Positions 1 through 50,366 of a stretch of 50,366 nucleotides of DNA are shown here, piece by piece; positions within the stretch are counted from its first letter, which is position 1, and each line of letters starts with the position of its first letter. The notes under the pieces were generated by a model, which did no database searches, was not told the origin of the DNA, and worked only from the letters and a program-made list of their open reading frames with translations. Source of the stretch: Bacteroidota bacterium. Its GTDB lineage: Bacteria > Bacteroidota > Bacteroidia > Bacteroidales > PUMT01. A program made the translations under genes and the position numbers. The DNA lies in assembly GCA_003554865.1 (NCBI GenBank), contig PWHJ01000174.1, forward strand, positions 1-50,366. The letters are read 5' to 3'.

Positions 1-36
1 ATTTTTCAGATTTTTCAGATTTTTCAGATTTTTCAG
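1..36. repeat. Four tandem copies of a 9-base unit (ATTTTTCAG)
   Basis: The first 36 bases are four perfect head-to-tail copies of ATTTTTCAG. The array starts at the first base of the window, so its true length is unknown. It ends four bases before the glmM stop codon and lies outside any gene in the window. No function is evident. Such arrays are often variable in copy number and can break assemblies. Confidence 0.9.
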
Positions 37-40
37 ATTG

Positions 41-1429
41 CTACTTATCCAGTTTGTTTATTTCTTCTATCATTTTCCTTGCAAGCTCTTCGGCCTCTTT
101 TTTGCTCCTTCCTTCGGAATAGATCCTTATAACCGGTTCCGTGTTCGATTTCCTCATATGGACCCACCCTTGAGGGAAGTCAATCCGCAATCCGTCATTA
201 TCCCTGATAGGAAAAGATGAATATTCTTTTTTGATCTTTTCCATAAGAGTTTTTATGTCGGTTTGAGGTTTAAGTGAGATCTTGTTTTTTGACATCACAT
301 AATCGGGGTATTTTGATCTTAGCCGGGAGGTGGGAGTCATAGTTGTTGCAAGATGTGAAAGGAAAAGGGCAATTCCGACCAATGCATCCCGCCCGTAATG
401 GGAAGGAGGGTATATCACACCTCCGTTACCTTCTCCCCCTATTACCGCACCGGTTCTTTTCATTTCCTCAACTACGTTTACCTCACCTACTGCCGATGCA
501 TAATAATTTCCCCCGTGTTTGACGGTTATATCTTCAAGTGCCCGGGTGGAGGAGAGGTTTGATACTGTGTTTCCCTTTTTGTGCTTCAGCACGTAATCGG
601 CAACGGCAACCAGAGTATATTCTTCGCCGAACATAGTGCCATCTTCGTTAACAATTGCCAGCCTGTCTACATCGGGGTCAACCGCAAACCCCAGGTCTGC
701 CTTTTCTCTTACAACACATTCTGAAAGGCTGGTAAGATGTCCCGGCAACGGTTCCGGATCATGGGGAAAACGGCCGTCAGGGGTACAGTATAGTTCCACA
801 ACTTCTTTCACCCCTAATTCCGTGAGCAAGGACGGGATAACGATGCCTCCGACTGAATTGACACAGTCAATCGCTATGCGGAATTTTGCCTTTTTTATTG
901 CCTCAACATCTACCAGGGGAAGGTTTACTACAGAGTTTATGTGCTTTGAATTATAGGTGTCATCGTAATTGTACACCCCCAGATATTTTATGCCTGAATA
1001 TTTAAAGTTTTCACTCCCGGCTATCTCAAGTAATTTTTCACCTTCCGGGCCGGGAAGAAATTCACCCTTTTCATTTAAAAGCTTTAAAGCGTTCCATTTT
1101 TGGGGATTATGACTGGCTGATATGACAATCCCCCCGCTTGCTTTTTCCCCTGTTACTGCAATTTCTACTGTAGGAGTGGCCGCCATGCCCAGGTCGGTTA
1201 CATCAATGCCCATACCCATTAGTGTTCCGCAAACGACCCTGTTTACCATCTCGCCGGATACCCTTGCATCCCGGCCCACAACAACCAGGGGTTTGTTTTT
1301 ACTCTCTTTGCGTTTGAGCAAAACAGAATATGCCGAGACGAATTTAACAATATCAATCGGGGTTAGCCCTTCACCGGGGGAGCTTCCAATAATCCCGCGG
1401 ATGCCGGATACAGATTTGATCAGGGTCAT
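41..1429 (-). CDS. glmM: Phosphoglucosamine mutase (GlmM-type phosphohexomutase)
   Basis: Cytoplasmic alpha-D-phosphohexomutase of 462 residues, predicted to convert glucosamine-6-phosphate to glucosamine-1-phosphate for UDP-GlcNAc, peptidoglycan and lipid A synthesis. All four family loops are visible: the phosphoserine loop SASHNP (catalytic Ser about residue 106), the Mg-binding DPDVDR near 250, the sugar-binding GEGNGG near 333, and the phosphate-binding RKSNTEP near 427. The length fits GlmM (about 450) rather than the 550-600-residue phosphoglucomutase family. The gene is complete and points left, divergent from rluB across 257 bases. Specificity for glucosamine phosphate over mannose phosphate cannot be proven from motifs; the assignment follows the usual Bacteroidota annotation of this length class. 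Confidence 0.88.
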   Translation of the reverse strand: MTLIKSVSGIRGIIGSSPGEGLTPIDIVKFVSAYSVLLKRKESKNKPLVVVGRDARVSGEMVNRVVCGTLMGMGIDVTDLGMAATPTVEIAVTGEKASGGIVISASHNPQKWNALKLLNEKGEFLPGPEGEKLLEIAGSENFKYSGIKYLGVYNYDDTYNSKHINSVVNLPLVDVEAIKKAKFRIAIDCVNSVGGIVIPSLLTELGVKEVVELYCTPDGRFPHDPEPLPGHLTSLSECVVREKADLGFAVDPDVDRLAIVNEDGTMFGEEYTLVAVADYVLKHKKGNTVSNLSSTRALEDITVKHGGNYYASAVGEVNVVEEMKRTGAVIGGEGNGGVIYPPSHYGRDALVGIALFLSHLATTMTPTSRLRSKYPDYVMSKNKISLKPQTDIKTLMEKIKKEYSSFPIRDNDGLRIDFPQGWVHMRKSNTEPVIRIYSEGRSKKEAEELARKMIEEINKLDK

Positions 1430-1686
1430 GTTTTTTTATTTTTTAGATTTGCGAAGGTAAAATTGGGGAAAAAAAAGCAAATTACCCGCCTGATCTGTTT
1501 GGTTTTTTAACCCGGAAGGTTTATTCAGCGGTTAGTTTGCACTTTGCAAGCTTACCCGGTTTTTGTTGAGTGGTATAAACTTTTGTATCTCAAAGGCAGG
1601 TGTTAGGTTGGATCTAATTTATTAACTTTACAGGTCACAATAATTGGCAAATTTACAGGTTGTTTATACACCCGGGGTAATTTGTA
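1430..1686. promoter_or_regulatory. Divergent intergenic region between glmM and rluB
   Basis: These 257 bases separate two divergent genes and must contain both promoters. I found no exact TAnnTTTG box in the expected orientation. The nearest is TAATTTG, one base short, a few bases before the rluB start. No RNA gene or convincing hairpin is visible. Confidence 0.35.
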
Positions 1687-2478
1687 ATGTATAAGTCATA
1701 TTTAATGGGAAGAGAAAGACAAAGTAAAAATAATACAGGAAGAAAAAACAAAAATTTACGGGAGCCTCTGCGGCTGAACCGTTTTATTGCCAATGCAGGC
1801 ATATGCTCACGCAGGGAAGCCGATGAATATATTCTTGCAGGCTATGTAACCGTTGACGGTGAGCTTGTCAAAGAGCTGGGAACTAAAGTCACCCCAGACG
1901 CGGATGTTCGTTTTAAAGGCAAAAGGCTTACTCCGGAGAAGAAGGTTTATCTTGTACTTAACAAACCGAAAGATGTGATAACAACCGTCGATGATCCTTA
2001 TGCCAAAAAGACCGTAATGGATCTGGTAAGAGATGCCTGCAGGGAGCGTATATACCCGGTGGGCCGCCTGGACCGCCATACAACGGGTGTTTTGCTTTTT
2101 ACCAATGACGGGGATCTGGCAAAAAAACTGACTCATCCGGCATACAAAGTTGCCAAAATATACCATGCTGTACTTGATAAACCTCTTACCGGGGATGATA
2201 TGAGCAAAATTGCAGCTGGTGCGGAGCTCGTGGACGGAAAGGTTGAAGTTGATGAAATCGCCCACATTGATGAATCCGACAAGTCGCAGGTGGGACTGCA
2301 AATCCATTCTGGCCGGAACAGGATAGTCAGGCGTATTTTCGAACATTTCGGTTACAAGGTTAATAAGCTGGACAGGGTTTGCTTTGCGGGTCTCACAAAA
2401 GGGAATGTTTCAAGGGGAAAATGGCGACATTTGACTAAAAAAGAGGTGAGTATGCTTAAGAGGAACATATTTAAATAA
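1687..2478 (+). CDS. rluB: 23S rRNA pseudouridine synthase, RluB/RsuA family
   Basis: Predicted to isomerise uridine to pseudouridine in rRNA. A lysine- and asparagine-rich basic tail (about residues 1-26) is followed by an S4 RNA-binding domain (about 29-75) and the RsuA/RluB/E/F catalytic domain. The motif GRLDRHTTGVLLFTNDG carries the catalytic aspartate (about D129), and LQIHSGRNRIVRRIFEHFG is the conserved C-terminal motif. The start is uncertain: an in-frame ATG six codons later (1705) begins MGRERQ and could be the real one, since the basic tail begins there. It opens a plus-strand run, with the next gene 21 bases downstream. Family is certain; the exact target uridine is not. Confidence 0.88.
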   Translation: MYKSYLMGRERQSKNNTGRKNKNLREPLRLNRFIANAGICSRREADEYILAGYVTVDGELVKELGTKVTPDADVRFKGKRLTPEKKVYLVLNKPKDVITTVDDPYAKKTVMDLVRDACRERIYPVGRLDRHTTGVLLFTNDGDLAKKLTHPAYKVAKIYHAVLDKPLTGDDMSKIAAGAELVDGKVEVDEIAHIDESDKSQVGLQIHSGRNRIVRRIFEHFGYKVNKLDRVCFAGLTKGNVSRGKWRHLTKKEVSMLKRNIFK

Positions 2479-2499
2479 GAAGTTTTTAGTTTATTTATC

Positions 2500-5031
2500 A
2501 TGCAAAAATTTTCCTTCCTTTTTTTGTTTTTTTCCCTTGCGGCAATTTTTCACCAACCTCTTGATGGACAGCCGGTGATCTCGGGCCGCATTGTTGATGA
2601 GGAGACTAAAGATCCTCTTGTTTTTGTAAATATTGTTTACAATAAAAAGGGAACCGGCACTACAAGCGGACTTGACGGGCAATTTCAAATTGAAGCTTCT
2701 GAACTTCCCGGTTTTTTAAAATTAAGCTATGTGGGTTACGAGCCGGTAACATTTTACACATCTGAGCTTGATCTTTCATCTCCCCTTGTTCTGACAATGA
2801 AAAGAACATCCTACAGGCTGGAAGAGGTCAGAATAGTACCCGGGGTTAATCCGGCTCATCGTATAATCAACAAGGCTGTTGCTAACCGTACTTTTAATAA
2901 TCCCGAAATGCTCTCTTCCTTCAGGTATACATCTTATAATAAACTTTTCTTCACTTTGATACCTGACAGTTTAATGACCGGAACCGCTCTGCCGGGTTCC
3001 CCTGATGTGTCGGTAAGGTTTACGTTTCCCGCGGGTGCAGAGGCTGAAGAAGAGGGGCAGCTGCCCGGAGCAGAAAAGCCGGGTGTTGCAGAAGTGGAGG
3101 CGGAAAAGCCCGATACGGCTGAAAAAGAGTTTTGGGAAAAACAGCACCTGTTTCTTATGGAGTCGGTGAGTGAGAGGCAGTATATGCGTTCGGGCAGGGA
3201 TAATGAACGTGTTATTGCATCAAGGGTCAGCGGCTTCCGTGATCCCTCCTTTTCTTTGATTGCAACACAGATCCAGTCTTTTTCTTTTTATGAGGATTTC
3301 ATATCTATTTTTGATAAAAAATACCTGAATCCCATAAGCAGGGGAAGCACTTCAAGATATTCGTTTGTTCTCGAAGACAGTATGCTGACCCAGCAGAATG
3401 ACACTTTGTTTGTTATTTCTTTCAGGCCTTATCAGGGTCGTAATTTCGACGGACTTAAAGGGGTGGTTTACATCAACTCTCAGGGTTATGCCGTACAGAA
3501 TGTGATTGCTGAGCCTTACAAGCCGCAGGGTTTTTTCACTGTCCGTATTCAGCAGAATTACAGTTTTGTTGACAACAAACAGTGGTTTCCCGATCAGCTT
3601 AATACGGAAATAATACTAGCAGGAGGGAATGTTTCAGAAAACGGTGACAACTATACCCTTATGGGAATTGGCAATTCTTATATTTCAGGAATAGAAATCG
3701 AACCTGAGCTGAGCAGAAGGTCATTCAGCCACGTTGATCTTGTGATAGACCCCAATGCTCACAGTAAGGGGGAGGAATTCTGGGACGATTTCAGGATTGC
3801 ACCCCTTGATGAAAAGGAGAGGGAGACATATCATGTGCTCGATAGTATCGGAAAGGAGGCTGGTTTTGACCGGGTACTGAAAATTTTTGAAACTCTTGCA
3901 GTGGGTTATATCCCATGGGGAGTTTTCAACATTGACTACACTTCCCTTCTTGACTGCAATTATTTTGAGGGTGTACGCCCGGGTATACGCGCAATAACCA
4001 ATGAGCGTCTTTCTTCAATTTTTTCCCTGGGAGGGCATGCAGCATGGGGTACAAAGGACAAACGCTTAAAATACGGAGGTGAGGCAGCTGTTAACATTTA
4101 CAGGCCTGGTGAATTGAAAATGGACTTTTCATATCTTAATGATGTGAAAGAGACCGGCCGGCACGGGTTTCTGCAGGCATATTCCCCTTTTTCCTCTGAA
4201 AATTACAGGCGTTTCATGGTTGGAAGGATGGATTATACAGAAAAATATGAAACATCCCTTTCTGCCCGCCTTGGATACCTGAAAAGCAGGTTGTATATGT
4301 CTGCAAGCAGTGTGACTCCGGGTGATAGTTACCTGTTTTTGAATGAGGGGACCGAGGCCGGTTCCTTTCGGTTTTCGGAGGCGGGAGCGCAGTTTCGCTT
4401 TGCATATGGCGAAAAGTTCATGCAGACTCCACGGGGGAATCTGATATCAATGGGAACCGATTATCCGGTACTGTGGTTTAATTACGGCAGGGGAGTGGAT
4501 ATGTTTGACGGAGAGTACCTTTACAGAAGAATGGAAGCCAGGGTTCAACAGAGCTTTATTACTAAAAGTCTCGGTAAAACCACTTTAACTGTTGAGGGGG
4601 GAAAGGTTCACGGTGAAGTGCCTCTTCAGCGGCTCTATAGCGGAAATGGCAGCTACAGGAACCTGTCACTTGAGGCGGCCAACAGTTTTGCTACTATGAG
4701 AATGGGGGAATTTTTCTCAGGTGAGTTTGTTTCGCTCTTTTTCAGACATAATTTTGAGAGTCTTCTTTTCAGAAAGGGCAATTTCCGTCCCGAGATAGTT
4801 TTTATATCAAACGCCGGTTTCGGAAAGCTGAGAGATAAGGATAATCATCTGAACCTGAATGTCAAAGCACCCGAAAAGGGGTACTATGAGTCTGGGATAT
4901 TGATCAACAACCTGTACAGGCATCTTTTTGCCGGCTATGGAATTGGGGTTTTTTACAGGTACGGTCCCCATTCACTTAGCGAAACGGCTGACAATTTTGC
5001 ATTTAAGCTTACTTTTAGCATGAATCTTTGA
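2500..5031 (+). CDS. DUF5686 outer-membrane protein with carboxypeptidase-regulatory-like domain
   Basis: An exported protein of 843 residues. Residues 1-23 form a signal peptide. Residues 27-100 are a carboxypeptidase-regulatory-like beta-sandwich (ISGRIVDEETKDPLVFVNI start, LKLSYVGY middle), as seen at the front of SusC and DUF5686 proteins. The rest, with the EKQHLFLMES segment near 213 and alternating aromatic strands to the end, fits the DUF5686 outer-membrane beta-barrel family. Its role is unknown. Residues about 178-210 are a Glu/Ala/Pro-rich low-complexity stretch that looks inserted. The gene sits between rluB and era with 12-21-base gaps and is probably cotranscribed with them. Confidence 0.82.
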   Translation: MQKFSFLFLFFSLAAIFHQPLDGQPVISGRIVDEETKDPLVFVNIVYNKKGTGTTSGLDGQFQIEASELPGFLKLSYVGYEPVTFYTSELDLSSPLVLTMKRTSYRLEEVRIVPGVNPAHRIINKAVANRTFNNPEMLSSFRYTSYNKLFFTLIPDSLMTGTALPGSPDVSVRFTFPAGAEAEEEGQLPGAEKPGVAEVEAEKPDTAEKEFWEKQHLFLMESVSERQYMRSGRDNERVIASRVSGFRDPSFSLIATQIQSFSFYEDFISIFDKKYLNPISRGSTSRYSFVLEDSMLTQQNDTLFVISFRPYQGRNFDGLKGVVYINSQGYAVQNVIAEPYKPQGFFTVRIQQNYSFVDNKQWFPDQLNTEIILAGGNVSENGDNYTLMGIGNSYISGIEIEPELSRRSFSHVDLVIDPNAHSKGEEFWDDFRIAPLDEKERETYHVLDSIGKEAGFDRVLKIFETLAVGYIPWGVFNIDYTSLLDCNYFEGVRPGIRAITNERLSSIFSLGGHAAWGTKDKRLKYGGEAAVNIYRPGELKMDFSYLNDVKETGRHGFLQAYSPFSSENYRRFMVGRMDYTEKYETSLSARLGYLKSRLYMSASSVTPGDSYLFLNEGTEAGSFRFSEAGAQFRFAYGEKFMQTPRGNLISMGTDYPVLWFNYGRGVDMFDGEYLYRRMEARVQQSFITKSLGKTTLTVEGGKVHGEVPLQRLYSGNGSYRNLSLEAANSFATMRMGEFFSGEFVSLFFRHNFESLLFRKGNFRPEIVFISNAGFGKLRDKDNHLNLNVKAPEKGYYESGILINNLYRHLFAGYGIGVFYRYGPHSLSETADNFAFKLTFSMNL

Positions 5032-5043
5032 TCAAATTTAAAA

Positions 5044-5922
5044 ATGGAACACAAAGCAGGATTTGTAAATATACTGGGAAACCCGAATGTAGGGAAATCA
5101 ACGATTATGAATGAGCTGGTGGGAGAGAAAATTTCCATTATAACTTCCAAAGCCCAGACTACGCGCCATCGTATTATGGGTATTTTCAACGGAGAGGGTT
5201 TTCAGATAATCTATTCCGATACACCGGGTATAATAAGACCCAATTACAAGCTTCACGATGCTATGATGAAGTTTGTCGGACGGGCTATAGCCGATGCTGA
5301 TATAATTTTGTATGTAACCGAGGTAGGTCAGGAGCCGGAGAAAAATATCGAGTATGTGGAAAAGATAAAAAAAACGTCAATACCGGTAATACTGCTTATC
5401 AACAAGATAGACCTTGGTACCCAGGAAAAGGTTGAGGAGCTTTATTCGCAATGGGAGGAAATACTCCCCGGCGCAAAGATAATCCCCGTTTCAGCCACGG
5501 AAAAGTTTAACCTGGAACCTGTTTTTAATAAGATCCTGGAGCTGCTGCCCCAGTCGCCGCCTTACTTTCCCAAAGACGCGCTTACTGATAAGCCGGAGAG
5601 GTTTTTTGCCTCCGAGATAGTAAGGGAAAAGATTTTTGTGAATTATCACAAGGAGATACCTTATTCGGTTGAGGTTGAAACCGAAGAGTTCAAAGAGGAT
5701 GAAGATATTATCCGCATAAGGGCGGTTATCCATGTTCTCAGGGAGACACAAAAAGAAATAATAATAGGTAACAAGGGGGCAGACCTTAAGAAAACAGGCA
5801 CTCAGGCCAGGGTTGATTTGGAAAAGTTTTTCGGAAAAAAAGTGTTTTTGGAATTGTTTGTAAAAGTTTCAAAAGATTGGCGGGATAAGGATGTTAAGCT
5901 GAAGGGGTTTGGTTATAAATAA
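5044..5922 (+). CDS. era: GTPase Era
   Basis: Essential GTPase that binds the 3' end of 16S rRNA and helps mature the 30S subunit. The G domain shows G1 GNPNVGKST (residues 12-20), the TTRHR switch, G3 DTPG and G4 NKID. The C-terminal KH domain includes VIHVLRETQKEIIIGNKG and the ending KLFVKVSKDWRDK-like segment (read here as LFVKVSKDWRDKD). The length of 292 is normal. It lies 12 bases after the DUF5686 gene and 15 bases before der, a common Bacteroidota arrangement of two ribosome-assembly GTPases. Confidence 0.96.
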   Translation: MEHKAGFVNILGNPNVGKSTIMNELVGEKISIITSKAQTTRHRIMGIFNGEGFQIIYSDTPGIIRPNYKLHDAMMKFVGRAIADADIILYVTEVGQEPEKNIEYVEKIKKTSIPVILLINKIDLGTQEKVEELYSQWEEILPGAKIIPVSATEKFNLEPVFNKILELLPQSPPYFPKDALTDKPERFFASEIVREKIFVNYHKEIPYSVEVETEEFKEDEDIIRIRAVIHVLRETQKEIIIGNKGADLKKTGTQARVDLEKFFGKKVFLELFVKVSKDWRDKDVKLKGFGYK

Positions 5923-5937
5923 ATTATAAAATATTCA

Positions 5938-7245
5938 ATGGGAAGAATAGTTGCCATAGTGGGCAGGCCCAATGTGGGCAAATCAACTTTGTTCAACCGC
6001 CTTACCGGCGGCAGGAAGGCTGTGGTTGACAGTGAACCGGGTGTTACAAGGGACAGGCATTACGGGAAAGCCGAATGGAACGGACAGGAGTTTTCCATTA
6101 TCGATACGGGCGGGTATATGACAGGTTCGGCAAACACCTTTGATGAGGAGATCAGAAAACAGATATCCATAGCAATAGATGAGGCAGATGTTGTGATGTT
6201 TGTTATTGATGTTACCAGTGGGATAACGGATCTTGATGAGTTATTTGCAGAAGTGTTGAGGAAAAAGAGCAAAAAAGTTATCCCGGTGGTCAACAAAGTG
6301 GACAATTCACAGAGGATGTTCGAGGCGAGTGTATTCTATCGTCTCGGCCTGGGAGAGATATATCCCGTTTCAGCAATTAGCGGCAGCGGTACCGGTGATC
6401 TCCTCGATGCTGTTGTTGAGGAATTTGCAGGTGAAACAGGGATGCCCGATGAGCCGGATATTCCCCGTCTTGCCATAGTGGGCAGGCCCAATGTGGGCAA
6501 GTCTTCGCTTGTCAATGCAATGCTGGGAGAGGAGAGGAATATTGTCACTTCCGTTTCGGGAACAACACGTGATTCGATTTATACAAGGTTTAATAAGTTC
6601 AAATATGATTTCAATCTTGTAGATACCGCCGGGTTGCGAAAAAAGACGAGGGTCAGGGACAATGTTGAGTTCTATTGCGTGATGCGTTCGGTTAAAGCTA
6701 TTGAGAATTCCGATGTTTGTCTTTTACTTATAGATGCGGTACAGGGGGTTGAAGCACAGGATATTAATATATTCCATCTGATCAGAAGAAACGCTAAAGG
6801 GTTGGTCCTGCTGATAAACAAATGGGATCTTGTTGAAAAAGAGACCAACACGGCCAGGGATTTTGAAAAATATTTAAGAAAACGTATTGCCCCTTTTGAG
6901 GATGTTCCCATTCTTTTTATCTCTGCGGTTAACAAGCAGCGTGTGTATAAAGTTTTGGAATCGGCAGCGCGTGTTTATGAAAACTATACCCGGCGGATCT
7001 CTACTTCAGCACTTAACAGGATGGTTTCAGAAGCTGTTGAACATTATCCTCCTCCGTCGGTAAAAGGCAGGTATGTCAAGATTAAGTATGCAACCCAATT
7101 GCCTTCACGTTCACCCTCTTTTGCCATTTTTTGCAACTCCCCCCAGTACATAAGGGAATCTTACAAAAGGTACCTGGAACGGCGTATTCGTGAGAGCTTT
7201 GATTTTACAGGTGTTCCCCTGCGTTTGTATTTCAGGAAAAAATGA
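5938..7245 (+). CDS. der: Ribosome biogenesis GTPase Der (EngA)
   Basis: A tandem-GTPase protein required for 50S subunit assembly. The first G domain has GRPNVGKSTLFNRL (about 9-22), DTGG and NKVD. The second has GRPNVGKSSLVNAML (about 182-196), DTAGLRKKTR and NKWD. A KH-like C-terminal domain follows (from about 350, ending VPLRLYFRKK). The DNA encoding the two Walker A loops is nearly identical over about 25 bases (near 5955 and 6475), an internal repeat expected from the duplication. The length of 435 is typical. It follows era by 15 bases. Confidence 0.97.
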   Translation: MGRIVAIVGRPNVGKSTLFNRLTGGRKAVVDSEPGVTRDRHYGKAEWNGQEFSIIDTGGYMTGSANTFDEEIRKQISIAIDEADVVMFVIDVTSGITDLDELFAEVLRKKSKKVIPVVNKVDNSQRMFEASVFYRLGLGEIYPVSAISGSGTGDLLDAVVEEFAGETGMPDEPDIPRLAIVGRPNVGKSSLVNAMLGEERNIVTSVSGTTRDSIYTRFNKFKYDFNLVDTAGLRKKTRVRDNVEFYCVMRSVKAIENSDVCLLLIDAVQGVEAQDINIFHLIRRNAKGLVLLINKWDLVEKETNTARDFEKYLRKRIAPFEDVPILFISAVNKQRVYKVLESAARVYENYTRRISTSALNRMVSEAVEHYPPPSVKGRYVKIKYATQLPSRSPSFAIFCNSPQYIRESYKRYLERRIRESFDFTGVPLRLYFRKK

Positions 7246-7322
7246 CGGGCGTTCAGGGAAGGCTTTAGAATATTAACCCAATCAGACTTGGGCAGAGAAA
7301 ATTAGAAAAAAAAATAGTCATT

Positions 7323-8054
7323 ATGATTTTTACGGAAAACACAAAAATGGCCGATTTGATTCATGCCAATTACCTTTTGCTTTCGGTTATAAACAGGTTC
7401 GGCATTAAGCTGGGATTTGGCGAAAAAAGCGTCAGGCAGGTTTGTGATGAAGAGGGAGTGGACACCGGTTTTTTTCTTGAAATAGCAAATGCTTTTCACG
7501 ACAAGGATTATTTTCCGCAAAAACAGCTTCAAACCTATTCGGTGAAACAGATAGTGGATTATCTGAAAACCACACATAATTACTATCTGAATGAAAAAGT
7601 TCCTGAAATTGAGGAGCTTATTGATAAAATGATACTGAAACAGGAGGGCAGGAGTCTTGACCTTGTCAGAGATTTTTTCGGTCAATACAGGCATGAACTT
7701 GCTGCACACATAAGGCACGAGGACGAGCTTGTCTTTCCATACGCCCTGGAAGTTGAAGCATTTTATAAAAGGTTAAGGGAAAGGGGTGAGGTTTTGGAGG
7801 TACCTTCAATAGTAAAAAAATTTTCAATGAAAAAGTTTAGCAAAGAACATGAAAATATTGAAGATAAGCTTTATGACCTGAAGAATATATTGATAAAGTA
7901 TACACCTCCGGTTGATGATCACGCGCTTGTAAATCATATTTTGTTCGATCTTTTCAGCCTTGAAAAGGATCTAAACGACCATTCGAGGATAGAAGACAAA
8001 ATAATGGTTCCAAAAGTGGTGGAGATGGAAAAAGCTATAGCTTCAGTTATTTAA
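7323..8054 (+). CDS. Hemerythrin-like diiron protein with degenerate RIC/ScdA N-terminal domain
   Basis: A soluble 243-residue protein. The C-terminal helical bundle has a full set of candidate diiron ligands in hemerythrin spacing: H85, H129 with E133 (HxxxE), H176, and H220 with E224 (HxxxE). This predicts binding of O2, NO or peroxide, or iron-sulfur repair as in the RIC (ScdA/YtfE) family. Residues 7-60 align by eye with the DUF542 domain of RIC proteins (MADLIHANYLLLSVINRFG), but the usual Cys-Cys-Gly-Gly is replaced by LGFG, so the redox cysteines are missing. It starts 77 bases after der and ends 12 bases before a LuxR-type regulator, suggesting a sensor-regulator pair. The diiron fold is well supported; the biological role is inferred. 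Confidence 0.75.
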   Translation: MIFTENTKMADLIHANYLLLSVINRFGIKLGFGEKSVRQVCDEEGVDTGFFLEIANAFHDKDYFPQKQLQTYSVKQIVDYLKTTHNYYLNEKVPEIEELIDKMILKQEGRSLDLVRDFFGQYRHELAAHIRHEDELVFPYALEVEAFYKRLRERGEVLEVPSIVKKFSMKKFSKEHENIEDKLYDLKNILIKYTPPVDDHALVNHILFDLFSLEKDLNDHSRIEDKIMVPKVVEMEKAIASVI

Positions 8055-8066
8055 AAAATTTGTTGT

Positions 8067-8663
8067 ATGTCCGGTATTTCCTTTTTAATTTGTGAGAACT
8101 CATACATTATCCGCAAAGGCCTTCTGAGGGTTTTGGAAGAACTGGGGGAGAATGTGGAGATTAAGGAAGTTGACGGAATCGAAGGATTTCGCAGGCATCT
8201 TGATTACTTTGAACCTGATTTTTTGATCGTAAACCCGCAGGTTTTTGGCACGGAAAACTTTTTTTATACCGACATTCCTGCAAGATTACGAAAGTGTGCC
8301 ATTGGTCTTTACTCCTGCCCTGATTTGCCGGAAAATCCGGTTTTCCCCGAATTTATCGCTTTGAATGACACCAAAAGCAATATTCTGGAAAAAATAAAAT
8401 CTCTAATTACCCGGTGCAAGGGGGAAAATTATTCGAATACCGGGAGTAGTCCTGAAATTACCGGGCGCGAAAAACTTATAGTCAAATATGTGGCACTTGG
8501 GTTAACCAACAAGGAGATAGCCGACAAGCTTTTCATCAGCTCTCACACGGTTGTTACCCACCGCAGGAACATAACCCGAAAGCTCGGAATAAAGACGGTT
8601 TCCGGATTGACCGTCTATGCCATTTTAAATAATATTGTAAACATTGAAGAGATAAACAGATAA
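8067..8663 (+). CDS. LuxR/NarL-type regulator with degenerate receiver domain
   Basis: Residues 1-115 have the length and pattern of a response-regulator receiver, but the key residues are changed. The position of the phosphoacceptor Asp reads Asn (IVNPQ, about N56), the acidic pocket reads E10-N11, and the conserved Lys segment reads ALNDT instead of LKD. Phosphorylation is therefore unlikely. Residues about 128-190 form a clear LuxR-type helix-turn-helix (ITGREKLIVKYVALGLTNKE followed by SSHTVVTHRRN). It is 12 bases downstream of the hemerythrin gene and probably in its operon. It may respond to that protein rather than to a kinase, which is inference. Confidence 0.82.
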   Translation: MSGISFLICENSYIIRKGLLRVLEELGENVEIKEVDGIEGFRRHLDYFEPDFLIVNPQVFGTENFFYTDIPARLRKCAIGLYSCPDLPENPVFPEFIALNDTKSNILEKIKSLITRCKGENYSNTGSSPEITGREKLIVKYVALGLTNKEIADKLFISSHTVVTHRRNITRKLGIKTVSGLTVYAILNNIVNIEEINR

Positions 8664-8768
8664 GCCTCTGTTACTGCTACAGGCAAACCTTATACCCAAA
8701 GACAGGTGTTTTTCCCCGTTAAATCTTTATTCTCATAAATAAGTAAACCCTTTTTCTCTTTTTGTCGC

Positions 8769-11700
8769 TCAGACCTTTATTCCCATGAACAAAACATCGT
8801 CAACCTGTTCGTTCTTCCCTTTCCACAGATAAAAATTGTTTTTAATGTATTTATGCTGTTCCTCCAGAGGTTTTTCACAAATGTCTGCCAGAAGATTCCT
8901 GAGGCGCACCATTTTAAATTTTTTTCCGTAAGGCCCGCCAAACTGGTCGGGGAACCCGTCTGAGAACATATAGACAATATCATCAGCATTTAGGTTGAAT
9001 ACCTGGTTATCAAAGGTTTTATTTTCAATCATGAATCCCCCTATCGAATTCCTGCTTCCCCTTATGTAGATAAGCTCACCGTTGTGGAGGATTAAAATTG
9101 GACGCATTGCCGAGGCAAAGCGCATAACTTTGGTATTGACATCAATTTCGCATACAGTTATGTCCATCCCGTCAATAGAGTTCATGTCTGATTCAATATT
9201 CTGGTTCAATGTACTGGTTACCTCCCTGTCGAGTGTTTGAAGAACGTCGGCCGGGGAGTTGACTTCTTTGCGCATGCAGATGTCTTTTATCAGCGTGGTT
9301 CCTATCATTGACATAAAAGCTCCCGGAACACCGTGGCCTGTTGAATCTGCACATACGATAATGAATTTATCACGGTTTACCATGTCAAACCAGTAAAAAT
9401 CACCGCTTACAATATCTCTTGGCTGGTAAAAGACAAACGATGAACTGAAATTTTCCCTCAGTTTTTCAAAAGAGGGCAGAATGCTTGCCTGGATACGTTG
9501 GGCGTAATTTATGCTGTCAGTTATATCGCGGTTCTTGGTTTCAATTTCATCTTTTTGTTTCCTGACCTCTTTTGTTCTTTTTGCCAGCTCATGCTCTATG
9601 CGTTCTTTCTCTTTTTTCAGCTTGCTTTCCCTTATTTTTATGTAGGTCCAAAAGAGAGAGCCTGTAAAAACTATAAGTGCCAGGTAGATATACCATTTTT
9701 TCCAGATAGGCTTGCTTATGGTAAGGTCTATCGCGAGGGGGATCTCGTTGTATAGCCCGTCAGAATTGTATGCCCTGAGAAGAAATGTGTAATCTCCATC
9801 ATCTATTCTCGGGTAATAAGCAAACTGATTAGTTGATTTTTCAGACCAGTCGAAATCGTATCCCTCAAGTTTATAGCTGTATTTGACCTGTTGCGGATTA
9901 GTATAGTCCAGTCCGATGAAATCAATGTTCAATTTGTAGCTGCCGTAGGGAAGGCTTACCGTTTGGGCATAATCGGTCTCCTCATCCGATATCTGCATAC
10001 CGGTTATATTTAGTTTTGGAGGGCTTTCCGGTTTTTTTTCTTTTGAGCCGTCAAATATTATCAATCCTTCGGTTGTCCCGAACAGCAATTTTTCTTCCCC
10101 GTTGCCGAAGAAACTGTTGTAGTTTGCATTGCCTCTTATCCCATTGTCAGTGCCGTATAATCTGATAAAATTATTATCGGTGTTTATACGGCTTATACCC
10201 TGCCTGTGTCCCACCCATACATAACCCTTTGAATCGGCTGTAATACCGTAGCAGTAATTGCTTAAAAGCCCCTCGTCTGTTGTAAAATGCCTGATGGTAT
10301 CGGAGTATATTTTTATGATCCCGTTTCCCTCGGTGCCGGCCCACAAATCTCCGTTCACATCTTCGGTCAGCGATGTAAAATTCAGCTCCCTGTCGGCCAG
10401 GTTTATATCTCTTTGTGTTGTCAGGTTTACAAGGCTCCTGCTTCTTGTTGCTGCCCATATGTTATTTTCGCTGTCTTTGTAGAGGTAACGTATGAAATTG
10501 TGCGGGAGCCCCTGATCAGTGCCGAATCGTTTTCTTTCGCCTGTATCCGGGTTGAAACTGAATGCCCCGCCGTTTGTTCCGATCCAGAGCTTATTGTTTT
10601 GCTTGTCAAAAAGGATTGAGTTGACAGAGTTTTCCGGAGTGTTTCTTGATGAGAAAAAAAGGGTGGCCCGTTTTTTTTGAGTATCGATCCTGTATAATCC
10701 GCTTTCATGTGTTCCTGCCCACAGAACACCTTTTTCTCCCGGTGTGAGTGCGGTTATGCGGTCGGCCGGCAACCCGTGTGCTGAGGTGAAAAATTCGCTT
10801 TTTCCCGTTTTACCGGGATTCATTTTAAGAATACCTTTTTCACCTCCAAGCCAGTAAGAATCTTCGCTATGTGTTAATGAGAGAATATTTTTCCCGAATC
10901 TTGCGTCCGGTTCAGGGTAAATTCTCAGGGACTCGTCAGTTAGCATAGATATGCCGCCCCCGTACGATGCGAACCAATACCTCTCTTCATTGTCCTGAAA
11001 CACCTGTCTGATCATGTTACTTGCAAGGCCGTTTTGTTCGTTCAGCCGGGTTACTTTTTTTGTTTCACCGTTGGTGGTGGTTATTTTAAAGACCCCTTCG
11101 CCGAAAGTGCTTATCCAGATATTATTTTCATTATCTGAGAAAATATGCTGCACATTTGCATCTGAAAGTCCCCATTTCTCCCCGGTATTAACAACATGGA
11201 ACGAATCGGTTGAACTTATTTCGGGCAGCAGGCTGTATACACCCATGTTTTCTGTACCTGCCAGCAGTGTACCCGAGTTTTCCATATATTCGATTGCCTG
11301 TATTTTGGCAGAGGGTATTGCATCGATTTTTTTTATTATTTCAGGAGCCTCCCCATGCTTATATTTATAAAGGTAAAGTCCGTCAACTGTGCCCGCCAGA
11401 AGCCTGTTTTCAGCAGAAAAAGAGATTGAGGAAAGCAGCATGCCGCTGAACTGCTCTTTAAAAACCTCAATTTCCATGTCATTGTTAATCCTTATAAGTC
11501 CGTCGCCATGACTTGCGGCAAGAATATTTCCCTGACCATCTTCCTCAAAACCGGCTATGGTGCTGCCAACATTTTCAGCCTCCAATATTCTGAAATCTTT
11601 TCCCTCATAAACGACTATTTGTCCGTTGTTGAAACCGAACCACATCCTTTCATCTTTGTCTGTATATGTTGCAGTTGCCAGATCAGCGGGTATTTGCCCT

Positions 11701-11933
11701 TCAAACTCATCAATTTTGAAATTAAATCCGTCGAAGCGGGAAAGGCCGGCGCCTGCACCAAACCACATAAAACCCGATGGATCCTGGTTTACAGAATAGA
11801 CAAAAGTATTGTTCAGCCCTTCTGCAGGTCCGTAGTTTCTGAAATTGAGCAGTCCGGTTTCAGCTTTGCCGGTGGCATTTAAAACTGAGATAAGTGTTAG
11901 CAATAATAAAAATCTGTTCAATTTTTCCTGCAT
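8769..11933 (-). CDS. Two-component-type propeller sensor fused to SpoIIE (PP2C-like) phosphatase
   Basis: A 1,054-residue membrane protein. After a signal peptide (1-24), residues 28-640 contain repeated short blades of the hybrid-sensor propeller type (GLSRFDG, NIWISTFGEG, LWIGTNGG, NIWAATRSRS, VWVGHRQG). A Y_Y_Y-like domain spans about 650-740 (YSYKLEGYDFDW). One membrane helix (about 747-767) leads to a coiled coil (769-803). The cytoplasmic part is a SpoIIE domain (835-1054) with the metal-binding aspartates of GDFYWFD, ADSTGHGVPGAFMS, SDGFPDQ and VDDV. The fold predicts signal-dependent dephosphorylation of a serine-phosphorylated partner such as an anti-sigma antagonist. No kinase or anti-sigma gene adjoins it, so the target is unknown. 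It converges with the LuxR gene across 105 bases. Confidence 0.88.
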   Translation of the reverse strand: MQEKLNRFLLLLTLISVLNATGKAETGLLNFRNYGPAEGLNNTFVYSVNQDPSGFMWFGAGAGLSRFDGFNFKIDEFEGQIPADLATATYTDKDERMWFGFNNGQIVVYEGKDFRILEAENVGSTIAGFEEDGQGNILAASHGDGLIRINNDMEIEVFKEQFSGMLLSSISFSAENRLLAGTVDGLYLYKYKHGEAPEIIKKIDAIPSAKIQAIEYMENSGTLLAGTENMGVYSLLPEISSTDSFHVVNTGEKWGLSDANVQHIFSDNENNIWISTFGEGVFKITTTNGETKKVTRLNEQNGLASNMIRQVFQDNEERYWFASYGGGISMLTDESLRIYPEPDARFGKNILSLTHSEDSYWLGGEKGILKMNPGKTGKSEFFTSAHGLPADRITALTPGEKGVLWAGTHESGLYRIDTQKKRATLFFSSRNTPENSVNSILFDKQNNKLWIGTNGGAFSFNPDTGERKRFGTDQGLPHNFIRYLYKDSENNIWAATRSRSLVNLTTQRDINLADRELNFTSLTEDVNGDLWAGTEGNGIIKIYSDTIRHFTTDEGLLSNYCYGITADSKGYVWVGHRQGISRINTDNNFIRLYGTDNGIRGNANYNSFFGNGEEKLLFGTTEGLIIFDGSKEKKPESPPKLNITGMQISDEETDYAQTVSLPYGSYKLNIDFIGLDYTNPQQVKYSYKLEGYDFDWSEKSTNQFAYYPRIDDGDYTFLLRAYNSDGLYNEIPLAIDLTISKPIWKKWYIYLALIVFTGSLFWTYIKIRESKLKKEKERIEHELAKRTKEVRKQKDEIETKNRDITDSINYAQRIQASILPSFEKLRENFSSSFVFYQPRDIVSGDFYWFDMVNRDKFIIVCADSTGHGVPGAFMSMIGTTLIKDICMRKEVNSPADVLQTLDREVTSTLNQNIESDMNSIDGMDITVCEIDVNTKVMRFASAMRPILILHNGELIYIRGSRNSIGGFMIENKTFDNQVFNLNADDIVYMFSDGFPDQFGGPYGKKFKMVRLRNLLADICEKPLEEQHKYIKNNFYLWKGKNEQVDDVLFMGIKV

Positions 11934-12020
11934 ATTATTTTAATGATTACTATTCTAATTTTACGGCTAAAACCCAGTGTTACAATGTCAGCAAGCTTCA
12001 CGATTTGATATAACACTATA

Positions 12021-12989
12021 TTATTCCCTTCTTTTTACCCCGATGCTGTATTTATACTGCGGGACTCCTCCTATCGGTACGACAAAGAACGGCTGCAGAT
12101 CGCCGTACTGGTTCCTGATGTTTATTACTGCGTTGTTGTTTCTTATAAGGGGAGATTCCTGCTTATGAAACTGAATATCCAGGGTTGCACCCTGCTCTTC
12201 GGGAAATATTTCAAATTCGTCTACCACCCAGTCATCATCACCTGAGACTGTAAGTAATTTTCCCTGACGAACTGTTGACGCTACCCTTATTTCTCCGTCG
12301 TAATCCCAGTCGAAGTTAGAGACCTTGAGTGATACGGTTTCTTCATCTATGAAGGGGTAGATGTGGGAAACCTGCTGAGGGTCGTTCCAAAGGCGAAAAG
12401 TATAACTGTAGGCAAAGGCGTTGCCTCCTTCCACCGGTATATTCTCATCCGGATCGGTTGACAAGTAATATCTGTAAAGATTACCGTCATCACCTTCAAC
12501 TCCCTGGGCAATTACTTTGAATATATGTCCGCCGAATTTTTCAACATACTCCCCTTCCATAGGGTTGAACGGACCGAATGTGTACCAGGTTTCGAGATAT
12601 TCCGGTTCGCTGCCGAAAGTTTTGGATGCCATTTGATTGCCGCTCCGGTAATTACCCACAGGCTCCGTTTCCTGTGCATCCGGGTGAGACCACGCTTCGT
12701 TTCCTCCGTAAATGGAAAAATTGACCCTTGTGTTCCATACCCCGTTGATTTCATCTATACTGCTTCCCGTTCCCGGATTAAATACCCTGATATATACAGG
12801 ATCGGTATGTTCTTCGGGAACAAGGAAAAAAAATGTTTGTGTGAAATTGTCATCTCCCCAGGAAGGACAGGCATCGCCGCCAAAAGTGACCAGGTAGGGT
12901 ATGTTTTCCTCCTCGGTTGGTACCGGCTGGGCGGGTGTGTGCCCTATCAGGGCGGCAAGGAAGAGTGAGATTAAAATAATTTTTTTCAT
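12021..12989 (-). CDS. Secreted protein of unknown function, last gene of T9SS cassette
   Basis: I do not recognise this 322-residue protein. Residues 1-20 form a standard signal peptide (MKKIILISLFLAALIGHTPAQ) with no lipobox cysteine. The rest is rich in aromatic and acidic residues with beta-type alternation and few helices (examples YLVTFGGDACPSWGDD, YIRVFNPGTG, YSYTFRLWNDPQ), consistent with two beta-sandwich-like halves. There is a single cysteine in the mature part. It starts 22 bases after the PD40/PKD gene and is the last of four same-strand genes with a type B T9SS substrate, so it is probably a secreted or periplasmic partner of that system. No known sorting domain is visible at its C-terminus. 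Confidence 0.7.
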   Translation of the reverse strand: MKKIILISLFLAALIGHTPAQPVPTEEENIPYLVTFGGDACPSWGDDNFTQTFFFLVPEEHTDPVYIRVFNPGTGSSIDEINGVWNTRVNFSIYGGNEAWSHPDAQETEPVGNYRSGNQMASKTFGSEPEYLETWYTFGPFNPMEGEYVEKFGGHIFKVIAQGVEGDDGNLYRYYLSTDPDENIPVEGGNAFAYSYTFRLWNDPQQVSHIYPFIDEETVSLKVSNFDWDYDGEIRVASTVRQGKLLTVSGDDDWVVDEFEIFPEEQGATLDIQFHKQESPLIRNNNAVINIRNQYGDLQPFFVVPIGGVPQYKYSIGVKRRE

Positions 12990-13011
12990 TTTTTACGGTA
13001 TTATAACAGAC

Positions 13012-14409
13012 TTATTTTTCTTCAATTATTACAATTGTTTTGTAAACACATTCTTTTCGGGTGCCGAATGTCGGATCGGGCACCGATTTTACTCCAAGGG
13101 TTACATCATAAATTCCCGGGTATTCATAGATGTGTTCAGTCACTTCACCGGAAGCTTTTGTACCGTCTCCCATATCCCAGTAATATTCATCTATCTGAAA
13201 GTTTTTCAGGAATGTGTATTTACTGTCAAACCTCACGGTTTCACCTGCAAAGGCCGTGTCAACCGATGTAATGTAGGGTTGTTCAATATTTTCCAGCAGG
13301 AAATTGTAGGAAGCCTTGTTTGCCATTACCTCGCCGGTCAGCTTGTCAATTACGTTTAGCCTGACAAGGTATGTTCCTGTGGTGTCAAAGCAATGCTCAG
13401 CCTCCAGTCCATCAATTTTTGTACCGTCTCCCATATCCCATTCAAAATAGAAGCTTGCAGTATCAACATCCCCCCTCTCTTCGTAAAAAACAAAACAGTA
13501 GTCATTCAGTTGGAGACTGTCGCAGTTGCTGAAAACAGGAAATGTTGAAAAAAAGGAGTAGATGTTGTCAACCTCATCCCTGTTTGAAGAAAAATATCCT
13601 TCATCAAAATTGTCGCTTGCTACATAACCGAAATCGTCGTATTCTGAATTAAAGGGCCCGGGAAGGGCAATGGGGTTTATCCACCTGTTATTTCTGCGCT
13701 CGGTGTAATATATGTCAAGGTTTCCTTTTTCATTATGGTCTGTTGAAAAATAGAGCCTTCCCGCGGGATGAATAAAGGGGAACTTCTCGTTGCCGGGTGA
13801 ATTGACCGTTTCGCCAAGATTAACCGGCGGCCCCCATGCATCGCCATCTACGGAGCAAACGTATATGTCGAGTCCGCCTTGCCCTCTGGGCATATCGCTT
13901 ACAAAGTAAAGTTCACTTCCGTCGTCGCTTATGCTGGGGTGCCCTACATTATAGTCAGCGCTGTTATAGGGGAAAGGCTTTGCCTCACTCCAGCTTCCGT
14001 TGATATATCTGGAGATGAATATGCCCAGGCGTGCCTGTTCACCATCATTTGCCGGAATATTACGTGTGAAGTAGATCGTGTTTCCGTCGGGGGAAAAGCT
14101 TACCGGTCCGTCATGATAATTGCTCGACAGGTTACGTGAAAGCAGTTTTGGGGAGGACCATTTCTCTTCTTCTTCTTTGCCGGCATGGTAAATATTGAAA
14201 AAATTTTCCCCTTCCATTGTAAGTCTTGAAATCATGAAGTTTCTCGTGCGGTTGGATGTAAAAACTATGCCGTTTTTGTAAAAAACCGGTGAAAAATCAT
14301 CAAAACGGTCACTGCTTACCGGCAAGCGCTCGATACTGTAGAATTCCTGGCTTATTGCCGCGCAGGTACAGAGAAGTATGGCTGCTGTAAGTGTTATTCT
14401 TTTGCCCAT
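13012..14409 (-). CDS. Exported PD40-repeat and double-PKD protein without OmpA domain
   Basis: The reading frame is open back to 14460, but the ATG at 14409 starts a proper signal peptide (MGKRITLTAAILLCTCAAIS) and avoids a 47-base overlap with the upstream gene, so I chose it (465 residues). The N-terminal part holds about five PD40/WD40-like beta-propeller repeats (FSPVFYKNGIVFTSNR, VSFSPDGNTIYFTRN, HPSISDDGSELYFVSD, FIHPAGRLYFSTD, GYFSSNRDEVDN). Two PKD domains follow (FYFEWDMGDGTKIDG and EYYWDMGDGTKASG). Homologues next to PorP/SprF genes usually end in a peptidoglycan-binding OmpA domain; here the protein stops after the second PKD domain at a normal stop codon. It probably acts in the periplasm or at the outer membrane with the two upstream genes. 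Confidence 0.83.
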   Translation of the reverse strand: MGKRITLTAAILLCTCAAISQEFYSIERLPVSSDRFDDFSPVFYKNGIVFTSNRTRNFMISRLTMEGENFFNIYHAGKEEEEKWSSPKLLSRNLSSNYHDGPVSFSPDGNTIYFTRNIPANDGEQARLGIFISRYINGSWSEAKPFPYNSADYNVGHPSISDDGSELYFVSDMPRGQGGLDIYVCSVDGDAWGPPVNLGETVNSPGNEKFPFIHPAGRLYFSTDHNEKGNLDIYYTERRNNRWINPIALPGPFNSEYDDFGYVASDNFDEGYFSSNRDEVDNIYSFFSTFPVFSNCDSLQLNDYCFVFYEERGDVDTASFYFEWDMGDGTKIDGLEAEHCFDTTGTYLVRLNVIDKLTGEVMANKASYNFLLENIEQPYITSVDTAFAGETVRFDSKYTFLKNFQIDEYYWDMGDGTKASGEVTEHIYEYPGIYDVTLGVKSVPDPTFGTRKECVYKTIVIIEEK

Positions 14410-14413
14410 CTTA

Positions 14414-15325
14414 TTAAAAATATCTGGGGTTAACCGCCCTTGAACGGTAAATAAAGTCATATATAATCATTATTTCATGTGACCCGTTGTTGTACTTGTT
14501 CAGTGCACCGGTAGAATAGTCGTATGTATAGCCAATTCTGAGACGCTCGTTTACCTGGAATTTCAGCAGCCCAACCAGCGTGTCTTCAATTCTGTAAGAG
14601 CCGCCAATCCAGAGGAAATCTCCGAAAATAAAGGAGAGGTTGGCATCAAGCTGAACAGGATTTTGCACATCATATTTAACAAGTATGGAAGGTTTCGCTT
14701 TAAATCCCCCCCTTCCTATAACTACTCCGGAGGTAAAAAGGTAATTGTAATTATTATGGTCGTGGTATACCTTTACATTTCCGTTGCTTAAACTGTCGCT
14801 CAGGAACAACGGTATTGAAGCTCCAGTAAAGAAATGGTTTGTGTGGTAGTATACCCCGAACCCGAAATTGGGTATAATATCCTGGGAAGACTCAGTAAAG
14901 GAGATGTCCCCCGGATCATGCACCCTTACCTTGTTCCAGTTTGCGTTTCTTATGGTCAACCCTCCCTTTAAACCCAATGCAAGCCTTCCGCTGCCGGTGT
15001 TGAACCGCCAGGCGTAGTTGGAAAATATGCTTATATTGTTTCTAACATCTACCTGCTCATTGAATATCAGGAGTCCAAGAGCAACTTTCTGGTTTCTCAG
15101 GGGGGTGTGCATGCTGAAAGTCTGGCTTTCGGGAGCGCCTTCAAACCCCACCCATTGGTTGCGGTATCCGGCCGATATGTTCAGTGCGTCGCGGCTTCCT
15201 GCATATGCAGGGTTCAGGGCCAGTCCGTTCAGCATGTACTGGCTGTATACAGGAAAAAGGTGCTGCGAGTTGATATTGCAGTTTAAAAATATAAAGGCGC
15301 CTATTATGAGAATCAGTTTGTTCAC
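14414..15325 (-). CDS. PorP/SprF family type IX secretion outer-membrane protein
   Basis: An outer-membrane beta-barrel of 303 residues. It has a signal peptide (1-20) and the family hallmark near the mature N-terminus: FPVYSQYMLNGLALNPAYAG, followed by RNQWVGFEGAPESQTFSMH. The family includes SprF of Flavobacterium johnsoniae, which is needed for secretion or attachment of the adhesin SprB. Members encoded beside type B substrates are thought to be dedicated partners. Here the upstream gene, 15 bases away, encodes exactly such a substrate, and the PD40/PKD gene begins four bases after the stop, so the three are very likely one transcript. Assigning it as PorP itself, the core T9SS component, is less likely given this context. 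Confidence 0.9.
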   Translation of the reverse strand: MNKLILIIGAFIFLNCNINSQHLFPVYSQYMLNGLALNPAYAGSRDALNISAGYRNQWVGFEGAPESQTFSMHTPLRNQKVALGLLIFNEQVDVRNNISIFSNYAWRFNTGSGRLALGLKGGLTIRNANWNKVRVHDPGDISFTESSQDIIPNFGFGVYYHTNHFFTGASIPLFLSDSLSNGNVKVYHDHNNYNYLFTSGVVIGRGGFKAKPSILVKYDVQNPVQLDANLSFIFGDFLWIGGSYRIEDTLVGLLKFQVNERLRIGYTYDYSTGALNKYNNGSHEIMIIYDFIYRSRAVNPRYF

Positions 15326-15340
15326 TTGCTGCTATTTAAT

Positions 15341-18300
15341 TTACCGTCTTATTATTATAAATCCCTTATACTCATGTTTGTTGTCCACCTCCAGTATATA
15401 ATAATAGGTGTCGTTGGGCAGGGGAGTGCCTTGATGGTTCCTGCCGTCCCAGTCGTTTTGATAATTAACCTCTCTGTAGACCTCGTTTCCCTGTCTGTTG
15501 AAAACAACCAGCTTGTTTGTCTGCGAGTTTTCAAGCCCCCTGATCACAAAATAATCGTTCAGTCCGCTGTTGTTCGGCGAAAAACCGGTCGGTGCATCAA
15601 GATCGCTTACATTTATACTTACCTGATCAGTCTCAGCAGGGCAAACCCCGTTGATAACGCTCCATCTGAATATATTCTCGCCCAGCTCCAGATTTGTTAC
15701 CTGCGTTGAAGGGTCGTTTTCGTTTACAATAGCACCTCCCCCCGATACCAGTTCCCATGAGCCCGCTCCGGTTTCAGGGGGTGTTGCTTCAAGAAATGTT
15801 TGAAAATCAAATTGAAGCGATTGATCTTCTCCGGCATCCGCAGCAGAAGGCTTACGGTAGAAAGTAACTTCTGTTTCGTCTGAGGCTGTGCATTGCCAGT
15901 TAGTTTCCCTCCACACGAAACGGTGTGTTCCGTATTCCGTTATTGTAGCGGTTGCATTGTAATGGCTTGAATCTGGCGAATATTCAGCCTCCGTGTTTAC
16001 CGAACTCCAAAACCCTTCACCGAAGCTTGGGATGGAATTAAGATCGTGTGAGGGGCCGCAGGCTTCCCCGTCAGCCCCTGCATCCGGTGTTGGGTAGCCA
16101 TAGACGGTAACTGTTGCCGTGCCGGTCATATCCTCCTCTCTTGCCTCACATCCGTGTGAATCGGTAAGGGAAAGAATTATATATTCGATTGCTTCAGACT
16201 GTTCTGTTGTTTCAGGTTGTGCTGTAGCCTCAAGTGAGTGGTCAGATATATCCTTTATTGTTTCGGTTTGAGTACCGTCTGTAAATTCAATCTCCCAGGG
16301 TCCTTCTCCAAAGAAGTTGAATGAAAGTGCAGTTTCTGAACCGCTGCATACTGTGTCGGCTGATTCTTCGATATGAACACCTGAAAAGGGGTGAAAATCT
16401 ACATGCACCGTATTGCTTGTATCTATGCAGGCATTGTCAGGTCCCGATTTCACAATGCGCCTGAAATATGTGGGATCGGTTAAGGAGGTATATTGAAGAT
16501 TCACCTCCTCATTGTTGTCGCCTGCAGGATGCCAGTTTTCCAGGTCAGTGCTGTTTTCCCAATTGTATCTGTAATCCGGTTCATCGCCCCCCTCAGGTGT
16601 GGAGCCTTGAAACTCTTCAGGAGGGGTGTCGAAGCAGATAGTTTGATGATCACCGATCACATTTTCCGTTATCGCCGGTAATACAGATACTTCCAGGTAC
16701 CCCGATATATCGGCACACATCCCCGAATTGACCACTCTGCGGTAGTAGGTGGTCTGAGCTATAACATCAAGGGGTAGTGATTCCATATTATTCGGCTCGG
16801 TTGCATTTGACCAGTCGCTCAAATCTTGGCTTTGTTCCCAGAGGTAATCATATGTCCCGGTTCCTCCTCCTGTTGTGGCCGCCGAATGAAGCTCGTCCGG
16901 AGCTGTGCCCTCACATACAGTCTGTTCGGGCGATATGATGTTGCCGGTTATAAGTGGGTGCACATTAATTGTCAGTACCTGGGATGTATCGGCACATTTT
17001 CCTGAAGTGACGATCCGGCGGTAGGTGGTTGTATCTCCAAGCGGTCCGGGCTGGTAATGAATGCCTGTGTTGTCCTCCACAGCCTCACTCCATTGAGAAT
17101 CATCGTTTTTTTCCTCCCAGTTGTAATTGTAAATCCCTGTTCCTCCCTGCAGAGGTTCTTCGCCTGTTAATGGAGCCGGAGTATTTTCCTCACAGATGGT
17201 TTGCTCCTCACTTATCAGGTTACCGAGTATTTTAGGTTGTACAGTTATCTCCACCACATTGCTTGAGTCAATTACCTGATCGGGGTCGTTGTCTTTTACT
17301 ACTCTTATAAAAGAGGTTGTTTCAGTTAAAGCCGGTGGCTGGTAATCTTTTTCCTGCTCTCCCGGAATTATTTCCCACTCATCTGAAGATTCGCTTTTCA
17401 TGAACCACTCATAATAGTATCCTTCAACAGGGTGGGGTGTACCTCCTTTAGGTTGTGTGCCTTCGAGCAGTCCGGGCACCTGTTCTTCACAAATTACCTG
17501 ATCATACTTAATTCCGTTAAAAAGAAAACCGTTGAGGGTTATTTCAAGATCGGCGAACTCTCCGCCCGAATTTCCGTCGGTTGATCCGTATGCATCTTTG
17601 CTGGGTTCGCTGCCGGGTTCAAAGTATCTGCCTGACCTTCCCCCGCCAAGATTAGTTGTTACATTTCCCGGGAAGGGGTGTATTGTAAGAACTGTTCCGC
17701 CTCCGCCGCCTCCTCCCGGACCGGATCTCATTTCATGGATCACGTCTCCTCCTTTGCCGCCTCTTGACTGTACTGTAAGGCTGTTGTTGAAGTTGTCCAC
17801 AGCGGTTATTATGGTTCCCCCGCCCCCTCCTCCGCCTGCACCGGCGGTTGCTGTGTCTGAAACGCTGCCTCCGTCGGAGATTATCCTGTGACCGTTTCCG
17901 CTTATATTGTCGGCTATTATAATTACCATCCCTCCTGCGTTACCACCGGCAGTGGCATTTTTTCCGTTATATGAAGTTGAGCCTCCACCGCCCCCGGCCA
18001 TAAAAAAACGGCTTCCGATATATTCATCAGTGAAAAAATCATCCATCCTTTCCCCCGGAGCTCCTCTCATGCTTTCATCCGCTTCGCATGATTCAAATTC
18101 AAAGCCACCCAGTCCGCCCTGCCCGAAATTGGATCCTCCCCCGCCGCCTGATAAATGACCGTTTCCACCTCCGCCTGCACTTGATAACCTGCCTTTTCCA
18201 TGTACGAAGTTGTTACCTATAGGGTACTGCTGATCTCCAGACCAGTAATAAGTTACCGGCCCTTCTCCTTTCTTTCCGCTCTTTTGCGAACCTTGCGGAA

Positions 18301-18898
18301 AGTGAAAGGGGGAATAAGCCCCGGGGTTTTCCGAGGAGCATTCATATTCATCCAGGTCGGTTACCCCGCCGCCTGAAAAACCGGTGGAGGTAGCGTCGAT
18401 ATCAGCTTCCATGGTGAGTTTGTTGCTTACTATAAGTGCAATGACACCTCCTTTTTCTCCGTCCCATTTCCCGGCAGTCAGTTTCCCGCTTACCGTGGCG
18501 TTTTTGTATCCCCTTGTTTTTACCAGTTGTACTGTTTGGTCGGCATTGTAGGAGCTGACAAGATCACGGGTAAATTTTACATTGTTATCGTTGATCTGAT
18601 CAACGATCATGAACTCGTAATTTCCGGCATTATTGAAAAATTGCTTTTTGCCCCAGTTTATTCCCTCCTCGCTTTCATCCAGTGTGATACCCATACCTTT
18701 CATCTGGATGATAAGCACAGTATCGCCCGGGGCAAATATTCCCGGATCGGATACCGATACCGCATCATCTCCGTTTACAGAAGTTACAGCTGAATAGCTG
18801 TTTATTACACCCGAAATCTCGGTTTGGGCATACATTAAAGATTCTGAAAACATCAACAAAAGCGAAATGCAAAAAAGTAATAAACCGGAAGTTTTCAA
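15341..18898 (-). CDS. Large secreted surface protein with Ig-like repeats and T9SS type B sorting domain
   Basis: A 1,185-residue secreted protein, first gene of a four-gene operon. Residues 1-24 are a signal peptide. About 240-420 is extremely glycine-rich, with runs of five to seven Gly. About 460-840 contains four copies of an Ig-like unit of roughly 90 residues, each opening with xQTxCE(E/G) or a close variant and ending TTYxRRVVxSGxCADTS. Two more beta domains follow. The final 88 residues match the gliding-motility-associated type B C-terminal domain (APTGFSPNNSGLNDYFVIRG, then VVFNRQGNEVY, ND-DG, LPNDTYYYILE, ending GFIIIRR). Type B domains direct export by T9SS and depend on SprF-like proteins, one of which is encoded next. 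Probable cell-surface adhesin or sheath component; the ligand is unknown. Confidence 0.9.
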   Translation of the reverse strand: MKTSGLLLFCISLLLMFSESLMYAQTEISGVINSYSAVTSVNGDDAVSVSDPGIFAPGDTVLIIQMKGMGITLDESEEGINWGKKQFFNNAGNYEFMIVDQINDNNVKFTRDLVSSYNADQTVQLVKTRGYKNATVSGKLTAGKWDGEKGGVIALIVSNKLTMEADIDATSTGFSGGGVTDLDEYECSSENPGAYSPFHFPQGSQKSGKKGEGPVTYYWSGDQQYPIGNNFVHGKGRLSSAGGGGNGHLSGGGGGSNFGQGGLGGFEFESCEADESMRGAPGERMDDFFTDEYIGSRFFMAGGGGGSTSYNGKNATAGGNAGGMVIIIADNISGNGHRIISDGGSVSDTATAGAGGGGGGGTIITAVDNFNNSLTVQSRGGKGGDVIHEMRSGPGGGGGGGTVLTIHPFPGNVTTNLGGGRSGRYFEPGSEPSKDAYGSTDGNSGGEFADLEITLNGFLFNGIKYDQVICEEQVPGLLEGTQPKGGTPHPVEGYYYEWFMKSESSDEWEIIPGEQEKDYQPPALTETTSFIRVVKDNDPDQVIDSSNVVEITVQPKILGNLISEEQTICEENTPAPLTGEEPLQGGTGIYNYNWEEKNDDSQWSEAVEDNTGIHYQPGPLGDTTTYRRIVTSGKCADTSQVLTINVHPLITGNIISPEQTVCEGTAPDELHSAATTGGGTGTYDYLWEQSQDLSDWSNATEPNNMESLPLDVIAQTTYYRRVVNSGMCADISGYLEVSVLPAITENVIGDHQTICFDTPPEEFQGSTPEGGDEPDYRYNWENSTDLENWHPAGDNNEEVNLQYTSLTDPTYFRRIVKSGPDNACIDTSNTVHVDFHPFSGVHIEESADTVCSGSETALSFNFFGEGPWEIEFTDGTQTETIKDISDHSLEATAQPETTEQSEAIEYIILSLTDSHGCEAREEDMTGTATVTVYGYPTPDAGADGEACGPSHDLNSIPSFGEGFWSSVNTEAEYSPDSSHYNATATITEYGTHRFVWRETNWQCTASDETEVTFYRKPSAADAGEDQSLQFDFQTFLEATPPETGAGSWELVSGGGAIVNENDPSTQVTNLELGENIFRWSVINGVCPAETDQVSINVSDLDAPTGFSPNNSGLNDYFVIRGLENSQTNKLVVFNRQGNEVYREVNYQNDWDGRNHQGTPLPNDTYYYILEVDNKHEYKGFIIIRR

Positions 18899-19099
18899 GT
18901 TTATAAAATTACATTAAAACGGTAAAGCAGATACAATGCACAACATATGATTGTTACGCAAAACTTTACAGGAAGGTTTCAATTTAGTTTGTAGCCGGAG
19001 GGTTGGTGAGGATAAATTGAAATATGCGCGGCTTGTTTAAAATGTTTTCATACTTCCGGTCCGGAGAGGTTATTTAAGTGGATTTTTATCAGTTTCTTC

Positions 19100-22000
19100 T
19101 TACTTGTTAAGGTCATTTTTTTCATAAAGCGGGAGCATTAAGTAAAAATTGCTGCCTTTGCCGGGTTCGGTATCGTACCATATAGATCCCCCGGCACTTT
19201 CTATTATTTTTTTCGATATAGCCAGTCCCAGTCCCATACCACCTGATTTTGTAGTAAAATTGGGTCTGAACATTTTATCTTTCATATCCTCAGGTATTCC
19301 TGTGCCTGTATCGGAAATTTTGACCCTTGCGTGTCCTCCTGCCTTGTCAACTTCCAGGTTTACCGCGCCATTGCTGTTTTTAGGGATTGATTGAACAGCG
19401 TTTTTTATAAGGTTTATAAAAACACGGTTTAACTGCTTTTGGTCGATGTAAACAAAAACTTCTCTGTGGCCGTTGAAATTCTTTTTAAACTCAATTTTCT
19501 CAGCATTTATAAACAACTCAAGGCTGTTTTCAACCTCTTTTAAAATATCTGTTTTTTCAGGATTAGCATGAGGCATTTTTGCAAAATTTGAAAATTCAGT
19601 TGCAATAGAGGAGAGGTTGTCTATTTGGTCTATGAGGGATTTACAGGTTTTTTTAATCACTTCTTCCCTGCAGGGATGCCCGTCCTCCCAGGCCCTTTGC
19701 ATATGTTGTATACTAAGCTTCATTGGAGTTAGCGGGTTTTTTATCTCGTGGGCAATTTGTTTTGCCATTTCCCTCCATGCTCCTTCGCGTTCAGATTTTG
19801 CAAGTAGTTCGGCACTTTTTTCAAGCTCCGTTACCATCCTGTTATAATCTTTTACAATGTCGCCGATCTCGTCGTCCCCCCTGTAGCTGATTTGTTCGTT
19901 TTTTTGTTCAAGTCTGATTTTCCGGAGCTTGTTCTGTATTAACTTCAGCGGTTTGGTTATCTGGTTGGAGACAAAAATTGCTGTTACAATCGTTATCAGT
20001 ATAAGCAATGCGTAAATATTTACAACCGCAACCACAACGGTGTAAATCTCCCTTTGCAGCTCCCCCTGCCTGGTGAAGTAGGGGAGATTGAGGTATGCAA
20101 GCACCTCGTTGTCTGCATTGGTAAACGGTACATATGCTGAAAGGTAGGATAGTTCTCCGATAGTTTCCCTGTGCAAAAATCTGGGATTATTTTCAATGAC
20201 CATTTTAGAATATGCTCCGGGGCTCATTTTTTCACCCGTAAGGTTCAGCTCGAAAATTTCAGGGCGGGAGGTAGCGTAAAGGTTACCGTCAGGGTCGTAC
20301 AGGTTTATATCGGTATAAAAAACATTTGAGAGATCTGTCAGTAAACCGCTCATATAGTTTTGCAGTTCAGGTGTGAGCTCTTCTTCCAGCATGAATTCAT
20401 TTTCCAGTTCAACAAGAACTGATTGTATCTTCTCGGTTATGTTTTCCTGGTGCTTATTTTCAAATTGTCTTATATTATAGTATATAGTTCCGGCCCCAAC
20501 TATTATAAGCGACAATAAAACGATTGATATCATTGACAATTTTATACGGTTTTTAAGTGTCAGCCGGAAGTGGCTTCGACGAAGGGGGAGGTTGTAAACA
20601 AGTAGTGCAATTCCCAGCAGGGAGAAATAGAAAATAAAAGTATAGGAAAAAGAGGTGAGCAGGTTTATAGTCCTTGTTTCAGGCTTGCTCAGAATAATTG
20701 TGTTATCTTCATCGGCTCTGTATATCAGATGGTTGTAGCCGTCATGCTCAAAAAAAGTGTAAGTTTCATCATTTTGTTGAGTGTATTGTTGTTTCAGGGC
20801 ATAGGGGAAATCGCCGTAACGCGTAATTAGGCGGTTATTATGGTACTTGGCGTATGAGTAGTTTCTTAATGCCTGATGCTCGGTTAGCTCCCCCTCTATA
20901 AGCAATTCCGGATATCCCAGTTGCTCGGTTGCAATTCTTGAGTCTAGAGATATGTAAACGGTTTTTTCCTCGGGATAGTGGTCGTAACTATAGGTAACTG
21001 TTCCAAGGTAGCTTATACGTCCGTTAAGGTTATCCAGGAAGAAGAAATTTGATTCCGGGTTGATCCTGATACCGTAATCATAGATCATATCTTCGAAGAA
21101 GGTATAGCAATCAACCAGTTCCTGAGTATCTTCCAGGTAAATGTTGTAATCAGGGCCACAAGCAGCAACCTGCAGCTCGTATTTTCTGAAGAAGCTGTTG
21201 AAGTAGTTTTCTTCAAGATAATCGAACAGCTCATATTCTTCGTACTTCATGCTGCCCAGCATCTCATACAAAACCGAGTCGGCTGCAATCTCCTTTTCAA
21301 TATCCTCCAGAAGAAATTCTGCAACCTGGTCACGTTCATTTGCAAGGTTTACAACAAGAACTCTCCTGATATTCCTTTCCTTTTCCCTGCTTTTATCTGT
21401 TACAAAATACAATGTAAAAAGTGAAATTAAAAAGACCACGAAAACAAGGTTTGGAAATTTGTAGCTGTAGCGGTAGTACCTTATATAAGCTGTAAAAGAG
21501 ATAACTAATATATAAAACAGAACCGTGGGGAGATCCAGCGAATATCCGGAAGCATAATAAATCACAGCTCCGCCGCATGATATGACTGCAGTTATTAAAG
21601 CAAATACCTTAATATCAATAAGGTTTGATGCAAAATGTACTATGTGGTCAGCTAACAAAAGAAAAGTTGCAAAAAGAAAAGCGATTGAAATATATGCAAG
21701 TAAGCTGTATTGGTTGAGATAAAAGAAATTGTGAACCTGAAGCTGTATACTGGAATTTATAATCAGCCCCTCGAAAAGATAATGGAAATAAAGGAATATA
21801 AATACAAGGAAAGAGGTCAGCAAGCCGATCTTTGCCATATTCTTTCCCCGGCTTTTCGTATAGGTGATCCTGAAATATTTAGAGAAAAGCAGGGAAATAA
21901 AGAACAGGAGAACCGAGTTTATCAACAGATCGCCCAGTGATGCAAATGTAAAGGATTTACCGTAAAGATGCGGAGAAAAAAGGGTAAAAACGGAAGAAAC

Positions 22001-22798
22001 GTCAGGGAAGTCTGTTTGAAGCATGAGCCACCTGAGCATCACAATTATACCGGCAATTGCTGCAAACCATATGTTTTTGGCTTTTTGTGTGTTGAGTTTT
22101 AAAATATGGAAGCTTTTATAAAAAAACAGAAGGAGCAAAGAGAATGATATAAAAAACAGAGTGATACAAACCCTTGTGAATAAAAGGCTGAATGCCGGAG
22201 GAGAAGGAGGGATAAGTGAAAACAGGTATTCCCCTTTTTTGTTTTCTACCGGAAAACCTGAGCGGGGAGAAAATTTTATCTCCACATTAGGGTTCAGGTC
22301 GAAATCCCTGTGAAAGGTATTTGAGAGAAATTTGTTCTCAAAGAGATAGTCGTTCTTAATTAGTATAAGTGCCGCGAGAGTAATATTACCGGTCTCTTTT
22401 TTGCGTCTGACATACCATGAGTTTCCGCTGTGATAGACAGGTCGGCTTGTCTGTATAACCTCTTCATATGAGTGTTCCGGTATATCGCTGCTGTTCCAGT
22501 ACCTGAGGTTCTCATCTTTATAAACCAGAATTACGATACCTTCCTGATTACGCATGTTGTAGTAGTGCCTGCCCGCTTTTTCAGCAAAATGAGTCAGGCC
22601 GGAGTCACTTATTTCACGGGAGATGTTGTTAAGCATTTTTTCTGTTTTTTTCTCCTTTTCATGGAGCCTGTCTTCAAAATTTTCTGCATCGACCGATTGC
22701 AGCTCAAGTTTTTCAAGATTTCTTTCAACTGCAAATGCAATGATCATTGCAATAATTGCAACAATCAAAAGCCAGTATTTTTTGAGAATAGACCTCAT
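19100..22798 (-). CDS. Large multi-membrane HAMP sensor histidine kinase (NtrY-like)
   Basis: A 1,232-residue inner-membrane kinase. A first helix (8-24) and an extracytoplasmic segment (25-200) lead to a cluster of about eight helices (203-467). A second extracytoplasmic domain (about 470-710), helices near 713-735 and 753-774, a third sensor segment (775-917) and a last helix (918-942) follow. Then come HAMP (about 945-1000), HisKA with AKQIAHEIKNPLTPMKLS (phosphorylated His about 1017) and the ATPase boxes NLIKNAVQS, DTGTGIP and GMGLGLAISKKI. The NPLTP H-box is of the NtrY/NtrB type. No response regulator is adjacent, so it is an orphan. It lies 62 bases downstream of rlmH on the same strand. 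The signal sensed is unknown. Confidence 0.88.
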   Translation of the reverse strand: MRSILKKYWLLIVAIIAMIIAFAVERNLEKLELQSVDAENFEDRLHEKEKKTEKMLNNISREISDSGLTHFAEKAGRHYYNMRNQEGIVILVYKDENLRYWNSSDIPEHSYEEVIQTSRPVYHSGNSWYVRRKKETGNITLAALILIKNDYLFENKFLSNTFHRDFDLNPNVEIKFSPRSGFPVENKKGEYLFSLIPPSPPAFSLLFTRVCITLFFISFSLLLLFFYKSFHILKLNTQKAKNIWFAAIAGIIVMLRWLMLQTDFPDVSSVFTLFSPHLYGKSFTFASLGDLLINSVLLFFISLLFSKYFRITYTKSRGKNMAKIGLLTSFLVFIFLYFHYLFEGLIINSSIQLQVHNFFYLNQYSLLAYISIAFLFATFLLLADHIVHFASNLIDIKVFALITAVISCGGAVIYYASGYSLDLPTVLFYILVISFTAYIRYYRYSYKFPNLVFVVFLISLFTLYFVTDKSREKERNIRRVLVVNLANERDQVAEFLLEDIEKEIAADSVLYEMLGSMKYEEYELFDYLEENYFNSFFRKYELQVAACGPDYNIYLEDTQELVDCYTFFEDMIYDYGIRINPESNFFFLDNLNGRISYLGTVTYSYDHYPEEKTVYISLDSRIATEQLGYPELLIEGELTEHQALRNYSYAKYHNNRLITRYGDFPYALKQQYTQQNDETYTFFEHDGYNHLIYRADEDNTIILSKPETRTINLLTSFSYTFIFYFSLLGIALLVYNLPLRRSHFRLTLKNRIKLSMISIVLLSLIIVGAGTIYYNIRQFENKHQENITEKIQSVLVELENEFMLEEELTPELQNYMSGLLTDLSNVFYTDINLYDPDGNLYATSRPEIFELNLTGEKMSPGAYSKMVIENNPRFLHRETIGELSYLSAYVPFTNADNEVLAYLNLPYFTRQGELQREIYTVVVAVVNIYALLILITIVTAIFVSNQITKPLKLIQNKLRKIRLEQKNEQISYRGDDEIGDIVKDYNRMVTELEKSAELLAKSEREGAWREMAKQIAHEIKNPLTPMKLSIQHMQRAWEDGHPCREEVIKKTCKSLIDQIDNLSSIATEFSNFAKMPHANPEKTDILKEVENSLELFINAEKIEFKKNFNGHREVFVYIDQKQLNRVFINLIKNAVQSIPKNSNGAVNLEVDKAGGHARVKISDTGTGIPEDMKDKMFRPNFTTKSGGMGLGLAISKKIIESAGGSIWYDTEPGKGSNFYLMLPLYEKNDLNK

Positions 22799-22860
22799 GG
22801 TTGTACTATATTATTCCGGTGTTTGCCAGGTAATTGAATAACGCATATCTGCCGGATTCA

Positions 22861-23334
22861 TTATTCATTGTGATATGGCTCCCCTTTTATAATTGTAATT
22901 GCCCTGTAGAGTTGTTCCATGAATATTAATCTTGCGATCTGGTGAGATAACGTCATTTTTGAAAGTGAGAGGGTCATTTGTGCCCTTTGACGTACTTTTT
23001 CGTGGAAACCGTATGGTCCACCGATCACGAAAATGATATTTTTTTTTCCTTCCGCCATTTTTTTCTCAATCAGGCCGGCAAATTCAATTGAGGAGAGTTG
23101 CCCGCCTTTTTCGTCAAGTAATATAACAAAGTCGCCGGCATCTATTTGTGACAAAATCTTTTCACCTTCCTTTTCCGTAACTGTCTCCTGCTTTGTTTTC
23201 CCGGTCTTTTTCGCTGCAGGCAGAACGGACAGTTTAAAGGGAATACGCCGGGCTATACGGCTTTTATAGTCATCAACACCTTCCCTGAGATACGTTTTAT
23301 CTGTTTTACCGGTTAATATGAGTTTAACTTGCAT
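22861..23334 (-). CDS. rlmH: 23S rRNA (pseudouridine-1915-N3) methyltransferase RlmH
   Basis: A SPOUT-class methyltransferase that uses SAM to methylate pseudouridine 1915 in helix 69 of 23S rRNA on the assembled ribosome. The SAM-binding knot motif FVIGGPYGFHEKV and the C-terminal LSLSKMTLSHQIARLIFMEQLYRA plus PYHNE ending are the family signature. At 157 residues it has the normal length. It diverges from the DUF4783-nadC pair across 210 bases, a neighbourhood I recall as common in Bacteroidota. A histidine kinase gene follows downstream on the same strand. Confidence 0.96.
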   Translation of the reverse strand: MQVKLILTGKTDKTYLREGVDDYKSRIARRIPFKLSVLPAAKKTGKTKQETVTEKEGEKILSQIDAGDFVILLDEKGGQLSSIEFAGLIEKKMAEGKKNIIFVIGGPYGFHEKVRQRAQMTLSLSKMTLSHQIARLIFMEQLYRAITIIKGEPYHNE

Positions 23335-23544
23335 TGAAAAATTATTAATTATGCAATTTTATTAATATTTTTACTTAAAATGCTTGATTGGCTTGATTTT
23401 TGTACTACTTTTTTGATGTACCTTTTATTTTTTGCACTTTGAAACCCTGAATTTTTGAAATAAAATTAATATGAATAAAATACCGGGGCTTCTAATATGT
23501 GGCTGGTTTTTTCATTTTTGCCCAATCTAAAATTATAAAATGTA

Positions 23545-23952
23545 ATGGAAAGAAGACTTATCACATTGTCTGCAGTTGTTGTGATTTTGGTTTTAACGGT
23601 ATCAGCATCCGATGACCCCTCCCTTATACCCGAGGGGATTTCGGTTTCTGTAGAAGATGGCGACTGCAAGGAGCTGGCTAAATTTTTCAACAATAACATC
23701 GAGCTTGTAATAATTGATTCCGAAGATGTTTACAGCAAATCTCAGGCCGAACTTATAATGAAAGATTTTTTCAGCAAATACCCTCCCGATGATTTTGATA
23801 TTTTGCATGAAGGAGGCCGGGAGGCTTCCCGTTATGCAATCGGAAAGCTCGTTTCCGGAGATAATGTTTTCAGGGTTTATTTTCTTTTAAACAAAGTTGA
23901 AGATGAATTGAAGATTCATCAGATGCGCATAGAATATGACGAAGATGGATAG
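23545..23952 (+). CDS. DUF4783 exported small protein
   Basis: A 135-residue protein with a hydrophobic N-terminal segment that looks like a signal peptide (about 4-21). The mature domain (LAKFFNNNIELVIIDSEDVY, SKSQAELIMKDFFSKY, GREASRYAIGKL) has the NTF2/SnoaL-like alternation described for DUF4783. Function is not established. Its 3' end overlaps the start of nadC by 17 bases, so the two are translationally linked, as in other Bacteroidota. Confidence 0.82.
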   Translation: MERRLITLSAVVVILVLTVSASDDPSLIPEGISVSVEDGDCKELAKFFNNNIELVIIDSEDVYSKSQAELIMKDFFSKYPPDDFDILHEGGREASRYAIGKLVSGDNVFRVYFLLNKVEDELKIHQMRIEYDEDG

Positions 23953-24787
23953 TTTGGTTGATCGCTTCATTGAGATCGCTGTTGCAGAGGATACCGGTGA
24001 CGGGGATCATTCATCCCTATCATGTATACCCCGGCAGCAGGTGGGAGCTGCCTCTCTTATTGTCAAGGAAGATGCTGTTATTGCCGGCATTGGAGCCGCT
24101 ATTCGTGTATTTCATAAAATAGATGAAAGGATTGGGGTTAAGGTTAAGATCACCGACGGTGAAACTGTAAAAAAAGGCGATATTGCCTTTATCGTGGAGG
24201 GGCCTGTCCATTCGATTTTAAGATCGGAGCGCCTTGTATTGAATATACTCCAGCGCATGAGCGGCATAGCAACTCAAACCCGCAAATATGCCGACAGGCT
24301 GGCAGGACTTAAGACGAAGGTTCTGGATACAAGAAAGACTTCGCCGGGGATGAGATTTTTGGAAAAAGAGGCAGTTCGTTTGGGGGGCGGGGAAAACCAC
24401 AGAATGGGGTTGTATGATATGATCATGTTAAAGGACAATCACATAGATTTTGCCGGCGGAATAAAAAATGCAATTTCCAGAGCAATTGAATATTTGGATG
24501 AAACCGGTAAAGATCTCCCCGTTGAAATTGAAACAAGAGGTCTTGATGATGTCCGCCAGGTTTTGGAAAAAGGAGGTGTACAGCGAATAATGTTTGACAA
24601 TTTCACTGTTGATATGACAAGTGATGCTGTAAAAATGGTGGACGGATCGGTTGAAACTGAGTCTTCCGGGGGTATAACACTGGAAAATATACGGTCATAT
24701 GCCGAGTGTGGAGTTGACTATGTTTCGGTCGGGGCGCTTACACATCAAGTAAAGGGCGTGGATTTGAGCCTGAAAGCTTTCTTTTGA
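23936..24787 (+). CDS. nadC: Nicotinate-nucleotide diphosphorylase (quinolinate phosphoribosyltransferase)
   Basis: Catalyses quinolinate plus PRPP to nicotinate mononucleotide, CO2 and pyrophosphate in de novo NAD synthesis. Visible signatures are EDTGDGDHSS near the N-terminus, RSERLVLNILQRMSGIATQT, LDTRKTSPGMRFLEKEAVR, GGGENHRMGLYDMIMLKDNH and IMFDNF. The length of 283 is standard. Two starts are possible: the ATG at 23936, or one at 23945 whose codon lies just before the upstream stop. Either way the gene overlaps the DUF4783 gene. nadA and nadB are not in the window. Confidence 0.96.
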   Translation: MTKMDSLVDRFIEIAVAEDTGDGDHSSLSCIPRQQVGAASLIVKEDAVIAGIGAAIRVFHKIDERIGVKVKITDGETVKKGDIAFIVEGPVHSILRSERLVLNILQRMSGIATQTRKYADRLAGLKTKVLDTRKTSPGMRFLEKEAVRLGGGENHRMGLYDMIMLKDNHIDFAGGIKNAISRAIEYLDETGKDLPVEIETRGLDDVRQVLEKGGVQRIMFDNFTVDMTSDAVKMVDGSVETESSGGITLENIRSYAECGVDYVSVGALTHQVKGVDLSLKAFF

Positions 24788-24814
24788 TTTTTCTCACCCT
24801 TTCGTTTCAGTTTT

Positions 24815-25321
24815 TTAATCCTGATCTGCATCAAGCACCTTCATAAGTTTTTTCCTTGAGAAAAAAATACGGCTTTTTACTGTTCCGATGTTAACGTCCA
24901 GATTTTCGGCTATTTCCTTATACTTGAAGCCGGATATGTACATTTGGAGAGGGATTTTAAAATCATCCGGAAGTGATTCCATCCCTTTTTTTATTTCTTT
25001 TACGTGAATAGCCGAGTCTGTTTTGGCTCCTGCATTTTCATTGCTCCCGTTTAAAAAGTAAAGGTCTTTTGTATTGTCAAAGGTGGTGTTCCTTTTGATC
25101 GCTTTTCTGTAATTGTTTATAAAAGTGTTTTTTAAAATTGTGAAAGTCCACGCTTTAAGATTTGTGTCCTCTGCAAACTGCTCACGGTGAGTCAGGGCTT
25201 TAAGAAATGTTTCCTGAACAAGGTCAACTGCATCTTCATGGTTAGAAGTGAGACTTAGGGCAAACCTTTTCAGTTTATCCTCAAGTCCGGTCAGTTTATA
25301 GTTAAATTCCATCGCTGTCAT
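24815..25321 (-). CDS. ECF-type RNA polymerase sigma factor
   Basis: A sigma-70 family protein of 168 residues if started at 25321. The frame stays open to 25492, but the extra 57 residues are hydrophobic and unlike sigma factors, and an exact promoter lies inside that extension (25362-25393), so the short form is chosen. An ATG at 25312 is equally possible. Region 2 includes EDAVDLVQETFLKALTHREQ and AWTFTILKNTFINNYRK. Region 4 includes LPDDFKIPLQMYISGFKYKE and VNIGTVKSRIFFSRKKL. No anti-sigma gene adjoins it. The nearest upstream gene is a MerR/B12 regulator on the same strand, 554 bases away; such pairs elsewhere belong to light-responsive circuits. It converges with nadC. Confidence 0.88.
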   Translation of the reverse strand: MTAMEFNYKLTGLEDKLKRFALSLTSNHEDAVDLVQETFLKALTHREQFAEDTNLKAWTFTILKNTFINNYRKAIKRNTTFDNTKDLYFLNGSNENAGAKTDSAIHVKEIKKGMESLPDDFKIPLQMYISGFKYKEIAENLDVNIGTVKSRIFFSRKKLMKVLDADQD

Positions 25322-25361
25322 GGCTATATTTTTTTGAATTATTAACCCGATTACTGTATAA

Positions 25362-25393
25362 CAAATATACAAGACAATTAAACAAAAAACAAA
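25362..25393 (-). promoter_or_regulatory. Bacteroidota-type promoter of the sigma-factor gene
   Basis: On the minus strand a -7 box TATATTTG (25362-25369) matches TAnnTTTG exactly. A TTTG -33 box (25390-25393) lies 20 bases upstream, within the 19-21 base consensus spacing. The predicted transcript starts about 35 bases before the ATG at 25321. This supports the short form of the sigma factor. Confidence 0.65.
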
Positions 25394-25803
25394 AATATTT
25401 TGCATAAATTTTTTGTGTGACAACACAAATTCCTTTATATGACTAACACACAAACTATTTGGAAGCAATCTAAATAATGTAATGTGAAACAAAAAGGCTT
25501 ATAGGTTAAACATTCTAAATAGTAAACAGGAATTGTTCCAGATAAGAATATTGTCTCTGCCTTCTAGTGACAGCTTTTTTGGCATGTGAGTATAAATTGT
25601 GAGATAAGTAAATATAAATAAGTAGAAATATAAAAATATAAAGAAGAGTGGATATAATATAAATAAACGGATGTGTTTATCTGTAACAGCATGAATTATA
25701 TCTTCATTAAAGACTCCTGGAAGACATTTTGTTTAGATGTGAAATCGGGCACGCAGGTCACCCCATGCCTTTATGCATGTTTGTTCCTGTTATTTTGTCT
25801 GCC
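25394..25803. other. AT-rich gene-free stretch between sigma factor and MerR genes
   Basis: This is the central part of a 554-base gap. It is AT-rich, with irregular ATAAATA/AAATATAAA runs around 25595-25670. I see no supported gene, RNA gene or perfect repeat in it. It may hold upstream control sites for the sigma-factor promoter. Confidence 0.4.
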
Positions 25804-25823
25804 AAAAACTGACGGGGGTCAGT
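25804..25823 (-). terminator. Probable terminator of the MerR/B12 regulator gene
   Basis: A perfect 6-base inverted repeat, ACTGAC and GTCAGT around a GGGG loop (25808-25823), is followed on the minus strand by a five-T run. It lies 52 bases after the stop of the MerR gene. The stem is short, so confidence is moderate. Confidence 0.45.
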
Positions 25824-25875
25824 GGGATTAAACGGTGGATTGCTGAATTTTCAGGTGGGGTAGAGATTGGCTGCT

Positions 25876-26769
25876 TCAGGAATTTTGGGAGATGCTGTCC
25901 AGAAATTGCATTAGATGTTGCGGTGACTCTATTTTTAAAAGATTTTCAGGTAGTCTGCCAATATCTTTTCCTGTTTGGTAGCCTGTGTAGAAAATTTTAC
26001 ACCCGGGGAAGGACTCAGATAGCTCAATGAGGTAATTTTTAAGCTTCTCTTTTGAAATGCCGGTTGTAAAGGTTGTAAAAAAGTAATCGTTTTTTAGAAT
26101 GCCGGCCGCTTGTTTAAGGTGCCCGAGGGGGACAATCTGGCCCAGATATACAACTCTGTGACCCTTTTTTTTGATAAGGTAAGTATAAAAAAGTAGTCCG
26201 AGCTCATGAAGTTCCCTCTCATGCAAAAACAGAACAAATATTTTTCCCCCGGGTTTGACCGAGGCCTCCTGGCCGTCAATTGCTACAATGAGTTTTTGTC
26301 TTAGAAGGTTGGATACAAAATGCTCCTGTACCGGGCTAATGGTTCCCGTCTGCCAAAGCAGTCCAACTTTTTCAAAAAACGGATACATTACATTTACAAG
26401 GGTCTCTTCAAATCCCATTTTTATAATGCAATCCCCAAGGATCTTTTTAAATTTCCTGTCATCCATCTCAATCATGGAAATGATGAGATTTTCGATTTGG
26501 GTGAAGGCATCGGTTGTTTCCTGGCTTAAATGTATGACCTTGTCTTTTATTTCCTCTTCGCTGAGACCGGCAAGATAAGATATCTTAAGACCATGTCTGT
26601 TGAGTATTGAAATATTGAGCAGCTTTTTCAGATCCTCTTCCGTGTAAAATCTTATTTTGGTTTTTGTGCGCCGGGGACTGATAAGACGGTGGCGCTTCTC
26701 CCACATGCGCAGTGTGTGAGCTTTTATTCCGGTCAAATCTTCAATGTCCTTTATCGAATATTTAGCCAT
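25876..26769 (-). CDS. MerR-family regulator with B12-binding domain (CarH/LitR-like)
   Basis: A 297-residue transcription factor. Residues 1-70 are a MerR DNA-binding domain (YSIKDIEDLTGIKAHTLRMW, RHRLISPRRT). Residues about 85-165 are the helical cap that binds adenosylcobalamin in CarH, with W139 and E149-H150 in the CarH spacing. Residues about 175-297 are a B12-binding Rossmann domain with ExHxxG (E186, H188, G191), which supplies the lower cobalt ligand. In CarH the protein represses in the dark as a tetramer and is released by light. The residue after the Trp is Gln140, where I recall His132 in Thermus CarH. A palindrome precedes the gene. No carotenoid or photolyase gene is in the window. 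Confidence 0.87.
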   Translation of the reverse strand: MAKYSIKDIEDLTGIKAHTLRMWEKRHRLISPRRTKTKIRFYTEEDLKKLLNISILNRHGLKISYLAGLSEEEIKDKVIHLSQETTDAFTQIENLIISMIEMDDRKFKKILGDCIIKMGFEETLVNVMYPFFEKVGLLWQTGTISPVQEHFVSNLLRQKLIVAIDGQEASVKPGGKIFVLFLHERELHELGLLFYTYLIKKKGHRVVYLGQIVPLGHLKQAAGILKNDYFFTTFTTGISKEKLKNYLIELSESFPGCKIFYTGYQTGKDIGRLPENLLKIESPQHLMQFLDSISQNS

Positions 26770-26782
26770 ATATTACTTATCT

Positions 26783-26794
26783 GTAAATGTTTAC
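26783..26794. promoter_or_regulatory. Candidate operator palindrome upstream of MerR/B12 gene
   Basis: The palindrome GTAAA-TG-TTTAC lies 14 bases before the start codon of the MerR/B12 regulator. MerR-type proteins often bind such AT-rich inverted repeats near their own promoters, so autoregulation is plausible. No exact TAnnTTTG box was found here. Confidence 0.3.
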
Positions 26795-26971
26795 TGATAA
26801 AAGCAAACGATTAAAAAAAATGATTGTTTTGTTATTAAACACTTATCAAGGGAGTATTGTTTAAAGGCTGGGTTATAAAAGTTTTTTTGTCAAAATTTAA
26901 AGTTCTTTTACCTTCATAAGGCCGCCCCTGACCGGGAAGGGGAAAAGTATAAGCCAGTGCTGCATCCGCTT

Positions 26972-27616
26972 TTATAGCTTCCTTGCCATCAAAAGTCCGT
27001 CTCTTACCGGTAAAATAACTGTTTCCATTGCCCGGTCGGTACTTATTTTTTTGTTGAATGAATCGATTCCGGCTGTTGAAGGATCAGACAAATTCGCTTT
27101 ATTTACAACTTTGTTGTTCCAGAGAACGTTGTCGGCTATCAAAAACCCGCCGGCATTCAGTTTTGGCCGAACCATAGTGAGATAATCCGGATATTCTGCT
27201 TTGTCCCCGTCAATAAAGACAAGGTCAAATGAATCATTCAGGCGGCCTATAATATCAATTGCGTTTCCTGTGTGTTGTATAATACTTTTTCCCAGACCGG
27301 CACGCCGGAAAAAGTCACGGGCAAAATCCTTGATTTCATCATTTATTTCAATAGTGTGAAGCACCCCGCCGGGGACTAGTCCTCTTCCCAGACAAATTGC
27401 CGAATAACCGGTGTATGTGCCAATTTCAAGGATCCTTGCAGGTTTTATCATCCTGCTCAGCATCTCCAGAAACCTCCCCTGCAAGTGGCCTGAGATCATT
27501 CTTGGATTGAGCATCTTCAGGTGTGTTTGTCTGTTGAGCTCCTGAAGAAGCTCATCCTCCTGCGTAGAGTGTTCATTAATATATGCTTCCAGTTTTGGGT
27601 CCCCGAACATCGTCAT
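26972..27616 (-). CDS. SAM-dependent O-methyltransferase (COMT-like, family 3)
   Basis: A soluble class I methyltransferase of 214 residues. The SAM motif reads ARILEIGTYTGYSAICLGRG, with the acidic residue TIEIND after it, FDLVFIDGDKAEYPDY as the metal/SAM-proximal segment and LIADNVLWNNKV carrying the Asp-Asn pair of the divalent-metal-dependent catechol O-methyltransferase-like family. Substrate is unknown. The start could be the third codon (MFGDPK, 27610). It begins five bases after the M16 peptidase stop and is clearly cotranscribed with it. Confidence 0.87.
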   Translation of the reverse strand: MTMFGDPKLEAYINEHSTQEDELLQELNRQTHLKMLNPRMISGHLQGRFLEMLSRMIKPARILEIGTYTGYSAICLGRGLVPGGVLHTIEINDEIKDFARDFFRRAGLGKSIIQHTGNAIDIIGRLNDSFDLVFIDGDKAEYPDYLTMVRPKLNAGGFLIADNVLWNNKVVNKANLSDPSTAGIDSFNKKISTDRAMETVILPVRDGLLMARKL

Positions 27617-27621
27617 AGTAA

Positions 27622-28842
27622 TTAATGATAAGAGAGAATTGATAAATTTTCCGGATTCAAAACCATGTTCGCCATTTCCATAAGGTAATCGGATGATATT
27701 TTTTCAATAATATTTTGAATTTCCTCCGATGAGTGAATTCCGTTAAAAAGAAGATGGCTTTTACCCATTGCCTGCATAAGATACTCCTTGTTTTCAAAGG
27801 CTATGATCATTTGCCCCTTAAGCTGTCTTTTCGCCCTGCTGAGCTGAATTGAGCCAAGCTTATTGTTTCTGAGTCTTGCAAACTCCTTTAAGACTATTTC
27901 GGTGCATTTTTCGATATGCTGCCTGTCCGTTCCGAAATATGTTGCAAAAACCCCCGTGTCGCTGTAAAGGGTTATATTGGATTCAACATTGTATGCATAG
28001 CCTGTTTTTTCGCGCAAGGCAACATTCAGTTTTGAGTTCATGCCGGGCCCTCCTAAAATATTGTTAAGAAGATCCAGCGTGTAACGTCTCTCGTCCTTAA
28101 TTGCAGGAATGTTACACCCTATGATGAAGTGAGCTTGATGAGTCTTTTTGTCAATCTTTTTTTCCACCGGTGAATTGCAACTTACCGGAATCCGCTTTCT
28201 TGAGCTATTTCTGGGCGGATTTTTTTCAAGGTATCTGCCCGCCTGCTTGAGGACTTTCTCGAAATCCATGTCAACTACTGTGGTGAAAACCATCTGGTCT
28301 GTGCAGTAATTTTTTCCGATAAAGGTTTCTATATCCTCGCGTGTGAATTTTCTCAATAGTTTCGGTGTGCCCAGTATATTTCTGCCGATGGGGTTCCCGT
28401 TGAACAACACCTCCTCGAAATCGTCAAAAATAAGCTCGGAGGGGTCGTCTTTGTATGAATTAATTTCGTCTATTATAATCTCCTTCTCTAGTGCAAGCTC
28501 TTTTTCCGGGAATGTTGAATGAAATACTATATCGCATATCAGTTCAACAGACCTTTGAAAGTCTTCTTTCAGAAAAGAAGAGTAGATACAGGTATGCTCT
28601 TTGGTTGTATAGGCGTTGATTTCACCACCCACGATCTCCATCCTGTTAATTATATGGTGTGCTCTCCGTTTTTTTGTTCCCTTAAAAAGGGCATGCTCAA
28701 TTAAGTGGGCTATACCATGTTCGTTTTCTGTTTCATCGCGTGACCCGGCATTGATTGTAAGACCGCAGTGACCGACTGGAGAGGGGTGCCTGTGGTGAAC
28801 CAGCCTTATACCATTATTAAACTTGTAGGTTTGGTAAAACAT
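27622..28842 (-). CDS. M16-family zinc metallopeptidase (insulinase/processing-peptidase-like)
   Basis: A 406-residue protein with the inverted zinc motif HLIEH (H46, E49, H50) and the distal glutamate in IIIDEINSY (E126, 76 residues after H50), so the active site is complete. The C-terminal half has the inactive M16 domain pattern (LNNILGGPGMNSKLNVALRE, GYAYNVES). No signal peptide is visible, so it is likely cytoplasmic. It resembles the single-unit bacterial M16B peptidases. The following gene, an O-methyltransferase, lies five bases downstream. Confidence 0.92.
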   Translation of the reverse strand: MFYQTYKFNNGIRLVHHRHPSPVGHCGLTINAGSRDETENEHGIAHLIEHALFKGTKKRRAHHIINRMEIVGGEINAYTTKEHTCIYSSFLKEDFQRSVELICDIVFHSTFPEKELALEKEIIIDEINSYKDDPSELIFDDFEEVLFNGNPIGRNILGTPKLLRKFTREDIETFIGKNYCTDQMVFTTVVDMDFEKVLKQAGRYLEKNPPRNSSRKRIPVSCNSPVEKKIDKKTHQAHFIIGCNIPAIKDERRYTLDLLNNILGGPGMNSKLNVALREKTGYAYNVESNITLYSDTGVFATYFGTDRQHIEKCTEIVLKEFARLRNNKLGSIQLSRAKRQLKGQMIIAFENKEYLMQAMGKSHLLFNGIHSSEEIQNIIEKISSDYLMEMANMVLNPENLSILSYH

Positions 28843-28924
28843 AAAAGCAACATTTAGCCTGCAAATATAATAAACGAAAAGTTAAGGCAGGCAGCGTTTT
28901 GATTAATAGGGATTATTAAATTTT

Positions 28925-28965
28925 ATGTAATTAAAAATTTTAAAAAATAAAATTTTTAATTACAT
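28925..28965. repeat. Perfect 17-base AT-rich inverted repeat upstream of tRNA-Phe
   Basis: Two 17-base arms (28925-28941 and 28949-28965) are exact reverse complements around a 7-base spacer. The right arm runs into the tRNA promoter -7 box. The stem is almost all A-T. It may be a transcription boundary or a DNA-structure element. Confidence 0.7.
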
Positions 28966-28968
28966 TTG
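28961..28968 (+). promoter_or_regulatory. Promoter -7 box of tRNA-Phe
   Basis: TACATTTG matches the Bacteroidota -7 consensus TAnnTTTG exactly and lies 37 bases before the tRNA. No good TTTG -33 box is present; that region is inside the AT inverted repeat. Confidence 0.5.
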
Positions 28969-29005
28969 CATGCCAAATGACGCAAGTGTGCTACGCTTGT
29001 TGGAA

Positions 29006-29078
<73 letters not shown>

Positions 29079-29079
29079 C

Positions 29080-29120
29080 AAAGAGGGCTGGAAATTGATT
29101 CCAGCCCTCTTTGTATTTTA
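29080..29120 (+). terminator. Rho-independent terminator after tRNA-Phe
   Basis: A perfect 14-base stem (29080-29093 with 29099-29112) around the loop ATTGA begins one base after the tRNA and is followed by GTATTTTA. The T-rich arm end (CTCTTTGTATTTTA) gives a U-rich tail. Confidence 0.85.
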
Positions 29121-29411
29121 GGCCTGCCGGGAGATTCAGGGATTAAGAACCTCCCGAAAAATGAGGAAATTTGTCTACACCAATGCAACTCCAGGCTAAA
29201 AGTTGCATCCCCGAATGCATACCCAAAATTACATACCGGCATCTTGCCTGAATTCTGCCAATTTATCAAAGCCTGAAAAGCGTAACTTAGACGTAACTGA
29301 AATTATATGAAGCGCAAGTAATAATAAAACCTGCATTTAAAGCCTTAAGATTTTTTATTTTGGAAAATATCTCTCTAATTTATAATTTAGCTATTCTCAA
29401 ATTTACAAGTT

Positions 29412-30368
29412 ATGAAGTCAGCCAGTAAGAATTTTGCACTGATGGGGGTTGCTGCATTTGTTGCCCCTCGTCATCTGAAGGCGATCAGGGATACAAACAA
29501 TGTTTTGCTTGCCGCATTTGACAAGTTTGATAATGTCGGCCACATAGATGATTATTTTCCGGATGCCCATTTTTTCGTCGAATTTGAACGTTTCGAAAGG
29601 CACATTAACAAGTTGAACAGAGAAGGCAAAAATATTGAGTATATAAGTGTATGTACTCCCAACTATCTTCATGACTCGCATATAAGATTTGCACTCAACC
29701 AGGGTGCCCATGCCATATGTGAAAAGCCCCTCGTACTCAGTCCATGGAACCTTGATGCTCTGGAGGAAGCTGAAAAAGAATCCAGTAAAAAAATATACAA
29801 TATTTTGCAGTCAAGGCTTCACCCCTCGATCCGGAAACTTAAGAAAAGGATAGAAGACTCCCCTCAGGATAAGGTATACGATGTTGACCTAAACTATATT
29901 ACAAGCAGGGGAAAATGGTATCATGCATCATGGAAAGGGAGTGACGAGAAATCAGGAGGTATTGTAACCGATATCGGAGTTCATTTTTGTGATATGCTAA
30001 CCTGGATATTTGGAGATGTGAAGGAAAACGTTGTTCATTTGCTCGAGCATAATAAGGCGGCCGGTTTTCTGGGACTTGAGAGGGCCAGGGTAAGGTGGTT
30101 TCTTAGCATTGATTACAATGACCTGCCCGATGAGATAAAAAATAAGGGTCAGCGCACATACAGATTGATAAACGTTGACAATGAAGAACTGGAGTTCAGT
30201 GACGGATTTGCAGATCTTCATACAGAGAGTTATAAGAAAATTATGGAAGGGAAGGGGTTTGGTCTTGATGATGCGCGCCGTTCAATTGAGGTTGTATATG
30301 CAATAAGAAATTCAAAGCCCGTGGGAATGCGTGGAGAATATAATCCATATCTGAAAAAAGTGTTATAA
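29412..30368 (+). CDS. wbpB: UDP-N-acetylglucosaminuronate 3-dehydrogenase, WbpB/WlbA type (Gfo/Idh/MocA family)
   Basis: An NAD-dependent oxidoreductase of 318 residues. It fits WbpB/WlbA closely: APRHLKAIRDT near the N-terminus, ISVCTPNYLHDSHI, the catalytic EKPL (ICEKPLV), YNILQSRLHP, YITSRGKWYHASWKG, IGVHFCDMLTWIFG, ARVRWFLSIDYNDLP and LHTESYKKIMEGKGFGLDDA. WbpB oxidises C3 of UDP-GlcNAcA on the route to 2,3-diacetamido-mannuronic acid sugars of O-antigen or capsule. The partner genes (wbpA, wbpD, wbpE, wbpI) are not in the window, so this is a detached copy. It stands alone after tRNA-Phe and converges with lpxB, eight bases apart. Confidence 0.87.
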   Translation: MKSASKNFALMGVAAFVAPRHLKAIRDTNNVLLAAFDKFDNVGHIDDYFPDAHFFVEFERFERHINKLNREGKNIEYISVCTPNYLHDSHIRFALNQGAHAICEKPLVLSPWNLDALEEAEKESSKKIYNILQSRLHPSIRKLKKRIEDSPQDKVYDVDLNYITSRGKWYHASWKGSDEKSGGIVTDIGVHFCDMLTWIFGDVKENVVHLLEHNKAAGFLGLERARVRWFLSIDYNDLPDEIKNKGQRTYRLINVDNEELEFSDGFADLHTESYKKIMEGKGFGLDDARRSIEVVYAIRNSKPVGMRGEYNPYLKKVL

Positions 30369-30376
30369 TTTGGAAT

Positions 30377-31528
30377 TCAGCAAGAAACCGCAATATATTC
30401 TTTTTCAGCTTTAGCGCAGTGGTTGTAAATTTTACGGGCAGCTTTTTCAGATGCAGACCCCCTGCCGAGCAATTTCTTTATCTCCCGGTAATCTGATAGT
30501 ATCTGTTCCCTTTTGCTTTTATCGTTCAATATACTCTCCAGCTCCCTGTTCAGTATTTCATTGTTCATTTCATGCTGAACCAGCTCTTTTACCGCTTCGC
30601 GGTTCAAGATAAGGTTGACAAGCGAAATAAAGGGGACTTTAATGAAGTTTTTTCCAAGCAGATAAGAAATTTGCCCAGACTTGTAGCATACAATTTGAGG
30701 AACATCCATTAAAGCAGCCTCCAGTGTTGCGGTACCCGATACTACAATTGCCGCCTGAGATTGCCGGAGAATACTGTAGGTTTGACAGAACAGGGTACTT
30801 ACCTCATAATCTTTGGTGAAATTTTGGTAAAATGAAATACCAACATTGGGGGCACCTGCAATTACAAACTGATATTGAGTGTGTTGCGGCACCATTTGAA
30901 GCATTGCGGGAAGGCATTTTTCTATCTCCTGCTTTCTGCTTCCGGGTAAAAGGGCTATAATTGGCTTGTTTTCAAGATAGTTACGCTTGATGAATGTGCT
31001 GAAATCTTCACTGTTTAACCGGTACTGATTCATTGCGTCCATAAGCGGATGACCCACATACTGTACATTATAGTTGTAACCTCTGTAGAAATCTTTCTCA
31101 AAAGGCAGGATAGTAAGCATAAGGTCAACATATTGCTTTATTTTTTTTACCCTGCTTCTGTGCCATGCCCAAATTTGTGGTGAAATATAGTAAATAACCG
31201 GTATTCCAATTTTTGAGGCATATTTTGCCATAATCATATTAAACCCGGGATAATCTATAAGCACCAGTGCATCAGGGTTGTATTCTTTAATATTTTTTTT
31301 GCAAAAACGGATATTTGACCATATTTCCGGGATTTTTAAAAGAACTTCCCTGAATCCCATAAATGAGGTTTCCCTTATGTGCTTTACTGGGAGACCTGCT
31401 TGTGCCTGCATAAGATCGCCGCCCCAGAAACGAAACCTGGGTGAAGGATCTGTTTTTTTCAATTCTTTTATTAAGTTGGCTCCGTGCAGGTCACCCGACG
31501 GTTCTCCTGCAATGATGTAATATTTCAA
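30377..31528 (-). CDS. lpxB: Lipid-A-disaccharide synthase LpxB
   Basis: A GT19 glycosyltransferase at the inner membrane that joins UDP-2,3-diacylglucosamine and lipid X into the lipid A disaccharide. The signatures are clear: YIIAGEPSGDLHGANLIKEL at the start, FMGFREVL, VLIDYPGFNM, YYISPQIWAWHRSR, LPFEKDFY, YVGHPL, ALLPGSRKQEIE, VSGTATLEAAL, QIVCYK and FISLVNLI. The length of 383 is normal. It lies 16 bases downstream of the DUF5723 gene and is the third gene of that run, rather than in the lpxD/lpxA cluster typical of Proteobacteria. Confidence 0.96.
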   Translation of the reverse strand: MKYYIIAGEPSGDLHGANLIKELKKTDPSPRFRFWGGDLMQAQAGLPVKHIRETSFMGFREVLLKIPEIWSNIRFCKKNIKEYNPDALVLIDYPGFNMIMAKYASKIGIPVIYYISPQIWAWHRSRVKKIKQYVDLMLTILPFEKDFYRGYNYNVQYVGHPLMDAMNQYRLNSEDFSTFIKRNYLENKPIIALLPGSRKQEIEKCLPAMLQMVPQHTQYQFVIAGAPNVGISFYQNFTKDYEVSTLFCQTYSILRQSQAAIVVSGTATLEAALMDVPQIVCYKSGQISYLLGKNFIKVPFISLVNLILNREAVKELVQHEMNNEILNRELESILNDKSKREQILSDYREIKKLLGRGSASEKAARKIYNHCAKAEKEYIAVSC

Positions 31529-31544
31529 TTTCCAATATTTTTTA

Positions 31545-32975
31545 TTATTCCTGTTCAGCTCTGTAACCGAAAACCAGGTTCATCCCAAACCAGATGTTTA
31601 CATTGCGGGTCTTGTGAGGCATAAATGCCGAATTTAAATTGTCGCTTAGAATGTAAAACTGAACCGGGCCGCCCCTGATCCCCATACCCAGGCCCAAATT
31701 ATTGAAAGCATTATTCATGAAAGAATAGGAGAGGGTTGTGGTGAGCCAGTTTGTAACATTGGTGTTTGCTGAAAGGGTTACCGATTGAGAAAAATGACCT
31801 TTTCCGAAATGTGAGCGTGAGAGAAGACCAAAATTGACCATTGGATTGAGCTTGTACGTTCCTCCAAGGTACACTTTCGGTCCTATTCCCCGATTATAGG
31901 AATTTTGTGTGTCGGAAATTACAAATGCATCAGATATTGTGTCAGTCAGCCTTTCAAAATAGTCGTCATCGTTATCCAGCATTTCATTAAAATCTATCCC
32001 TTCAAATATATAGCTTCCCTCCATCGATATATTGAAAACATCTCGGTTCCAGTTAATAAAGCCAAGATCCGCTATGCTTGCATAAAGGGTCATTGGAACC
32101 GGATCTGTTATCTTGTATGTGGCGCCCAGGTCTGCCGCGAATCCGACATTACCGGTGTTAAAGATAAAATCTCCCGCATTGTAGCCTTCATCGTCAAAGT
32201 TGGAGATAATTCCGTCAATATTTCCCTCTTCATCATGTTCCAGTTTGAAAGGCATGGAAGCATTAGCGGTAAAGTTGGAATGCATATGAAGATGATAGGT
32301 TTCCGGGTCTGTGTGGAAGCTGATATCAGGATTTGCAAGTGAAAAATTCATTTTCCCGAAAAGCAGTTTGGCTGATCCCCCAACAGTAAGGTTCTCGTTT
32401 ACCGGGTATGAGGCTCCGAGCGCAAATTCCCGGTAATAGTTTAAATCTGCTCCAAATCCGGAAAGATCTGCCTTTTTGTCGAGAAACTCATCATTTCCCT
32501 TCAGTCCGAGAATAAAAAGGTCTTTTGGCAGAGAGGTCCTTCCTGAAATTTTTTCGGAAACCGAAAAGGTGAAAAACATATCCTGGTAGCGAACTCCAAC
32601 ACGTAAAAGATTTATATGCATATCCTGCCCGATTTGGTTGCGGTTTTGCAGGTTTCCGATAAAATCATCTATATCGGCCGAAGGGTGAAGGAAAGTTATA
32701 AGAGAATCGGAATTTGGATCTTGGAAAATTATATCATTGTAACTTGCAAAGTTCAACCCCATGTTCATATTTATGGAAGATAGCAACGGCAATCCCACAT
32801 ATGAAGTGTAGTGAGGCTGTACGGCAGGATTGAAAAGAGATGACTGGGGGATCCTGTCCATGAAATATACGGTGTTATTCATTTGTCCTTTCACTGAAGC
32901 GATAGAGATTATAGAAAGGATCAAAATTGCTCCAATTGTGGTGAATAAAATCCGCAGATTGAGTATTGGATTCAT
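31545..32975 (-). CDS. DUF5723 outer-membrane protein
   Basis: An exported protein of 476 residues. The frame is open to an ATG at 32999, but the ATG at 32975 is preceded by an A-rich stretch and gives a cleaner signal peptide, so I prefer it. After the signal (ending near VKG-Q) come the family-like opening VYFMDRIPQSSLFNPAVQPH and LPLLSSINMNMGLNFASYND, then long amphipathic strands up to NIWFGMNLVFGY, a typical barrel end. It probably forms an outer-membrane beta-barrel. Function is unknown. It sits between a large lipoprotein gene and lpxB with short gaps. Confidence 0.82.
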   Translation of the reverse strand: MNPILNLRILFTTIGAILILSIISIASVKGQMNNTVYFMDRIPQSSLFNPAVQPHYTSYVGLPLLSSINMNMGLNFASYNDIIFQDPNSDSLITFLHPSADIDDFIGNLQNRNQIGQDMHINLLRVGVRYQDMFFTFSVSEKISGRTSLPKDLFILGLKGNDEFLDKKADLSGFGADLNYYREFALGASYPVNENLTVGGSAKLLFGKMNFSLANPDISFHTDPETYHLHMHSNFTANASMPFKLEHDEEGNIDGIISNFDDEGYNAGDFIFNTGNVGFAADLGATYKITDPVPMTLYASIADLGFINWNRDVFNISMEGSYIFEGIDFNEMLDNDDDYFERLTDTISDAFVISDTQNSYNRGIGPKVYLGGTYKLNPMVNFGLLSRSHFGKGHFSQSVTLSANTNVTNWLTTTLSYSFMNNAFNNLGLGMGIRGGPVQFYILSDNLNSAFMPHKTRNVNIWFGMNLVFGYRAEQE

Positions 32976-33013
32976 ATTTTTATTTTTTTTCGAGAGCATT
33001 GGCTAATCCGATT

Positions 33014-35107
33014 TTATTTAATTAACATTCCTGCTTTAATTTTAATGTTAAAGCCAACCGAATATGTGGAAAGGATTTTTACCGGTACCTCCCCGTTTTC
33101 AGATGTGTCCAGCTTTACTGAAAGTATAAGGCTGTCTGCTTCTGAAAGAAGCTCTTTTACATCCTTGCTCAGGGTTATCCCGTCTTCCGAAGAAGTGGTC
33201 TCACCTTCCGGAACTATGCCGTCCTGGCCTACAGGTGCGGGAGACATAATAACTATTTCGCCGAAACTGTGGAGCTCTTCATTATTTTCAGAACTGTAAA
33301 GTGCAAGGCCTATGGTTGCACCAAGCGGGAATCCGTTTTCAGCTGAGATATGAAGTGCCGCATCTTCCAGTATTTCTAGATCATCTTCGTCTATTTCCAA
33401 ATCCAATGTGTCTGAAAGTCCAAAATCCTTTAACTGCAGCTCCAGGGGTAATTCAATTTCAGCTCCCATGTTTATGTAGCTGTCCCTGTGGAGAAAATTA
33501 ATCCTTTCATTTTCTTCGCCGTTACCGGGATTTATAATACCTTCACCTGAAAGGGTGATTTTTTCGGGTTTATTCGATATAAAATCTACAATGTTGGAGT
33601 TATCCCTGTTAATTGATATTGTGTCCGAAAAAGAAGCGGTTGTATCTGCGGGGGAATTAAAAAGAAATGCAGGAGGGTTAAGCGGCTCAATATTTCCCTC
33701 ACCCGATTCCCCGGTTATATCAAAAGTCGCCTCTATTGGAAAACCAAAGCTGTTGTTGTAAATAAACCTGACCCTCGGATCATTTAATTTAAACTCTCCG
33801 CTGATACGGTCAAAAATATCCGACTCGGAATTAAAATCAGCTTCTTCCTGCTCAATTGTTTCGTGATGCTGACCAAAGTCACCTTCCAGATATTCAAACT
33901 CAACATTGTCCAGGCTGAAATCAAAAGATATGCCGTTACCCGAAAGGTCAAATTCAACCGCTTCCCCTTTAGAGTCGGCATAAAGCTTATATTTGAAAGG
34001 CAGTTTATTGTAAGGGGAGTCAGCATCGGATGTCAGATCGCTTCTGGTGTTGTCAAGATCAAGAGTTCCCCTCAGATTGCCGGATGATATTAAAAACTCT
34101 ACAGCCTCTCCATTCTTTTTGGTTTCAGGAAGCTCCAGCTCAAAAAATGCAACATCGGGCAAATTCCCTGATATATTATAATTAAGTTCACCGCCAAGAA
34201 GCTCCAAAACGGTTAACTTTATATCTTCTCCCGCGTCTAAGCTTATCATATCTTCCTTCTTGTCCATTTCAAAATAAGGTATAACCGCCTTTCCTCTTAT
34301 AACCTTAAGTTCATCCGGATAGGCATTCAATTCAATGTTGTCAGAGAAATCAATGTAAACTTCCTCTTCGCTTCCGGGAGAGCTTAATTGTGATATTTCA
34401 ACCAGCAGTTCATTCCGGGCAAACACTCCTTCCATTTCGGTGGTTTCGATGGCCGTTTCACCGGGCTCTACATTGGAAAATGAAAAACTGCCGACTTCAC
34501 TGTTATCCTCTTTGTTTAATACTGTAATATTCATTGAGCCAAGCTCAACAGGAAAGTTGTTCTCGAGTTCAACAGCGATCCTGCCCTGGGCAAACTCAAC
34601 CCATACAAATTCTGTGATCTCGTCGAAATCATATACTCCCGCTTCCTGCGGAGGAATAGGAGGGAAAGGGGCATAACTTCCTTCAGCGTTTTTAAGGATG
34701 CTTTTTTCCGGCTCTCCTAATTGCTTGACCAGATCACCAAGTATTATTGTAGATGTGGTGTTGAACTCTTCAGTTTTAACCGGCTCAAAGTCAAAATTAT
34801 CTGATAAAGCTTGCTGGTCCGGGATTTCAATTATTTCAGAGAGCTCAAATTTGAAAAGGGAGTCCTCCTTTATCAGAAAACGTATACTCCCGTCGGGATC
34901 GAAGAAAACCAATGAATCGTCGGGTTCAGCAATGTCTTCCATAGTCAGTTTACCGTGCCCCAATGGGAGAGAGTAGGAGGGTTTTAATTCAACCTCGCCG
35001 GAGAGTTTGTCAAGATCAAACTCGTCTTCCACGCAAGATTGGTTTAAAACAAGAATTGCTCCTGCTAAAAGGGCAATTCTGAGTGAAAAAATGAAAAAAT
35101 CCTTCAT
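33014..35107 (-). CDS. Large acidic lipoprotein of unknown function
   Basis: A 697-residue protein with a lipoprotein signal (hydrophobic core 8-20, lipobox LNQSC, Cys25). The Cys is followed by VEDEFD, an acidic stretch of the kind that marks surface-exported lipoproteins in Bacteroidota. The mature protein is strongly acidic, beta-rich and made of loosely repeating beta-sandwich-like units (for example phrases FDLSGNGISFDFSLDNVEFEY and FPIEATFDITGE). I recognise no named domain. It is the first gene of a run with DUF5723 and lpxB and begins about 109 bases after the upstream operon's terminator. It may work with the DUF5723 barrel, which is inference from adjacency. Confidence 0.75.
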   Translation of the reverse strand: MKDFFIFSLRIALLAGAILVLNQSCVEDEFDLDKLSGEVELKPSYSLPLGHGKLTMEDIAEPDDSLVFFDPDGSIRFLIKEDSLFKFELSEIIEIPDQQALSDNFDFEPVKTEEFNTTSTIILGDLVKQLGEPEKSILKNAEGSYAPFPPIPPQEAGVYDFDEITEFVWVEFAQGRIAVELENNFPVELGSMNITVLNKEDNSEVGSFSFSNVEPGETAIETTEMEGVFARNELLVEISQLSSPGSEEEVYIDFSDNIELNAYPDELKVIRGKAVIPYFEMDKKEDMISLDAGEDIKLTVLELLGGELNYNISGNLPDVAFFELELPETKKNGEAVEFLISSGNLRGTLDLDNTRSDLTSDADSPYNKLPFKYKLYADSKGEAVEFDLSGNGISFDFSLDNVEFEYLEGDFGQHHETIEQEEADFNSESDIFDRISGEFKLNDPRVRFIYNNSFGFPIEATFDITGESGEGNIEPLNPPAFLFNSPADTTASFSDTISINRDNSNIVDFISNKPEKITLSGEGIINPGNGEENERINFLHRDSYINMGAEIELPLELQLKDFGLSDTLDLEIDEDDLEILEDAALHISAENGFPLGATIGLALYSSENNEELHSFGEIVIMSPAPVGQDGIVPEGETTSSEDGITLSKDVKELLSEADSLILSVKLDTSENGEVPVKILSTYSVGFNIKIKAGMLIK

Positions 35108-35215
35108 TCGTATATTATTTGATGGAATACAATTAATAAAATCTCAAAAACTCTTTAACAGTATACAATGTAATGATATAAAAAAAACCTTAAAATACAA
35201 TTTAAAATTTTCCGT

Positions 35216-35248
35216 AAAAAAAGGGGCTGTCCTTTTGGGACAGCCCCT
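35216..35248 (-). terminator. Rho-independent terminator of the SusC-SusD-lipoprotein operon
   Basis: GGGGCTGTCC and GGACAGCCCC (35223-35232 and 35237-35246) form a perfect 10-base GC-rich stem, extendable by two A-T pairs, around a TTTT loop. On the minus strand it is followed by seven T. It lies about 105 bases after the end of the 35352 gene. Confidence 0.88.
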
Positions 35249-35351
35249 TGTGTGCCGTTGCATTTACTTAATGTTTTACTAAGTCTGACTTTTTAAAATG
35301 TTTGTTAACCTGTAAAAATTTTAAAATGTATTGCCTAGTTATTTAATTTCA

Positions 35352-35906
35352 TTAATCTGCTTCGGGCACAATATTCAGGCGGAAAAACTTATAGTTTTGA
35401 CTGGGTTCCAGATCCCTTTCCTCCAGGACAATGAACAGCTCAACATCGTCAGTGGGTGTCAGCTCCATGCTCAGTGAGCCGAAACTGTTGTTAGCGGGTA
35501 TGGTAATCATTCCGCCGTCCTGAATGTTGTAGTCAACCCCTTCCACAGCAGTGGTTTCCATAAGCTCCCATTCATCATGTTCGGGCTGCTCCAACCTAAG
35601 CCGGTTGGCGTCAGTGTCGCGGTAAAGCTGATCGGCCACATAGTAGCTTATCTCCTTATCCTCAGCCTGGTGAGGTCCTACAAGTGCAACCTGGATGGCA
35701 GCGTCCTGATGGTCGCCTTCAATGACGGCCGACCAGTGAGCGCCGACTGATGTCCAGCTTGCCTCCTCGTGTGAAAGGTTTGAGAATTCAACTACCGGCG
35801 GACCGTCATAGGTGAAATCGTTGAGATCTTCGAAACACGACTGTGTAATTAAACCTATACCGGTTAAAACAGCCAGTGATATTATGAATCTTTTAATATT
35901 CTTCAT
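35352..35906 (-). CDS. Small lipoprotein downstream of SusD
   Basis: A 184-residue protein with a lipoprotein signal (lipobox ITQSC, Cys24) followed by FEDLND, again an acidic stretch typical of surface export. The mature domain looks like one beta-sandwich (PPVVEFSNLSHEEASWTS near the start, FFRLNIVPEAD at the end). Its place right after susD, 23 bases downstream, suggests a SusE/SusF-like or DUF4843-like accessory that binds ligand at the surface. I cannot assign a family with confidence. Confidence 0.72.
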   Translation of the reverse strand: MKNIKRFIISLAVLTGIGLITQSCFEDLNDFTYDGPPVVEFSNLSHEEASWTSVGAHWSAVIEGDHQDAAIQVALVGPHQAEDKEISYYVADQLYRDTDANRLRLEQPEHDEWELMETTAVEGVDYNIQDGGMITIPANNSFGSLSMELTPTDDVELFIVLEERDLEPSQNYKFFRLNIVPEAD

Positions 35907-35929
35907 GTTAAACTGATTTTTGTAATTGA

Positions 35930-37396
35930 TTAATAACCCGGGTTTTGTACACAGTTCTCGTTTGCTGAGATTTCAGCGGTGGGTATTCTTTCAACCACCC
36001 TGTAGTCATCAAAATCCACAGGAGTTCCGGCATCCTCATCCGGTACACCTTTGGTAATATCCATTCCACGGCGCCTCAGATCAAACCAGCGGTGTGACAT
36101 TTCGCTGAAGTACTCAACCCTCTTGTCGGTAAAGAGAACATCAATGAACTCTTCCGCAGAGTCGACATTAATATCTACATGCTCCATTCCGCGGTGCTCG
36201 CGCAGGGTCATTAAAAATTCTTCGGCCTGGTTCAAATCACCCATTTCAGCATGTGCTTCCGCTGCTATAAAATACATTTCCGAAGTACGCATCATCTTAA
36301 TATCATCCCAGTATGCGTAGCCCCTGTGACTATGGTACTTCTTCTGGAAAGCGCACAATTGACCGCCTTTAACAGCTTCATAGTACATATCCCCTGCAGG
36401 GTGCCCTTCAGCACCGTATGAATCCAGTAATTGTATAAGATCCTGACGAAGGATCACATCACCGTACCCCTCGCCTGTTTCTTCACAGTATATTGCCATA
36501 CCTGCTACGCTTGTGTTCATACCTGGCCTGTCGGCCTCAGTATATCCAAGCTCCAGAATTGATTCCGCTCCCGGTGCATCTGCAAACAGAGTCATATAAT
36601 CGTCAAAATTATCTGCATGGATCAGTTCCGTGGAGGGGTGATCAATAGCGGCTTCTGCATAGTTTGCTGCCTCTGACCAGTTGCCCATGTAGAGATAAAC
36701 GCGTGCAAGTGTTCCAAGCACTGCTGCTTCTGTAAACTGATAAGGGTATTCATCGTCACTCAGGTATCCAAGAGCGGCATAAAGGTCGTCAAGCACCAAT
36801 TGATAGCCTTCTTCAATAGTTCCCCTGGCCTCGAAAGTTGTTTCGTCAATGCCGGCGAAAGGTTTTGTCTTGTATATAACTCCAAGAGGCTCTCCTTGTA
36901 CAAAAGGCTCCTGGTGCATGTAAGGACGTGCGTATATTCTCAGAAGGTCAAAATACATCCATGCCCTCAAAGCGTGGGCCTGACCTTTGAACTCATTAAC
37001 AAGTGTTTCGTCCGCATCTTCAATATCGTCAATGTAATAGAGTATGGAATTGGCTCTATTGATGTCGTTGTAAACACGCGTCCAAATCCCGAAACCGGCA
37101 CCTTCCTCGTTTGTGGGATGGTTGGTCATCCTGCCGGCGTTAGTCTGTGCAATGTCCATCTGATCCGAGAGCAGTTCACCCGCAAGGTTCATCTCGCGGT
37201 GATTGTATTCACCCGCCTGGAAACGGTTGTACAATCCCGCAAGCGCTCCTTCCACACCTTCGATCGTGGTCAGGGCCTCTTCAGAGGCAATTGACTCGCG
37301 CGGATATCTTTCAAGGAATCCTTCACCGCACGAGGTTACCCCAATGAGCAAGCCTGCGAAGAGAATTGCAAGTATTGATCTGTATTTTTTAAACAT
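35930..37396 (-). CDS. SusD/RagB family nutrient-binding lipoprotein
   Basis: A 488-residue surface lipoprotein that caps a SusC transporter. It has a lipobox VTSC (Cys23) and the family start FLERYPRESIASEEALTTIE, TPR-like helices (LVNEFKGQAHALRAWMYFDL, AAVLGTLARVYLYMGNWSEA) and the C-terminal SusD segments (EMYFIAAEAHAEMGDLNQAE, FTDKRVEYFSEMSHRWFDLR, RIPTAEISANENCVQNPGY). It starts 20 bases after susC. Substrate is unknown; no glycosidase, protease or sulfatase gene is beside it. Confidence 0.95.
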   Translation of the reverse strand: MFKKYRSILAILFAGLLIGVTSCGEGFLERYPRESIASEEALTTIEGVEGALAGLYNRFQAGEYNHREMNLAGELLSDQMDIAQTNAGRMTNHPTNEEGAGFGIWTRVYNDINRANSILYYIDDIEDADETLVNEFKGQAHALRAWMYFDLLRIYARPYMHQEPFVQGEPLGVIYKTKPFAGIDETTFEARGTIEEGYQLVLDDLYAALGYLSDDEYPYQFTEAAVLGTLARVYLYMGNWSEAANYAEAAIDHPSTELIHADNFDDYMTLFADAPGAESILELGYTEADRPGMNTSVAGMAIYCEETGEGYGDVILRQDLIQLLDSYGAEGHPAGDMYYEAVKGGQLCAFQKKYHSHRGYAYWDDIKMMRTSEMYFIAAEAHAEMGDLNQAEEFLMTLREHRGMEHVDINVDSAEEFIDVLFTDKRVEYFSEMSHRWFDLRRRGMDITKGVPDEDAGTPVDFDDYRVVERIPTAEISANENCVQNPGY

Positions 37397-37416
37397 AACT
37401 GTTATTTTTTAATTTG

Positions 37417-40400
37417 TTAAAAATTAGTGCTGATGCCGAATGTCAGGGTTCTGCCCTGCGGATAGGTACCAAAGTCAGAACCTGTAAACTCAGGATCTGT
37501 TCCCGAATAGTCTGTCCATGTTACCAGGTTAGAACCGCGTGCAAATATTCTCATATTGTCAATTCCGTAACGCTGGGTAATGCCTGCAGGGATCTCATAT
37601 GATACACTAAGATCCTTGAGCCTTAAGTAATCAACTCTTTCAAACATGTGTGAAGCATAGGAATTCGGCGACTGCACGTTACCTGCAAAGACATTTCCGT
37701 AAACAACTCTCGGTGCATCGGTCATATCGCCAGCTTCCTGCCATCTGTCTTCAAAAACGGTTGCAAGCTGGTTTCTGTCACCCGTACCATGGAACCAGAA
37801 TCTTGCATCGGAAAAGTACCTGTAGCTTCCTCCTGAGTACTGGAAGAAGATTGAGGTTGAAAAGTTTCCGAAATTGAATGTGTTTGTTATACCACCGAAG
37901 CGTGTCGGTTGCTCAGGGCCCATCCAGTGCCTGTCTTCATATACAGGGTTGTAGGTTATATTCCAGTCCCTGTCATAATACATCGGTCTTCCGTCAGCCG
38001 GATTTACACCCGCATACATTGGGATATTCCTGTCGTTAATGGCTTGTCCTACCTTTCTGCGGTCACTGAAAAAGTCTTCTCCTGGAAGTAGTTCAAGTAT
38101 TTCCCCTTCGATGAAGTTTAAGTTGAACTCTGTGCTCCACCTGAAGTTTTCTCTTTCAATGTTAACCGTGTTGAGAGCCATTTCGAAGCCATGGTTGAAA
38201 TTTCTTCCAACATTTTCCGTGATGCTCGACCAGCCGGTTGAACGTGGTAGCGGTCTGGCAAGAAGCAACTCCTCGGTCCACCTGTTGAACAGGTCGATAT
38301 CAAGATTTACGCGACCTCCGAATCCTGCAGCGCTTAATGCAAGGTTTAGGGTGCGGCTCTCTTCCCAGGTCAGGTAGGCATTTGGAAGCTGTGTCGGGTA
38401 TATACCTGCGGTGCCCCTGTACTGGGTGCCTCCGCTCCAGAGTCCAAGTGCGGCATATGTTCCGGCGGCATCCGATCCCGCGGTTCCGTAGCTGAGCCTT
38501 ACCACGAGGTTGTCCAGCTGGTCAACACCTGCCATGAAAGGCTCTGATGACAATCTCCATCCAATTGCTGCCGCGGGGAAGAAGCCCCACCTGTTTTCCG
38601 AGCCGAACCTTGAACTGCCGTCATAACGGGCAGTAAGTGTCAACATATACCTGTCGTCATAGGAGTAGTTCGCACGACCGAATGCACCCACGGTAGCACG
38701 CTCGGTTTCGTTACCTGACCACCATACTGCATCGGCAGCGGCATTGATAACATTCATATGCGGATTGGGGAAGTTCTCACCTCTAACGGCTGTTCTTCTC
38801 CATATGCGCTCCCATGTTTCGTAACCTACCACGGTGTTAATCTCGTGAACATCAGCAAAAATATTCTGATAATTCAGGGTTTGGGTAGTTTGTATGGCGT
38901 AGGCACTTGTTTCATAATCCCTCAAAACACCGTTGGCTACATGACCGTCACTTGCCCTTGGATCATACCACTGCTCCTCATCATTAGCGTTATAATCAAC
39001 ACCAAATGTTGAACGGTACATCAGGTTATCGGTAATGTCATATGTTGCCGAAAGGTTCAGGATAGTCTTCAGGTTCCTGGATATGAGATGGTCATACTTG
39101 GCACTGTTGAGTATGTGAGCTCTGTATGCACCAAAAACGCTTCTCGGGGCATTGTAAAAACCGTCGAATTCTTGACCAACGGGAAGGCCGGCTTCTTCAG
39201 CCTGGTGTGTAAATATCGGCTCAACCGGGGGTATACCGCCTCCTCCGCGAACCGGGCTTGACCATGCACCTCCCAGCCGGGTTGAGTTTTGATCTGAGAG
39301 GTTGGCGCTTACCTGCATATCAAAGCTCAGCCTGTCAGTTGCATCGTGATCAAGGTTTAGCCTGAAGCTGCTTCTTGAAAAGTCGTATGCTATTACGTGC
39401 CCCTCTGTCATATTATGAGAGAGTGAGGTGTAAAACCTGGTTCTTTCGTCACCACCTCTGGCGGTAAGACGTGCTTCCATTACATTACCCTGTCTGTATG
39501 CTTCATCCTGCCAGTCATAATTGGGTGAGGTTGTAAAATCCGGCACACCGTCAGCCCCCAGCTCATACCAGCCTCTGTCAACGCCGGTCTGGATACGGCT
39601 TTGTGTAGTAGAGTGATCAGCACCGTAACGATTGGCATAACGTTCATAATCCCACTGTGCCCATTGCGGACCGCTCATTACAGGCATTGTCCTTATAGGC
39701 TCGGTATAGCCTCTGCGAATGTCAAATGTGAAGTCGGTATCATCGGCAGCTTCACCTCTTCTGGTTGAGATGACTATTACACCGTTTGCACCCCTTGCAC
39801 CGTAAATTGCAGTTGCTGCAGCGTCCTTCAATACATCGATCGATTCGATATCTTCAAAGTCGAGAGATGCTAGTATGCTTTCTGATTCGGATCTCATTCC
39901 AAGGCCTCCTGTCTGAACCTCAACACCATCAACTATCCATATTGGCCTGTTTGCCGAGAATGAACCCATTCCCCGAACAATTACAGAAACGTCACCACCG
40001 GGAACACCGCTGCCGGCTGTAACCTGAACACCCGCGGCGCGTCCCTGGATTGCTCTCTGGATACTTTCAACGGGCATTCCCTCGATTGACTCAGAACGGA
40101 CTGACGATACAGAACCGGTTAGATCCCTTCTTCTTTGAACTCCGTATCCGGTTACAACTACTTCGTCCAGTCCTACCACATCAGACTCAAGTTCTACATC
40201 AATAGTCCTTTGTTCACCAACCACTATTTCCTCTCTTTGCTTACCCACAAAGGAGAACTCAAGGATTGCTTCCTCGTCTGGCACTTCGATAGAATAGTTG
40301 CCTTCAACATCAGTTACCGTTCCGGTAGTGGTGCCCCTTATAGAAATGGAGACTCCGGGTATCGGCTCCTCATCGTCAGCCGAAATTACCGTTCCGGTAA

Positions 40401-40476
40401 CTGTAATCTGAGCAATTGCCGTTGTAAAGCTTACTGCCAACAACAACAAAAAACTAATTAACAGTTTTTTTCTCAT
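37417..40476 (-). CDS. SusC/RagA family TonB-linked outer-membrane transporter
   Basis: A 1,019-residue TonB-dependent importer. Residues 1-22 are a signal peptide, 24-100 a carboxypeptidase-regulatory-like domain (ITVTGTVISADDEEPIPGVS), 104-112 the TonB box DEVVVTGYG, about 115-235 the plug ending in the family motif YGARGANGVIVISTRRG, and the rest the 22-strand barrel ending LTFGISTNF. It pairs with the SusD lipoprotein just downstream to import an oligomeric nutrient through the outer membrane. It is the first gene of a three-gene operon. No TonB-interacting sensor domain or anti-sigma gene is present. Confidence 0.96.
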   Translation of the reverse strand: MRKKLLISFLLLLAVSFTTAIAQITVTGTVISADDEEPIPGVSISIRGTTTGTVTDVEGNYSIEVPDEEAILEFSFVGKQREEIVVGEQRTIDVELESDVVGLDEVVVTGYGVQRRRDLTGSVSSVRSESIEGMPVESIQRAIQGRAAGVQVTAGSGVPGGDVSVIVRGMGSFSANRPIWIVDGVEVQTGGLGMRSESESILASLDFEDIESIDVLKDAAATAIYGARGANGVIVISTRRGEAADDTDFTFDIRRGYTEPIRTMPVMSGPQWAQWDYERYANRYGADHSTTQSRIQTGVDRGWYELGADGVPDFTTSPNYDWQDEAYRQGNVMEARLTARGGDERTRFYTSLSHNMTEGHVIAYDFSRSSFRLNLDHDATDRLSFDMQVSANLSDQNSTRLGGAWSSPVRGGGGIPPVEPIFTHQAEEAGLPVGQEFDGFYNAPRSVFGAYRAHILNSAKYDHLISRNLKTILNLSATYDITDNLMYRSTFGVDYNANDEEQWYDPRASDGHVANGVLRDYETSAYAIQTTQTLNYQNIFADVHEINTVVGYETWERIWRRTAVRGENFPNPHMNVINAAADAVWWSGNETERATVGAFGRANYSYDDRYMLTLTARYDGSSRFGSENRWGFFPAAAIGWRLSSEPFMAGVDQLDNLVVRLSYGTAGSDAAGTYAALGLWSGGTQYRGTAGIYPTQLPNAYLTWEESRTLNLALSAAGFGGRVNLDIDLFNRWTEELLLARPLPRSTGWSSITENVGRNFNHGFEMALNTVNIERENFRWSTEFNLNFIEGEILELLPGEDFFSDRRKVGQAINDRNIPMYAGVNPADGRPMYYDRDWNITYNPVYEDRHWMGPEQPTRFGGITNTFNFGNFSTSIFFQYSGGSYRYFSDARFWFHGTGDRNQLATVFEDRWQEAGDMTDAPRVVYGNVFAGNVQSPNSYASHMFERVDYLRLKDLSVSYEIPAGITQRYGIDNMRIFARGSNLVTWTDYSGTDPEFTGSDFGTYPQGRTLTFGISTNF

Positions 40477-41264
40477 TTTAAAAGATTTAGTTAATTTGTA
40501 ATTAGATTAATTAAATTAAGCATTAAAAAAAAAACTACCTCAAACAAGTTTTTAAAACCTGTTTTTTAATGCTTTTCCCGCTTAAAAGGCGGGCAGGCTG
40601 CGACTGCACGTAATTAATGCTTCGTTTGCCTCAATAGAGGAGTACAATGTGATATCGCAGTTTACTTAGTAAGTTAGTGGGTTAGTTATTTTCCCGCACC
40701 GGTCATCTCGATCTGGAAGAATAAACTGAACAGATATATACTTTTGGTGGGCAAATTTTTATGTTGGATATTACAGTAGTGCATATTTTAAAATTTTGTT
40801 TATAAAGCAGCTATAATTCAGTTGTTTAATAATATGTTAAAATTTATATTTTAAAAAAGTGCTGATAGTGTTTTTTAATAAGTAAAAATTTTTTTAAGTA
40901 CCATAAGTTATTGTTATTTAAGTAACAAATAATTTTATATCAGAATATGTTGCTTAATATGATTGGATTACAATAAAAAATGTTAAAAAACATATTAAAA
41001 ATATCATATTTTGATATATACAGAAGATGCAATTTTCTCACGAAAAGTTGCAGCCACATATCTCAAAATGGCCGCAATAATTGAAAAGTTTGTTGTTTCC
41101 AAATTGTGTTACAAGTAGATAGCCGTGAAAAAAAAATTTAAGTTTTTTAAAAAAAGCTTAAAATTGACACATTTTAACAAAATGAAATTTTGTTTTATTA
41201 ATTGAGCTTAAGTGGGGTTAAATTTTAGTATTGGTATGCTTTTTAAAGTAAAGGCGAGGTTTTT
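40477..41264. promoter_or_regulatory. Gene-free AT-rich region upstream of susC
   Basis: This 788-base stretch has no supported gene. Most is strongly AT-rich. Near susC (40560-40665) a GC-bearing patch holds several inverted repeats: CCCGC/GCGGG around 40578-40594, CTGCGA at 40598-40603 with TCGCAG at 40655-40660, and CCTC/GAGG near 40629-40640. These could fold in the susC leader RNA. No exact TAnnTTTG box was found on the minus strand. Confidence 0.4.
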
Positions 41265-41906
41265 TTATATAAAATGAACCGGCTTTTTTTCGTAGAAATA
41301 TGCCACTTTTTCTTCCGGGTCATCATAGGTGAAGAGTTGTGAATTTTTCCTTGAGGCGAAAAAATTCATCATTGCAAAATCACCTATGCAAAGAGAACTG
41401 TGGGAGAGAAGAGCTATAAGCGATGCCCATTGATTAGCCGGAGATGAGAAAAGAAAGCAGGAAATAAAAAACAGGTTAATTATTATAAAGGGAAGCAAGG
41501 CAACAAGGTAAAATTGTCTCCTTCCTGCTACAAATCCGGGAGCTTCAGCGTAAAACAGCATTTGTTTAAGGCGTGCACCGAATTTGACCCTTGGTGCTCC
41601 GGTAAGTTTATAAGCCAGTCCATGCAGCAATTCATGAAATGGTATAACCACAATCATACCTGCAAAAAGTCCGAAAAAAAATTGACCTGCAAGTGCCCTC
41701 CATCCGAAAATGCCCGAATATATTGCCGATATTCCAAAAATGAGAGTGTAAAGAAGAATGAAAAGATTAAAAAGGTAAAAAAAAGCTATAGGCCAATATA
41801 TGGGTTTTATATTTTCAAGGACGAATTCGACAAGCTCGCTGTGGTTTAGTTTCCTTACCATTGTAAAACGGTCATTGTCATGGAGCTCTTTTATTGTAGG
41901 CTGCAT
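41265..41906 (-). CDS. DUF3267-family membrane protein with HExxH metalloprotease motif
   Basis: A 213-residue inner-membrane protein with about four helices (37-62, 72-90, 128-150, 155-175). The motif PFHELLHGLAYKLTGAP puts HExxH (H91, E92, H95) at the end of the second helix, as in site-2-protease-like and DUF3267 families. A downstream GDFAMMNFF (near 185) may supply the third ligand. Zinc protease activity is likely but unproven. It is a single gene, divergent from gpmI across 212 bases. Confidence 0.78.
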   Translation of the reverse strand: MQPTIKELHDNDRFTMVRKLNHSELVEFVLENIKPIYWPIAFFYLFNLFILLYTLIFGISAIYSGIFGWRALAGQFFFGLFAGMIVVIPFHELLHGLAYKLTGAPRVKFGARLKQMLFYAEAPGFVAGRRQFYLVALLPFIIINLFFISCFLFSSPANQWASLIALLSHSSLCIGDFAMMNFFASRKNSQLFTYDDPEEKVAYFYEKKPVHFI

Positions 41907-42077
41907 AATTTAAACGGTTAAACAATTTGTCTTGCTTTTTTTCCCTTGCAAACAGGTTTAACGCAATAACCTGTTGCATTGTTTAACAAAACTCATCATA
42001 TTTTTGTTATACTGGTTATGATAAAATGCATCCCGGGAATAACTATTGTATAAGTTTTTCCCTTAGGTTAAAAATGG

Positions 42078-42085
42078 TAATTTTG
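42078..42085 (+). promoter_or_regulatory. Promoter -7 box of gpmI
   Basis: TAATTTTG matches TAnnTTTG exactly, 33 bases before the gpmI start. A TTTTT run at 42055-42059 lies at about the right distance for a weak -33 box. Confidence 0.45.
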
Positions 42086-42118
42086 AATGTTTTTTCTAAA
42101 CGATTAAAAATATAATTT

Positions 42119-43645
42119 ATGGTTGCCGATAAAAGGCTGATTCTTTTAATACTTGACGGCTGGGGTGTGGGCGATGACTCAAAAGGAAATGTTATACACA
42201 ATGCCGATACCCCTTTTATGGATTCCCTTTACAAGAGGTACCCTAATTCAATGCTGCAGGCAAGCGGCGATTATGTGGGTTTGCCGGATGGGCAGATGGG
42301 AAATTCCGAAGTGGGCCATCTTAATATTGGCGCCGGCAGGAAAGTATATCAGGATCTTGTAAAAATAAACCTTGCAATAAAGGATAATACAATATACCGT
42401 AACAAGGTACTCAATGAAGCCTTATCCTATGCAAGAGATAATGATAAAAGTGTTCATTTTCTCGGCCTGGTAAGTGAAGGGGGCGTTCACTCATCTCAAA
42501 GCCACCTTCACAAACTTTGTGATATAGCCGGAGAGTATGGGCTTGAGAAGGTTTTTGTGCATGCCTTTACAGATGGAAGGGATACGGATCCCTACAGCGG
42601 GCTGGGTTATTTGAGGGAGCTTGAGTCTCACGTTGAAAGATCGGGTGCCCGGATTGCCTCTGTTGTGGGAAGGTATTATGCGATGGACAGGGACAAAAGA
42701 TGGGAACGGGTAAAGGAAGCTTATGACCTGCTGGTACACGGGAAAGGAAAACATGCAGAGGATATTGCAGCCGCTGTCAAGGAGTCATATGAGCAAGGGG
42801 TTACCGATGAATTTATAAAGCCCATAGTCAGGGTGAACAAAAAAAACGAACCTTTAGCAAAGATTGCCCGGGGGGATGTGGTTATTTGTTTTAATTTCAG
42901 GACCGACAGGTTGCGTGAACTGACACAGGTCCTCACCCAGAGGGACTTCCCCGAATACGGTATGAAAACCTTGCCTCTTCATTATGTTACTATGACGCGG
43001 TATGACGATACATTTAAAAATGTGAAAGTTTTGTTCGACAAGGAGCATGTCAATAATACCCTTGGAGAGGTGATTGCCGCTGCCGGGAAAAAACAGCTCA
43101 GGATCACCGAAACCGAAAAGTACGGTCACGTGACATTTTTCTTTTCAGGGGGCAGGGAAGAGGAGTTTGAAAATGAAAAGAGAATCCTGATACCCTCTCC
43201 TAAGGTTCGAACATATGATCTGCAGCCTGAGATGAGTGCATTTGGTGTCAGGGATGCAGTTGTTGAAGAGCTGGATAAAGGTGAGCATGATTTTATTTGC
43301 CTCAATTTTGCCAATTGCGATATGGTTGGGCACACGGGGGTTTATGAAGCTATCAGAGAGGCGGTTGAGGCGGTTGACAAATGTGTTGAAGGGGTTGTGA
43401 AGGCTGCATTGAAAAACGGTTATATTCCCCTTATTATAGCCGATCATGGGAATGCCGATAATGCAGTCAACACAGACGGCTCACCCAATACAGCTCACTC
43501 GATGAACCCCGTCCCGTGCATACTTGTATCGGACAGCTATGAAAAAATTGGAAACGGTATACTGGCCGATGTTGCGCCTACTGTTTTAAATATTATGGGG
43601 TTGCCCGTTCCCCGGGAGATGACGGGCAAATCAATGCTTGAATAA
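42119..43645 (+). CDS. gpmI: 2,3-bisphosphoglycerate-independent phosphoglycerate mutase
   Basis: A cytoplasmic manganese enzyme of glycolysis and gluconeogenesis that interconverts 3- and 2-phosphoglycerate. It belongs to the alkaline phosphatase superfamily. Metal site and active-site residues are visible: ILDGWGVG at the start, the nucleophile Ser63 in [50 protein letters not shown] and ADHGNADN. The length of 508 is standard. A DUF3109 gene follows after six bases and is likely cotranscribed. Confidence 0.96.
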
Positions 43646-43651
43646 ATTGTT

Positions 43652-44227
43652 ATGCTTCAGATTGAAGATAAAGTAATAAGTCTGGACTTGCTGGAGGAGA
43701 AATTTTCCTGCAACCTGGAAAATTGCAAGGGAGCCTGCTGTGTTGTGGGAGATGCCGGTGCACCTCTGGAAGAGGAGGAAACAAAGCTAATTGAGGAAAT
43801 ATTTCCCCGTCTTGTTCCCTTTCTTTCAGCCCGGGCGGTTGACTCCGTAAAAAAACAGGGTGTATATGTAATAGATAGCGACGGAGATAAAGTAACTCCT
43901 TTGCTTGATGACAAGGAGTGTGTGTATGCAATTTTTGAAAACGGGATAGCCCGTTGTGCGATAGAAAAAGCTTACAATGAAGGTGTAATATCGTTTCAAA
44001 AGCCGGTCTCCTGCCATCTTTACCCTTTGAGGATAAAGAAATACAGGGATTTTTTTGCTTTAAACTATGAGCGCTGGCATTTTTGCGATTCCGCTGTTAA
44101 AAAAGGGAAGACTCTGGGTCTCCCCCTTTACAGGTTTTGCCAGTCACCTCTTGAACGAAAATTCGGGAAGGAGTTTTACCAAAAGCTTGGTCATGCAGCT
44201 GAGCATTTGAAAAAACAGGGCAGGTAA
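43652..44227 (+). CDS. DUF3109 cysteine-cluster protein
   Basis: A small 191-residue cytoplasmic protein with nine cysteines. The N-terminal cluster C20-x4-C25-x3-CC (29-30) and later cysteines at about 90, 102, 121, 145 and 163 (PVSCHLYPLRI, WHFCDSA, RFCQSPLE) suggest a metal site, either iron-sulfur or zinc. This matches DUF3109, which resembles the CxxxCxxCC family of YkgJ-like proteins. Function is unknown. It follows gpmI by six bases. Confidence 0.82.
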   Translation: MLQIEDKVISLDLLEEKFSCNLENCKGACCVVGDAGAPLEEEETKLIEEIFPRLVPFLSARAVDSVKKQGVYVIDSDGDKVTPLLDDKECVYAIFENGIARCAIEKAYNEGVISFQKPVSCHLYPLRIKKYRDFFALNYERWHFCDSAVKKGKTLGLPLYRFCQSPLERKFGKEFYQKLGHAAEHLKKQGR

Positions 44228-44392
44228 AATCAAAAAGACTTTGAGTTTGCAGAACCTGTTTGAATATGAGCTTCAGCTAATGGTTGCTGAAGCCGGCACA
44301 ATCTGTATGTTTTTAACAATAAATTGAGCAGTTAGGTTTATTTTGCAAAAAATTAATAATATTGTGTAGTTTAAAATCTAAAACTTTTTTAT

Positions 44393-45766
44393 ATGAAGGA
44401 AAAAATTGTTGATTATATCGAATCCAACAGGGACCGTTTTCTTGAGGAGCTTTTCGGCCTTCTGCAAATCCCTTCCATTAGTGCCAGGAGTGAACATAAG
44501 GAAGATATGTATAAGACTGCCGAATATCTCAAGAAGAGCCTGCTGGATGCCGGTGCCGACAGTGCGGAAGTAATGCCTACTGACGGCCATCCGGTTGTTT
44601 ATGGTGAAAAAATCATAGATCCGTCCAAACCCACTGTCATGGTCTACGGTCATTACGATGTGCAGCCGGTTGAGCCTCTTGATCTTTGGAAGTCCGAGCC
44701 TTTTAAGCCGGAAATACGTGATGGGAAAATTTGGGCCCGTGGTGCGGATGACGATAAGGGACAGCTTTATATGCATGTCAAGGCGTTCGAGTTTCTTGTC
44801 AGTGAAGGGGAGCTTCCCTGCAATGTTAAATTCATGATCGAGGGCGAGGAAGAAGTAGGTTCGCCCAACCTGGGAAAATTTTGTAAAGAAAACAAAGAAA
44901 AGCTTAAGAGCGATATTATTCTGGTATCCGACACTACCATGATAGGTCAGGATGCACCTTCAATAACTACCGGTTTGAGGGGATTAAGCTATATGGAGGT
45001 TGAGGTTACCGGACCGAACCGTGACCTTCATTCCGGACTTTACGGAGGGGCGGTAGCAAATCCCATAAATATGCTTGCAAAAATGATAGCTTCTCTTACC
45101 GATGAGAACAACCGCATTACAATACCGGGATTTTATGATGATGTTATAGAAGTTAGCAAGGAAGAGAGGGAGGAAATGGCCAAAGCGCCTTTTGATGTGG
45201 AGAAGTATAAAAAAGAGATTGATATTGATGAGGTGGTCGGTGAAAAAGGCTTTTCCACCATTGAGCGCACAGGGATCAGGCCTTCTCTTGATGTGAACGG
45301 CATATGGGGAGGATATACCGGAGAAGGAGCCAAGACCGTATTGCCTTCAAAGGCTTATGCAAAAATTTCGATGAGACTGGTGCCTAATCAGAAATCCGAA
45401 AAAATTGACAAGCTGTTCATTAATCATTTTGAATCAATAGCTCCTCCCGGAGTGAGGGTTAAAGCCCGTAAGCTTCACGGAGGAGAGGGGTATGTTTCTC
45501 CAACCGACCAGCCCGCTTACCGTGCTGCAAGCAAAGCTTATGAAGAGGCTTTTGGTATAAAGCCTATCCCTTTCAGAAGCGGTGGCAGTATACCGATCAT
45601 CCCCCTGTTTGAAGAGGTTTTGGGAGTGAAATCAATACTTATGGGATTTGGCCTGGAATCCGATGCCATCCATTCACCCAATGAGAATTATCCGTTGTGG
45701 AATTTCTTCAAAGGCATAGAGACAATTCCTCTTTTCTACAAGCATTATTCTGAGATGGCTAAGTAA
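44393..45766 (+). CDS. M20-family dipeptidase
   Basis: A cytoplasmic metallopeptidase of 457 residues (M20/CNDP-like dipeptidase). The metal and catalytic residues are in place: YGHYDVQP (H87, D89), ARGADDDKGQ (D119-D121), the catalytic MIEGEEEVGSPN (E152-E153), VSDTTM, and the C-terminal His of DAIHSPNENYPLWNF. The central lid domain (about 205-330) contains LHSGLYGGAVANP. It stands alone, 165 bases after the DUF3109 gene, and is followed by a strong terminator. Confidence 0.93.
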   Translation: MKEKIVDYIESNRDRFLEELFGLLQIPSISARSEHKEDMYKTAEYLKKSLLDAGADSAEVMPTDGHPVVYGEKIIDPSKPTVMVYGHYDVQPVEPLDLWKSEPFKPEIRDGKIWARGADDDKGQLYMHVKAFEFLVSEGELPCNVKFMIEGEEEVGSPNLGKFCKENKEKLKSDIILVSDTTMIGQDAPSITTGLRGLSYMEVEVTGPNRDLHSGLYGGAVANPINMLAKMIASLTDENNRITIPGFYDDVIEVSKEEREEMAKAPFDVEKYKKEIDIDEVVGEKGFSTIERTGIRPSLDVNGIWGGYTGEGAKTVLPSKAYAKISMRLVPNQKSEKIDKLFINHFESIAPPGVRVKARKLHGGEGYVSPTDQPAYRAASKAYEEAFGIKPIPFRSGGSIPIIPLFEEVLGVKSILMGFGLESDAIHSPNENYPLWNFFKGIETIPLFYKHYSEMAK

Positions 45767-45795
45767 TTAACCACCTTTTTAGTCAAATAAATTAA

Positions 45796-45827
45796 AGGTC
45801 GCCCCAAAACGGGGCGGCCTTTTTTTA
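45796..45827 (+). terminator. Rho-independent terminator after the M20 dipeptidase
   Basis: AGGTCGCCCC and GGGGCGGCCT form a 10-base stem with one T-G wobble around a five-base loop, followed by seven T. It begins 29 bases after the dipeptidase stop codon. Confidence 0.9.
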
Positions 45828-45844
45828 GGTGTGCTACTTTCCTT

Positions 45845-45890
45845 ACCAACAGGATGCAAGTCCTGAGCGGACCTTGTTGGTGTTTTTTTT
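45845..45890 (+). terminator. Second hairpin with T8 tract
   Basis: ACCAACA (45845-45851) pairs with TGTTGGT (45875-45881), enclosing a smaller GTCC/GGAC hairpin. Eight T follow almost directly (45883-45890). It could be a back-up terminator or the 3' end of a short RNA. A further C5/G5 inverted repeat follows at 45897-45915. Confidence 0.5.
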
Positions 45891-45937
45891 GCCCTGCCCC
45901 CTACAAAAAAGGGGGGGTGTTAATAAAAAAAAGCTGA

Positions 45938-45960
45938 TTTTTGATAATTATTATCAAAAA
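45938..45960. promoter_or_regulatory. 23-base perfect palindrome upstream of glnN
   Basis: Two 11-base arms (TTTTTGATAAT and ATTATCAAAAA) flank a single central T. The centre lies 70 bases before the glnN start and about 40-45 bases upstream of the -7 box, a common place for an activator site. The core GATAAT-T-ATTATC has the 6-1-6 form of a Fur box, and TTGAT...ATCAA also recalls FNR/CRP half-sites, although with a 7-base rather than 4-base spacer. The binding protein is unknown. Confidence 0.6.
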
Positions 45961-45986
45961 ATGCAGGGGGTGTATTTAAAAAAACG

Positions 45987-45994
45987 TAGTTTTG
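45987..45994 (+). promoter_or_regulatory. Promoter -7 box of glnN
   Basis: TAGTTTTG is an exact TAnnTTTG match, 24 bases before the glnN start. There is no TTTG at the -33 position, which fits an activator-dependent promoter. Confidence 0.5.
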
Positions 45995-46018
45995 CGATAA
46001 GCATATAAAAAAAATTTT

Positions 46019-48211
46019 ATGGGAGTACTAAGATTTACAGCTTTGGATGAAGCTCTTTCAAGAAAACCGCAGCGGGTTGAGTATCCCTCGGTTAAAACCT
46101 CCGAATATTTCGGTATTGATGTTTTTGACGGAAAAAAAATGCAGGAATTCTTATCCCGCGAGTCATATTTAAGCATAACGGATGCTGTTGAACGCGGAAA
46201 AAGCCTGAACAGAAAAGTAGCCGATCAGATTGCTTCAGGTATGAAAGCATGGGCGGTAGAGCGCGGAGCAACCCATTATACTCACTGGTTTCATCCCCTT
46301 ACAGGAATGACTGCCGAAAAGCATGATGCATTTGTGGAATCGTTCCCTGGCGTGGGTGTAATGGAAAATTTCGACGGCGGAAAGCTTGTCCAGCAGGAAC
46401 CGGATGCCTCAAGTTTTCCAAGCGGAGGTATGCGCAATACATTTGAAGCAAGGGGATATACTGCATGGGATCCTTCTTCTCCCGCATTTGTTATGGATAA
46501 TACACTTTGTATACCCTCGGTTTTTGTATCCTTCAAAGGAGATTCCCTTGATTACAAGACCCCTTTAATGAAATCTCTTTCCGTTCTGGAAGAAGCTGCA
46601 GTTGATGTTTGCGGATATTTTGACAGGAACATTAACCGGGTGGATGTGACCCTTGGTTGCGAACAGGAATATTTTCTTGTTGATGAGTCGCTTTATAATG
46701 CACGTCCAGACCTCAAGCTTACCGAACGTACACTTATGGGCCACTCTTCTGCAAAAGACCAGCAGCTGGCAGATCATTACTTCGGCTCAATTCCTCGCCG
46801 GGTTAAGTCTTTTATGAGCGACTTTGAAATTGAGGCATACAAGCTTGGCATTCCGGTTAAAACACGTCACAATGAGGTGGCTCCAAATCAGTACGAATGT
46901 GCCCCTGTTTACGAAGAAGCAAATCTTGCGGCAGATCACAACCAGTTGCTGATGACGGTTATGAAAAAAGTTGCTGCCCGTCACGGGTTCCGGGTTCTTT
47001 TTCATGAAAAACCCTACAAGGGAATAAACGGTTCAGGCAAACATTGTAACTGGTCAATGATTACTGATACAGGGGTTAACTTGCTTTCACCCGGAAAGAC
47101 ACCTAAAAACAACCTGCTTTTTATCACTTTTCTTGTCAACATAGTAAAAAGTGTATTCGAAAACCAGGATCTGCTAAGGGCAAGTATTGTATCTTTGGGA
47201 AATGAGACGCGCCTGGGTGCAGATGAGGCGCCTCCTTCAATAATGTCTGTTTTTCTGGGATCACAGATGAATTCAATCCTTGATGATATTGTAAACCGGG
47301 TGACGGAGCAAAAAATGAGTCCGGATCTAAAAGCCGAGCTCAAGCTTGATGTGGGTAAAATTCCTGAGCTGCTGCCAGACAATACAGACCGCAATCGCAC
47401 CTCTCCTTTTGCTTTTACGGGAAACAGGTTTGAATTCAGGGCGGTCGGCTCCTCAGCAAATGTTGCCGCTCCAATGATCGTGCTCAATACAATAGTTGCA
47501 GATCAGTTAAAGGAGTTTAAAACCACGGTGGATAAGGTTATAACTTCCAGAAATATTAAAAAGGATGAAGCAGTATTTCAGGTTTTGAAGGAATACATTA
47601 TCAAATCCAGAAATGTGCTGTTTGACGGTGACGGGTATTCCTCCGCGTGGAATGAGGAGGCTGCACGAAGGGGGCTTACCAACTTAAAGGATGTGCTTAC
47701 TTCAATGGAGGCTATTGTTAGCGAGCAGTCAAAAACACTTTTTTCCCGCAACAAGGTTTTATCAGAGAGGGAGTTGGAAGCTCGCTACGGTATAAGTCTT
47801 GAAAAATACACAAAAAAATTGCAGATAGAGGCAAGGGTTTTGGGTGATTTGTCAGTTAATCACATTTTACCCACCGTTTACCGTTACCAGAATATTCTTA
47901 TAGAAAATGTAAAGGGTTTGCGAGAACTCTTTCCTGAAGAAGAATATAAAAAGCTGGCCGGCAACCAGCTGCAGACCATAAAAGAGATTTCCGAAAGAGC
48001 TGACCTTGTAAGATCAATGGTTTACGAGATGATTGAAGAGAGGAAAAAGGCCAATGTAATTGACAATATTAAAAAAAAAGCAGAAAAATATTCCGAAAAT
48101 GTAAAACCTTACCTTGATAAAATACGTTATCAAATTGATCACCTTGAGCTGATCGTGGATGATGGTATTTGGCCACTTCCAAAATACAGGGAATTGCTTT
48201 TTACAAAGTAA
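46019..48211 (+). CDS. glnN: Glutamine synthetase type III
   Basis: ATP-dependent ligation of ammonia to glutamate, the main ammonia-assimilation step. At 730 residues it is the GSIII class typical of Bacteroidota, not GSI (about 470). Signatures include RGATHYTHWFHPLTGMTAEK near the N-terminus, GCEQEYFLVD, LMGHSSAKDQQLADHYFGSI, RHNEVAPNQYECAPVYEEAN, ADHNQLLMTV and the ATP-site KGINGSGKHCNWSM, then TGNRFEFRAVGSSANVA. The C-terminal helical region (about 600-730) is the GSIII-specific extension. The gene has its own promoter region with a palindrome. No PII or amtB gene is adjacent. Confidence 0.96.
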   Translation: MGVLRFTALDEALSRKPQRVEYPSVKTSEYFGIDVFDGKKMQEFLSRESYLSITDAVERGKSLNRKVADQIASGMKAWAVERGATHYTHWFHPLTGMTAEKHDAFVESFPGVGVMENFDGGKLVQQEPDASSFPSGGMRNTFEARGYTAWDPSSPAFVMDNTLCIPSVFVSFKGDSLDYKTPLMKSLSVLEEAAVDVCGYFDRNINRVDVTLGCEQEYFLVDESLYNARPDLKLTERTLMGHSSAKDQQLADHYFGSIPRRVKSFMSDFEIEAYKLGIPVKTRHNEVAPNQYECAPVYEEANLAADHNQLLMTVMKKVAARHGFRVLFHEKPYKGINGSGKHCNWSMITDTGVNLLSPGKTPKNNLLFITFLVNIVKSVFENQDLLRASIVSLGNETRLGADEAPPSIMSVFLGSQMNSILDDIVNRVTEQKMSPDLKAELKLDVGKIPELLPDNTDRNRTSPFAFTGNRFEFRAVGSSANVAAPMIVLNTIVADQLKEFKTTVDKVITSRNIKKDEAVFQVLKEYIIKSRNVLFDGDGYSSAWNEEAARRGLTNLKDVLTSMEAIVSEQSKTLFSRNKVLSERELEARYGISLEKYTKKLQIEARVLGDLSVNHILPTVYRYQNILIENVKGLRELFPEEEYKKLAGNQLQTIKEISERADLVRSMVYEMIEERKKANVIDNIKKKAEKYSENVKPYLDKIRYQIDHLELIVDDGIWPLPKYRELLFTK

Positions 48212-48335
48212 AATTTAAACCCTGAGTTTAGGTGTATGAATTAGTGAACTTTTTTTGCCAATTTTGTTAAAAACATTGTAATTGCTGCCTTTTTGAATTA
48301 AAATTTTCTACTTTTACCTGATACGGGAAATTATT

Positions 48336-48343
48336 TAATTTTG
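48336..48343 (+). promoter_or_regulatory. Possible -7 box very close to the start of the PorE-like gene
   Basis: TAATTTTG matches TAnnTTTG exactly but ends only five bases before the ATG at 48349. If used, the mRNA would be almost leaderless. A chance match in AT-rich DNA is a fair alternative. Confidence 0.25.
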
Positions 48344-48348
48344 TAATA

Positions 48349-50331
48349 ATGAGGATTCGTTTCATTTCGGTTTGTTTTCTGGTTTTTATTTTTTCATTTC
48401 AAACCTTGTCGGGTCAGTCAAGGCGAGTTGAGAGGGCCAATGAGGCTTATGAGGCGGGGAAGTATTACGAGGCTATAGAGTTGCTAAGGGAGGCCTACAC
48501 TACTGCAAATGATTTTGATTTGCGAACCGAAATGATATTCCGCCTTGCAAAAAGCTATTATAAGATAAGGAATGCTCCTCAGGCTGAGTTGTGGTTCAGA
48601 CACTCGGTCAATCGTGACTACCCGGATCCGGTTGTCCACTACTATTATGGCCAGGCACTTAAAATGAATGAAAAGTATGAGGAGGCGCTCGAGCAGTTTG
48701 AGATTTATGTTGACCTCGTTCCGGATGACCCCCGGGGTGAAAGCGGCATTGTTTCATGCAGGCTTGCAAAGGAATGGACGGAAAATCCGACCCCGTATGT
48801 AGTTGAAGAAATGAATTTTTTCAACTCCCGGCAAAGTGATTACAGTCCGGCTTTTGCCAGGGATGATTATTCAGTTGTTTTTTTTACATCTTCAAGGGAA
48901 AGCGACCTCTCAGATGAAAAACACGCTGTAACGGGAGAATATTTTTCCAATATTTTTATGAGCCGCCGGGACAGGCAGGGGCAATGGAGCACACCCGAAC
49001 CTGTTGAAGGTAATATCAACAGTGCATTTGAGGAGGGAACGCCTTCGCTCAGCGGTGATTATTCCACAATGTATTTTACAAGCTGCAGACCTTCAAGAGG
49101 TACGGCAGGATGTCAGATTTATGTTTCCTCCCGCCGTCGTGAAAGATGGAGGCGCCCCAGTGAGCTTGAACTTGCCCCTGACTCATTGATTGTTGCCCAC
49201 CCTGCAATATCTCCCGATGATCTCACACTGTACTTTACATCGGATATGCCTGGTGGATACGGGGGCAAGGATATATGGAAAGTTACCCGTAGAAGCAGGG
49301 ATGATTCATGGAGTGAACCGGTAAATCTCGGGCCGGAAATAAATACAAAAGGTAACGAGGTTTTCCCTTATGTTCACCCTGACGGTGCTCTTTATTTTTC
49401 CTCTGACGGTCATCCTGGTATGGGAGGTCTTGATATATTCAGAGCTGAAAAGGATGATGAGGGTAACTGGAATGTGAATAATATGGGGTATCCTGTAAAT
49501 TCGCATGCAGATGATTTTGGAATTGTCTTTGAAGAGGAAAAGGAAAGAGGGTACTTCAGCTCCAGCAGGGGCAGGGGGAATGTTGACAATATTTACTCTT
49601 TCCATCTTCCGCCTGTTGTGATCAATGCTGAAGGGGTGATAAAAGACCAGGAAACAGGGGAGCCGCTTCCGGGTTCAGTTGTGACCATGGTTGGCAGTGA
49701 CGGCACCATAATGGAAATGGATACCCGGGAAAATGCAAGTTTTCGCTTTACCATCCTGAAGCCTGATGTAGACTATATTTTTATGGCATCCATGGAAGGA
49801 TATTTGACCGGGAGAAAATCGATCACTACAAGCGGGTTGGATCGCAGCAAGGATTTTAAAGTTAATATAGAAATACAGTCATATGAAAGCCCCATTGAGC
49901 TGCCTGATATTTTATACGATTTTGCAAGATGGGAGCTTCGACCAGAGTCAAAGGATGCGCTGGACCGTCTTGTGAAAACGCTCAAGGACAATCCCCATGT
50001 AGTAATTGAACTGGCATCGCATACAGATTCCCGCGGAGAAGAGCAGTTCAATATGGAATTATCCCAGAAAAGAGCACAATCTGTTGTCAATTATCTTATA
50101 GAAAGCGGCATAGAGCAGGAAAGACTTGTTGCAAAGGGGTACGGTGAGACGCGTCCCAGGCAGGTGGATGAAGAGATGTCATCAAAGTTTCCTTTCCTGC
50201 CTGAAGGTGAGGTGTTGACCGAAGAATTTATCAATTCCCTCCCGGAAGAGGAGCAAAGGGAAGCGGCACACCAGATAAACAGGAGAACCGAATTCGAGGT
50301 TATTCGTGACGATTACGGCCAGCAGCAATAA
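48349..50331 (+). CDS. PorE-like OmpA-family protein (TPR, PD40 propeller, carboxypeptidase-like domain, OmpA)
   Basis: A 660-residue exported protein. A signal peptide (1-22, no lipobox) is followed by TPR repeats (about 28-140), a PD40/WD40-like propeller (about 155-415, for example YSPAFARDDYSVVFFTSSR, HPAISPDDLTLYFTSDMPGG, YVHPDGALYFSSDGHPGMGG), a carboxypeptidase-regulatory-like domain (about 425-510) and an OmpA peptidoglycan-binding domain (about 520-652, ELASHTDSRGEEQFNMELSQ, with D560 and R575 as diaminopimelate contacts). This is the architecture of PorE, a T9SS component that binds peptidoglycan. Paralogues with the same domains are common, and PorE is, as I recall, a lipoprotein, so orthology is not certain. 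It complements the OmpA-less protein at 13012. Confidence 0.85.
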   Translation: MRIRFISVCFLVFIFSFQTLSGQSRRVERANEAYEAGKYYEAIELLREAYTTANDFDLRTEMIFRLAKSYYKIRNAPQAELWFRHSVNRDYPDPVVHYYYGQALKMNEKYEEALEQFEIYVDLVPDDPRGESGIVSCRLAKEWTENPTPYVVEEMNFFNSRQSDYSPAFARDDYSVVFFTSSRESDLSDEKHAVTGEYFSNIFMSRRDRQGQWSTPEPVEGNINSAFEEGTPSLSGDYSTMYFTSCRPSRGTAGCQIYVSSRRRERWRRPSELELAPDSLIVAHPAISPDDLTLYFTSDMPGGYGGKDIWKVTRRSRDDSWSEPVNLGPEINTKGNEVFPYVHPDGALYFSSDGHPGMGGLDIFRAEKDDEGNWNVNNMGYPVNSHADDFGIVFEEEKERGYFSSSRGRGNVDNIYSFHLPPVVINAEGVIKDQETGEPLPGSVVTMVGSDGTIMEMDTRENASFRFTILKPDVDYIFMASMEGYLTGRKSITTSGLDRSKDFKVNIEIQSYESPIELPDILYDFARWELRPESKDALDRLVKTLKDNPHVVIELASHTDSRGEEQFNMELSQKRAQSVVNYLIESGIEQERLVAKGYGETRPRQVDEEMSSKFPFLPEGEVLTEEFINSLPEEEQREAAHQINRRTEFEVIRDDYGQQQ

Positions 50332-50366
50332 TACCCGCGGTCTCTTTCCATTGCAGCAATAATACC
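50322..50366. repeat. Direct repeat of 14 bases at the right end of the window
   Basis: GCAGCAATAATACC occurs at 50322-50335, across the stop of the PorE-like gene, and again at 50353-50366, the last bases of the window. The start-to-start distance is 31 bases. The array may continue beyond the window. Confidence 0.8.

Follow-up and report, generated by a model that had tools for sequence, protein, structure and literature searches.

A five-gene cassette in the 50,366-nucleotide stretch of DNA analyzed here (the window) appears to couple a surface protein displayed by the T9SS to a cytoplasmic Ser/Thr phosphatase; we put the probability of this reading at roughly 0.55. In reading order, and all on the minus strand, the cassette encodes a type B T9SS substrate (P1, 15341–18898), a PorP/SprF-like outer-membrane barrel (P2, 14414–15325), a PorE-like PD40 propeller with two PKD domains (P3, 13012–14409), a protein of an unnamed family, predicted to be secreted and all-beta (P4, 12021–12989), and the gene partner of P4, a 1,054-residue sensor phosphatase (P5, 8769–11933). 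The original prediction had described a unit of four tightly spaced same-strand genes. Those four ORFs, with their domains and short gaps, were found as described, but the fifth gene had been missed. We moved the start of P3 from 14460 to 14409 (residue M18), which is probably correct because the alignment of most relatives begins there. With this start, the P1/P2, P2/P3, and P3/P4 gaps measure 15, 4, and 22 nt, and P5 lies 87 nt downstream of P4. No terminator-like site was found on the cassette strand in the three shorter gaps. A sigma-70 scan gave 22 promoter sites vs. 18.4 (SD 3.9) in shuffled sequences, which is chance level, as is the one promoter-like site that it placed in the P4–P5 gap. 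A Bacteroidetes-type promoter pattern matched twice in the window, neither time near the cassette, vs. a chance mean of 3.0.

P1 and P2 had been predicted to be a 1,185-residue type B substrate and a PorP/SprF-like barrel, and both assignments held up against family profiles. The sorting domain of P1 (residues 1101–1185; 15344–15598) matches TIGR04131 at 56.5 bits (cutoff 35) and CHU_C at 84.9 bits. It is preceded by a central region and, before that, by a Gly-rich N-terminal domain (17519–18838), for which AlphaFold2 gives a confident model (mean pLDDT 91.9, pTM 0.92), yet no convincing PDB match was found. This N-terminal part resembles AgmC_N (NF047640; 171.9 bits, under the cutoff of 275), and a similar part is present in 61 of 89 P1 proteins, the window's included (BLAST without low-complexity filter). 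P2 matches the PorP/SprF family TIGR03519 at 234.5 bits (cutoff 90.55). Gliding-type SprF bonds GldK through a Cys-x-Cys in its C-terminal tail, as a portion of PMC12635249 describes, whereas the tail of P2 has no Cys; a disulfide link of this kind is therefore unsupported for P2. Among 79 barrels from cassette loci, 78 have no Cys in their last 40 residues, and none has a CxC there.

P3 had been described as a PD40 protein without OmpA or TPR parts. Pfam and NCBIfam profile searches returned PD40 repeats and two PKD stretches in P3 and no match to OmpA, TPR, or carboxypeptidase-regulatory-like domains. Residues 39–303 (numbered on the longer ORF) match positions 145–416 of the PorE model (189.4 bits, E 9.3e-56), which assigns the propeller to the PorE type at the sequence level; by the NF052230 cutoff of 600 bits, P3 is not a full PorE. 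Beside 88 of 90 P4s of the window's clade lies a PD40/PKD neighbor without OmpA, and complete relatives of P3 that lack OmpA are mostly 459–500 residues long, the exceptions being three of 365, 382, and 612 residues. Judged from these relatives, the absence of OmpA is real and lineage-wide. A sequencing error or frameshift hiding an OmpA domain after 13012, which had been named as a possible refutation, is very unlikely because the PD40 stop codon and P4 are just 22 nt apart and because the lengths of the OmpA-less relatives cluster. The lipoprotein signal of PorE is lacking as well: by a simple pattern, a lipobox-like match occurs in 1 of 100 P3 proteins.

At E 0.1, P4 matches no family of Pfam or NCBIfam. 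Its signal peptide, like all those reported here, was assigned by eye; the hydropathy scan flagged no N-terminal segment in the window's P4 or P5. The window's P4 contains no lipobox, a lipobox-like match occurs in 4 of 121 P4s, and 120 of 121 have no internal transmembrane segment. A PDB sequence search gave one match (E 0.67), and fold searches gave weak matches only (best VIA Z 5.4; best Foldseek row TMq 0.27), some of them to carbohydrate-binding modules. All 69 sequences compared share D227, D229, D231, and G232, which look like a calcium loop. The P4 domains of distant Bacteroidota form the head of fusion proteins that continue as long PKD arrays. Of 17 distinct distant P4 loci, 11 have a same-strand kinase gene at most two genes away and 3 a SpoIIE gene, with Pfam checks in some; the SpoIIE and kinase labels in this survey and in that of P4–P5 adjacency come from our first SpoIIE profile, which held one kinase tail and was later replaced.

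P5 consists of an N-terminal hydrophobic stretch, Reg_prop and Y_Y_Y domains, one transmembrane segment (residues 749–767; 9633–9689, by hydropathy scan), a coiled-coil-like linker, and a SpoIIE/PP2C catalytic domain (8775–9371; PF07228, 65.8 bits), the hydrophobic stretch and the linker being recognized by eye. Across 102 P5 proteins, the simple hydropathy scan found an N-terminal segment in 71 and exactly one transmembrane segment beyond residue 600 in 96. Among 100 SpoIIE-type P5 proteins, D845, D863, and D992 are identical in all and D1045 and D1046 in 99; we presume that these five are the metal-binding Asp residues. Before the Asp, transmembrane-segment, and OmpA counts were made, we corrected the labels of four loci by hand (L041, L076, L140, and L256). 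HTCS sensors combine kinase, receiver, and AraC-type DNA-binding domains within one chain, none of which is present in P5, where SpoIIE is the only output. The ectodomain resembles solved HTCS-type sensors (E 1.1e-56; PDB ID codes 4a2l, 3v9f, and 3ott), and the output domain resembles a serine phosphatase structure. In three loci the output is swapped, with a histidine kinase in place of SpoIIE (L052 and L054, the latter cut, called by Pfam; L119 by our own profiles).

The pairing of the P4 and P5 genes is well supported. At every one of the 86 distinct loci whose sequence continues for 300 bases or more past P4, the next gene is a Reg_prop gene (median gap 11 nt); the same holds for 33 of 34 additional loci, some of which share contigs with the first set. 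In the gene-neighborhood search that the original prediction had proposed, P4 directly follows an OmpA-less P3 in 77 of 90 loci; at one locus (L076), two short ORFs separate P3 from P4. The relatives retained for this work are a selection from which 366 others were dropped, and their 80 named loci all come from MAGs. The fourth protein is, as had been suggested, an integral part of the cassette. Across 393 sampled genomes of the order, P4 is present in 58, and a P5-ectodomain profile (E ≤ 1e-150) hit 56, all among those 58, and none of the 335 genomes without P4. This co-occurrence test is partly circular, since P4-linked sensors supplied the sequences for the profile, no more than two candidates were scored in each genome, and we set the threshold ourselves; the genomes are also related. 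Two exceptions were seen, a truncated P4 without a sensor (L255) and a P5-like gene without P4 (L289). At five loci (L229, L230, L233, L235, and L252), the P4–P5 pair stands without a neighboring P3, SprF, or type B gene, and the T9SS part is therefore dispensable in some lineages.

Conserved order might reflect descent alone, without functional meaning, and the order of an upstream kinase gene is indeed also kept in 55 of 67 checkable loci. We consider this explanation very improbable, since P4 and P5 stay adjacent even at loci that lack the kinase, SprF, and P3, genomes can carry several copies of the adjacent pair, a locus from a different order of the class (L181) has it too, and co-occurrence at the genome level is nearly complete.

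The original prediction had read the missing OmpA as a sign of a different link to the envelope, perhaps through the fourth protein. OmpA is missing, P4 is integral, and the arrangement differs from the Flavobacterium johnsoniae operons, but the role of P4 as anchor did not survive. Its position directly behind an OmpA-less P3 would suit a protein that takes over from OmpA in fastening the surface complex to the wall or envelope. However, nine P4-adjacent PD40/PKD proteins do carry OmpA (by Pfam in L053, L181, and L243; in the others by our own two-sequence profile), P4–P5 also occurs without P3, and a sensor adjoins P4 at every readable locus except that of the truncated copy. P4 itself has no known domain, and the scarcity of lipobox-like matches and internal transmembrane segments in its family also argues against an anchor, leaving this role improbable. 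A borrowed anchor, with P3 as an accessory, is if anything harder to credit. The protein at 48349 that had been proposed for this purpose is an ordinary full PorE (NF052230, 722.6 bits vs. 600) encoded in the window, and at L252, where the P4–sensor pair has no PD40/PKD neighbor, the opposite strand carries a gene with PD40 and OmpA ∼4 kb past the sensor, which makes borrowing conceivable there. Apart from L252, this idea found no support: BLAST detected no PorE-like gene besides the PD40/PKD proteins in 25 P4 neighborhoods, and the OmpA-bearing versions of P3 indicate that an anchor can reside in P3 itself.

Whether the proteins coevolve was assessed by partial correlations of distance matrices. 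With 50 representatives, the values were 0.52 for the P1 CTD and SprF, 0.43 for P4 and the P5 ectodomain, 0.32 for SprF and the P3 propeller, and 0.23 for P3 PKD and P4. This chain parallels gene order, and linkage could mimic it. When the upstream kinase was included as a control, with 32 representatives drawn from 47 loci, CTD–SprF (0.58), P3 PKD–P4 (0.36), and SprF–P3 propeller (0.34) all exceeded any pair involving the kinase. In contrast, P4–P5 ectodomain dropped to 0.24, vs. 0.26 for P5 ectodomain–kinase, and P3 propeller–P5 ectodomain dropped to 0.13, while SprF–P5 ectodomain reached 0.26, a value that the chain does not predict. We therefore do not treat coevolution as proof of the full chain, and because of the kinase control, contact between P4 and P5 is argued from gene pairing instead.

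These values also bear on a simpler explanation, in which the genes form a coregulated operon: P4 would be a soluble ligand-binding protein for P5 only, and the T9SS genes would merely be controlled by the pathway, with no physical SprF–P3 chain. Among solved structures, HTCS-type sensors come closest to the P5 ectodomain; such sensors act on glycans in polysaccharide loci, and some of the weak matches of the all-beta P4 are to carbohydrate-binding modules. P4–P5 pairs without nearby T9SS genes fit this explanation too, as does the lack of any edge of P4–P5 over the kinase control. Against it stand the fusion of distant P4 domains to PKD arrays and the P3 PKD–P4 correlation of 0.36, the third highest and above every kinase-control pair. 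P3 is moreover PorE-like, and PorE binds PorP, which holds the type B protein, according to a portion of PMC9143113. On balance, we regard the coregulated operon as unlikely, though it is the strongest of the rival explanations.

For the coupling of surface display to the phosphatase, we infer the following cell locations, contacts, direction of signaling, and phosphatase substrate. P1 would be exported by the T9SS, for which the genome encodes PorPKLMN, and P2, as its carrier barrel, would hold it at the cell surface. P3, a PorE-type propeller minus the peptidoglycan-binding OmpA part, would dock beneath P2 in the periplasm, and its PKD domains would meet the secreted P4, which may be devoted to the HTCS-like P5 ectodomain as its partner. 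Ligand binding or pulling at the surface, or a change in the presence or loading of P1, would alter the geometry of the P5 dimer via the transmembrane segment and linker and thereby switch the SpoIIE phosphatase. Its likely substrates are STAS anti-anti-sigma proteins; as candidate members of a partner-switching pathway with an RsbW-like kinase, the genome encodes STAS and HATPase_c_2 proteins away from the cassette, and no STAS gene is linked to it.

More tentatively, the five proteins may form a continuous relay across both membranes, in which PorE-type wall anchors became signal transmitters and P4 the converter, with differing arrangements in several Bacteroidota lineages and either a phosphatase or a kinase as output. 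If the cassette does tie a surface protein to a sensor, many uncultured Bacteroidota could sense their own surface display, and the existence of anchor-less PorE-like proteins would be explained. Type B T9SS surface proteins have mostly been discussed as anchored or moved adhesins. The P4 family and the P3–P4 and P4–P5 pairs are defined objects for testing.

Like PorE–PorP–PG1035 of Porphyromonas gingivalis and the F. johnsoniae operons in which a type B substrate, SprF, and a PorE-like protein are encoded together (portions of PMC9143113 and PMC12618676), the cassette combines a substrate, a barrel, and a PorE-type propeller. Unlike in those systems, P3 has two PKD domains and no TPR, CRD, or OmpA, and P4 and a sensor phosphatase follow. 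In the PorA–PorXY–SigP pathway of P. gingivalis, a signal is proposed to pass from a CTD protein on the surface into the cytoplasm; the sensor there is the kinase PorY rather than a Reg_prop–SpoIIE protein, and the abstract of PMC7712824 names no SprF, PorE-like, or P4-like partner. With HTCS-type sensors, P5 shares the Reg_prop and Y_Y_Y ectodomain but differs in its SpoIIE output (kinase in three loci) and in having a protein partner encoded next door. Finally, sensor modules are thought to have been exchanged between phosphatases and kinases among RsbU-type SpoIIE phosphatases, in which, as in P5, a linker leads to a PP2C phosphatase (from part of PMC12143880); the input of P5, in contrast to theirs, is an HTCS-like ectodomain, predicted to be periplasmic, that is linked with a T9SS cassette.

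All four genes of the original prediction, a T9SS type B cassette whose PD40 member has no OmpA anchor, are present on the minus strand of the window. Pfam and NCBIfam bear out its domain calls: P1 (15341-18898) is a type B substrate, P2 (14414-15325) a PorP/SprF barrel, and P3 (13012-14409, its start most likely at 14409 by comparison with relatives) carries PD40 and two PKD stretches with neither OmpA nor TPR. An OmpA domain concealed by a frameshift after P3 is very unlikely because P3 and P4 lie only 22 nt apart. P4 (12021-12989), called unknown in the prediction, matches nothing in either database. Its AlphaFold2 model is almost wholly beta (mean pLDDT 84.6), and residues 22-179 and 193-294 each align on their own to beta-sandwich domains; with top scores of VIA Z 5.4 and Foldseek TMq 0.27, P4 is without a clear structural relative. 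The Gly-rich N-terminal domain of P1 (17519-18838) resembles that of AgmC at a score below that model's cut-off; it was modeled at pLDDT 91.9, and structural comparison of the model gave no convincing match.

A fifth gene, P5 (8769-11933), lies on the same strand 87 nt downstream of P4 and encodes Reg_prop repeats and Y_Y_Y, followed by a single transmembrane segment and SpoIIE. Against solved structures, its ectodomain matched HTCS-type sensors (E = 1.1e-56) and its output domain a serine phosphatase (7.6e-29). Among 102 full-length P5 proteins, the output is SpoIIE in 100 and a kinase in two (L052 and L119); D845, D863, and D992 are invariant in all 100 SpoIIE-type proteins, and D1045 and D1046 are found in 99. 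A third kinase-output sequence (L054) is cut just after HisKA begins, and all three sit in a single clade of 10 distinct P4 entries (support 99) in the P4 tree.

P4 relatives were found in 22 of 60 genomes in a first search, own genome counted. A scan of named genomes used the best 80 of 446 P4 relatives, all titled MAG, a set skewed to close relatives because only top matches were retained. The gene-neighborhood check proposed with the prediction covered 90 distinct P4 loci (window excluded): the upstream gene is PD40/PKD without OmpA in 77, with OmpA in 6, and with a cut OmpA end in 1, the remainder being SprF directly (2), other ORFs (3), and a contig end (1). Downstream, a Reg_prop-profile gene directly follows P4 in all 86 loci with at least 300 bases there (median gap, 11 nt). 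Across the order, P4 is present in 58 of 393 genomes. This set gave 34 further loci, partly on the same contigs as the earlier ones, and the sensor adjoins P4 in 33, with P4 split over two ORFs in L256 and the sensor in L236; the sole exception, L255, has a truncated P4 and no sensor. Reciprocally, a P5-ectodomain profile (E ≤ 1e-150) matched 56 of the same 393 genomes, every one among the 58 with P4, and 0 of the 335 without it, in a test whose profile came from P4-linked sensors, with two candidates scored per genome, a threshold of our own setting, and related genomes. The two P4 genomes missed were G455, where the sensor lies in two ORFs, and G647, where P4 is 572 bases from a contig end on the sensor side. 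The five-gene arrangement is real and widespread. One hit of the P5-ectodomain profile, a P5-like sensor at L289 3236-5598 (G681:C87) that is cut by a contig end, has no P4 but a 781-residue TPR protein upstream.

The other members vary. Over 121 distinct P4 entries (counts that include four hand corrections), the adjoining P3 is OmpA-less in 100 and OmpA-bearing in 9; another 5 entries have no P3 there, 2 have SprF in its place, and 5 could not be scored. Most P3 proteins combine PD40 and PKD; that of L244 has TPR, PD40, and PKD without OmpA. In the P4 tree, which was quickly built and has long outgroup branches, the window's P4 falls in a 90-entry clade (support 89) with P3 OmpA-less in 88, absent in 1, and not scorable in 1; among the other 27 entries, 9 have OmpA and 9 lack it. 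P4 and P5 stand without adjoining P3, SprF, or type B genes at L229, L230, L233, L235, and L252, whose genomes each hold 10 to 20 PorP/SprF matches; two of these, G572 and G790, have a second P4, that of G790 within a full cassette (L245). At L252, a PD40+OmpA gene (16183-18000) lies on the opposite strand ∼4 kb past the P4-P5 pair, which has no P3. A DUF1573 protein follows the sensor of the lone pairs at L230 (7603-8694) and L233 (13373-14488), and a similar-looking protein does so in L249 and L252. Double cassettes at L053 (7946-18001) and L141 (cut at its first SprF) run from type B and SprF through an OmpA-bearing P3 and a second type B and SprF to P4 and P5. The cassette also occurs in two MAG records, L105 and L114, titled Bacteroides fragilis and Chitinophaga pinensis, species names that look doubtful.

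A phylum-wide draw gave P4 matches in 19 of 395 genomes, own genome among them. G104, from another order of the same class, has a full cassette with an OmpA-bearing P3 (L181). In the other 17 genomes, the 19 matches fall in open reading frames 993 to 1,654 residues long, some of them truncated at a contig end; E was below 1e-20 for 10 of the 19, the others were weak, and the one at L179 was missed by a profile that we built. Those fetched have a P4-like domain followed by a PKD array; in the one checked with Pfam, the array has 15 PKD stretches. Taking the overlapping L164 and L182 as one and including L179, a same-strand kinase gene lies at most two genes from the P4-PKD gene in 11 of 17 loci and a SpoIIE gene near it in 3 (L164, L165, and L180). 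Pfam confirmed the kinases in L165, L172, and L180 and the receiver-SpoIIE in L165. Upstream of the array gene in L165 (1-9669) are a FecR/LysM/Ig protein, a Cache/HAMP kinase, and the receiver-SpoIIE protein.

The window's own genome encodes PorPKLMN, five SprF genes besides P2, and four SpoIIE proteins, P5 counted; STAS and HATPase_c_2 proteins are present, not linked to the cassette. BLAST of the sequence read beside the five other SprF genes, close to a contig end in two cases, found no PD40 protein of the P3 kind. Upstream of the cassette on the same strand is a large sensor histidine kinase (19100-22798; HAMP, HisKA, HATPase), possibly a sixth member, since a histidine kinase occupies this place in 55 of 67 checkable loci.

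Median pairwise identity across 69 loci is 57% for P4, 62% for the P5 output domain, 36% for the P3 propeller, and 34% for both SprF and the P5 ectodomain. Partial correlations of distance matrices for 50 representatives were highest for P1's C-terminal sorting domain (CTD) with SprF (0.52), P4 with the P5 ectodomain (0.43), and the P3 propeller with the P5 ectodomain (0.33), followed by P5 ectodomain-output and SprF-P3 propeller (both 0.32) and P3 PKD-P4 (0.23); SprF-P4 gave −0.20. In a control run with the upstream kinase added (32 representatives of 47 loci), CTD-SprF (0.58), P3 PKD-P4 (0.36), and SprF-P3 propeller (0.34) all exceeded every kinase pair. P4-P5 ectodomain, at 0.24, was not better than P5 ectodomain-kinase (0.26), P3 propeller-P5 ectodomain fell to 0.13, and SprF-P5 ectodomain emerged at 0.26, a pair that a chain of contacts through the cassette does not predict. 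The support from coevolution is therefore greater for the outer half of such a chain than for the P4-P5 contact.

A T9SS surface complex is here paired with a sensor phosphatase via the dedicated P4 family. The pairing of the genes has good support; a physical relay through the cassette proteins is our reasoned hypothesis. No paper on an SprF cassette with a SpoIIE sensor was noticed among the listed titles and abstract openings of open-licence PMC papers, a coverage that does not establish absence from print. PorE binds PorP, PorP holds a type B protein, the C-terminal part of PorE binds peptidoglycan, and Flavobacterium johnsoniae has five or six PorE-like neighborhoods of this kind (PMC9143113 and PMC12618676). 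Phosphatases and kinases are thought able to swap sensor modules (PMC12143880), and PorA, a CTD protein, is the proposed relay of a surface signal to PorXY-SigP (PMC7712824).
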